From positions 1 through 31,226 of the IMG/VR virus record IMGVR_UViG_3300027759_000295: a stretch of DNA of 31,226 nt; one strand, written 5' to 3'. The position numbers and the translations under genes were made by a program. This DNA is from a virus. The notes beneath the pieces were generated by a model. It saw nothing but the letters and a program-made list of their open reading frames with translations, was not told the DNA's origin and searched no databases. Positions within the stretch are counted from its first letter, which is position 1. Every line of letters starts with the position of its first letter. This document shows, piece after piece, positions 1-31,226 of the stretch.

Positions 1-215
1 CGCTCTTCACGGCTTACAACGACCTCACTATTAATCAGGTCAACGGCTGGGTTGCCACCGCGCTCGGCCCGGACGGCATTGCCAAGGCACAGGCCGACTG
101 CGACGCGGCCATCGCCGCCCAGCAAGCACCCGACTTGCCCGTGACGCCGCCCCTGCCGTGGAACATCCCGACGCCCGCGCCGGAGCCTGTGCCGCCGGTC
201 GAAGAGCCGGTTTAG
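1..215 (+). CDS. C-terminal end of an uncharacterised phage protein (partial)
   Basis: An open frame enters from the left edge (codons in phase with position 3) and stops with TAG at 213-215, giving about 70 residues. It reads DLTINQVNGWVATALGPDG, then an alanine-rich helix, then PPLPWNIP and a tail rich in Pro and Glu. I recall small phage proteins with a similar helix ending in PPLPW next to capsid and adaptor genes, but their function is unknown to me. It sits 27 nt before the first adaptor gene in the same direction. The start is outside the window. Codon use (strong G/C in third positions) supports coding. Confidence 0.6.
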   Translation, partial: LFTAYNDLTINQVNGWVATALGPDGIAKAQADCDAAIAAQQAPDLPVTPPLPWNIPTPAPEPVPPVEEPV

Positions 216-242
216 TCTCCAGAGGTTGATGACGAGGTTTGC

Positions 243-935
243 ATGGCAACGAGCGGCACATATACCTTCAACCCGTCGCTTGGCGAGTTGACTTTGTATG
301 CTTATAATCTGATTGGTGTTCGCAACACTGCGGTGCTCCAAGAGCATATGGAAGCCGCTCGTATGGCGACCAATATGATGCTTTCGCGCTGGTCGAACCA
401 AGGCGTTAATCTGTGGGCGGTGGATCTGATCACTAAGCCCTTAGTTCAGGGCCAGTCCACGTACACGGTGGATTCGAATACCGTCATGATTCTCGACGCT
501 TATATGGTCATTGACGACGGTTCGGGCCAGCCCATCGACCGAATCATCATGCCGGTTTCCCGCACTGAGTACGCGTCCTATCCGAATAAAGAGCAGCAGG
601 GCTTTTCAACGACGTACTGGTTCGATCGTCTGCTGGCCCCCACCATAACTTTATGGCCCGTTCCGGACGGAAATTCTGCCCAATACCTCAAGTATTACCG
701 CGTGCGCCAACTGCAGGACTCGAACCTCCAGAACGGCGAGCAAGTAGAAATTCCGTACTTGTGGATGGAAGCGTTTGCTTACGGCCTTGCCCTGAGATTG
801 GCTCAAGTCTGGTCACCTGATAAAATGACGATTCTGAAGCCCATGGCCGACGAATCGTACCAAATCGCTGCTGACCAGAATACCGAATACGCTCAACAAT
901 ACGTTTCTCCCCAAATCTCTGGGTACTTCCGTTAG
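243..935 (+). CDS. Head-tail adaptor-like structural protein (P22 gp4-like)
   Basis: 230 residues. The N-terminal helical pattern (SLGELTLYAYNLIGVRN, then a helix ending MLSRWSNQGVNLW) followed by a beta-rich segment (STYTVDSNTVMILDAYM, ITLWPVPD) and a C-terminal helical bundle resembles the P22 gp4/podovirus adaptor group, which sits as a ring under the portal and closes the filled head. This assignment is from remembered family features, not a search. A GAGG sequence about 6 nt before ATG 243 supports the start. It is followed after 9 nt by a CxxC protein. A second adaptor-like gene lies at 4968, so the division of labour between the two is unclear. Alternative: another head-completion protein. 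Confidence 0.6.
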   Translation: MATSGTYTFNPSLGELTLYAYNLIGVRNTAVLQEHMEAARMATNMMLSRWSNQGVNLWAVDLITKPLVQGQSTYTVDSNTVMILDAYMVIDDGSGQPIDRIIMPVSRTEYASYPNKEQQGFSTTYWFDRLLAPTITLWPVPDGNSAQYLKYYRVRQLQDSNLQNGEQVEIPYLWMEAFAYGLALRLAQVWSPDKMTILKPMADESYQIAADQNTEYAQQYVSPQISGYFR

Positions 936-944
936 GGGTTTTAA

Positions 945-1679
945 ATGGGATACGCTTCCCAGTCCGGGCGGGCGAGGACAAGCGCTAGGAACCCGCAAGC
1001 GCATGCGATATGCGATCGGTGCGGGTTTCGCTATAACCACGTTGACCTTCGCTGGCAGTATGATTGGCGCGGCGCGTCGATGCAGAACATCCGTATGTTG
1101 GTTTGCAGTCCATGCTACGACACTCCCCAAACGCAGCTTCGCGCGATCGTTGTCCCGGCGGATCCGACGCCGATCACGAATTCCCGCACCCAGAATTTCG
1201 TCGCGGCTTCGACGGATGATCTGACGATCGTCAGCCCGACTGTAACCGACCCCACAACGAGCATCCCGATCCCGTCCAAAGTCGGCCTCCTTACGCAAAA
1301 TGGCGTCGATATCACCACTCAGCCCATTGGCGTACCGGTCGGGCTTCAGCAAGCGGCGATTATGCCCCTGCGAGGGAAAACCGCGTATGCGGTGAGCGTT
1401 CCAGTCCTGTCGATGATTGCGAACGGCACGGCCACAATTACCGTGACTTGTAGCGCGGTTCACAATTTGGTTACTGATTCGCAGATTTCCGTTGCGGGTG
1501 CCAGTGCTAAAATCGCCAACGGCTTTTATTCGGTGACTTTAGGGTCGGCCACATCTTTTTCATACATGGTTAATTCCGCCGTCCCGGCAGGATCGCTTTT
1601 GACCGATACGACAAAGATCCTGACTGCTAAGGTTGGCCTTCCCTACAATTACGAACAGATACCACAGGCGAGCGTCTAA
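945..1679 (+). CDS. Structural protein with N-terminal CxxC zinc-binding motif and Ig-like C-terminal domain
   Basis: 244 residues. Two Cys pairs, C23-x2-C26 (ICDRCGF) and C54-x2-C57 (CSPCYD), bracket an aromatic-rich stretch and look like a small zinc ribbon. The C-terminal part (about 159-219) has the pattern GTATITVT...HNLVTD...GFYSVT...TSFSYMV, the compact beta domain also found twice in the nozzle-like protein at 5763. Its position between an adaptor and fibre-type proteins points to a virion component, perhaps in the head-tail interface. Start ATG 945 follows a GGGG stretch at 936-939. The next gene starts 1 nt after its stop. Function is otherwise unknown. Confidence 0.6.
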   Translation: MGYASQSGRARTSARNPQAHAICDRCGFRYNHVDLRWQYDWRGASMQNIRMLVCSPCYDTPQTQLRAIVVPADPTPITNSRTQNFVAASTDDLTIVSPTVTDPTTSIPIPSKVGLLTQNGVDITTQPIGVPVGLQQAAIMPLRGKTAYAVSVPVLSMIANGTATITVTCSAVHNLVTDSQISVAGASAKIANGFYSVTLGSATSFSYMVNSAVPAGSLLTDTTKILTAKVGLPYNYEQIPQASV

Positions 1680-1680
1680 A

Positions 1681-2139
1681 ATGGCAAACACAACCATCAC
1701 GAACTTGCCCTTGGCGGTTTCCCTGAACGGGGGCGAGCAGATCCCGGCGGTGAATACGTCGAATACCACGGTCCGCCTCACGGTCCAGCAGATTTCGAAC
1801 TACGTTTCTGCATCGCAAACCGTCACCCCCAACAATGCGCTGACGGCGACGGCCAACGCCGCCACAGTGTTGCTCGTTTACCCCATTACCACCATTACCA
1901 ATAGCTCCGCCGCTACCCTAACGATCACAATCACGACGACGGGTGCCGCAGACGGTCAAATGGTCATGGTCCGCATTCTGGATTTTAGTGCGGTTGCCCA
2001 AACGTTGACATGGGTAAACACCGAGAACAGCACGGTATCCGTTCCATCAACGTCGAATGGGTCCACAACGCTGCCCAAGACGGTTAGCCTTCAATACAAC
2101 GGTAAGACTTCCAAGTGGCGCTGCATCGCTTCGGTTTAA
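1681..2139 (+). CDS. Small beta-rich virion protein (tail-fibre-associated)
   Basis: 152 residues if started at ATG 1681, one nucleotide after the previous stop; an upstream in-frame ATG (1633) lies inside the preceding gene and is less likely. The N-terminus (ITNLPLAVSLNGGEQIPAVN, then TTVRLTVQQISNYV) is the short motif found at the start of many phage tail-fibre and spike proteins. The rest is Thr/Val/Asn-rich beta sequence ending TVSLQYNGKTSKWRCIAS, typical of small trimeric fibre or decoration domains. It is followed 15 nt later by another fibre-like gene. Exact role is not determinable from sequence. Confidence 0.55.
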   Translation: MANTTITNLPLAVSLNGGEQIPAVNTSNTTVRLTVQQISNYVSASQTVTPNNALTATANAATVLLVYPITTITNSSAATLTITITTTGAADGQMVMVRILDFSAVAQTLTWVNTENSTVSVPSTSNGSTTLPKTVSLQYNGKTSKWRCIASV

Positions 2140-2154
2140 GGGGAACCGCAAAAC

Positions 2155-3006
2155 ATGGCCGACGACATTGTCTCACTCTCTGGCGAAGGTCTAAAGTTCG
2201 GGCGGTTCCCGGCTAACGGAGAGCTTTTGATTGGCAATGGGTCCGGCCTCAAGCTGTCCACTCTGACGGCGGGCAGCAACGTCACAATCACTAATTCGTC
2301 GGGCGGGATTTCTATCAGCGCTACAAGTTCTGGGGGAACCGTCACCAGCGTGACCGGCACGACACCGATTACGTCAACGGGCGGCGCAACTCCGAACATT
2401 GCCCTGACGACCCCGGTAGCCGTCCAATACGGCGGAACTGGCCTCGCCACGATCACATCCAACAACCTCATGGTTGGCAACGGAACGGGCGCGGTTAGTC
2501 TTATCGCGCCGGGAGCCAGCGGTAATCTGCTGACCAGCAACGGAACCACTTGGGCGAGCACTGCACCGACAGCAGTCTGGACGACGGTTAAGAAAACAGC
2601 AGATCAGACAGTTTCGTCTGGAACAACATACGTTGATGACAGCGCACTTAGTTTTTCAATGCTGGCGAACACCACATACGCAATCAGGGGTGTGTGTTTT
2701 CTTTCATACACCACAAATGGCGCAGTCGTTTCATTTAATGGACCAGCCAGCCCGACCCGCATTTTAGGGCAAACCACCCCAAATACTACCGTTGCGCTTA
2801 CCACATATTCAGGCGCAACGTACTCCCTGTCTCCATTAAATGCTATTTTTGCTGGTGGAGCGACTGGGCAAATAGTTTCGGCCTTTAACATTGAAGTTGT
2901 TAACGGGGCCACTGGTGGCACATTTGCAATGAGATTAGCTCAAACTGGCTCCGGCGGCTCAATGGTTTGCCAAAAGGGCTCCTTTATTGAATACGCAGCA
3001 TTCTAG
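2155..3006 (+). CDS. Tail-fibre-like protein
   Basis: 283 residues. Residues 1-60 are short beta repeats (LIGNGSGLKLSTLTAG, VTITNSSGGISISAT). They are followed by the fibre-specific pattern GTTPITSTGGATPNIALTTP and VQYGGTG (about 91-96), a GGTG turn common in phage fibre shafts. The last 140 residues are a more complex beta domain ending in YAAF, probably the receptor-binding or trimer-tip part. The GC content falls in this distal part (from about 2600), where recombination of tip domains is usual. RBS GGGGAACCGC precedes ATG 2155. Function as adsorption fibre is inferred. Confidence 0.6.
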   Translation: MADDIVSLSGEGLKFGRFPANGELLIGNGSGLKLSTLTAGSNVTITNSSGGISISATSSGGTVTSVTGTTPITSTGGATPNIALTTPVAVQYGGTGLATITSNNLMVGNGTGAVSLIAPGASGNLLTSNGTTWASTAPTAVWTTVKKTADQTVSSGTTYVDDSALSFSMLANTTYAIRGVCFLSYTTNGAVVSFNGPASPTRILGQTTPNTTVALTTYSGATYSLSPLNAIFAGGATGQIVSAFNIEVVNGATGGTFAMRLAQTGSGGSMVCQKGSFIEYAAF

Positions 3007-3060
3007 TGAACCCGCGCCGATGAACACGCCCCTAAAAGACCTTCGCTCGGAGCACGAATA

Positions 3061-3297
3061 ATGGAACCCCAGACGCTTATCAACATCGCCGGGGGCGTCA
3101 CCCTCTCAGTCGTGGGCTGGTTAGCCCGCGAGCTGTGGGGCGCGGTCAAGGACTTGCGCGAGGACATCCACCGGATCGAGGTTGATCTGCCCAAGACCTA
3201 CGTCCCCCGTTCGGACCTCGACGCGCGGATGAAACGCATTGAAGACATGCTTCAACGCATTGATGACAAGCTAGACGCAAAGGCGGACAAGCCATGA
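3061..3297 (+). CDS. Small membrane-anchored coiled-coil protein near lysis genes
   Basis: 78 residues. A hydrophobic N-terminus (LINIAGGVTLSVVGWLARELW) is followed by a charged helical segment (AVKDLREDIHRIEVDLP) and a heptad-like C-terminus (MKRIEDMLQRIDDKLDAKAD). I recall close relatives with the motif LPxxYVPRxDLDxR in many proteobacterial phages, usually beside holin and endolysin genes and of unknown function. RBS CGGAG lies upstream of ATG 3061, and the stop overlaps the next start by 4 nt (ATGA). A role in lysis, such as a holin accessory or inner-membrane spanin, is possible but unproven. Confidence 0.55.
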   Translation: MEPQTLINIAGGVTLSVVGWLARELWGAVKDLREDIHRIEVDLPKTYVPRSDLDARMKRIEDMLQRIDDKLDAKADKP

Positions 3298-3770
3298 GCA
3301 CAACAGAGGAAAAACAGGAGAAGATTTCCCTTGATATGGCCGCGTCGGCCAGCAAGGGCGCGATGGTTGAGAAGATCGTCTTCGCTGGCGTCCCAATCCT
3401 GTTTTCTTGCGTCGTGTACCTGATGAGCGCGCTGTCCAACGCCAACACCGAGATCATCCAGCTCAAATCACGGGTTGCGGTTGTAGTGAACGCCGACAAC
3501 AAGGCAATCCCCCCGCAAGGCACCACCATCGACATGGCCGAAATCAGGGAAAACCTGAGCGAAAAGATCGGCACCGTCGAGAAGGAGGCCGCACTTGGCC
3601 GCGCCGCGATGACGCTGGACCGGGAGCGGGCAATGGCCGCCGTTGAAAAAAGCCGACTGGACATGGCGGCTGACGCTGCGGCGGCTAGGGCAGCCATCAG
3701 GATGGAGACGGCGAAGGCTGTCTCTGACCTTGATCGCCGCATCGCTATCATAGAGAACAGGGGGAAGTGA
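3294..3770 (+). CDS. Single-TM coiled-coil protein of the lysis region
   Basis: 158 residues. A charged N-terminus is followed by one transmembrane segment (VFAGVPILFSCVVYLMSAL, about residues 29-47) and a long alanine/charged helix with a coiled-coil look to the end (about 85-155, e.g. KEAALGRAAMTLDRERAMAA). Topology with one N-proximal anchor and a long helical ectodomain fits a spanin-like or other envelope protein, but no lipobox partner is visible. The start overlaps the previous gene (ATGA), and the stop TGA overlaps the holin ATG (TGATG), so the genes are probably translated together. Function unknown. Confidence 0.5.
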   Translation: MSTTEEKQEKISLDMAASASKGAMVEKIVFAGVPILFSCVVYLMSALSNANTEIIQLKSRVAVVVNADNKAIPPQGTTIDMAEIRENLSEKIGTVEKEAALGRAAMTLDRERAMAAVEKSRLDMAADAAAARAAIRMETAKAVSDLDRRIAIIENRGK

Positions 3771-4297
3771 TGGATCTTCTGAAAACATTTGGCCCGCTTC
3801 TGGGGCAAGTTGCGCCCACAATTGCGACCGCGCTTGGTGGCCCGCTGGCAGGAATGGCCGTCAAGACGCTGTCCAATGCCCTCTTGGGACACGAGAACGG
3901 CACGTCAGAAGACGTCGCCAGCGCCATGCAGTCGGCAACGCCAGAGCAACTATCTGATATCAAGAAAATTGACGCCGACTTCAGGGTCCGCATGAAGGAA
4001 CTGGACATCGACCTTGAGCGCATCAGCTCCGGAGACCGCGACAGCGCCCGCAAGATGCAGATGCAGACGAACGACTGGATTCCTCGCATCCTCGCGTTGA
4101 TTATCACAGTCGGCTTCTTCGGCATCCTCATCTGGATGCTCATCAACGGCATGCCTAAAAATGGCACTGAGGCCCTCTTGATGATGCTCGGCGCGCTGGG
4201 GACGGCTTGGACGGGCGTGGTAAACTTTTATTATGGGTCGTCGGCTGGATCGAAGGCCAAGACTGACGCAATGGCAGCAAAATCGGGAGACAAGTGA
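3770..4297 (+). CDS. Holin of the 3-TM gene-transfer-agent type
   Basis: 175 residues. The layout matches the GTA_holin_3TM family (PF11351) as I know it. It has a Gly/Ala-rich N-terminal hydrophobic segment (about 7-40), a charged helical stretch with DxDxR repeats, then WIPRILALIITVGFFG (about 103-125, TM) and a second C-terminal TM region containing LGTAWTGVVNFYYGSS. The protein would open the inner membrane for endolysin release. Start: GTG 3767 lies directly before ATG 3770, but AGGGGG is too close to the GTG, so ATG 3770 is preferred. Its stop overlaps the endolysin ATG, forming a holin-endolysin cassette. Confidence 0.75.
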   Translation: MDLLKTFGPLLGQVAPTIATALGGPLAGMAVKTLSNALLGHENGTSEDVASAMQSATPEQLSDIKKIDADFRVRMKELDIDLERISSGDRDSARKMQMQTNDWIPRILALIITVGFFGILIWMLINGMPKNGTEALLMMLGALGTAWTGVVNFYYGSSAGSKAKTDAMAAKSGDK

Positions 4298-4890
4298 TGG
4301 ACTTCACGGGCGCAGCACGCAAAATTGAACCGTCTGAAATTGATCAGATTGCCAACGATCTGGGTGTGGAGCCCGCAGCCTTCCGCGCCGTCATTGCGGT
4401 TGAGGCGGCAGGATCTGGTTTCGACAAGGCTGGCCGCCCCAAGGCCCTCTTTGAACGCCACCACTTTTATAAGCATTTGAAAGACGCGCCGGGGCTTCGA
4501 TCCAATGCTGAAGCGGAAGGACTAGCTTATCCCAAGTGGGGCACGAAGCCCTACCCGAAGGGGTCTGACGCCGTTTACGCAGAAATCGTTCGTGCTTGCG
4601 CTATCGACGAAGAAGCAGCACTGCTGTCAACTTCGTGGGGTCTGGGCCAGATCATGGGATCAAATTACAAGCTCGCGGGCTGCAATTCCGTCCACGAGAT
4701 GGTGTCTGAGGCCTGCGAGAGCGAGGCGGGGCAGTTGCGTCAGATGGCGTCCTTCATCAAAAAGGCTGGCCTTCTGGACGAGCTTGTCGCCAAGAATTGG
4801 GCTGGATTTGCCAAGGGCTACAATGGCCCGCAGTACGCCAAGAACCAATACGACCAGAAGCTGGCCGCTGCCTATACGAAGTTTGCCTAA
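4297..4890 (+). CDS. Endolysin, N-acetylmuramidase domain (DUF3380-like)
   Basis: 197 residues, one catalytic domain filling the whole protein. Signature parts of the N-acetylmuramidase family (PF11860) are visible: VIAVEAAGSGFD, with the likely catalytic Glu at 36, then GRPKALFERHHFYKHL (about 46-61), then STSWGLGQIMG and the C-terminal FAKGYNGPQYAKNQYDQKL. It should cleave the glycan strands of host peptidoglycan at lysis. No signal peptide is present, so export depends on the adjacent holin. Start ATG 4297 (TGATG overlap with the holin; RBS GGGAG) is preferred over the in-frame GTG at 4294. Confidence 0.88.
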   Translation: MDFTGAARKIEPSEIDQIANDLGVEPAAFRAVIAVEAAGSGFDKAGRPKALFERHHFYKHLKDAPGLRSNAEAEGLAYPKWGTKPYPKGSDAVYAEIVRACAIDEEAALLSTSWGLGQIMGSNYKLAGCNSVHEMVSEACESEAGQLRQMASFIKKAGLLDELVAKNWAGFAKGYNGPQYAKNQYDQKLAAAYTKFA

Positions 4891-4937
4891 CCGTGGTGTA
4901 GTCGGTCTGCCAAGATGGTACAGAACGCCTAACCGTG
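4885..4937 (+). repeat. 11-bp direct repeat around the gap after the endolysin gene
   Basis: GCCTAACCGTG occurs at 4885-4895 (containing the endolysin stop codon) and again at 4927-4937, 42 bp apart. The second copy is followed at once by CTAAAATGCG. This spans the longest gap of the structural arm (4891-4967). It could mark a small duplication or a protein-binding site. Confidence 0.5.
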
Positions 4938-4938
4938 C

Positions 4939-4944
4939 TAAAAT
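4939..4944 (+). promoter_or_regulatory. Possible -10 element upstream of the second adaptor gene
   Basis: TAAAAT lies 24 nt before ATG 4968, in the only sizeable non-coding gap of this arm (77 nt), followed by GGAATTAGGAG as ribosome binding site. No good -35 is visible at 17 bp, so this may be a weak, extended or phage-specific promoter, or nothing. Confidence 0.25.
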
Positions 4945-4967
4945 GCGTTGGAATTAGGAGACACTAG

Positions 4968-5759
4968 ATGACAACGGGCCTTAGTTACGACGGAACCGTT
5001 GCTGGAACGACTAGTTACGTTCAGCAGATTGCCACTATGGCGGTCGTCGAATCAACTGACCCTGCGTTTCAGATCATCTTACCCCAAATGATCACCTATG
5101 CTGAAAACCGCATGTATCGCGACATTGACTTCATGTTCACGTCGACATCGCTGCACGGAGCCACATTCGTCCTGACTGTGGGTAGTCGAAATCTTTCTTT
5201 CAACATCAACCTGTCATCCAATAGCCTTTCATCTGAAGGCACATTTGTCGTAAGCGAGCAGATCAACCTTTTAACTGACGCTGCCGGTAATGCCTCGATC
5301 TCGACAGACCCAGACACTTGCGTGCGTGTTCCTCTTTTGCCGACGACGAAGGAGTTTCTCGACGCAGTCTACGGCTCGTCCCTGACCGCCAACCGTGGCA
5401 AGCCTCAGTACTTCGTCCCCTTCAACGAAACGCTGTTCTTTGTCGGTCCAGTACCCGACCAAGCGTACCCGGTCGAGGTCGTTGGTACGTACCGTCCTAA
5501 TAGCCTCTCGCTGACGAACAAGACGACTTTCATCAGCCAGTACCTGCCCGACCTGTTTATCATGGCGTCCATGGTCTATGTCAGCGCGTACCAGCGCAAT
5601 TTTGGCCGTGCTAACGACGACCCGCAAATGGCGATCACTTACGAGAGCCAGTATCAGGCTCTCCTTAAGAGCGCCGTGGTAGAGGAAGCCCGCAAGAAAT
5701 TCGACGCTGCCGGGTGGTCGTCGCAGTCGCCCGCTACCATCGCCACCCCGACGAGGTAA
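4968..5759 (+). CDS. Head-tail adaptor protein (SU10-type)
   Basis: 263 residues. The N-terminal helix (SYVQQIATMAVVESTDP), the motif LPQMITYAENRMYRDIDF (about 43-60), a beta region (TFVLTVGSRNLSF), a PTTKEFLDAVYG segment and a C-terminal helical bundle (YLPDLFIMASMVYVSAYQRNF, then YESQYQALLKSA) match the SU10 phage adaptor group as I know it. In that phage the protein links portal to nozzle in a short-tailed virion. RBS TTAGGAG is 8 nt before ATG 4968. The nozzle-like gene follows after 3 nt, consistent with sequential assembly. Confidence in adaptor is fairly high; exact neighbours in the virion are inferred. Confidence 0.75.
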   Translation: MTTGLSYDGTVAGTTSYVQQIATMAVVESTDPAFQIILPQMITYAENRMYRDIDFMFTSTSLHGATFVLTVGSRNLSFNINLSSNSLSSEGTFVVSEQINLLTDAAGNASISTDPDTCVRVPLLPTTKEFLDAVYGSSLTANRGKPQYFVPFNETLFFVGPVPDQAYPVEVVGTYRPNSLSLTNKTTFISQYLPDLFIMASMVYVSAYQRNFGRANDDPQMAITYESQYQALLKSAVVEEARKKFDAAGWSSQSPATIATPTR

Positions 5760-5762
5760 CGC

Positions 5763-8264
5763 ATGCCCCACGCATCGTTTAAACTCATCCCGGGCGTTGA
5801 CCAGAACAAGACGCCCACGCTTAACGAAGCGGCGATCTCGTATAGCCAGCTTATCCGGTTTATTCCCGATCGAACCCTTGGCGGTCTTGTCCAGAAGCTT
5901 GGTGGGTGGACCAAGTTTTATGGCAATGCTATCGGGTCGATTGTCCGCTGCCTTTGGGCGTGGGAAGACACCAACAACAACAGTTATCTGGCGGTGGGTG
6001 CGGAAGGAATTAGCCCCATCGTTGTGACAGGTGCCAGTGGTAACGGCACTAACGCTACCCTCACCCATACCACACCATTTCAATTCGTAGAGGGTAACGG
6101 CATCACGGTGAGCGGCGTTGTTCCGTCGGGTTACAACGGGCAATTTACCGTTGTCTCGTCGACCACCACCAGCGTTACTTATGCCAATACCACTACGGCG
6201 GCATATACTTCCGGCGGCGCAATCGCTGGCGGTGGAATGGCTTTGGAAATCATAGTTAGCGGCAGCGCATCGGATATCACCCCGCAAAGCTCCACGTACG
6301 ACGTGGTCGTTAATTTCCAGACCACTGCTGGTAGCAATGCGGTGTTGGTAACAGACACTGGCCGAAACATTGACGGTTATGATTCGGTAAACATCATTAC
6401 CCCGGTGGCCGTGGGCGGCATCGTGCTGTTTGGTCAGTACCAGTGTTACAACGTTGGCGGTTCGGCCAACACTTACACCATCTACGCAACTAATATATTG
6501 GGCGACCCGGATTTGGCGGTTTTTACTACCACCACTACCCCGTTGGCGGTGACTGGAGCATCGGGTACTGGTACAGTTGCCACCATTACGTTCGGCGGGG
6601 CATATGTTTTCCCGATTGGTAGTGTTGTCACCGTTTTAAGCGTTAATCCGGCTGGATATAATGGGAAATACGTTGTTACCACATCCGGTGCGGGTACGGT
6701 GTCTTTTGCCAGCACCACCACTGCGGCTTATGTGAGCGGTGGCAACGTTTCGAACAACGGTGTGGTGCCGCTTTTTACCGCAACGAACACTAGCAGTTCG
6801 GTTGCGGTGTTGCTTCCTAACCACAGACTGTTCGTTGGTGACACTTTCCCAATACTCATCGTTACACCCGTTGGTGGTATAACTCTAAGCGGTAATTACG
6901 TAGTAAACAGAGTAGTATCCGCTAATTTATTCGACATTTCGGCAAACAATTCAGCTTCGTCCACGGCTAGTGTTTACGAAAACAGCGGGTTCGTTCGCTT
7001 TTTATACTGGAATGGTCTCGGCCCCGCAGCGGTTGGCACTGGATACGGCATTGGTCCATATGGTTACGGCGGGTACGGTACTGGTTCTCCCCCAGCCGTT
7101 AACAGTGGAACCGCCATTCAAGCGGTCGACTGGACGCTGGACAACTGGGGGCAAATCCTAATATCGTGCCCTCTAAACGGTCCGATTTTTGAATGGGACC
7201 CAACCAGCGGTGACAAAACGTCGCTTATTATTCCGAGTGCTCCTTCAGTTAGTGAAGGAATATTCGTCGCGATGCCCCAGCGGCAGATCATTGCTTGGGG
7301 AAGTACGTTCAATGGTATTAAAGACCCACTGCTCATTCGTTGGTGCGATGTTAACGATTACTCTTCGTGGACCGCAACAATCACCAATCAGGCGGGTTCT
7401 TACCGCATACCCAAAGGGTCACGCATTATTCAGTGCATCCAAGCCGGTCAGCAAGCCATACTGTGGACCGACATTGGCGTTTGGGCCATGCAATACGTTG
7501 GTCCCCCTTACGTCTACCAGTTCAACGAGCTGGGCAATGGGTGCGGTCTTATTGGTCGCAAAGCGGCGGCATCGGTTGGTGGCGTAGTGTACTGGATGGG
7601 TCCCAGCCAGTTTTACCGATTGGCCGGTAATGGTGTCGAACCCATTCGTTGCCCGGTCTGGGACGTTATCTTCCAGGACCTCGACACCAACAACGTCGAC
7701 AAAATCCGCGTTGCCCCGAACAGCCGGTTTGGCGAGATCTCGTGGTATTACCCCACTAGCGGTAACGGTGGCGAAATTCACAATTACGTGAAGTACAACA
7801 TCGTACTGGACCAGTGGGACTTTGGCGAGCTTGCCCGAACCGCATGGATTAACGAGTCCGTCCTTGGCCCGCCAATTGGAGCGGCCCCCAACACGTACTT
7901 GTTTCAGCACGAGACTTCGCCTAACGATGATGGCAACGCGATGGTCTCGTCGTTTCAGACGGGTTATTTCGTCCTGAACGAAGCCGACAGTAAGATGTTC
8001 GTCGACCAAGTGTGGCCGGATATGAAGTGGGGGTACTATGGTGGTGTTCAAAACGCCAACGTACTCCTCACTTTCTACGTAGCCGACTACCCCGGACAGA
8101 CCCCGGTGGCGTACGGGCCATTCACGCTTACTCAGGCGGTTGACTACGTTACCCCGCGATTTAGGGGGCGGTTGGTGTCAATCAAAATGGAGAGCAACGA
8201 CATCAACTCGTTTTGGCGTATCGGCAACACCCGATATAGATTCCAACCAGACGGGAAGTTCTAA
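5763..8264 (+). CDS. Tail nozzle-like protein with inserted repeat domains
   Basis: 833 residues. The start (LIRFIPDR...GGLVQKLGGWTKFYG, VRCLWAWED, NSYLAVG) and the blade-like repeats in the second half (ILISCPLNGPIFEWDP, QIIAWGSTF, YVYQFNELGNGCGLIG, VVYWMGPSQFYRL) resemble podovirus nozzle/tail-stabilisation proteins that form a beta-propeller at the tail end. Two copies of a ~60-residue domain are inserted at about 90-152 and 265-325 (GASGxGTxATxT...GYNGxxxV...TTTAAYxSGG). The stop overlaps the next ATG (TAATG). AT content and codon use are uniform over the gene. The role in DNA delivery through the tail is inferred from family and neighbours. Confidence 0.65.
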   Translation: MPHASFKLIPGVDQNKTPTLNEAAISYSQLIRFIPDRTLGGLVQKLGGWTKFYGNAIGSIVRCLWAWEDTNNNSYLAVGAEGISPIVVTGASGNGTNATLTHTTPFQFVEGNGITVSGVVPSGYNGQFTVVSSTTTSVTYANTTTAAYTSGGAIAGGGMALEIIVSGSASDITPQSSTYDVVVNFQTTAGSNAVLVTDTGRNIDGYDSVNIITPVAVGGIVLFGQYQCYNVGGSANTYTIYATNILGDPDLAVFTTTTTPLAVTGASGTGTVATITFGGAYVFPIGSVVTVLSVNPAGYNGKYVVTTSGAGTVSFASTTTAAYVSGGNVSNNGVVPLFTATNTSSSVAVLLPNHRLFVGDTFPILIVTPVGGITLSGNYVVNRVVSANLFDISANNSASSTASVYENSGFVRFLYWNGLGPAAVGTGYGIGPYGYGGYGTGSPPAVNSGTAIQAVDWTLDNWGQILISCPLNGPIFEWDPTSGDKTSLIIPSAPSVSEGIFVAMPQRQIIAWGSTFNGIKDPLLIRWCDVNDYSSWTATITNQAGSYRIPKGSRIIQCIQAGQQAILWTDIGVWAMQYVGPPYVYQFNELGNGCGLIGRKAAASVGGVVYWMGPSQFYRLAGNGVEPIRCPVWDVIFQDLDTNNVDKIRVAPNSRFGEISWYYPTSGNGGEIHNYVKYNIVLDQWDFGELARTAWINESVLGPPIGAAPNTYLFQHETSPNDDGNAMVSSFQTGYFVLNEADSKMFVDQVWPDMKWGYYGGVQNANVLLTFYVADYPGQTPVAYGPFTLTQAVDYVTPRFRGRLVSIKMESNDINSFWRIGNTRYRFQPDGKF

Positions 8265-8617
8265 TGGCTAGTCTTGACGACATTCTAACAGTCCAAAAGA
8301 ACGGTGTTGTAGCTATCAACACGCTGGGCCAAGCGACACTGCGGGGTTTTGGTACGGCGACGTCGTCCACAGTCACCGCAGCAACGCTCATCGCGACTGG
8401 TAAAGGATATCTCGTAAGTGTTACCGTCGTGGTTGCGGGCAGCGCCTCTGGGCTGGTTTCTAACTACACGGAAACGGGGTCAATTCCGGCGGCAACCGCA
8501 TTAATGGCCACACCAACCACACTGGGCGTCTACCGTGCTGGTCAAGTGTTCACGAACGGCCTCGTCGTCACGCCCGGTACTGGGCAGTCCATCAACGTTA
8601 CCTACTCGCTGGGATAA
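8264..8617 (+). CDS. Small virion protein of unknown role
   Basis: 117 residues, beta-rich with no charged cluster: TLRGFGTATSSTVTAATLI, LVSVTVVVAGSASG, GVYRAGQVFTNGLVVTPG, then INVTYSLG. Its pattern of short valine/threonine strands and a repeated G-T-x-T turn is typical of small decoration or fibre-associated proteins, and I recall relatives directly behind nozzle genes. The start overlaps the nozzle stop (TAATG), so it is translationally coupled. No catalytic motif is visible. Function unknown. Confidence 0.55.
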   Translation: MASLDDILTVQKNGVVAINTLGQATLRGFGTATSSTVTAATLIATGKGYLVSVTVVVAGSASGLVSNYTETGSIPAATALMATPTTLGVYRAGQVFTNGLVVTPGTGQSINVTYSLG

Positions 8618-8620
8618 GCC

Positions 8621-9226
8621 ATGCCGCTCAAGAAGGGTAGTTCTCAGAAGGCAATCAGCTCCAATATTAGCGAGTTGGTGCACACTGGCCGTCCACAGAA
8701 TCAGGCGGTTGCCATTGCACTGAACGTGGCCCGCGAACACAAAAAGATGGGTGGCCAGACCATTACCACCACTACGCCCGGGAAAGTCACCCCCCATGTG
8801 GGTCCAATTCAGTCCCATGTTGCGGGTCGCACTGACCATTTGCCCATGCACGTGAAGTCCGGTTCCTACGTGATTCCGGCGGACATTATTTCCGCAATGG
8901 GAGAGGGTAACACGATGGCGGGGTTCAAATCCGCCAAGATCGTGTTCGGCGGCACCCCGTATGGCCAAAAGAAAGGCGCATACAGCCAGCCATCTTCTCC
9001 CTATGGTGCGGACATGCCACGTAAAGCGGCGGGTGGGCAGATCGACGAACCGTTGGTGCCCATTATTGCGGCTGGTGGCGAGTATGTGATATCACCGGAG
9101 GAAGTAATTAGTGTGGGCGGTGGAGACCTTGACTACGGTCACCAAGTGCTGGACTCTTTCGTTAAGAAGATGAGAGCTAAAACCATCAAGACTCTTAAGA
9201 AGCTGCCCGGTCCCAAAAAGGATTAA
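8621..9226 (+). CDS. Conserved phage protein of the tail/ejection block, unknown function
   Basis: 201 residues. The first 40 residues (KKGSSQKAISSNISELVHTG, then RPQNQAVAIALNVAREHKK) form a basic helix pair seen in many phage proteins that lie between tail and ejection genes. The middle (LPMHVKSGSYVIPADIISAMG, IVFGGTPYG) and C-terminal part (GGQIDEPLVPIIAAGGEYVI, SPEEV) contain repeated GGxYVIP/EYVISPEEV beta-turn units. These occur once around 84-92 and again around 153-163, suggesting an internal repeat. The end is lysine-rich. Start ATG 8621 is 3 nt after the previous stop. A structural or assembly role is likely; no enzyme motif is seen. Confidence 0.5.
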   Translation: MPLKKGSSQKAISSNISELVHTGRPQNQAVAIALNVAREHKKMGGQTITTTTPGKVTPHVGPIQSHVAGRTDHLPMHVKSGSYVIPADIISAMGEGNTMAGFKSAKIVFGGTPYGQKKGAYSQPSSPYGADMPRKAAGGQIDEPLVPIIAAGGEYVISPEEVISVGGGDLDYGHQVLDSFVKKMRAKTIKTLKKLPGPKKD

Positions 9227-9228
9227 AA

Positions 9229-9738
9229 ATGTCCGACGAAATCAAAGTACGGTTGGCGACCCCGGAAGACGAAAACGCACTGCTCGATTTGGCTATCCGT
9301 GCATGGCACGAAAATGGCATTATGGACGTTAACCCCGAAAAAATGCGCGGAATGATCAAACCCGCGCTGTACTTGTGGCAGGGGTTGTGCGGTATTATCG
9401 GGGAGTGCGGAAAGCCGATCGAGGGGGCGGTACTTCTGCGAATGTCTCAAATGTGGTATAGTGATGACTGGATACTGGAAGAAAAGGCGGTGTTTGTAGA
9501 CCCGAATTTTCGCCACAAAGCAGAACGTTCCAGCCAATCCGTTGGTCACGCCCGTCGCCTAGTCGAGTTTTCCAAGCAAGTATCAGACAGCCTTAACGTT
9601 CCCCTAGTTATTGGGGTGTTGTCTAACACTAGGACTAAGGCCAAAGTGAGACTTTACGAGCGGCAATTTGGCGAACCCGCTGGGGCCTTCTTCCTGTATG
9701 GTGTAAAGACGGGTCACGAGACGTCGACGGAGCATTGA
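9229..9738 (+). CDS. GNAT-family acetyltransferase-like protein
   Basis: 169 residues. The fold order fits GNAT N-acetyltransferases: VRLATPEDENALLDLAIRAW (strand 1/helix 1), EGAVLLRMSQMWYSDDWILE (central strands), KAVFVDPNFR (strand 4), then QSVGHARRLVEF (about 103-114), a Q-x-x-G-x-A loop that binds acetyl-CoA pyrophosphate, and TKAKVRLYERQFGEPAGAFF at the C-terminus. It would move an acetyl group to an unknown amine. Such genes are frequent between tail and ejection genes of short-tailed phages, and a structural or regulatory use is not excluded. Start ATG 9229 is 2 nt after the previous stop, with AAAAAGGA upstream. Confidence 0.7.
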   Translation: MSDEIKVRLATPEDENALLDLAIRAWHENGIMDVNPEKMRGMIKPALYLWQGLCGIIGECGKPIEGAVLLRMSQMWYSDDWILEEKAVFVDPNFRHKAERSSQSVGHARRLVEFSKQVSDSLNVPLVIGVLSNTRTKAKVRLYERQFGEPAGAFFLYGVKTGHETSTEH

Positions 9739-9739
9739 T

Positions 9740-12700
9740 ATGAGCGGTGGTGGTAAGAGCGGCACAACAACCCAACAGGTGACGATCCCGCCAGACGTTT
9801 TGGCGAGATACAATTCCGTCAACGCTCGTGCGGAAAACGTTGCTCAACAGGGCTTCCAACAATATGGAAATACCCCCGACGCGTTTGTTGCGCCGCTCAA
9901 CCCCACTCAGACGGCGGGTATTGCCAACACCAATGCGGCAGCCACTGGTTCTCAGCCATACTTCGGTGCCGCCACTGGGTTGACAATGTCCGGCATTCAG
10001 GACGTTGGTCCCCTGACGCAAGGGCAGATTGGGTATTACCAGAACCCGTTTACGCAGTCCGTCGTCAACCCCACATTGCAAGCCCTTCGGCAACAGCAGG
10101 GTCAGGACCAAAATGCACTGCTTGGTAAACAAGCGATGTCCGGGGCTTTTGGTGGCGATCGCGCTGGACTGGAGCGGGCCAACTTGTACCGCCAACAGGA
10201 ACTAGGCACTGCTCAGGCCATTGCACCGCTGTACCAGCAGGGGTACCAACAGGCGGTTACTACAGCCGCCGGTCAGCAGGGCGTTCAAGCCGCAGACTTG
10301 GCTCGTCGTATGCAGGGCGGTCAGCAGATCGCCGGTATTGGGCAAGCGGTGCAGGGAGCTGGTCTTCAGGGAGCACAGGCTCAGCTCGCAGCGGGCCAGA
10401 CCCAGCAGCAGACTGAACAGGCGGGCAAACAGGCTCTTTATAACCAGTTCCTGCAGCAGCAAGGTTACCCATTTCAGGTCGCGCAGTTCTTGGCGAACAT
10501 CGCCATGGGTACTGGTTCGCTGTCCGGATCGACTACTACAACGGAAGCCCCGACTGGGTTCTTTTCGGACGAGCGCGACAAGACCAACGTCGATTATCTC
10601 GGCAAGGGTCAGTACGCTTACGACTACAAGTCGGACGTTGACCGGGCGGAGAAGGATGGCACTCCAATGCCTCCCAAGCGCGTCGGCCCCATGGCTCAAG
10701 ATATCGAAAAAGAACAGCCGGGACTGGTTGCCGACATCAACGGCCACAAGGTAGTCCGTGGCCCAGACAGCGAAGGTGGTGCGGTCATTCCAGAGCGCGC
10801 TGGCCTTGGATTCGCTATTGGCGGTAGTGCGGGATTTGACCAAGACATGATCAAGCAGATCATGGCTAATCAGGCCGGGATGTATTCCGGGATGTATGGT
10901 CAAGAGGGGGCTCCTCGGGGCCTTAAAGGCACACCGGGGGTTGGTGGCGGTCGAGTGCCAACGGCTAATCTGCCGGTTGGGAAAATCGCCACGGCGGGTT
11001 CTGTACCGCAACAACAATCGTCGGGACTTTCGCAAGCAGCGCAGACCGGCCAGAACATTTCGAACCTCCTCCAAATGGGGTCGAAGGCAAAGGAAGCACT
11101 TACTTCTAACCCGTCTAAGCCTTCCCTACCCGACCGGACGATTGGCGAGGGGGATGCTAGGCATGTTGTTAACCCCGGCGAAGCCACTGGTTACGCGAAA
11201 GAAACCGTCGTCGGCGGAAAAATCGACGGCGAAGAAGCCGAACGCATGATTTCGGCCCGTGGTGGTCGTATTCACAAATTGTATGGTGGTCCGGCGGACA
11301 TTGCTTCTCCCCAAGGCCTATACTCGCCGATTGGCTCGGGAATTGATATCCCGGACGAGAAGAACAAATACGAGCTTAAAACGGCAGCAAACGCTGGTAA
11401 GATCGACCCCAACCCGGGCATCAAGGACCTGTCCTCTGCGGTAACCACCGCCAAGAACACGTACGGCACGTACAAAATGGCCGACAAGGCCAAGAACTTC
11501 ATTGCGGGACTGGGCGAAAAGGACGCAGCCGCTACCACTGAGGGTCTTGGTGCGGGTACCCCCGGTGTAGAAGCAGCTAAGGATGTTCCCCTTCCACCGG
11601 CTCGCCCGGAGGGTCTTGGTGCTGGGGCCACAGACACTGCGGCTGCTGGTACTCCAGCTGCTGAAGGTCTTGCCGGTGGTACAGAAGCCGCTACTGCGGA
11701 AGCTGCAGCCACTGCAGCAGCTGAAGAAGCTGCCACCACAGCTGCTACTGAAGCCGCCACCACTGCCGCCGCTGAAGCCGCCGCTACCACTGCAGCCGAA
11801 GTTGCCGCCGCAGCCGCCGCTGAAGAAGCCGCCGCCGCTGCAGCAATGATTTTGCTTGTGAAACGTGGTGGTCGCACCAATAGCCCCACTCGCAAGCACT
11901 TCAAGGCGGGTGGTCTTGGTCTGGCTGACATCGTTGACCCAGAGGCGGTAAAAGCCAGCGACCCGGGCCTTGGGGCGCTGGTTCGCGGAGAAGACGTTCC
12001 CGTAGAAGAGAAGCCAAAAGCTCTGCAGCTGGCTGAAGTCAAGCCAACTGGTCTGTCGGACGAAACGCGCGCTCCGCCACCCACAGCTAACTTCGGTACG
12101 TCGCTTAGCCGTGTGTTCAAGGAAGAGGGCGGGCTTAACGAGCGCGACACGAACGGCCAGCCGTCGCTGTACGGCATTAATGCCAAATATCACCCCGACT
12201 TCTTTAAGAACCCGACACGAGAGGCTGCGGCTAAAATCTACAAGTCGGACTATTGGGATGCGATCGGTGCGGATCAAATGCCCGCGCCACTCGCCCATGT
12301 GGCGTTCGACACCGCAGTTATTGCCGGTCCTAAAAAGGCCAAAGACCTCATTGCGGCTTCGGGCGGGGATCCGGCCAAGCTGTTGGCCCTGCGTCAGGAT
12401 TTCCAAAATTCCCTGATCGAGGCTAACCCCGGCAAGTACGGCGACTACAGGAAAACTTGGAACAACCGCATTGCTAACCTGTCCGACGACATCGCCAAAA
12501 TGTCCGAAGGCAAAGACATTAATTTGGGTGGGGCGAGGCGGGCAACAGCACCCCCGTCGGCAGGTGAAACGGCACCGGTCCGTGTTACCACTGGAACGAG
12601 CGTTGCAACCCCGGGCCTTGGCGGTGCTGGCCAAGGCAATCTCGATGCATATGCCGCACCTTTCCGCAACACCATTGGCAAATTGGTGGGCGACAACGAG

Positions 12701-14110
12701 GCCCTGAAGAGCGAGAATTTCTGGGTCCCCATGCTGGCGGGTATCGGGTCGATGCTGGCGTCGAACCGAATCACTCTAGGCGGTGCGATCGGCGAAGGCT
12801 TGGTCGGTGGTACGGCGGCATATACCGGTCTGCAGAAGCAGCAAGCCGACATTGGTAGGATCAAGGCGGACACTGAGAAAGTGTTCACCGACATGGTCGA
12901 CAGCAGCTTCAAGACCGTCAATGGTGTCACTTACATCCGTTACCGCAAGCCCGACGGTACATTCGACTGGATGATGTACGGCGACTATCTGGGTATGCCA
13001 GTTAAACCCCCGGTTGATCCCCGCTACGAATCGGTCGTAAACCAACTGTCCAAGTATGGTGTTACCCCCGGTACCCCGGGTGCCGCCCAAGCCGTTGTGA
13101 ACGCCGGGGAGGCCAATCGTGGCGGCGCGGGTACACCAGTAGCTGGTGGCACCACGACTGGCGCGGTGACGGCCAAGCCAGCCACGGGAGCGGCCACGAC
13201 TAGTGCGGTTGAGCCAGTCAAGCCAGCAACGGGTGCGGCTGAACCAGCCAAGCCAGCCGTTGTTTCTACTGTTCCCACGGCGGTGGGTCTTTCTCCTGAG
13301 CTTATTGCACAGGCCAAAGATGCCACTAAGCGGTACACTTATGCGGGTGAAGTAGAACGCACTGCTGCAAAAGACCCCAAGAACGACTACTTTAATATGC
13401 AGCAGGGTCGTGCTACGGGTGCTCAGTCCCAGATGCAGCAGATCGTTCCTCTCATGGGCGCGTTTGCATCACTTCCAAAGGACAAGAGCATTGCGGCTTC
13501 GGGCCGTTTGCAGGAGTTCGCGCAGCCGATCATTGGTACTCTTTCTAACTTGGCCGCAATGGCTGGCAGACCGGATCTTGTTATTAACCCCGAGATCCTT
13601 ACATCTCAAAACGAAGTTGAAAAGCTGGTTAACCAGTTGCAGCAGAGCCGACTGGACGCTTCGCAATTGAGGGCGGTCGAAGCGTTCAAGGCAATGGCCC
13701 AAGGCGTTCCTAGCCTTATGACCAGTCCGGGCGGTCAAGGGGCGCTGATGGCGCAGCTCATGACCAACGCTAGGCGCGAAATCGACAAGGACAAGTTCTT
13801 TGCCGACTGGAAAAAAGCCGGTGTTGGCGACAACATGGGTATGACCGATTTTGCGGCGTTGACTGGTCGCGAAGCCAATCGAGCATTTGACAACACATTC
13901 AAGGAAGAGTTCTACGCTCGCGACCGCAAATCGATCGAGAACACTTTCAAGGACGTGATTAAGGAAATTAAGAGCCCGACCACCGGCCAACCCATAACAG
14001 TTGCTGAATACTTGGCGAGGAGCGGTGCCAAAATCACTCCTGACCAGAAAAAAGCTATTACTGCGAAGTATGGCCCCAACATTCTTGGTTACTACGGCAT
14101 TTCGGAATAG
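9740..14110 (+). CDS. Large internal virion (ejection) protein with S74-like motif and GH108-like muramidase domain
   Basis: 1456 residues. Residues 1-260 are Gln/Ala/Gly-rich helices (e.g. NPFTQSVVNPTLQALRQQQG). At 276-281 SDERDK keeps the Ser-x4-Lys pattern of intramolecular-chaperone (peptidase S74) domains, followed by GPMAQDIEKEQPGLV. An alanine-rich low-complexity stretch covers about 629-703. A GH108-type glycan hydrolase follows at about 785-905: FKEEGGLNERDTNG (candidate catalytic Glu796, in the EGG triplet), then YWDAIGADQMP and HVAFDTAVIAGPKKA. The C-terminal third is helical with Pro/Ala-rich linkers. It probably enters the cell envelope with the DNA and opens peptidoglycan during infection. 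It is followed 8 nt later by another ejection protein. Confidence 0.72.
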   Translation: MSGGGKSGTTTQQVTIPPDVLARYNSVNARAENVAQQGFQQYGNTPDAFVAPLNPTQTAGIANTNAAATGSQPYFGAATGLTMSGIQDVGPLTQGQIGYYQNPFTQSVVNPTLQALRQQQGQDQNALLGKQAMSGAFGGDRAGLERANLYRQQELGTAQAIAPLYQQGYQQAVTTAAGQQGVQAADLARRMQGGQQIAGIGQAVQGAGLQGAQAQLAAGQTQQQTEQAGKQALYNQFLQQQGYPFQVAQFLANIAMGTGSLSGSTTTTEAPTGFFSDERDKTNVDYLGKGQYAYDYKSDVDRAEKDGTPMPPKRVGPMAQDIEKEQPGLVADINGHKVVRGPDSEGGAVIPERAGLGFAIGGSAGFDQDMIKQIMANQAGMYSGMYGQEGAPRGLKGTPGVGGGRVPTANLPVGKIATAGSVPQQQSSGLSQAAQTGQNISNLLQMGSKAKEALTSNPSKPSLPDRTIGEGDARHVVNPGEATGYAKETVVGGKIDGEEAERMISARGGRIHKLYGGPADIASPQGLYSPIGSGIDIPDEKNKYELKTAANAGKIDPNPGIKDLSSAVTTAKNTYGTYKMADKAKNFIAGLGEKDAAATTEGLGAGTPGVEAAKDVPLPPARPEGLGAGATDTAAAGTPAAEGLAGGTEAATAEAAATAAAEEAATTAATEAATTAAAEAAATTAAEVAAAAAAEEAAAAAAMILLVKRGGRTNSPTRKHFKAGGLGLADIVDPEAVKASDPGLGALVRGEDVPVEEKPKALQLAEVKPTGLSDETRAPPPTANFGTSLSRVFKEEGGLNERDTNGQPSLYGINAKYHPDFFKNPTREAAAKIYKSDYWDAIGADQMPAPLAHVAFDTAVIAGPKKAKDLIAASGGDPAKLLALRQDFQNSLIEANPGKYGDYRKTWNNRIANLSDDIAKMSEGKDINLGGARRATAPPSAGETAPVRVTTGTSVATPGLGGAGQGNLDAYAAPFRNTIGKLVGDNEALKSENFWVPMLAGIGSMLASNRITLGGAIGEGLVGGTAAYTGLQKQQADIGRIKADTEKVFTDMVDSSFKTVNGVTYIRYRKPDGTFDWMMYGDYLGMPVKPPVDPRYESVVNQLSKYGVTPGTPGAAQAVVNAGEANRGGAGTPVAGGTTTGAVTAKPATGAATTSAVEPVKPATGAAEPAKPAVVSTVPTAVGLSPELIAQAKDATKRYTYAGEVERTAAKDPKNDYFNMQQGRATGAQSQMQQIVPLMGAFASLPKDKSIAASGRLQEFAQPIIGTLSNLAAMAGRPDLVINPEILTSQNEVEKLVNQLQQSRLDASQLRAVEAFKAMAQGVPSLMTSPGGQGALMAQLMTNARREIDKDKFFADWKKAGVGDNMGMTDFAALTGREANRAFDNTFKEEFYARDRKSIENTFKDVIKEIKSPTTGQPITVAEYLARSGAKITPDQKKAITAKYGPNILGYYGISE
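11626..11848 (+). repeat. Alanine-coding low-complexity repeat inside the ejection protein gene
   Basis: Imperfect repeats of GCT/GCC/GCA, GAA and ACC codons encode an Ala/Glu/Thr tract (about residues 629-703) with no more complex residues. It separates the S74-like part from the muramidase part and is probably a flexible or helical spacer. It also produces long spurious open frames on the opposite strand. Confidence 0.7.
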
Positions 14111-14118
14111 GGTGATCC

Positions 14119-16551
14119 ATGGCCGACAGTTTCACCATCGTTAGTCCCGTAGAAAGCGAAGAGCAAGCGCCGGATGGGTTCTCTATCGTAACGCCTGAGG
14201 CGGTGGCACAGGAAGCTCCGCCCCCGCGCACTTGGGCGGACACTGCCGCTGGTCTGGCCAAAACCGCTAAGAGCGAAATAGCGCGCAGCGCCCCAGCAGT
14301 GCTTGGCATTCCGGGCAGCGTCGAGACGTTTGCGGTAAAGGACCTTCCTACGTTTGCTAGAAACGTTGGCACTTCGGTTGCCGAAAGCATGGACTACGTT
14401 TCCCCCAAGGAAGCAGAAGAAATCAAGGCCAAGCCGCTCCCTTGGATACGCGATGCTGGTGTGGTCAAAGAGGGTTACGCTGCGCCCTTTACATCTTTGC
14501 CCACATTCAAGGGCATTAAGAAGGGGGCGGGCGAATTATACGAAGCCGCCGGTCGCCCAGATTTAACGTACGAGCCCCAGACTGGCCCCGAGAAAGTTCT
14601 GGCGGCGGGCATTGAAGGTGCAATTCAGTCTGTCCCGGGCCGTGTGGCCACGATACCCGGACGCGTTATGTCTGGTGCAGGTGCCGCTGCCGCTGGCGAA
14701 ACCGCAGGTCTGGCCACGGAGGGACAGCCAAACGAGGGGTTCTGGAGACTAGCGTCTGCCCTTGGTGGCGGTTATGCCGGATCCAAATTGGCGAACGCCA
14801 TGCTTCCGGCGTCGGTCGGTCGCGACCAGATCGCCAGTTCTCTTGCGGAGGATTTCCGTAAGGGCGAGGGTGCCATGACATGGGAGCAGGTCCAAGCGGC
14901 GCTAAAGGATGGCACACCTGTCACCCTCGTCGACATGGCCGGTCCCAAGACCCTCACGCTTTTGTCCAAGATGGGCAATATGTCGCCGTCTACCCAGACG
15001 CGGGTGGGGGTGTTCAACAAGCACTTGACTGAGCGTTCGGTAGAAGCCGGTAGTCGCGCTGGTGAAACGGTCCGCGAGGCTATGGGTGTTGCAAAGCTGG
15101 ACGCCGACGCTCTACAGCAAGCCAATATGGCATCCGGCAAGACTACCCGCGACACTCTGTGGAGTGCTGTGGAGGGATCGCCAGCTGCTAATTCCATAGG
15201 CTTGCGCGACACCAAGCTATTGGACAGCCGCTCATTTCAGGAAGCAGTCGATCGTGCGGTTGGACGCGCCGCCGACCTTCCGGATAGCTTTAACATTAGA
15301 CCGCCATACATGAATCCCGGTAGGGCTGGTGTAGAGGACAGGTGGGAGCAGACCCCGCAGGGGTTTAAGAAAGTTCCCGGACAGGCGGAAATTCCCCCCG
15401 AGACTATTCCGGGGAATCTGCCGTTTTATCACCAAGTCGATCGCGAACTCGGTGCAATGATCAACAAGGCGTACACTGGTGGCGATGCACAGCTCGCCGC
15501 TGGTTACAAAGCCACTCAAAACCGGCTTCGCGACGAGTTGGACCAAGCGCTCGTTGGTAACGGCAGCAAGAACAACTATCGCGATGTGGTGGGGGCCAGT
15601 CGCAAGACGTTCGTTGGGGAAGAGGCCCCACAGGCTGGTTACGAATTCGCGTCGTCGCTCATCAATAGCCGCAAGAACCCGTTCACTCGGGGCGATGTTC
15701 GCCGTGAATTCGATGCCATGGACGACGCTAATAAGCAGAACATCCGTCTGGGTGTTGCGGCTCGCATTCAGGATGGCGTCGAGAGTGGGCAGCTTGGTCA
15801 TGTTGCCAAGAAATTCGCGACTGACGAAGGGTTCAAGCGCGACCTTATGCACGTTCTAGGACCGGAAGCCTACAACCGTGTTGCCGGGTCGGTAATGCGC
15901 GAGAACATCATCCACCAAGCGGACACCCTAAAATTCCTTGCCGAACGCGTTACCCCCGCAGGGGCGGGCATGACTGCTGCTGGCGTAGTGTCCGCTATCG
16001 ACGTTATGAACGCCATTGTGCAGGGTGCCGGAACGGGTGCGTTGTCTAACCCAATCACTATGAAGCCGTTTTTGGCGGGTCTTGCGGCCATGGGTGTTAA
16101 GGCCGGTACATCATTTGCCGAACGCCGTGTGGCTGAAAAGACCCTTCCGTTGGCGTTGTCCAAAGACCCCAAGGACGTGGCGAGATTTGGCGAGCTGGTG
16201 AGCAATTACCCGCAAGTCATGGACATGTACAACCGTCTTACCGCTACGATGACACAGGCCATACAAAATGTGGCGGGTGGTCTAGACAAGCAGGACAAGG
16301 CGGGAACAAAGCCTAAGGAAGACAAAAAAGCCAAGCCCGGTCCCAGCATTTTTACCAAGAGAGACGGCGGCACCGTCAACCGCCAATTGGGCGGGCGTAC
16401 GGGGAATCACGAGGCCGATGCCGACCGTCTTGTTGCTATGGCGGACCAAGCCCATAAGCAGAATAGCGCGCAGACTGAGCCTTTGATAAAATCCGACGAT
16501 AACATGATCGCCAGAGCGCTAGAAATAGCCAACCGCCAGTACGAGGGCTAA
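14119..16551 (+). CDS. Internal virion (ejection) protein
   Basis: 810 residues, mostly helical. It opens with two copies of a short motif (DSFTIVSPVE at about 3-12 and DGFSIVTPEA at about 19-28). The middle carries Gly/Ala-rich, possibly membrane-active helices (SGAGAAAAGETAGLA, LGGGYAGSKLANAML), and a hydrophobic region near 615-660 (AGMTAAGVVSAIDVM, MKPFLAGLAAMGVKAG). The end has the conserved-looking tail NHEADADRLVAMADQAHK and IARALEIANRQY. Size, composition and position after the muramidase ejection protein fit a podovirus protein that is injected to form the DNA conduit. No enzymatic motif is recognised. RBS GGGTGATCC precedes ATG 14119. Confidence 0.6.
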   Translation: MADSFTIVSPVESEEQAPDGFSIVTPEAVAQEAPPPRTWADTAAGLAKTAKSEIARSAPAVLGIPGSVETFAVKDLPTFARNVGTSVAESMDYVSPKEAEEIKAKPLPWIRDAGVVKEGYAAPFTSLPTFKGIKKGAGELYEAAGRPDLTYEPQTGPEKVLAAGIEGAIQSVPGRVATIPGRVMSGAGAAAAGETAGLATEGQPNEGFWRLASALGGGYAGSKLANAMLPASVGRDQIASSLAEDFRKGEGAMTWEQVQAALKDGTPVTLVDMAGPKTLTLLSKMGNMSPSTQTRVGVFNKHLTERSVEAGSRAGETVREAMGVAKLDADALQQANMASGKTTRDTLWSAVEGSPAANSIGLRDTKLLDSRSFQEAVDRAVGRAADLPDSFNIRPPYMNPGRAGVEDRWEQTPQGFKKVPGQAEIPPETIPGNLPFYHQVDRELGAMINKAYTGGDAQLAAGYKATQNRLRDELDQALVGNGSKNNYRDVVGASRKTFVGEEAPQAGYEFASSLINSRKNPFTRGDVRREFDAMDDANKQNIRLGVAARIQDGVESGQLGHVAKKFATDEGFKRDLMHVLGPEAYNRVAGSVMRENIIHQADTLKFLAERVTPAGAGMTAAGVVSAIDVMNAIVQGAGTGALSNPITMKPFLAGLAAMGVKAGTSFAERRVAEKTLPLALSKDPKDVARFGELVSNYPQVMDMYNRLTATMTQAIQNVAGGLDKQDKAGTKPKEDKKAKPGPSIFTKRDGGTVNRQLGGRTGNHEADADRLVAMADQAHKQNSAQTEPLIKSDDNMIARALEIANRQYEG

Positions 16552-16552
16552 C

Positions 16553-17386
16553 ATGGCCGACACAACCAACAAATCGCTTCAACGCCCTGCTAACGGATCG
16601 AACATCGACGTTTGGGACGTTCCGCTCAACGCTAACTTCACAACCATCGATCAGGCGTTTGGTGGATCCACTTCCCTTAACGCCACTGGTGTGACTGCGT
16701 ACACACTGACTTCGTCTCAATGCGCGCCTTTGATCATCTCTGTGACCGGTGCTCAATCCGCAAGCGTTATATACACTATTCCCATTGGGATAGGCGGTCA
16801 ATGGATTGTCTACAATGCGACAACCGACAGCGCTGGTGGGCCGTGGACCGTAACTATCGCATCTGGCGGTGGCGGGACGAGTGTTGCTATCCAGCGCAGT
16901 AAAGCCACGATTATTGTGAGCGACGGAACCAACATCAGGTCGGTGTACGCTGAAGCCGTGACTGCAACCCCGTCGTTTCCATCCGGCACGATCATGCTCT
17001 TTGTGCAGACCAGCGCCCCCACAGGCTGGACGAAAAGCACAACCCACGACAACAAGGCATTGCGTATCGTCAGCGGGGCAGCGAGCACTGGCGGGTCGGT
17101 TGCCTTCACAACAGCGTTTACGTCACAGGCCGTGGCGGGCACGGTCGGCAGCACTGTTCTGACAACAAGCCAAATTCCGTCCCACAGCCATACCACTCTC
17201 AGCGATGTGTACGGCGTAAGCGGCGGCGGGGCGCAAGTCATTTCAACAATTAGCGGGACAAGCGGTTCTAGGTCGGGCGTGACAGCCGTTGAGGGTGGCG
17301 GTCTTGGTCACACCCACACATTCACGGGGACCGCAATTAATCTGGCTGTCCAATACGTTGACGTCATCATCGCGACCAAGGACTAA
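16553..17386 (+). CDS. Tail fibre / collar-like protein with His-x-His motifs
   Basis: 277 residues. The N-terminus (SLQRPANGSNIDVWDVPLNANFTTID) is a typical virion-attachment start of phage fibres. The middle is beta-rich (WIVYNATTD, TIIVSDGTNIRSVYA). The C-terminal part matches phage collar-type fibre tips: FPSGTIMLFVQTSAPTGWTK, KALRIVSGAAS, then SQIPSHSHT (about 208-214) and GLGHTHTF (about 252-257). The His-x-His pairs in such tips bind metal ions along the trimer axis. It starts 1 nt after the previous stop. A receptor-binding role is likely; the exact host receptor cannot be read. Confidence 0.72.
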   Translation: MADTTNKSLQRPANGSNIDVWDVPLNANFTTIDQAFGGSTSLNATGVTAYTLTSSQCAPLIISVTGAQSASVIYTIPIGIGGQWIVYNATTDSAGGPWTVTIASGGGGTSVAIQRSKATIIVSDGTNIRSVYAEAVTATPSFPSGTIMLFVQTSAPTGWTKSTTHDNKALRIVSGAASTGGSVAFTTAFTSQAVAGTVGSTVLTTSQIPSHSHTTLSDVYGVSGGGAQVISTISGTSGSRSGVTAVEGGGLGHTHTFTGTAINLAVQYVDVIIATKD

Positions 17387-17388
17387 CA

Positions 17389-17682
17389 ATGCAGCTTAAG
17401 AATGGCACGTTCTGCCCCTTGATCAAGAAGGAATGCGTGCAGCTCCAGTGCGCGTGGTTTACGCAATTGCGTGGCACACACCCGCAGACGGGCGCGGAAA
17501 TTGACGAATGGATGTGCGCTATTTCGGCCATGCCCATGTTGCAGATTGAGGTTGCCAAGGAAGCCCGGCAGGGCGCTGCGGCGACCGAGAGTTTCCGAAA
17601 CGAGATGGTGCGGGCGCAAGATGAACATAAAATAAAATCAGCCTTGAGGAACTTTTCGGATCCCACAAAGCTGATTGAGTAG
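17389..17682 (+). CDS. Small cysteine-rich conserved phage protein
   Basis: 97 residues. The N-terminal half has four cysteines (C9, C16, C21, C43) in CPLIKKECVQLQCAWF and WMCAISAMP, with a conserved-looking GTHPQTGAEIDEW between them. This suggests a metal or Fe-S binding site. The C-terminal half is a charged helix containing ESFRNEMVR. I recall the same pattern in many podoviruses at the end of the structural block, with no assigned function. It starts 2 nt after the fibre stop and ends 2 nt before the stop of the convergent GcrA-like gene. Confidence 0.6.
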   Translation: MQLKNGTFCPLIKKECVQLQCAWFTQLRGTHPQTGAEIDEWMCAISAMPMLQIEVAKEARQGAAATESFRNEMVRAQDEHKIKSALRNFSDPTKLIE

Positions 17683-17684
17683 TG

Positions 17685-18188
17685 CTAAAAGTTAAATGAC
17701 ATCTTTTGCTTGATAATGTCGGGATAGGCGTTTTTCTCTCGCCTTTCCGACTTTACGTACACGATATGGTAGTGGTCGGTGCACCACGACCGGTGCTCTT
17801 TTCCAGAGGGTCTGGCACAAAACAGCCCCGGCGAAACCACCCACCTGCACTCCCTGTCCTTAATATTCAGTATGTTTCGCGGACCCCTGTGATTGGGGTC
17901 TTTTGGCAACACGGGCTCGGGCTTACCGGGGGTCGGCCCCGTTTTTAGCATTGAGCTAGTCTTTCCGAATCTGGGTACAATAGAATCGGGAATCACTACC
18001 CTGTTGGGGGTAGCGGGTTTGGGCGCAATAACCACATCCCTCGACACCAATCCGGCCTTTTTGGCACGGTGCACGATCCCCATGACTTGGGACCGCGTGA
18101 ACGTCATCTCTTTCGAGATGGTCCCGGACGAGTACCCATTGTTCCACATTTGGATGACTACGGCCTTGGTGTCCTCGTCAGATTTCAT
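17685..18188 (-). CDS. gcrA: GcrA-family cell-cycle transcription regulator homologue
   Basis: 167 residues. The N-terminus (about 5-50) is a helix-turn-helix with the GcrA pattern: DTKAVVIQMWNNGYSSGTIS, then TRSQVMGIVHRAKKAGLVSR. A proline-rich linker follows (about 55-100). The C-terminus has the GcrA sigma70-contact-type signature ECRWVV...FCARP...SWCTDH, with C114, C124, C136 and H139. In Caulobacter, GcrA binds RNA polymerase sigma70 and activates promoters with N6-methylated GANTC sites. Here it probably redirects host or phage transcription. RBS GGGGGGCAA precedes ATG 18188, which overlaps the upstream gene by 11 nt. Its presence points to an alphaproteobacterial host. Confidence 0.85.
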   Translation of the reverse strand: MKSDEDTKAVVIQMWNNGYSSGTISKEMTFTRSQVMGIVHRAKKAGLVSRDVVIAPKPATPNRVVIPDSIVPRFGKTSSMLKTGPTPGKPEPVLPKDPNHRGPRNILNIKDRECRWVVSPGLFCARPSGKEHRSWCTDHYHIVYVKSERREKNAYPDIIKQKMSFNF

Positions 18189-18534
18189 TTGCGTTGCCCC
18201 CCGTCTGGTATTGTGCGGACGCGATGTCGCGAACGGCTTGCTGAAGTTCAGTTAGGTTCGTGCGGTTGTCTATTGCCATGCGACCCGCGAGAGCAGCATA
18301 ACCGCATTGATCCACATAGTGGTCCGTAACATTGGGGTTGCCGATCTTGGAACGGCTCATTTTGAGCAGCGCCATCAACTGGCATACGTCCGTCGGCGAA
18401 ATGTTAATGCTCAAGTAAGATGACCACAGGTTCGCGCAATGCGAAAATTGCTCTTCAGCGGATCCGTGCGTACTGTTGCGCTCCGCAGTTACGCGAATAG
18501 CTTCGTTCAGGATATGTGCGTTGGTCGTTGTCAT
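18178..18534 (-). CDS. DUF6378-like phage protein
   Basis: 118 residues from ATG 18534 (MTTTNAHILNEA); the frame is open further upstream but the start coincides with the previous stop (ATGA overlap). The helical pattern RVTAERNSTHGSAEEQFSHC, ANLWSSYLSINISPTDVCQL, MALLKMSRSK, then DHYVDQCGYAALAGRMA matches a group of phage proteins I know as DUF6378, whose function is unknown. The spacing of His, Glu and Asp residues resembles all-alpha NTP-pyrophosphohydrolases (MazG-like), so a nucleotide-pool role beside the Z genes is conceivable but unproven. Confidence 0.6.
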   Translation of the reverse strand: MTTTNAHILNEAIRVTAERNSTHGSAEEQFSHCANLWSSYLSINISPTDVCQLMALLKMSRSKIGNPNVTDHYVDQCGYAALAGRMAIDNRTNLTELQQAVRDIASAQYQTGGNANEI

Positions 18535-18716
18535 TTCTTTACCCTTTTCGACCTGTATAGTGTGTTGGCCCGAACCGTTACGTGGCCCTCGCTTCTTCGC
18601 CATTTTTCTGCGGTCTTTCTCATTTGCTCGATTTTGCCGATCGGGACCCATACGGCGACGAGCTTAAACCCTCGCTCCTTTTGAGTTTCTACGTATCTTT
18701 TCATTCGTTCAGACAT
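18531..18716 (-). CDS. Small basic protein, possible DNA-binding or antitoxin-like
   Basis: 61 residues from ATG 18716 (MSERMKRYVETQKERGF), with RBS GGAGAAG six nucleotides upstream. The first 22 codons' region overlaps the helicase gene's end by 8 nt. The sequence RYVETQKERGFKLVAVWVPI resembles the MazE-like/CopG-like small proteins with a Y-x-x-x-x-x-x-G-x-x-x-V-x-V-W-V-P core, followed by a basic helical tail (KWRR, RSKRVKK). No toxin partner is evident next to it. It is coupled to the DUF6378-like gene (ATGA). Function uncertain. Confidence 0.45.
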   Translation of the reverse strand: MSERMKRYVETQKERGFKLVAVWVPIGKIEQMRKTAEKWRRSEGHVTVRANTLYRSKRVKK

Positions 18717-20070
18717 TACTCTTCTCCATAACGGTCTTGACCAAGTCACTCTTGCTCTGGAGAGCTTTGATGATTTTGGATTCTAGCGGACTGCCCGCCA
18801 TATCGTAGTAAATGACTTGGTCGGCGTTTTGCCCGTGGCGGTGGTTGCGGTCTTCGGCTTGTGTGCGGTCGATAAGGCTGTAAGTGTTCTCGACGAAGAT
18901 CGTGGTGGAGCATGGCTGATTGGCGGTGCCAAGCAAAGTCAGTCCTTCTTTCGCCGTTGACGTCTGCGCAACGAGCACCCGGCGGTCGTCGTCGGAGTTA
19001 AACGCCCGCACGATCTCCCGCACGTCGTTGGGCTTCATACCGCCACGAATGACCAGCGGGTTAAAGTCTTTGAGCGATTTTTCCAACGTGTTAACAGTGT
19101 GCTGGTAGTGGGCGAACACAATGGCTTTTCCCATAATGTCTTCCATGGCGTCCACGACTGCACTGATCTTGGGATTTTTACCCTCGCAGAAATCGATCAC
19201 TGCACCCTTGTCGTCGATCATGAACCCGGATGTCACTTGCTGCATCTTCATCAGTGCGGTGATTACCATCTGAGCGGTCACCTCCTGCCCCTCGTCCATC
19301 GCAAGGAATCGATCTTTGTAAATCTGGTTATACGCCAGCTTTTGCTTAGCATTCAGCTCGTAACCAAGGACTTGGTACACCTTGGGCGGCAGCGACGACA
19401 TCCACTGCTTCTTTTTGGCTCTAAATGAGCAGCACTCCAGCAGATCCCGTAGTTCGTCTTCTCTTTGCGTCCCAATGATCTGCTTGCCCATCCACCCGCC
19501 CATGACACCGTAGCGGTTGCGAAACGTGTACGGCGATCGGTGCGAACCGTGCTTGTTAATGGCCCGCAATTGCGACCACAGGTCGACCACGTTGTTGGCG
19601 AGTGGCGTTCCCGTCATCACCCGTTTGACCGTGGCAAGGTCGAACAGGAAAACGATGGCCTTCGATGTCTTGGCTTTGAAGTTCTTAATACGATGGCTCT
19701 CGTCGCATACGCCGTAAAAGTTACGCTTCTTTAACGCGCCATAGATGGTGTCGAATGCGGTCGATATGACCTTCTCGTAATTGACCACCCACATTCCCAC
19801 TTTCGGCGGCGGCTCGGGGTATATGGACACCTCGTATTCGAAGCCCATTTTCTCAGCCTCGGCCTTCCAATTGGCCCGCAGGTTATTGGGGCAAATCACG
19901 AAAAGAAGGTCAACGACACCCTTCTTCTCCATGTTCGTGAACTCCGCCATCACCGTGCCGGTCTTGCCCATGCCGGGGTCCATGAAAAACGCGTAACCAA
20001 CGCTCTCGTCGGCCTTTTTAAGCGCTTCTGCCTGAACCGGCAGTGGAGACATCTTAAACGGCCAGCTCAT
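18709..20070 (-). CDS. SNF2/DEAH-type helicase
   Basis: 453 residues from ATG 20070; the frame is longer upstream but this ATG has RBS GGAGG and overlaps the previous stop (ATGA). Motifs in order: Q-rich start, Walker A DPGMGKTGT (about 31-39), motif Ia CPNNLRANWKAE, motif II CDESHRIKN (D123, E124; DESH instead of DEAH), motif III TGTPLANN (153-160), then C-terminal KAIVFAHYQHTVNTLE, STAKEGLTLL and RTQAEDRNHRHGQ (about 402-414). This is the two-lobed SNF2 set. It would translocate on DNA using ATP in phage replication or recombination. There is no zinc finger or nuclease extension. It is directly downstream of datZ. Confidence 0.88.
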   Translation of the reverse strand: MSWPFKMSPLPVQAEALKKADESVGYAFFMDPGMGKTGTVMAEFTNMEKKGVVDLLFVICPNNLRANWKAEAEKMGFEYEVSIYPEPPPKVGMWVVNYEKVISTAFDTIYGALKKRNFYGVCDESHRIKNFKAKTSKAIVFLFDLATVKRVMTGTPLANNVVDLWSQLRAINKHGSHRSPYTFRNRYGVMGGWMGKQIIGTQREDELRDLLECCSFRAKKKQWMSSLPPKVYQVLGYELNAKQKLAYNQIYKDRFLAMDEGQEVTAQMVITALMKMQQVTSGFMIDDKGAVIDFCEGKNPKISAVVDAMEDIMGKAIVFAHYQHTVNTLEKSLKDFNPLVIRGGMKPNDVREIVRAFNSDDDRRVLVAQTSTAKEGLTLLGTANQPCSTTIFVENTYSLIDRTQAEDRNHRHGQNADQVIYYDMAGSPLESKIIKALQSKSDLVKTVMEKSNV

Positions 20071-20654
20071 ATGGTGTCCTCCAACAGTATTGGCAACGCC
20101 GCTTGGTCCGTGCAAAAATACGAGAAGTGGGTGGCCCACACATCTTCCAGCATGGCGGCGTTCGCCGGTAGCTTTTGCCAACGGGACTTGAGCCTCTTCT
20201 TGGCTTCGTCGCGAACGATGTTGGCCCAAGTGTTACCCGACAGCAGCTCCTCCACCAGATAGCTGACCTCTTCAATAGCGTCGGCCACCGACACGATCGC
20301 CTTGACGTCGTGAGGGGCCGACGAGATGGCATTGACGACATCCAAGCCATATTTATCGGTCATCACCTTGTCGATGCGCTCCTTGGCCCGCTCCTTGTCC
20401 CACGCGACACGCTTTATAGGGCCGGGGATGTCGCCCGTGACCGTCTCGTCGGCGTCGTGGTAGAGAGCGTATCGCATCAGCTCCGCGTAATCGCCTTGCC
20501 AGCCGATCAGGCGGGCAACTTGGTCCGCGTAAAGCGTCACGTAGTAAGAGTGTTCGGCCAGATTCTGCTGGCGGTTCCGGCGCAGGATCACCCAGCGCGG
20601 GACATGTGCCATATCGCGCCAAGATGGTGCAAAGGGTTTATTCGGACTGCGCAT
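20067..20654 (-). CDS. datZ: DatZ-like HD-domain dATP triphosphohydrolase
   Basis: 195 residues from ATG 20654 (MRSPNKPFAPSW, RBS GGGGAGG). HD-domain residues are plain: QNLAEHSYYV (H35), ALYHDADETVTGDIPGPIK (H66-D67, E70), and a later Asp in VSVADAIEE. Relatives are YfbR nucleotidases and DatZ, the enzyme of Z-genome phages that breaks down dATP so that A cannot enter phage DNA. PRWVILRR places W21 and I23 where, from memory, the S-2L DatZ structure has the residues packing on adenine. Next to MazZ- and PurZ-like genes the DatZ role is much more likely than a general nucleotidase. It overlaps the mazZ-like gene by 17 nt and the helicase by 4 nt. Confidence 0.83.
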   Translation of the reverse strand: MRSPNKPFAPSWRDMAHVPRWVILRRNRQQNLAEHSYYVTLYADQVARLIGWQGDYAELMRYALYHDADETVTGDIPGPIKRVAWDKERAKERIDKVMTDKYGLDVVNAISSAPHDVKAIVSVADAIEEVSYLVEELLSGNTWANIVRDEAKKRLKSRWQKLPANAAMLEDVWATHFSYFCTDQAALPILLEDTI

Positions 20655-20928
20655 GCTCTTTGCCTCCCCTAGCAACGAGGCCAGATCGATCGTCTCCACC
20701 GGAGGCCAAGATGTCGTAGATGAACATGCAGAAGTTTGCAACGTCGACGCATTCATTCATCACCTCATCTGTCGGCTCGTACTTAAGCGAGATTTCGAGT
20801 TCCCGCACTTCAGCTTGCAGCTTTTCGCGCAGGTACTCCAGCGGCAGGTGTCGCCACCCGCCGTATCCGTCTCGCTTTTGAAGCTTGCGCTCCATGGATT
20901 CGGCGAAAGATCTGACCTCGCCACGCAT
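20638..20928 (-). CDS. mazZ: MazZ-like (d)GTP/dATP pyrophosphohydrolase
   Basis: 96 residues. It is an all-alpha NTP-pyrophosphohydrolase of the MazG superfamily. The metal-binding motif ExxE...ExxD is visible: AEVRELE (E40, E43) and NECVDVANF (E59, D62), with the family segment DGYGGWRHLPLEYLREKL before it. In Z-genome phages MazZ turns (d)GTP into (d)GMP, the substrate of PurZ. The gene lies directly behind the purZ-like gene with a TAATG stop-start overlap, and before the datZ-like gene. Standing alone, the sequence could be any dATP/dGTP pyrophosphohydrolase; context makes MazZ likely. Length is close to that of known short forms. Confidence 0.8.
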   Translation of the reverse strand: MRGEVRSFAESMERKLQKRDGYGGWRHLPLEYLREKLQAEVRELEISLKYEPTDEVMNECVDVANFCMFIYDILASGGDDRSGLVARGGKEHAQSE

Positions 20929-22028
20929 TAACGGATCGCCTTGTTAAGCTTCTCGCGGGCGTCGTTAACGCTCATGACATCGGTGGTGCAGGGGCCAAAC
21001 GAGCACAGCACTTCAGGAGAGGTCCAGCTCCACTTGTGAACGTTGTCCATCTTAACGAGGATCTCGTCCAGATCGTAGCCACTCAACAGGTAATCGCAGA
21101 ACCCCAGATGCACGATGTTGGGGCGAAGACGCGATATCGAATCGCGATACTGCATCGACGAGAAGTTAAATATGCGACGGATGCGCTTCGTTACCGTGGT
21201 ACGTTCGGGTTCAATGTTCGGGAAGTCAAGCCACGAAAGCTCCTTCTGGTCGGGGTAAACGCCACCCGAGAACCCGATCGTCTTGCCATCGTCGTCCACG
21301 ATGTTACCAACGCGGATAGGGAAGGTGCGGGCCGTCATCAACGTCTTGTACAAGTAGGACGGGTGAATACCCGCGTCCGACAGCGACTGGCTGACCGACA
21401 CTTCACGTGATGTGCAGTGCGGGTGAAAACCGTTATTGACCGACAGGCCCATGCCCTGTGGCGTTTCCACCACAACAGCGAACCCCATCATCATGGCTTC
21501 GTTAAGCTCCATGGCATGAACGCGCAAACCCATCGCGTTAAGCTCGACCGCCATGTCCTTCGCAGTGACGCCTTCGCGCATGATCTTGCGGGCAAGAGCG
21601 CGACCAACACCCTTTTGTGTCGACGCAATCTGCGTGGCACCCGACGTCTTGGACTTTTCGTAGTCCTTGTCTTCCTGAGTGATTACTGCCGCATTGGGGT
21701 GAATCACTACCCGGATGGGTTCAACGCCCATGTCGCGCAATTCGTCGCGCAACACGTCAATGTCGATAATCGCACCAGCATTCAGATAAATGCTAGTTTC
21801 GGGGCGCATGACCGCCATGGTAGGCAGGTGGAAAGTGATGAACTTGCGGCCATCCGGCAAAACGGTAGTGTGGCCCGCATTAGGGGCGGCGTTCGTCGTG
21901 CAGATAACTGTCCGCCAGTTGACTTCGGCGCGCTCGCACTGGTAAGCGGCAGCGAGACCCTTGCCCGTGCTACCAAATTGTCCGTCGATCACGACCGACG
22001 CACTGCCGTGTTTGATGAAGTTAGACAT
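20928..22028 (-). CDS. purZ: PurZ-like N6-succino-2-amino-2'-deoxyadenylate synthetase
   Basis: 366 residues, adenylosuccinate synthetase fold. The P-loop region reads VVIDGQFGSTGKG (14-24): GSTGKG replaces GDEGKG, so the PurA catalytic Asp position is Ser20, a change known for PurZ enzymes. Other family parts are TTNAAPNAGHTTV (H53), TQIASTQKGVGRALARKIMR and DAGIHPSYLYKTLMTARTFP, and the length is short compared with about 430 for bacterial PurA. It should couple dGMP and aspartate with ATP hydrolysis to make the precursor of diaminopurine deoxynucleotide; host PurB and kinases finish the route. RBS AAGGAATT precedes ATG 22028; the stop overlaps mazZ. Confidence 0.9.
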   Translation of the reverse strand: MSNFIKHGSASVVIDGQFGSTGKGLAAAYQCERAEVNWRTVICTTNAAPNAGHTTVLPDGRKFITFHLPTMAVMRPETSIYLNAGAIIDIDVLRDELRDMGVEPIRVVIHPNAAVITQEDKDYEKSKTSGATQIASTQKGVGRALARKIMREGVTAKDMAVELNAMGLRVHAMELNEAMMMGFAVVVETPQGMGLSVNNGFHPHCTSREVSVSQSLSDAGIHPSYLYKTLMTARTFPIRVGNIVDDDGKTIGFSGGVYPDQKELSWLDFPNIEPERTTVTKRIRRIFNFSSMQYRDSISRLRPNIVHLGFCDYLLSGYDLDEILVKMDNVHKWSWTSPEVLCSFGPCTTDVMSVNDAREKLNKAIR

Positions 22029-22029
22029 C

Positions 22030-22443
22030 TTAATTCCTTACGGGGTTGTTGAGAAAGTCTTCTATCTGCCACCCAATGCCACGCTTCCTGTGGGGCAGTC
22101 TGTCTAGTCTGCACATCACTCGGGTGGCTTCAGGCACTGTGCGCAGCATGCACATCTCTTTTTCGTCTTCGATTGCGACCCAGACCTCTACACGGAGACC
22201 AGACTCTTCCATCACTTTCATGGTCTGGCGTTGCAGCGCCGTGGTGTTTACTTTGACCATGCCGTCTATGCCCATCTCTCCTCTCTTCACTTCGACAAGG
22301 ATCACGTCGTACCCCGGAACCTTGATAATGAGGTCCGGTATACCACTCATGAAATGGTGGGACATCTTCATGGCGAAGACGTCCGTACGCAGCTTTCGCG
22401 CGTCGTCCATTATCTGATTTTGTATTTTAAGCTCGCTTGTCAT
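22030..22443 (-). CDS. VRR-NUC-type nuclease
   Basis: 137 residues from ATG 22443 (MTSELKIQNQIM); an in-frame TTG at 22455 is an alternative start. The PD-(D/E)XK nuclease core of VRR-NUC proteins is visible: SHHFMSGIPDLIIKVPG (PD) and DVILVEVKRGEMG (ExK), followed by QRQTMKVMEESG, the family's helix with conserved Q. It would cut branched or single-strand DNA during replication or recombination. The C-terminal 40 residues are basic. It lies between the polymerase and the purZ-like gene, 1 nt before the latter. Small VRR-NUC genes are common in phage replication blocks. Confidence 0.8.
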   Translation of the reverse strand: MTSELKIQNQIMDDARKLRTDVFAMKMSHHFMSGIPDLIIKVPGYDVILVEVKRGEMGIDGMVKVNTTALQRQTMKVMEESGLRVEVWVAIEDEKEMCMLRTVPEATRVMCRLDRLPHRKRGIGWQIEDFLNNPVRN

Positions 22444-22463
22444 CTGCGCATCCAATCATGTCG

Positions 22464-22478
22464 TTGACTAACTGTCAA
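22464..22478. promoter_or_regulatory. Inverted repeat and possible promoter between the polymerase and nuclease genes
   Basis: TTGAC-taact-GTCAA is a 5-bp inverted repeat in the 44-nt gap. On the - strand TATAGT (22492-22487) lies just upstream and TTGACA (22478-22473) overlaps the repeat. TTGACA has only a weak partner (TTGGAT) 17 nt further on, and TATAGT has no good -35. A promoter for the nuclease-purZ-mazZ-datZ group is possible, but elements do not line up well. Confidence 0.3.
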
Positions 22479-22487
22479 GGTATGACA

Positions 22488-24272
22488 CTATATCATGCCC
22501 TTTGCGGCCATGATCTTCTTCCACGAGTCTTCGCCGTAGGACGCCCATCCCCAGTCGGGACCCGAATCTTCCTCGATCTCGATTGGTACGCGGATCTCCG
22601 GGAAATCGCACATGATTTCCAGAGCATCACGATAAGCGCGCTCGCGATCGGGCGTGTACTGGATGTCCAAGCTGTCGTGAACGTTGTTGAGCATGTCGAT
22701 GCCACCCACCGACCGGCACATCTCGTCGATGCGAACCATGGACACCTTGATCATATCCGCATTCGAACACTGCAGCAGCCGATTGACCGCCTTGTATTCG
22801 AACCCGGGCGCTTGGAGACGAGAGCGTCGTCCAAGAATGGACCGCACGAACCCCCGGACTTTGAGGACGTTTGCGGCTTCTGCCTGAAGCACCTTGATTT
22901 CCGGCATGGACTTGAAGTATTGGTTCACGATCGCCATGGCTTCGTCCATCGGCTTGCCCAGCATCGACGCTGCCTTCTTCGCCCCCGCACCGGTCAGCAG
23001 CGCTTGGTTAAGGCGCTTGCCCGATTGGCGGTCAATGTTCGCCGCTAACGCGACGGCGGTGTGGGCGTCGACGGATGGCTGCTTGGTGTATCCATCCACG
23101 AGGACCTTGCACCCACTATAGTGGGCGAGGAGACGGGGTTCGCACTGGCTGTAGTCCGCCGACCCCCATATCATGCCCTCGTCGGGCAAGAAAATGGATC
23201 TAAAGAGCACACCGACGTCCTCGTCGCGCTTGGGCACCTGCTGCAAGTTGGGATTGGAAGACGATAGTCTCCCGGTTACCGTGCCGAACTCGTCGCCACG
23301 AAGCTGGTTAAACGATGCGTGTACGCGTCCCTTGTATAGGTGCCGGTCGATCATTGGGTCAATGAACGCTTCGAGCATACGCTTGGCTTTGCGCACAGTG
23401 ATCACCTTGCGGCCAATCTCCGTGGTGCGCAGATATTCTTCCGGAAAAGATGGCTTTCCAGTCGGGGTCAGGGGCCACCCACTTTCGCCGTGCTTTTCGT
23501 GAAGCTTGAAGATCTGGAGGGGCGAATTAACATTGATCTCTTCGCCCAGCGTCTCTTGGGCCTTGGCCAGCGTCTCGCCCATAACTTCGCGGAGCCTATG
23601 GACGCGATTAACATCGATCTTGATGCCGCGCATGGTCATGCGGTTCAGAACCGGTATGACTTTGCACTCGATCTCGTGCACCTTATTAAGGTCCTGCTCT
23701 TCTATGTGCTTGGTCTGCTCCACCCACAGCTGCCAAGTGGTGGTGCCATCACCGACGGCGTATTCGACCGCAACAGGGTCGTTCGCTGGGAGACGCCAAT
23801 ACTCGCCCATGTAGTTGCGGCCAAAGCTCTCTTGGAAGAACTCCTCGATATGGGCCTTGATTTCCGTAGCCTTCTTGGACTGGACACCGGCTTCGTCGGC
23901 GCAGCTTTCGAGCGAAAATGACCGGCGAAATTCGTCGAGCAAAGCGGCGTTGATCATAGTGTCTTCGAACGAACCGTTCAGCTCGATGCCTTCGGCGTGA
24001 AGGAATGCTAGATCGAATGCCAGATTATGGCCAATCCAGTGGCGCGGCTTGTCTTGGTGGGACAGAACCATTTCGCGAACGCGATCGGCGTCGTAATTGG
24101 GGCCAGATGCATGCCGCACTGGTAAATAAAACGTGTCACCGGCAAGCGGACCAAATGTGAACACGTACCCCACAATGCGGTTCTTCTTCCAATCGAGCCC
24201 GTTCGTCTCGACGTCCACTACCACAATGGCTGCTTTGGATATACGGGTGGACACAATATCAATCAACGACAT
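22488..24272 (-). CDS. dpoZ: Family A DNA polymerase with 3'-5' exonuclease (DpoZ type)
   Basis: 594 residues. Exonuclease: ExoI VVVDVETNGL (D20, E22), ExoII GHNLAFDLAFL (N83, D87), ExoIII YAVGDGTTTW (Y171, D175). Polymerase: RLSSSNPNLQQVPKR (thumb/palm), motif A ADYSQCEPRLL (D373), motif B RQSGKRLNQALLTGAG (R415, K419), motif C NNVHDSLDIQ (H532, D533). There is no 5'-nuclease domain, as in phage enzymes. Deviations from the Pol I norm are Q423 for the Phe and T427 for the Tyr of the O-helix, and Ser after D533 instead of Glu. In Z-genome phages such a polymerase, mainly by its exonuclease, favours Z over A. The neighbouring purZ-like genes support the DpoZ name. Confidence 0.87.
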   Translation of the reverse strand: MSLIDIVSTRISKAAIVVVDVETNGLDWKKNRIVGYVFTFGPLAGDTFYLPVRHASGPNYDADRVREMVLSHQDKPRHWIGHNLAFDLAFLHAEGIELNGSFEDTMINAALLDEFRRSFSLESCADEAGVQSKKATEIKAHIEEFFQESFGRNYMGEYWRLPANDPVAVEYAVGDGTTTWQLWVEQTKHIEEQDLNKVHEIECKVIPVLNRMTMRGIKIDVNRVHRLREVMGETLAKAQETLGEEINVNSPLQIFKLHEKHGESGWPLTPTGKPSFPEEYLRTTEIGRKVITVRKAKRMLEAFIDPMIDRHLYKGRVHASFNQLRGDEFGTVTGRLSSSNPNLQQVPKRDEDVGVLFRSIFLPDEGMIWGSADYSQCEPRLLAHYSGCKVLVDGYTKQPSVDAHTAVALAANIDRQSGKRLNQALLTGAGAKKAASMLGKPMDEAMAIVNQYFKSMPEIKVLQAEAANVLKVRGFVRSILGRRSRLQAPGFEYKAVNRLLQCSNADMIKVSMVRIDEMCRSVGGIDMLNNVHDSLDIQYTPDRERAYRDALEIMCDFPEIRVPIEIEEDSGPDWGWASYGEDSWKKIMAAKGMI

Positions 24273-24299
24273 CTCGTGTTCTTTCTGGTTAAGAGAAAA

Positions 24300-24325
24300 C
24301 CCCGGGAGACTCTACGCTCCCGGGG
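24300..24325 (-). terminator. Rho-independent terminator upstream of the polymerase gene
   Basis: CCCCGGGAG (24300-24308) and CTCCCGGGG (24317-24325) form a perfect 9-bp G+C-rich stem with an 8-nt loop. On the - strand the stem is followed by TTTTCTCTT, so it should end transcripts coming from the ssDNA-binding gene. It lies 28 nt before the polymerase ATG, so the polymerase must be reached by read-through or by another start. Confidence 0.75.
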
Positions 24326-24330
24326 TTCGG

Positions 24331-24374
24331 TAGTGGGTAGTCCATCAAAGGCGGAGGTGCCATTCTACCCACTA
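24331..24374. other. Second long hairpin between ssb-like and polymerase genes
   Basis: TAGTGGGTAG (24331-24340) pairs perfectly with CTACCCACTA (24365-24374), a 10-bp stem with a 24-nt loop. It precedes the terminator on the - strand by 5 nt and has no T-run of its own. It could be an attenuator part, an RNA-processing site or an anti-terminator. Confidence 0.55.
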
Positions 24375-24381
24375 TCTAGGC

Positions 24382-25206
24382 TTAGTACTCTGTCGTGGCA
24401 ACGATGGAGTCTCCACCACCGTGATCAGAGTCTTCGGCCATACCGTAAAGGCCAGTTTCGCGAACGCGAGAGTGGATGGCCTTGCAACCAGTGTACACTT
24501 CGAAGTCATCATTGATGCCAGCGAAGCTGAACGACGGTATGAGGTGCTTCTTGCCATTCTTGGCGGTGGTGGCGGTCGATGTGAGCTTGTATTTCAAAGC
24601 AAACGAGGGACCACCCGCTCCACGAAACGCGATGTTGTCGCGCATCTTGCCACCAACCGGGAAGGCCGACTTGCTGAAGGTGAACACACCAAACGCATGG
24701 GGGCCAACTTCGGGCAACACGAACAGGAAGTTCAGGGTCTCCTTGCCCGGAGGCGGTGGGTTACCCTTGGGCCAATGGGTAAGCTTGCTTTCGGCAATCG
24801 AACCCTTAGTGTCCCAGACTTCCTTACCGGACTGGGTCACGACCTCGAACTTGGTGTTCGAAGGCTCCCAGACCCAGACGTCCTTTTCGTTCTTGCGACC
24901 GCGAGCCAATGGGGCACCATTGTCACCCGACGGGTCCCAAAGGGTGTATCCGGTCTCCGCATAAACCGGCACCACGGTGACCTCGTCGCCAAGATCGCCC
25001 AGCTCCTTGTGGTAGAAGTTACCGGGCTTGGCTTCGCCGTTCGTAACTGGCGAACTGGTCGGATGCATGAGCGAGATGCGGGGCAGGGTGGCGGAAGAGC
25101 GATCAACGCCTTCCATACCCAGTCCGGCGTCTTCGCGCATGAAGTCCGGGAGGACGACCACCGCGTTATCTTCACTGACTTTAGCGACTGCTGTTGACTT
25201 TGCCAT
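24382..25206 (-). CDS. Putative single-stranded DNA-binding protein
   Basis: 274 residues from ATG 25206 (MAKSTAVAKVSED), RBS AAGAGAG. The layout (disordered start, LPRISLMHPTSSPVTNGEAK, GNFYHKELGDLGDEVTVVPV, WDPSGDNGAPLARGRK, a long beta region FAGINDDFEVYTG, and an acidic tail AEDSDHGGGDS) matches phage proteins usually placed in replication blocks beside a family A polymerase. I regard them as gp2.5-like ssDNA-binding proteins. The acidic C-terminus fits such a role, since SSB tails contact partner proteins. No OB-fold motif can be proven by eye. It is the last gene before the terminator at 24325. Function is therefore inferred. Confidence 0.55.
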   Translation of the reverse strand: MAKSTAVAKVSEDNAVVVLPDFMREDAGLGMEGVDRSSATLPRISLMHPTSSPVTNGEAKPGNFYHKELGDLGDEVTVVPVYAETGYTLWDPSGDNGAPLARGRKNEKDVWVWEPSNTKFEVVTQSGKEVWDTKGSIAESKLTHWPKGNPPPPGKETLNFLFVLPEVGPHAFGVFTFSKSAFPVGGKMRDNIAFRGAGGPSFALKYKLTSTATTAKNGKKHLIPSFSFAGINDDFEVYTGCKAIHSRVRETGLYGMAEDSDHGGGDSIVATTEY

Positions 25207-25236
25207 TGTGCAACTCTCTTTGCTTTTCAACGTGAC

Positions 25237-25269
25237 TTGGGGGACGTTTACAACCCGATCCGCCCCCAA
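25237..25269. other. Weak inverted repeat upstream of the ssb-like gene
   Basis: TTGGGGG (25237-25243) and CCCCCAA (25263-25269) form a 7-bp stem with a 19-nt loop in the 69-nt gap before ATG 25206. No T-run follows on the - strand, so it is not a clear terminator; it might act on the leader of this mRNA. Confidence 0.35.
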
Positions 25270-25275
25270 AACAGA

Positions 25276-25809
25276 TCAGGTATTCTTGGACGAAGAGCGG
25301 GTGACGCGGTACTTGTGCAGGATGTTCAACTTGAACACATCCTCTGGCACCACCACACCGTCCTTCATGATTCCTTTCATCGTGGCCTTCAAAGTGGACG
25401 CGTTAACAGTCGACTGAATGATGTCGCTGTAACCGTTCGCTTCGAGCCAGTCGTATGCCTCGATCTTGCGATCGGCGGGGATGCTGACCGACAGGTCGTC
25501 GGCCATCGTCACCGTGTACCCGTTGAGCGTCTTCACCGTGTCCACCGACGCGTCACGAAAGAGGGGAGGGAGCACGTGAAAGACGAACCCCTCCTTCATG
25601 TGGTACACCCGCAAACGCAAATCCTCGATCCGGGTCATCAGGTCGAGAAGGTCCTTGTAGTAAGTGGCTGCGGGGGCCAGAACCGACCGTGGTCCCATCC
25701 CGCGCATGTCGTCGAGCATCGAGTCCGCTCTGATGAGCAGGTCGTTGATGTCCTCAATCCGGGCTTGTGCGTCTTTCAGCTCTTCAATGTCTGGGGGCAT
25801 CGTGTCCAT
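25276..25809 (-). CDS. Conserved phage protein with N-terminal coiled coil, unknown function
   Basis: 177 residues from ATG 25809. GGAG is separated by ATGAAA from this ATG, whereas it abuts the ATG at 25815, so 25809 is preferred. Residues 1-65 are a helical coiled coil (IEELKDAQARIEDINDLLIR). The C-terminal half (LSVSIPADRKIEAYDWLEAN, GYSDIIQSTVNASTLKATMK, VPEDVFKLNILHKYRV) is a compact domain that I recall from many phages directly upstream of the ssDNA-binding gene, function not known to me. It overlaps the end of the upstream gene by 26 nt. A replication accessory role is inferred only from position. Confidence 0.55.
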   Translation of the reverse strand: MDTMPPDIEELKDAQARIEDINDLLIRADSMLDDMRGMGPRSVLAPAATYYKDLLDLMTRIEDLRLRVYHMKEGFVFHVLPPLFRDASVDTVKTLNGYTVTMADDLSVSIPADRKIEAYDWLEANGYSDIIQSTVNASTLKATMKGIMKDGVVVPEDVFKLNILHKYRVTRSSSKNT

Positions 25810-26155
25810 TTTCATCTCCTTTGATCCACCACTCGTCGATAGCGTGGAAAATGTACTTCTCAGTCTTGCGGTTGTACCGACCGACGGTGACTTTTTCGTG
25901 GTCGGCCAGATAGTAGATTATCATCGCGAAGATCAACGGGTCACCATAGTCCAGCACCACGTCGGTGTCGGAGTCGAAAGTGTCCATTACCTTGTTGATC
26001 TTACTCTTAAAGATAGCCGCAGTCTCTTCGTCCTCCACAATGCCGTCGTACATAGGGGTCGGGCAGACTACCACCACTTCGTCAGCCAGCTCGTCTAGCA
26101 TGCTGTCGAAGCGCCCGACTGGATTGGCGATGAACATCTTGCGGTATTTTACCAT
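25784..26155 (-). CDS. Hypothetical early protein
   Basis: 123 residues. It begins MVKYRKMFIANPVGRFDSML, contains VVVCPTPMYDG, a charged helix and DTDVVLDYGDPLIFAMIIYYLADHE, then VTVGRYNRKTEKYIFHAIDEWW. The pattern DYGDP...A followed by RYN-R-x-x-x-Y resembles small viral alpha/beta proteins that I know only as uncharacterised. There is no catalytic motif that I can defend. Start ATG 26155 overlaps the previous stop (TGATG), indicating coupling within the replication operon. Confidence 0.55.
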   Translation of the reverse strand: MVKYRKMFIANPVGRFDSMLDELADEVVVVCPTPMYDGIVEDEETAAIFKSKINKVMDTFDSDTDVVLDYGDPLIFAMIIYYLADHEKVTVGRYNRKTEKYIFHAIDEWWIKGDENGHDAPRH

Positions 26156-26397
26156 CAGAACATGATCTCGTCGTCAATGTCGACCTTGGCGTTATTCACC
26201 ACCGGGATGTCGCTCTTTTCAGTAAATGCGAGGGACACCATACGAACACCGCCCTTGGTGGTCTTGTTCCACCCGGCGACCTTGTAGTCGATGCCACCAA
26301 TGCGGCATGTACCCGACACATCGGGCTGACTGTCTTTCTGCTTGTACTCGTTCTTGAACAGAGCACCCGTCAGATCTTTATTTTCAAATCCGGCCAT
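26155..26397 (-). CDS. Small DUF-type protein with possible OB-like fold
   Basis: 80 residues from ATG 26397 (MAGFENKDLTGALFKNEYKQ), with GAGGATAAG upstream. The middle (DSQPDVSGTCRIGGIDYKVA, GWNKTTKGGVRMVSLAFTEK) is a five-strand beta pattern that I recognise from many phage and bacterial small proteins of the type LFKN...PDxxG...Y...W...M.LxF, with an acidic tail DIDDEIMF. The acidic end and beta pattern would fit a ssDNA-binding accessory, but this is inference. It starts 1 nt after the upstream stop. Confidence 0.6.
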   Translation of the reverse strand: MAGFENKDLTGALFKNEYKQKDSQPDVSGTCRIGGIDYKVAGWNKTTKGGVRMVSLAFTEKSDIPVVNNAKVDIDDEIMF

Positions 26398-26398
26398 C

Positions 26399-26644
26399 TC
26401 ACTTATCCTCATCGCTGGTAGGTTCGTTTTCCATAGATATCGTGGCATTGACCCAATCCACGACATCTTGCTCCGTCCATATCGCCCACACTCCATCTGT
26501 GGGGCGATTCTTCATAAAGCACCATGTCACCCAAAGCTTGGGATTCGTCATGGCGCAGGACTCGTTAACATCTGCTGGATGGTTTGCGACGTCAAGGCAC
26601 GAGTGCCACGGCGAAAACATGGGAAGCTCCAATTGCGTGTTCAT
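26399..26644 (-). CDS. Hypothetical early protein, first gene after the promoter
   Basis: 81 residues from ATG 26644 (MNTQLELPMFSPWHSC), RBS GGAGATAAAG. Features: CLDVANHPADVNESCAM, KLWVTWCFMKNRPTDG, VWAIWTEQDVVDWVNA. It is rich in Trp (W13, then four or more later) and Cys, with an acidic tail. I recognise no family. It is the first gene downstream of the predicted promoter at 26668-26697 and heads the replication operon read to the left. Confidence 0.5.
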   Translation of the reverse strand: MNTQLELPMFSPWHSCLDVANHPADVNESCAMTNPKLWVTWCFMKNRPTDGVWAIWTEQDVVDWVNATISMENEPTSDEDK

Positions 26645-26667
26645 CTTTATCTCCTGTCTACATCCGC

Positions 26668-26697
26668 ACCATAACACGCTGACGATATACCCGTCAA
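26668..26697 (-). promoter_or_regulatory. Sigma70-like promoter of the leftward replication operon
   Basis: On the - strand TTGACG (26697-26692) and TATGGT (26673-26668) are 18 nt apart, a good -35 and a fair -10. A start near 26661 would leave a short leader before ATG 26644. It lies in one of the few intergenic stretches of this arm (26645-26709). Confidence 0.55.
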
Positions 26698-26707
26698 GTG
26701 TTGACGG
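26691..26707. promoter_or_regulatory. 7-bp palindrome over the -35 box, operator-like
   Basis: CCGTCAA-GTG-TTGACGG is a perfect inverted repeat (26691-26697 and 26701-26707) that covers the -35 element of the predicted promoter. A dimeric repressor or activator site is the simplest reading. The HTH protein at 27466 or the GcrA homologue are candidate binders, without evidence. Confidence 0.5.
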
Positions 26708-26709
26708 AA

Positions 26710-26811
26710 TCACAGCATCATCATAACAAGAATCAACGCCACAATGGGCACTCCGAATAACAGGAAGACGTTTGCGATAACGTCTGCAACGAAGTGTTTA
26801 ACGCATATCAT
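26710..26811 (-). CDS. Membrane miniprotein, 33 residues
   Basis: ATG 26811 begins one nucleotide after the upstream stop, with GGAGACC 8-9 nt before it. The product begins MICVKHFVADVIANVFLLF and ends VPIVALILVMMML: nearly the whole chain is one transmembrane helix. It has no homologue known to me. It shares size and type with the other mini-membrane genes of this arm. Confidence 0.5.
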   Translation of the reverse strand: MICVKHFVADVIANVFLLFGVPIVALILVMMML

Positions 26812-26812
26812 T

Positions 26813-27031
26813 TCACGGTCTCCATAGTGGTCGCACCACCAACGGCCTCTGTGCTGCCGCCAACTGCTCTTTCAGATCAGCGATTTTGTCGGTGGCTTGT
26901 TTAAGGTATACAACAAGTTGACGATTGTCCGCTTCGGTCGTTTTCAGCGCATTGGCCAAGTTACGAATGTCTTCCTTTTTCACTGGCCACGTCTGCCACG
27001 GGTCCATGTTCATTGCGTACAAGTCAATCAT
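26813..27031 (-). CDS. Small coiled-coil protein with DPWxTWPVxK motif
   Basis: 72 residues from ATG 27031 (MIDLYAMNMDPWQTW). The N-terminus has DPWQTWPVKKEDIRNLANAL, almost the same as the N-terminus of the protein at 28979 (DPWPTWPVDKNELRGLVDEI). The rest is a coiled coil (ADNRQLVVYLKQATDKIADL). The shared motif means the two are paralogues with different C-terminal ends. Function unknown. Confidence 0.55.
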   Translation of the reverse strand: MIDLYAMNMDPWQTWPVKKEDIRNLANALKTTEADNRQLVVYLKQATDKIADLKEQLAAAQRPLVVRPLWRP

Positions 27032-27131
27032 TGAAGAAGTCCTTCCAAGCCATGCGACAAATGACTGCCGCCGCAACCCAAACCATGATCACAAACGGGA
27101 TAGCAAAAGCTATATAAATTAATTCAACCAC
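27024..27131 (-). CDS. Membrane miniprotein, 35 residues, GTG start
   Basis: GTG 27131 follows AAGGAGAGAGAAG. The product starts VVELIYIAFAIPFVIMVW and ends CRMAWKDFFND: one transmembrane helix and a short charged tail. The stop overlaps the next start by 8 nt. It resembles the 37-residue membrane protein at 27161 in layout (hydrophobic helix, then FND near the end), which suggests a duplicated gene. Confidence 0.5.
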   Translation of the reverse strand: MVELIYIAFAIPFVIMVWVAAAVICRMAWKDFFND

Positions 27132-27160
27132 CTTCTCTCTCCTTCAGTTGACGCCGCAGA

Positions 27161-27274
27161 TCATCGCCGGTCATTAAACAGGCTCCACAGCAGTGCCACT
27201 ATTATCGCGATCATCACCACGCCCGTCAACCACATCGCCAGTATGGTCAGCCCGGATAACAGTATCTCCATCAT
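27161..27274 (-). CDS. Membrane miniprotein, 37 residues, inside the end of another gene
   Basis: Reading from ATG 27274 gives MMEILLSGLTILAMWLTGVV followed by more hydrophobic residues and SLFNDRR: a single transmembrane helix with a basic end. It lies in another frame over the last 34 codons of the 99-residue coiled-coil gene (27174-27473), whose own end there is compositionally poor. A short ORF (27124-27174, 16 codons, MTGDDLRRQLKEREGG) starts inside its end. Confidence 0.45.
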   Translation of the reverse strand: MMEILLSGLTILAMWLTGVVMIAIIVALLWSLFNDRR

Positions 27275-27473
27275 GATTTAACTCCATCAGTTGACGCCGT
27301 AGTTCATTCCGCTGGTGTCGGACCCGCTCCAGCTTGCGGCGTAGGTTTTCAGAATAACTTCTAGAGCTGGCTAATTGGCGCTCCAGATACTCGATGTGCG
27401 CAGCGGCCATGAGCGATGCTTTGCACCCGTCGTCGGCAGCCAACGCCCGCAAGGCTGCTTTGTGGTCAATCAT
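27174..27473 (-). CDS. Small coiled-coil protein, unknown
   Basis: 99 residues from ATG 27473 (MIDHKAALRALAADDGC). A helical start with a Cys is followed by AAHIEYLERQLASSRSYSEN and LRRKLERVRHQRNELRRQLM, a basic coiled coil. From about residue 64 the sequence (NHDGDTVIRADHTGDVVDG) is low in hydrophobic residues and overlaps the membrane miniprotein at 27161-27274, so this end may be a by-product of the second frame. The start overlaps the upstream HTH gene's stop by 8 nt. Confidence 0.5.
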   Translation of the reverse strand: MIDHKAALRALAADDGCKASLMAAAHIEYLERQLASSRSYSENLRRKLERVRHQRNELRRQLMELNHDGDTVIRADHTGDVVDGRGDDRDNSGTAVEPV

Positions 27474-27636
27474 TGCGAGGTCTCCCGTTCTTGCGCGGCG
27501 GGGCACCATTGCGCCTCGCGATCTGCCGGATGGTGCTTTCGGAGTTAAACCCGAACAACCGCATGATGTCGGTGATCTTTTTTCCCGCAACATAGTGCGC
27601 TGTGATGAGCTTGTCGCGTTTCTCCATTTCGCTCAT
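27466..27636 (-). CDS. Small helix-turn-helix protein
   Basis: 56 residues from ATG 27636 (MSEMEKRDKLITAHYVAGKK), RBS GGAG. The sequence KKITDIMRLFGFNSESTIRQ, then IARRNGAPPRKNGRP, is a helix-turn-helix of the sigma region 4/resolvase kind (about 18-45) with a basic, proline-rich tail. It could be an early regulator of the phage arm. The start overlaps the DUF551 gene's stop (ATGA). Confidence 0.6.
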   Translation of the reverse strand: MSEMEKRDKLITAHYVAGKKITDIMRLFGFNSESTIRQIARRNGAPPRKNGRPRND

Positions 27637-27842
27637 TTTGGTGGCTCCGGTAGCAGCATCCAATGGGTGGCTTGGATTTCATAAGCACAGCACCCGCACC
27701 CGTTTGAATGAGGGTAAAAATCAGGGTCTACGCACCACGCTTGCTTTCCATCCCATACCAGAAACGATGCTTGTCCGTTCCTCCATGTCTCTTCGTTGTA
27801 GACAGGCTTTGGTGCGGTTTCTATCGGCTGCCATTCAGTCAT
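27633..27842 (-). CDS. DUF551-family protein
   Basis: 69 residues. The family pattern is clear: start WQPIETAPK, middle SFLVWDGKQAWCVDPDF, end ATHWMLLPEPPK (family: W-x-x-I-E-T-A-P ... THWxxLPxPP). DUF551 proteins are frequent in phage early regions and have no known function. Three cysteines in GCGCCAYE could bind metal. RBS GGGGAGAAG precedes ATG 27842. Confidence 0.75.
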   Translation of the reverse strand: MTEWQPIETAPKPVYNEETWRNGQASFLVWDGKQAWCVDPDFYPHSNGCGCCAYEIQATHWMLLPEPPK

Positions 27843-28138
27843 TTTGTCTTCTCCCCTTCAAGCGCAGTGCGGGCAATCTTCCCATAGTCTCCAACAAAAA
27901 CCGTCTCCCCGGTGAACGCATCTTTTTGAATGATTTCCAGCAATGCCGCCCGCAGCCGATCAATCTCAGCCATCATTTCGTTTAGACCAATTTCCACACA
28001 GTCCGTGCCAAGGTAAATCTCTTGCTCCCCGTGAAAACGAACGCCGTAGACATGGTGCCCGAAACTGTCGTCCAGCCAATCGGCCATCTTAATGTCACCC
28101 GTGAAGGGGTGCCGCGTCGGTGCGCTGTAGTTGCTCAT
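27839..28138 (-). CDS. Small conserved phage protein with C-terminal EIDRLRAAL coil
   Basis: 99 residues. The N-terminus RHPFTGDIKMADWLDDSFGH, HVYGVRFHGE is a conserved phage/alphaproteobacterial pattern without known function. The C-terminus EIDRLRAALLEIIQKDAFTG ... IARTALEGEKTK belongs to the EIERLR-type coil family found in the proteins at 28979, 29202, 29573 and 29889. It thus joins a separate head to the common coil. The start overlaps the upstream stop (ATGA). Confidence 0.6.
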   Translation of the reverse strand: MSNYSAPTRHPFTGDIKMADWLDDSFGHHVYGVRFHGEQEIYLGTDCVEIGLNEMMAEIDRLRAALLEIIQKDAFTGETVFVGDYGKIARTALEGEKTK

Positions 28139-28464
28139 AAGCCATGCCCCTCTTCCACGTCGATCTCGACCTTCACGAAAGCAAGGCAGTCGTGCCCAAC
28201 CGGACTATTCTCAAGACAGAGCCAAGTGCCCCCATTTGGGTACAAAGACAGCCACATCGTACGCTGTATGCGGGGCTTCACTTCGATGAGGTCATTAGAC
28301 CCTTCATAAACTGACTGAATGCCGTCTTTCGGCCAATGGCTCACGACCCATCCAGTCTGGCTCTTGACCGCGCCGTGGACAGGACGCGGCTCGTCCCCAT
28401 CGACGGCATAAATGCGGACTTCGCGACCGTTGCGTGTGCAGTATTTCTTATTGATGTCGATCAC
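28135..28464 (-). CDS. MIDINKKY-type protein, copy 2 of a tandem duplication
   Basis: 109 residues from GTG 28464, preceded by GGAGAGGG and overlapping the upstream stop (GTGA). Starts MIDINKKYCTRNGREVRIYA, then KSQTGWVVSHWPKDG and DLIEVKPRIQRTMWLSLYP, ending VKVEIDVEEGHGL. It is clearly a paralogue of the next gene upstream (28461-28805). Beta-rich with a repeated V-R-I-Y/L-S-L pattern; no enzyme motif. Function unknown. Confidence 0.65.
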   Translation of the reverse strand: MIDINKKYCTRNGREVRIYAVDGDEPRPVHGAVKSQTGWVVSHWPKDGIQSVYEGSNDLIEVKPRIQRTMWLSLYPNGGTWLCLENSPVGHDCLAFVKVEIDVEEGHGL

Positions 28465-28805
28465 AGTCCCTCTCCTTCTTCGCAGTCGATCTCGACTTTC
28501 ACGCAAGCGAGGCGACCACGGTCAGCACATTTATCAGCGTCTTCTTTTGACGGGTGGCCCAAAGTAATACGCCCGTCGATATAAAGATTTACCCACACCA
28601 TCCGCTTGATGCGGGGCTTCACTTCGATCAGGTCGTAATCCCCGATAGATAGAAAATGAGCGCCGCCCTCCTCCCAACATGAGAAAATCCATCCGGTCTG
28701 GCTTTTGTGTGCGCCGTGGACACAGCGCGGCATATTCCCATCCGTTGCATAGATGCGAACCTCGCGCCCATCGCGTGTGCGGTATTTCTTATTGATATCA
28801 ATCAT
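28461..28805 (-). CDS. MIDINKKY-type protein, copy 1 of a tandem duplication
   Basis: 114 residues from ATG 28805, RBS GGAGGAAATG. It starts MIDINKKYRTRDGREVRIYA, contains KSQTGWIFSCWEEGG and DLIEVKPRIKRMVWVNLYID, and ends VKVEIDCEEGEGL. The two copies agree over the whole length with most change in the middle, so the pair arose by tandem duplication. I recall single members in alphaproteobacterial phages, without function. Confidence 0.65.
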   Translation of the reverse strand: MIDINKKYRTRDGREVRIYATDGNMPRCVHGAHKSQTGWIFSCWEEGGAHFLSIGDYDLIEVKPRIKRMVWVNLYIDGRITLGHPSKEDADKCADRGRLACVKVEIDCEEGEGL

Positions 28806-28806
28806 C

Positions 28807-28995
28807 TCATTTCCTCCCGAATGTCACGTTCTTCTCGGCGCGGATGTCTTGATTGCGCCACGTCCAGCACTCGCCGCTGTCCTGAAAGACCACCCAGCAC
28901 AGGTCGTGCTCGGCCCCGTAGTCGATCAGGACATGGGCCAAGCCCTTCCCCTGCGGCGTCACCACAGGCAGGGGCGGATCAAGTCGCAGCATCAT
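28807..28995 (-). CDS. Small conserved phage protein, DPPLPV type
   Basis: 62 residues from ATG 28995 (MMLRLDPPLPVVTPQGKGLA; 28992 is an alternative), with GGGGAGG upstream. Sequence: LAHVLIDYGAEHDLCWVVFQ, then DSGECWTWRNQDIRAEKN. The pattern DPPLPVxTPxGxGxAHxLIDYGxEHxLxWV is widespread in phages of alphaproteobacteria and in their hosts; function unknown. It overlaps the end of the upstream gene by 17 nt. Confidence 0.65.
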   Translation of the reverse strand: MMLRLDPPLPVVTPQGKGLAHVLIDYGAEHDLCWVVFQDSGECWTWRNQDIRAEKNVTFGRK

Positions 28996-29209
28996 CGGAC
29001 GCCTCCCCTGCAAGCGCGGCGCGAATGATTACACAAGTGCAGTTAAGGCCTGCGCACCACTGATCTTTTCTTGCGTATGGACATTTTTGCATGACTTGCT
29101 CCAGCGCCGCCCGCAGCCGGTTGATCTCGTCAACCAAACCGCGCAGCTCGTTTTTGTCCACCGGCCACGTCGGCCACGGGTCTGCGTCCATCGCATCAAT
29201 ATCAACCAT
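28979..29209 (-). CDS. Small coiled-coil protein with DPWxTWPVxK start
   Basis: 76 residues from ATG 29209 (MVDIDAMDADPW), RBS GGAGAGGACC. DPWPTWPVDKNELRGLVDEI leads into the EINRLRAALEQVMQKC coil, a cysteine-containing loop (KCPYARKDQWCAGLNCTCV, four Cys) and the shared end IIRAALAGEASDD. It combines the start of the protein at 26813 with the coil of the family at 29202-30074. A metal site from the cysteines is possible. Confidence 0.55.
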   Translation of the reverse strand: MVDIDAMDADPWPTWPVDKNELRGLVDEINRLRAALEQVMQKCPYARKDQWCAGLNCTCVIIRAALAGEASDDAAT

Positions 29210-29426
29210 TGGTCCTCTCCCCTTCCAGCGCAACGCGGGCGATCAGCACCGCTTCTTCGTGACCATCAGCGCAGTAGACCTTCCCGCACGGCGCGTGCGA
29301 GATGCGGCGCAGCGCGTCCCGCATCCGCTCAATCTCGTCGGCGGCTTCCCTGTAAATCCACTGATTATAGACGGTGTCATCTAAATAAGCATAAGAGCGC
29401 AGTCGCGCCACGATGTCGTCAGTCAT
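29202..29426 (-). CDS. MTDDIVARLR-type coiled-coil protein
   Basis: 74 residues. Family parts: MTDDIVARLRSY, then AADEIERMRDALRRISHAPC, a loop with two Cys and a His (CGKVYCADGHEE), and the end VLIARVALEGERTNG. The same order is seen in the genes at 29573 and 29889 and partly at 27839 and 28979. Widespread in phages of alphaproteobacteria, unknown function. AAAGGTGATTG serves as RBS. Confidence 0.6.
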   Translation of the reverse strand: MTDDIVARLRSYAYLDDTVYNQWIYREAADEIERMRDALRRISHAPCGKVYCADGHEEAVLIARVALEGERTNG

Positions 29427-29430
29427 TCAA

Positions 29431-29580
29431 TCACCTTTTGATTTGGATCACACCGGCTATTGCCCAGATTGCAAAGAACAAACTGGCTCCGACAAAGCCG
29501 TTAGTCCCAATCGCCAACAATATGCTTGCGATAAACATTATCGAAACGGTTGCAAATGTTGTTGCTTGTTCGTCATTCAT
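29431..29580 (-). CDS. Membrane miniprotein, 49 residues
   Basis: Reading from ATG 29580 gives MNDEQATTFATVSIMFIASI, then LLAIGTNGFVGASLFFAIWA and IAGVIQIKR: two transmembrane helices with a short GTNG turn and a basic end. The start overlaps the upstream stop by 8 nt, and the end lies 4 nt before the next start. Too short for many gene callers. Function unknown. Confidence 0.55.
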   Translation of the reverse strand: MNDEQATTFATVSIMFIASILLAIGTNGFVGASLFFAIWAIAGVIQIKR

Positions 29581-29896
29581 TGGTCTTTCCCCCTTCTAGT
29601 GCGGCGCTGGAAATTTTGTGCACATAGCTTGTCAAATCTTCAAAACTAACATTCTGATATTTTTGAACATCTTTCAATTTAGACAAGTGATGCAGCACGT
29701 TGCTCAGTTTCGCGTTTTTTTCAGTTTCATATTTCCATTTGTAGTAATAAAAAGTTACGTTTCTTTGGGCGACAACAAGTTCTGCGCGCACCTGTTCGAT
29801 TTCGTCGGCGGCTTCAGCCATCGTTACATGAAATGGTTTTTCAAAGCCTCGCGGGCCAGGCGATCCGCGCAGCCGCGTCACGATGTCGTCAGTCAT
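29573..29896 (-). CDS. MTDDIVTRLR-type coiled-coil protein, long form
   Basis: 107 residues from ATG 29896 (MTDDIVTRLRGS). After AEAADEIEQVRAELVVAQRN it carries an extra segment rich in Tyr, Lys and Asn (TFYYYKWKYETEKNAKLSNV ... KLKDVQKYQNVSFEDLTSYV) before the common end ISSAALEGGKTNE. The extra segment has clearly lower GC than its neighbours (about 29600-29780), which suggests an insertion from a different source. The start overlaps the upstream gene by 8 nt. Confidence 0.6.
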   Translation of the reverse strand: MTDDIVTRLRGSPGPRGFEKPFHVTMAEAADEIEQVRAELVVAQRNVTFYYYKWKYETEKNAKLSNVLHHLSKLKDVQKYQNVSFEDLTSYVHKISSAALEGGKTNE

Positions 29897-30074
29897 AGCA
29901 CGCCTCTGCAATCTCGCGGATTTCGCCCTCAAGGGCTTCGATAATCGCCCGCAGCCGCTCAATTTCTGCGGCAGCCTCATAGCACAGCATGTCAGGCGCG
30001 GGCCTTGCCGGGTAGCACATCAGCATCTGCGACGGGTCATTCCGCAAGCGCAGCCGTTCTGTAATGTCAGTCAT
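29889..30074 (-). CDS. MTDITERLR-type coiled-coil protein, short form
   Basis: 61 residues: MTDITERLRLRNDPSQMLMC, a proline-rich bend (YPARPAPDM), then EAAAEIERLRAIIEALEGEI, ending IAEACYD. Shortest member of the family at 29202 and 29573. RBS GGAGAAGG; start overlaps the upstream miniprotein gene by 8 nt through the shared junction ATGACTGA. Confidence 0.6.
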   Translation of the reverse strand: MTDITERLRLRNDPSQMLMCYPARPAPDMLCYEAAAEIERLRAIIEALEGEIREIAEACYD

Positions 30075-30210
30075 CAGCCTTCTCCTTGGTGGGTGTGGCT
30101 TGCAGCCGCGCGATCACACTATCGACTAACTCCAATAACAGCTCCTCCACTTCGTCGAACTCGTCTTCCGCAGGGTCCACATCTTGCTTTGGTTGCGTAT
30201 TATCGGCCAT
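30067..30210 (-). CDS. Acidic miniprotein, 47 residues
   Basis: From ATG 30210: MADNTQPKQDVDPAEDEFDE, then a helix VEELLLELVDSVIARLQA and a charged end TPTKEKADD. Strongly acidic first half, amphipathic helix in the second. It sits tightly between the 37-residue membrane gene (11 nt overlap) and the gene at 29889 (8 nt overlap). No family recognised. Confidence 0.5.
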   Translation of the reverse strand: MADNTQPKQDVDPAEDEFDEVEELLLELVDSVIARLQATPTKEKADD

Positions 30211-30313
30211 TGATCAATCTCCATATCATTACCATCATCATTATGGTCATGCCAGCGACTAGCAGCCATGCACCCAGCATAAGCGCTGCGAATGCCACCA
30301 GATCCAGCGTCAT
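30200..30313 (-). CDS. Membrane miniprotein, 37 residues
   Basis: From ATG 30313: MTLDLVAFAALMLGAWLLVA, then GMTIMMMVMIWRLINGR, one long or two short transmembrane helices with many Met. The start overlaps the upstream stop (ATGA), and the end overlaps the start at 30210. Function unknown. Confidence 0.5.
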   Translation of the reverse strand: MTLDLVAFAALMLGAWLLVAGMTIMMMVMIWRLINGR

Positions 30314-30447
30314 TTCGACTCCTCGCTCTTCTTAAAGTAGTCGATGACGACGTCGATATCGCGACACGCCAACGCGCCCATGATAAAGCCGGACAAAGCC
30401 ACGATCGTCACGAATACGGTATCTGCACCACTGATTCCAATAGTCAT
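30310..30447 (-). CDS. Membrane miniprotein, 45 residues
   Basis: From ATG 30447, RBS CCGGAGGACAAG: MTIGISGADTVFVTIVALSG, FIMGALACRDIDVVIDYFKK, SEESK. One transmembrane helix (about 10-27) with a charged cytoplasmic-type tail. The start overlaps the upstream stop by 4 nt (ATGA). Function unknown. Confidence 0.5.
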   Translation of the reverse strand: MTIGISGADTVFVTIVALSGFIMGALACRDIDVVIDYFKKSEESK

Positions 30448-30632
30448 CTTGTCCTCCGGCTTATCATTTCCAGCGCTTCCAGGGCGATCTCTTGACGCTC
30501 TTGTTCTATACGGTCGTCTTCGGCAATGGCTCGAAGTGCCGCCATAGCCAAATACAGGTCCCCCGAATATTCACGGAGCCTCTTCACCGCCAAACTGGCA
30601 ACAGGGTCGGGGACACTCTTTGCGGCGGTCAC
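30444..30632 (-). CDS. Small helical early protein, GTG start
   Basis: 62 residues from GTG 30632, which overlaps the upstream stop (GTGA). Sequence: VPDPVASLAVKRLREYSGDL, YLAMAALRAIAEDDRIEQER, QEIALEALEMISRRTR, fully helical and charged. No family recognised; its operon setting supports it as a gene. Confidence 0.5.
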   Translation of the reverse strand: MTAAKSVPDPVASLAVKRLREYSGDLYLAMAALRAIAEDDRIEQERQEIALEALEMISRRTR

Positions 30633-30907
30633 TTTTTGCCACCCTTGACGTCGTTAATCTGCGTTACCCATGGGTCGTTGAGGTGTCCTTCGAGGACTTG
30701 GAGGTACATCCGGACAGTCTGGGCGGTATCTATAGCCTCGCGTTTGCCGTATGGCTTCTCCAGTGTCAGGACAACCTGCTCCATCAGGTTCCGGCAGGAC
30801 TTCATGCACCCCACCAGCGCTGTGTAGTGCTTAATGTGCACGGAATCCGTGAACACGAGGCGGTGCAACTCGCCAAAGATGCGGGATCGTTCGTCGTCGA
30901 TGTTCAT
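30629..30907 (-). CDS. Hypothetical early helical protein
   Basis: 92 residues from ATG 30907 (MNIDDERSRIFGELHRLVFT), preferred because GAGG lies 6 nt upstream; GTG 30919 (GTGA overlap with the upstream stop) is the alternative. Sequence continues HYTALVGCMKSCRNLMEQVV and ends in a lysine-rich tail (NDVKGGKK). Helical, two cysteines spaced C-x3-C. Function unknown. Confidence 0.5.
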   Translation of the reverse strand: MNIDDERSRIFGELHRLVFTDSVHIKHYTALVGCMKSCRNLMEQVVLTLEKPYGKREAIDTAQTVRMYLQVLEGHLNDPWVTQINDVKGGKK

Positions 30908-30915
30908 GTGGGGCC

Positions 30916-31104
30916 TCACAGTTCGGTGATTTCGTTATCTTCATCAGTGCCGTCTTCCGGGAAATGCAGCTCGTTTGCCTCCAGCATGTCGCGGATCTCG
31001 TTTTCGCTCATGTATTTGATGCAGCACAAAAGGATCTGGTCCTTGTCGAACCACTCGACCTCGACCGCTTCGAGGACCTTGTCGCGAATTCCGTTGTTGG
31101 TCAT
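30916..31104 (-). CDS. Small acidic early protein
   Basis: 62 residues from ATG 31104 (MTNNGIRDKVLEAVEVEWFD), RBS GGAGGATTG. It continues KDQILLCCIKYMSENEIRDM and ends in a strongly acidic tail (FPEDGTDEDNEITEL). The helical centre with KYMSENEIRDMLEANEL resembles small phage proteins without known role. The acidic tail could mimic DNA, but this is only a thought. Confidence 0.5.
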   Translation of the reverse strand: MTNNGIRDKVLEAVEVEWFDKDQILLCCIKYMSENEIRDMLEANELHFPEDGTDEDNEITEL

Positions 31105-31106
31105 GG

Positions 31107-31226
31107 TCAATCCTCCAGAATCATGGGAAGGGCGCACTCCATGGTGTTCACCCATATCTGCACATCGTCGATCGCTTGGCTGTATTCGCCCCGCTTGTAC
31201 TTCTTGCCGGTGAACTTCGTCGCCAT
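31107..31226 (-). CDS. Small early protein at the right edge (possibly partial)
   Basis: 39 residues from an ATG that is exactly at the window edge (31226), so the true start may lie outside. Sequence: MATKFTGKKYKRGEYSQAID, DVQIWVNTMECALPMILED. Basic start, helical acidic end. The stop lies 2 nt before the next ATG, and its last codons contain that gene's GGAGG site. Confidence 0.45.
   Translation of the reverse strand: MATKFTGKKYKRGEYSQAIDDVQIWVNTMECALPMILED

What the first reader, a model, noticed from the sequence alone, without database searches (positions are those of the whole stretch)
22620..23160. DpoZ with unusual O-helix and motif C residues
R415 and K419 align with the nucleotide-binding Arg and Lys of motif B, but the Phe (Klenow F762) position is Gln423 and the Tyr (Y766) position is Thr427. 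Motif A is DYSQCEPR instead of DYSQIELR, and motif C is VHDS instead of VHDE. These sites contact the incoming nucleotide or template base, so they may adapt the enzyme to Z:T pairs with three hydrogen bonds.
Basis: partly seen in the sequence, partly recalled or inferred. Interest (0 to 1): 0.68.

Follow-up and report, generated by a model that had tools for sequence, protein, structure and literature searches.

The report
Z-phage polymerase with altered O-helix
This virus carries genes predicted to replace adenine with 2-aminoadenine in its DNA, and its DNA polymerase has two changes in the helix that grips the incoming nucleotide, changes that recur in nearly all such polymerases found here and almost never in relatives without those genes, so they are good candidates for how the enzyme tells the two bases apart.

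Summary
The residue assignments are correct. The ORF at 22488-24272 (-) is a 594-aa family A DNA polymerase with intact exonuclease residues, beside purZ, mazZ-like and datZ-like genes. R415, K419, Q423 and T427 align with Klenow R754, K758, F762 and Y766; motif A is DYSQCEPR and motif C is VHDS.

I compared 91 dereplicated polymerases linked to purZ with 56 from records without it. Motif A and motif C do not track purZ: close purZ-less relatives share them. Q423 marks the window's subclade and occurs in one purZ-less relative. T427 does track purZ: Thr, Ser or Phe in 87% versus 0%.

Both sites lie on helix O and are known fidelity sites in other family A polymerases. The polymerase lacks the phiVC8 DpoZ insertions and groups with neither characterised DpoZ clade. 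Most likely, a relaxed helix-O clamp makes incorporation depend on base-pair strength: three-bonded Z:T passes while two-bonded A:T backtracks to the exonuclease. This is inferred and untested. Exceptions exist: ten purZ-linked polymerases keep Tyr, and the independent contrasts are few.

The parts
22488..24272 (-). Family A DNA polymerase with 3'-5' exonuclease domain, 594 aa (candidate DpoZ)
   Evidence: Pfam and PHROG matches; Klenow and 7pbk matches; AlphaFold pLDDT 92.8
23748..24215 (-). Exonuclease catalytic residues D20, E22, D87, Y171, D175 (DEDDy), span of codons
   Evidence: Invariant in 49 aligned relatives
23133..23156 (-). Motif A, D373-R380, DYSQCEPR (Klenow DYSQIELR 705-712); catalytic D and E710-equivalent E378 kept
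   Evidence: same or similar in purZ-less relatives
23028..23030 (-). R415 = Klenow R754, helix O
23016..23018 (-). K419 = Klenow K758, helix O
   Evidence: Invariant in 49 relatives
23013..23015 (-). R420 = Klenow A759 / Taq T664: the column most strongly associated with purZ
   Evidence: Q/R in 95% of 91 purZ+ versus 2% of 56 purZ- polymerases, rank 1 of 523 columns
23004..23006 (-). Q423 = Klenow F762; marks the window's subclade
   Evidence: also in purZ-less L007/L326
22992..22994 (-). T427 = Klenow Y766, loss of the conserved tyrosine
   Evidence: T/S/F in 87% versus 0%, rank 2 of 523 columns
22671..22682 (-). Motif C V531-S534, VHDS (Klenow VHDE 880-883)
   Evidence: Ser/Ala also in purZ-less relatives
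20928..22028 (-). purZ-like 2-aminoadenylosuccinate synthetase with the PurZ loop DGQFGSTGKG (Ser20)
   Evidence: PHROG 1211 E 1.9e-61; Ser in all 233 PurZ aligned
20638..20928 (-). mazZ-like gene (MazG-type nucleotide pyrophosphohydrolase), by homology and synteny
   Evidence: Homologous to the annotated OspP_OH pyrophosphohydrolase; no Pfam match of its own
20067..20756 (-). datZ-like HD-domain dATP triphosphohydrolase
   Evidence: Pfam YfbR-like E 3.6e-17; PHROG 7076 'dATP triphosphohydrolase' E 6.3e-21
22030..22455 (-). Endonuclease-like gene between polymerase and purZ (PHROG 93)
   Evidence: a putative nuclease sits between polymerase and purZ in OspP_OH too
18709..20229 (-). SNF2-type helicase that ends the syntenic block
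   Evidence: Pfam SNF2-rel_dom E 4e-21; same order in L001-L006 and OspP_OH
24382..25269 (-). Pam3 gp34-like protein upstream of the polymerase, part of the conserved neighbourhood
   Evidence: Pfam PF23977 E 2e-22; conserved in L001-L003 and L006-L008

Best explanation
This is the replicative family A polymerase of a phage predicted to build its DNA with 2-aminoadenine (Z). It belongs to a large PolA clade linked to purZ that is distinct from the two characterised DpoZ types. Its hallmark is a modified helix O: a basic residue right after the catalytic lysine (R420, Klenow A759) and loss of the conserved tyrosine at the helix end (T427, Klenow Y766). Shown here: both sites are the best predictors, over the whole protein, of whether a polymerase lies in a phage with purZ. 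Taken from the literature: both sites control fidelity in other family A enzymes, through the fingers clamp. Inferred: in the Z-phage enzyme these changes loosen the induced-fit clamp, so a nucleotide stays only if its own pairing energy holds it. Z:T and G:C (three hydrogen bonds) are extended; A:T (two) backtracks and is removed by the intact exonuclease. DatZ-type dATP removal works alongside.
For: (1) Column scan of 523 columns: 759 Q/R 95% versus 2% and 766 T/S/F 87% versus 0% rank first and second (consistent). (2) Independent contrasts go 5-6 with and 0 against for 759, and 5 with and 0 against for 766 T/S/F. (3) The sites change both ways: purZ-less lineages nested near Thr-bearing ones have Thr at 759 and Leu or Asn at 766 (L326, L399, L439). 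(4) Wayne-like and phiVC8-like DpoZ carry R/Q at 759 and F at 766 by a different route. [quoted passage not shown] prokaryotic Pol I has Ala or Thr (PMC4591814). (6) Y766 is universally conserved, blocks the insertion site and pairs with E710; its loss perturbs the closed state, and Y766S opens the active site (PMC4882331; PMC3121766). (7) Full exonuclease and the purZ/mazZ/datZ block are present. (8) phiVC8 DpoZ selectivity was attributed to backtracking and proofreading (PMC8599892).
Against: Ten dereplicated purZ-linked polymerases keep Tyr766, seven of them in this clade, six of those with datZ also found. L181 has R759 without a detected purZ. There are only seven supported independent contrasts, so p is 0.03-0.2. 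A single origin of Thr is not rejected (AU p 0.35). Y766F, the state in characterised DpoZ, behaves like wild type in simulation (PMC4882331). No activity is measured for any enzyme of this clade. Zebrafish pol nu has Arg at the 759 site but does not show the human enzyme's T-for-G misincorporation (PMC4591814).
Confidence: 0.45

Rival explanations
1. Ancestry, not adaptation: helix-O residues mark PolA lineages that happen to carry purZ, and selectivity for Z comes from other features (exonuclease, insertions, the DatZ-controlled dNTP pool).
For: purZ and the residues are both clustered on the tree. The phiVC8-like and window clades may be one group (AU p 0.82) and Thr may have arisen once. 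PMC8599892 concluded that no single residue explains phiVC8 DpoZ specificity.
Against: Other columns share the same tree, yet 759 and 766 rank first and second. Motif A and C columns, equally clade-marking, show no net association. purZ-less lineages nested among purZ-linked ones lack both states. R/Q and loss of Tyr also occur in the remote Wayne-like clade.
Confidence: 0.3
2. The helix-O changes serve to use Z in the template or to move along stiffer Z-DNA (three bonds at every pair), not to choose between dZTP and dATP.
For: Loss of Tyr766 alters stacking on the templating base (PMC4882331). The basic residue at the 759 site in pol nu supports lesion bypass (PMC4591814), i.e. tolerance of odd templates.
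Against: Z on the template shows the same minor-groove group as G, which ordinary polymerases read. DpoZ of phiVC8 and SH-Ab 15497 favours dZTP by 1-2 orders of magnitude (PMC8599892).
Confidence: 0.15
3. Direct contact as first proposed: Q423/T427 and motif A/C side chains recognise the Z:T pair.
For: The positions lie in the active site in all family A structures.
Against: 762 varies among Q, M and L within purZ-linked enzymes, and Q occurs without purZ. Motif A and C states are common without purZ. Across purZ-linked lineages 766 is filled by different residues (T, F, S).
Confidence: 0.08

Closest known systems
phiVC8-like DpoZ (vibriophage phiVC8, PDB 7pbk; Acinetobacter phage SH-Ab 15497)
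   Same: Family A polymerase with active exonuclease motifs beside purZ, datZ and mazZ; R/Q at 759, non-Tyr at 766, non-Phe at 762; same fold, Foldseek TM 0.81.
   Different: Window enzyme lacks helix-O insertion 2, insertion 3 and the exonuclease insertion 117-127. It has Q/T at 762/766 instead of L/F and R instead of Q at 759. About 26% identity.
Wayne-like DpoZ (Arthrobacter phage Wayne group, Gordonia phage Ghobes)
   Same: purZ-linked PolA; R at 759; Tyr766 replaced by Phe in four of the five examined.
   Different: Far away on the tree. Phe kept at 762; dutZ instead of datZ/mazZ; purZ0 loop GGQFGSEAKG.
Ochrobactrum phage vB_OspP_OH DNA polymerase I
   Same: Closest isolate (33% identity), same gene order polymerase-nuclease-purZ-pyrophosphohydrolase-nucleotidase-helicase; R at 759, non-Tyr at 766.
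   Different: M762/S766 instead of Q/T. Not characterised in the held literature.
Human/zebrafish DNA polymerase nu (POLN) and Klenow Y766S / Bst Y714S mutators
   Same: Basic residue at the 759 site (pol nu) or loss of Tyr at 766 (mutators) in helix O, with altered fidelity (PMC4591814, PMC3121766, PMC4882331; PDB 3hpo).
   Different: Not linked to modified DNA; pol nu has no proofreading, whereas the window enzyme keeps a full exonuclease site.

Membership tests
Family A DNA polymerase (PolA) | DNA_pol_A domain with catalytic Asp in motifs A and C and Arg/Lys of helix O | tested here: met
   Pfam E 4.2e-54; D373, D533, K419 invariant in 49 relatives, R415 in 45 of 49; Klenow fold, TM 0.84
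Family A DNA polymerase (PolA) | DEDDy 3'-5' exonuclease residues | tested here: met
   D20, E22, D87, Y171, D175 invariant
phiVC8-like DpoZ | Insertions 2 and 3 in the fingers | tested here: not met
   ASYSGQP and the 19-residue insertion of phiVC8 have no counterpart
phiVC8-like DpoZ | Leu at 762 and Phe at 766 equivalents | tested here: not met
   Q423 and T427
phiVC8-like DpoZ | Groups with phiVC8 DpoZ on a tree | tested here: inconclusive
   Separate subclade with support 100, but union of both is not rejected, AU p 0.82
Wayne-like DpoZ (DpoZ-1) | Groups with Wayne/Ghobes polymerases; purZ0 | tested here: not met
   Distant branch; PurZ loop DGQFGSTGKG, not the purZ0 form
DpoZ in the broad sense (polymerase of a Z-phage) | Encoded beside purZ with datZ/mazZ | tested here: met
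   synteny with OspP_OH and L001-L006
DpoZ in the broad sense (polymerase of a Z-phage) | Prefers dZTP over dATP | not testable with these tools
   Needs enzyme assay

The most novel reading that the evidence does not exclude
A two-site helix-O switch (a basic or Gln residue at Klenow position 759 plus loss of Tyr766) is the shared, repeatedly evolved determinant by which purZ-phage family A polymerases reject adenine. The window's clade would be a third, uncharacterised type that uses Arg/Thr.
Probability: 0.25. Interest if true: 0.85.

Novelty: new variant of a known kind. Interest (0 to 1): 0.6.

Why it matters
Where the preference for Z over A resides in DpoZ is an open question; the 2021 structure paper found no single residue and listed only Tyr-to-Phe at 766 as shared by both DpoZ clades. 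This survey supplies a large extra clade, a second shared site (759) that paper does not mention, and natural controls (purZ-less relatives with the same motifs A and C but canonical helix O). The question becomes a pair of point mutants in one small enzyme. It would also guide engineering of polymerases for Z-DNA.

Tried and rejected
Motif A and motif C as Z signatures: rejected, because purZ-less close relatives share them and they show no net association in independent contrasts. Q423 as a Z signature: weak; present in purZ-less L007/L326, while Leu or Met is common in purZ-linked enzymes. Thr-bearing loci without purZ (L025, L044, L048, L051, L059, L060, L069, L076, L410): five are unresolved fragments of 6-11 kb (L048 shares its protein with purZ-bearing L049/L050); purZ was found in the whole records of L025, L044, L076 and L410. 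A genome-contig scan found no relative. A claim that Thr766 arose at least twice in this clade was dropped, because one origin is not rejected. A claim that the clade is surely separate from the phiVC8-like one was dropped after the AU test. phiJL001 PolA could not be fetched. Two key pol nu papers and Pezo 2021 are not in the held library, so prior mention of position 759 in DpoZ cannot be excluded.

Full report
What is there. The window is a 31,226-base virus record from IMG/VR, probably a fragment. The finding lies in a 594-aa ORF at 22488-24272 on the minus strand. It matches family A DNA polymerase and its 3'-5' exonuclease domain and aligns end to end with Klenow fragment and phiVC8 DpoZ 7pbk. 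Downstream on the same strand follow an endonuclease-like gene, purZ, a mazZ-like gene, a datZ-like gene and an SNF2-type helicase. Ochrobactrum phage vB_OspP_OH, the closest isolate, has the corresponding block: polymerase, putative nuclease, adenylosuccinate synthetase, pyrophosphohydrolase, 5'-nucleotidase and helicase. The PurZ has Ser in the DGQFGSTGKG loop, like all 233 PurZ sequences aligned. So a 2-aminoadenine (Z) pathway is a well-founded prediction; that the DNA really contains Z is not shown.

The stated residues are right. R415, K419, Q423 and T427 fall on Klenow R754, K758, F762 and Y766; motif A is DYSQCEPR and motif C VHDS. K419 is invariant, so the register cannot slip. The exonuclease residues D20, E22, D87, Y171 and D175 are invariant in 49 relatives. 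An AlphaFold model has mean pLDDT 92.8, with one helix from 415 to 426, and its best structural matches are Klenow, phiVC8 DpoZ and Bst Pol I.

Survey. I scanned viral contigs with polymerase and PurZ alignments, took named phages, and checked purZ at the level of whole records for polymerases that lacked it in the fetched stretch. In one search nothing rang, so its 15 records rest on the same model that rang. Before dereplication at 80%, 118 purZ-linked polymerases carried at 766: Thr 94, Phe 11, Tyr 9, Ser 2, Asn 2. After dereplication: purZ-linked Thr 63, Phe 15, Tyr 10, Asn 2, Ser 2; purZ-less Tyr 49, Leu 1, Asn 1, Thr 0. A further purZ-less record, L439, has Asn.

Which residues track purZ. 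In a scan of 523 well-filled columns over 91 purZ-linked and 56 purZ-less polymerases, the best column is Klenow A759, which is R420 in the window: Gln or Arg in 95% versus 2%. The second is Y766, T427 in the window: Phe, Ser or Thr in 87% versus 0%. A mutual-information ranking on a slightly smaller set gives the same top two of 566, with 762 at rank 48, 883 at 71, 709 at 96 and 711 at 484. The residue sets were chosen from the same data, so the percentages are descriptive; the ranking among columns, which all share one tree, is the control. Independent contrasts on a tree built without helix-O columns go 5-6 with and 0 against for 759, 5 with and 0 against for 766 T/S/F, 2-3 with and 0 against for 762 Q/M, and show no trend for 883, 711 or 709. 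With seven supported contrasts the sign-test p is 0.03-0.2, so this is suggestive, not proof.

Natural controls. L205, L212, L214, L217 and L199 are purZ-less records of 41-66 kb whose polymerases lie inside the window's clade. They share motif A (DYSQCEPR or DYSQAEPR, with one DHSQAEPR) and HDS/HDA in motif C, but keep Tyr at 766 and lack the basic residue at 759. Conversely L326/L007, L399/L074 and L439 lack purZ; L326 and L399 sit beside Thr-bearing polymerases on the tree, and all three have Thr at 759 with Leu or Asn at 766.

Exceptions. Ten dereplicated purZ-linked polymerases keep Tyr766. Seven are in the window's clade (L101, L102, L113, L179, L180, L183, L185), and all seven have R759; one is Wayne-like (L425); two are host-like PolA on 111-161 kb contigs with neither change (L122, L125). 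Three other purZ-linked enzymes lack R/Q/K at 759 (L158, L335, L195). L181 has R759 without a detected purZ in 70 kb. No single residue is therefore necessary.

Placement. The clade holding the window has 82 rows and SH-aLRT 100, apart from phiVC8-like and Wayne-like DpoZ. An AU test does not reject joining it with the phiVC8-like group (p 0.82), so a shared origin on the PurZ side, as the two-group scheme of PMC12884076 would have it, stays possible. The window enzyme lacks phiVC8 insertions 2 and 3 and the exonuclease insertion 117-127. It is a Z-phage PolA by neighbourhood but not a phiVC8-like DpoZ by its defining insertions.

Mechanism. PMC8599892 reports that phiVC8 DpoZ prefers dZTP and proposes backtracking into the exonuclease as the reason; it states that Tyr-to-Phe at 766 is the only mutation shared by the two DpoZ clades. 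A text search of the paper found no mention of the residue at 759. In pol nu, a Lys or Arg in helix O at a place where prokaryotic Pol I has Ala or Thr supports low fidelity and lesion bypass (PMC4591814); that this is the 759 site rests on its description there and on my knowledge of the sequences. Loss of Tyr766 perturbs the closed state, and Y766S opens the active site (PMC4882331; PMC3121766). From my own knowledge, Taq T664R, the same site as 759, is a low-fidelity mutant (Suzuki 1997). Z presents the same minor-groove amino group as G, so accepting Z is easy and rejecting A is the hard part. I infer that a looser helix-O clamp shifts selection to base-pair strength, with the exonuclease removing A and DatZ lowering dATP. 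Shown: sequence, neighbourhood, association, fold. Inferred: looser clamp, Z preference, division of labour.

Verdict. The polymerase is a new variant of a known kind, with a sharper helix-O signature than the finding named. The functional claim is testable with point mutants at residues 420 and 427.

Noticed in passing
L122 and L125 (contigs of 111 and 161 kb): Large contigs carry purZ several kb from a host-like PolA with neither helix-O change and no datZ or mazZ nearby; their Z-selecting polymerase, if any, may be another enzyme.
   Followed up: no
L007/L326 (52.8 kb record) and L399/L074, L439: purZ-less phages whose polymerases sit beside Thr-bearing purZ-linked ones and have Leu or Asn at the Tyr766 site; they may have lost the Z pathway.
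   Followed up: partly
L179:12410-13852: One open frame matches both PurZ and the MazZ profile, suggesting a PurZ-MazZ fusion.
   Followed up: no
L425 (Streptomyces phage Galactica) 17832-19217: A PurB-like adenylosuccinate lyase is encoded near purZ0 in a phage whose PolA keeps Tyr766.
   Followed up: no
L177 (Bacillus phage vB_BpsS-140): purZ is present but no gene annotated as PolA lies within 10 kb; a DnaG primase and a putative repair protein are nearby.
   Followed up: no
window 20638-20756: The mazZ-like ORF and the longest datZ-like ORF overlap by 119 bases in different frames, so the true datZ start is probably an internal codon.
   Followed up: no
window 9740-14110: A 1456-aa protein matches an endolysin PHROG and a DNA-ejection protein PHROG.
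   Followed up: no
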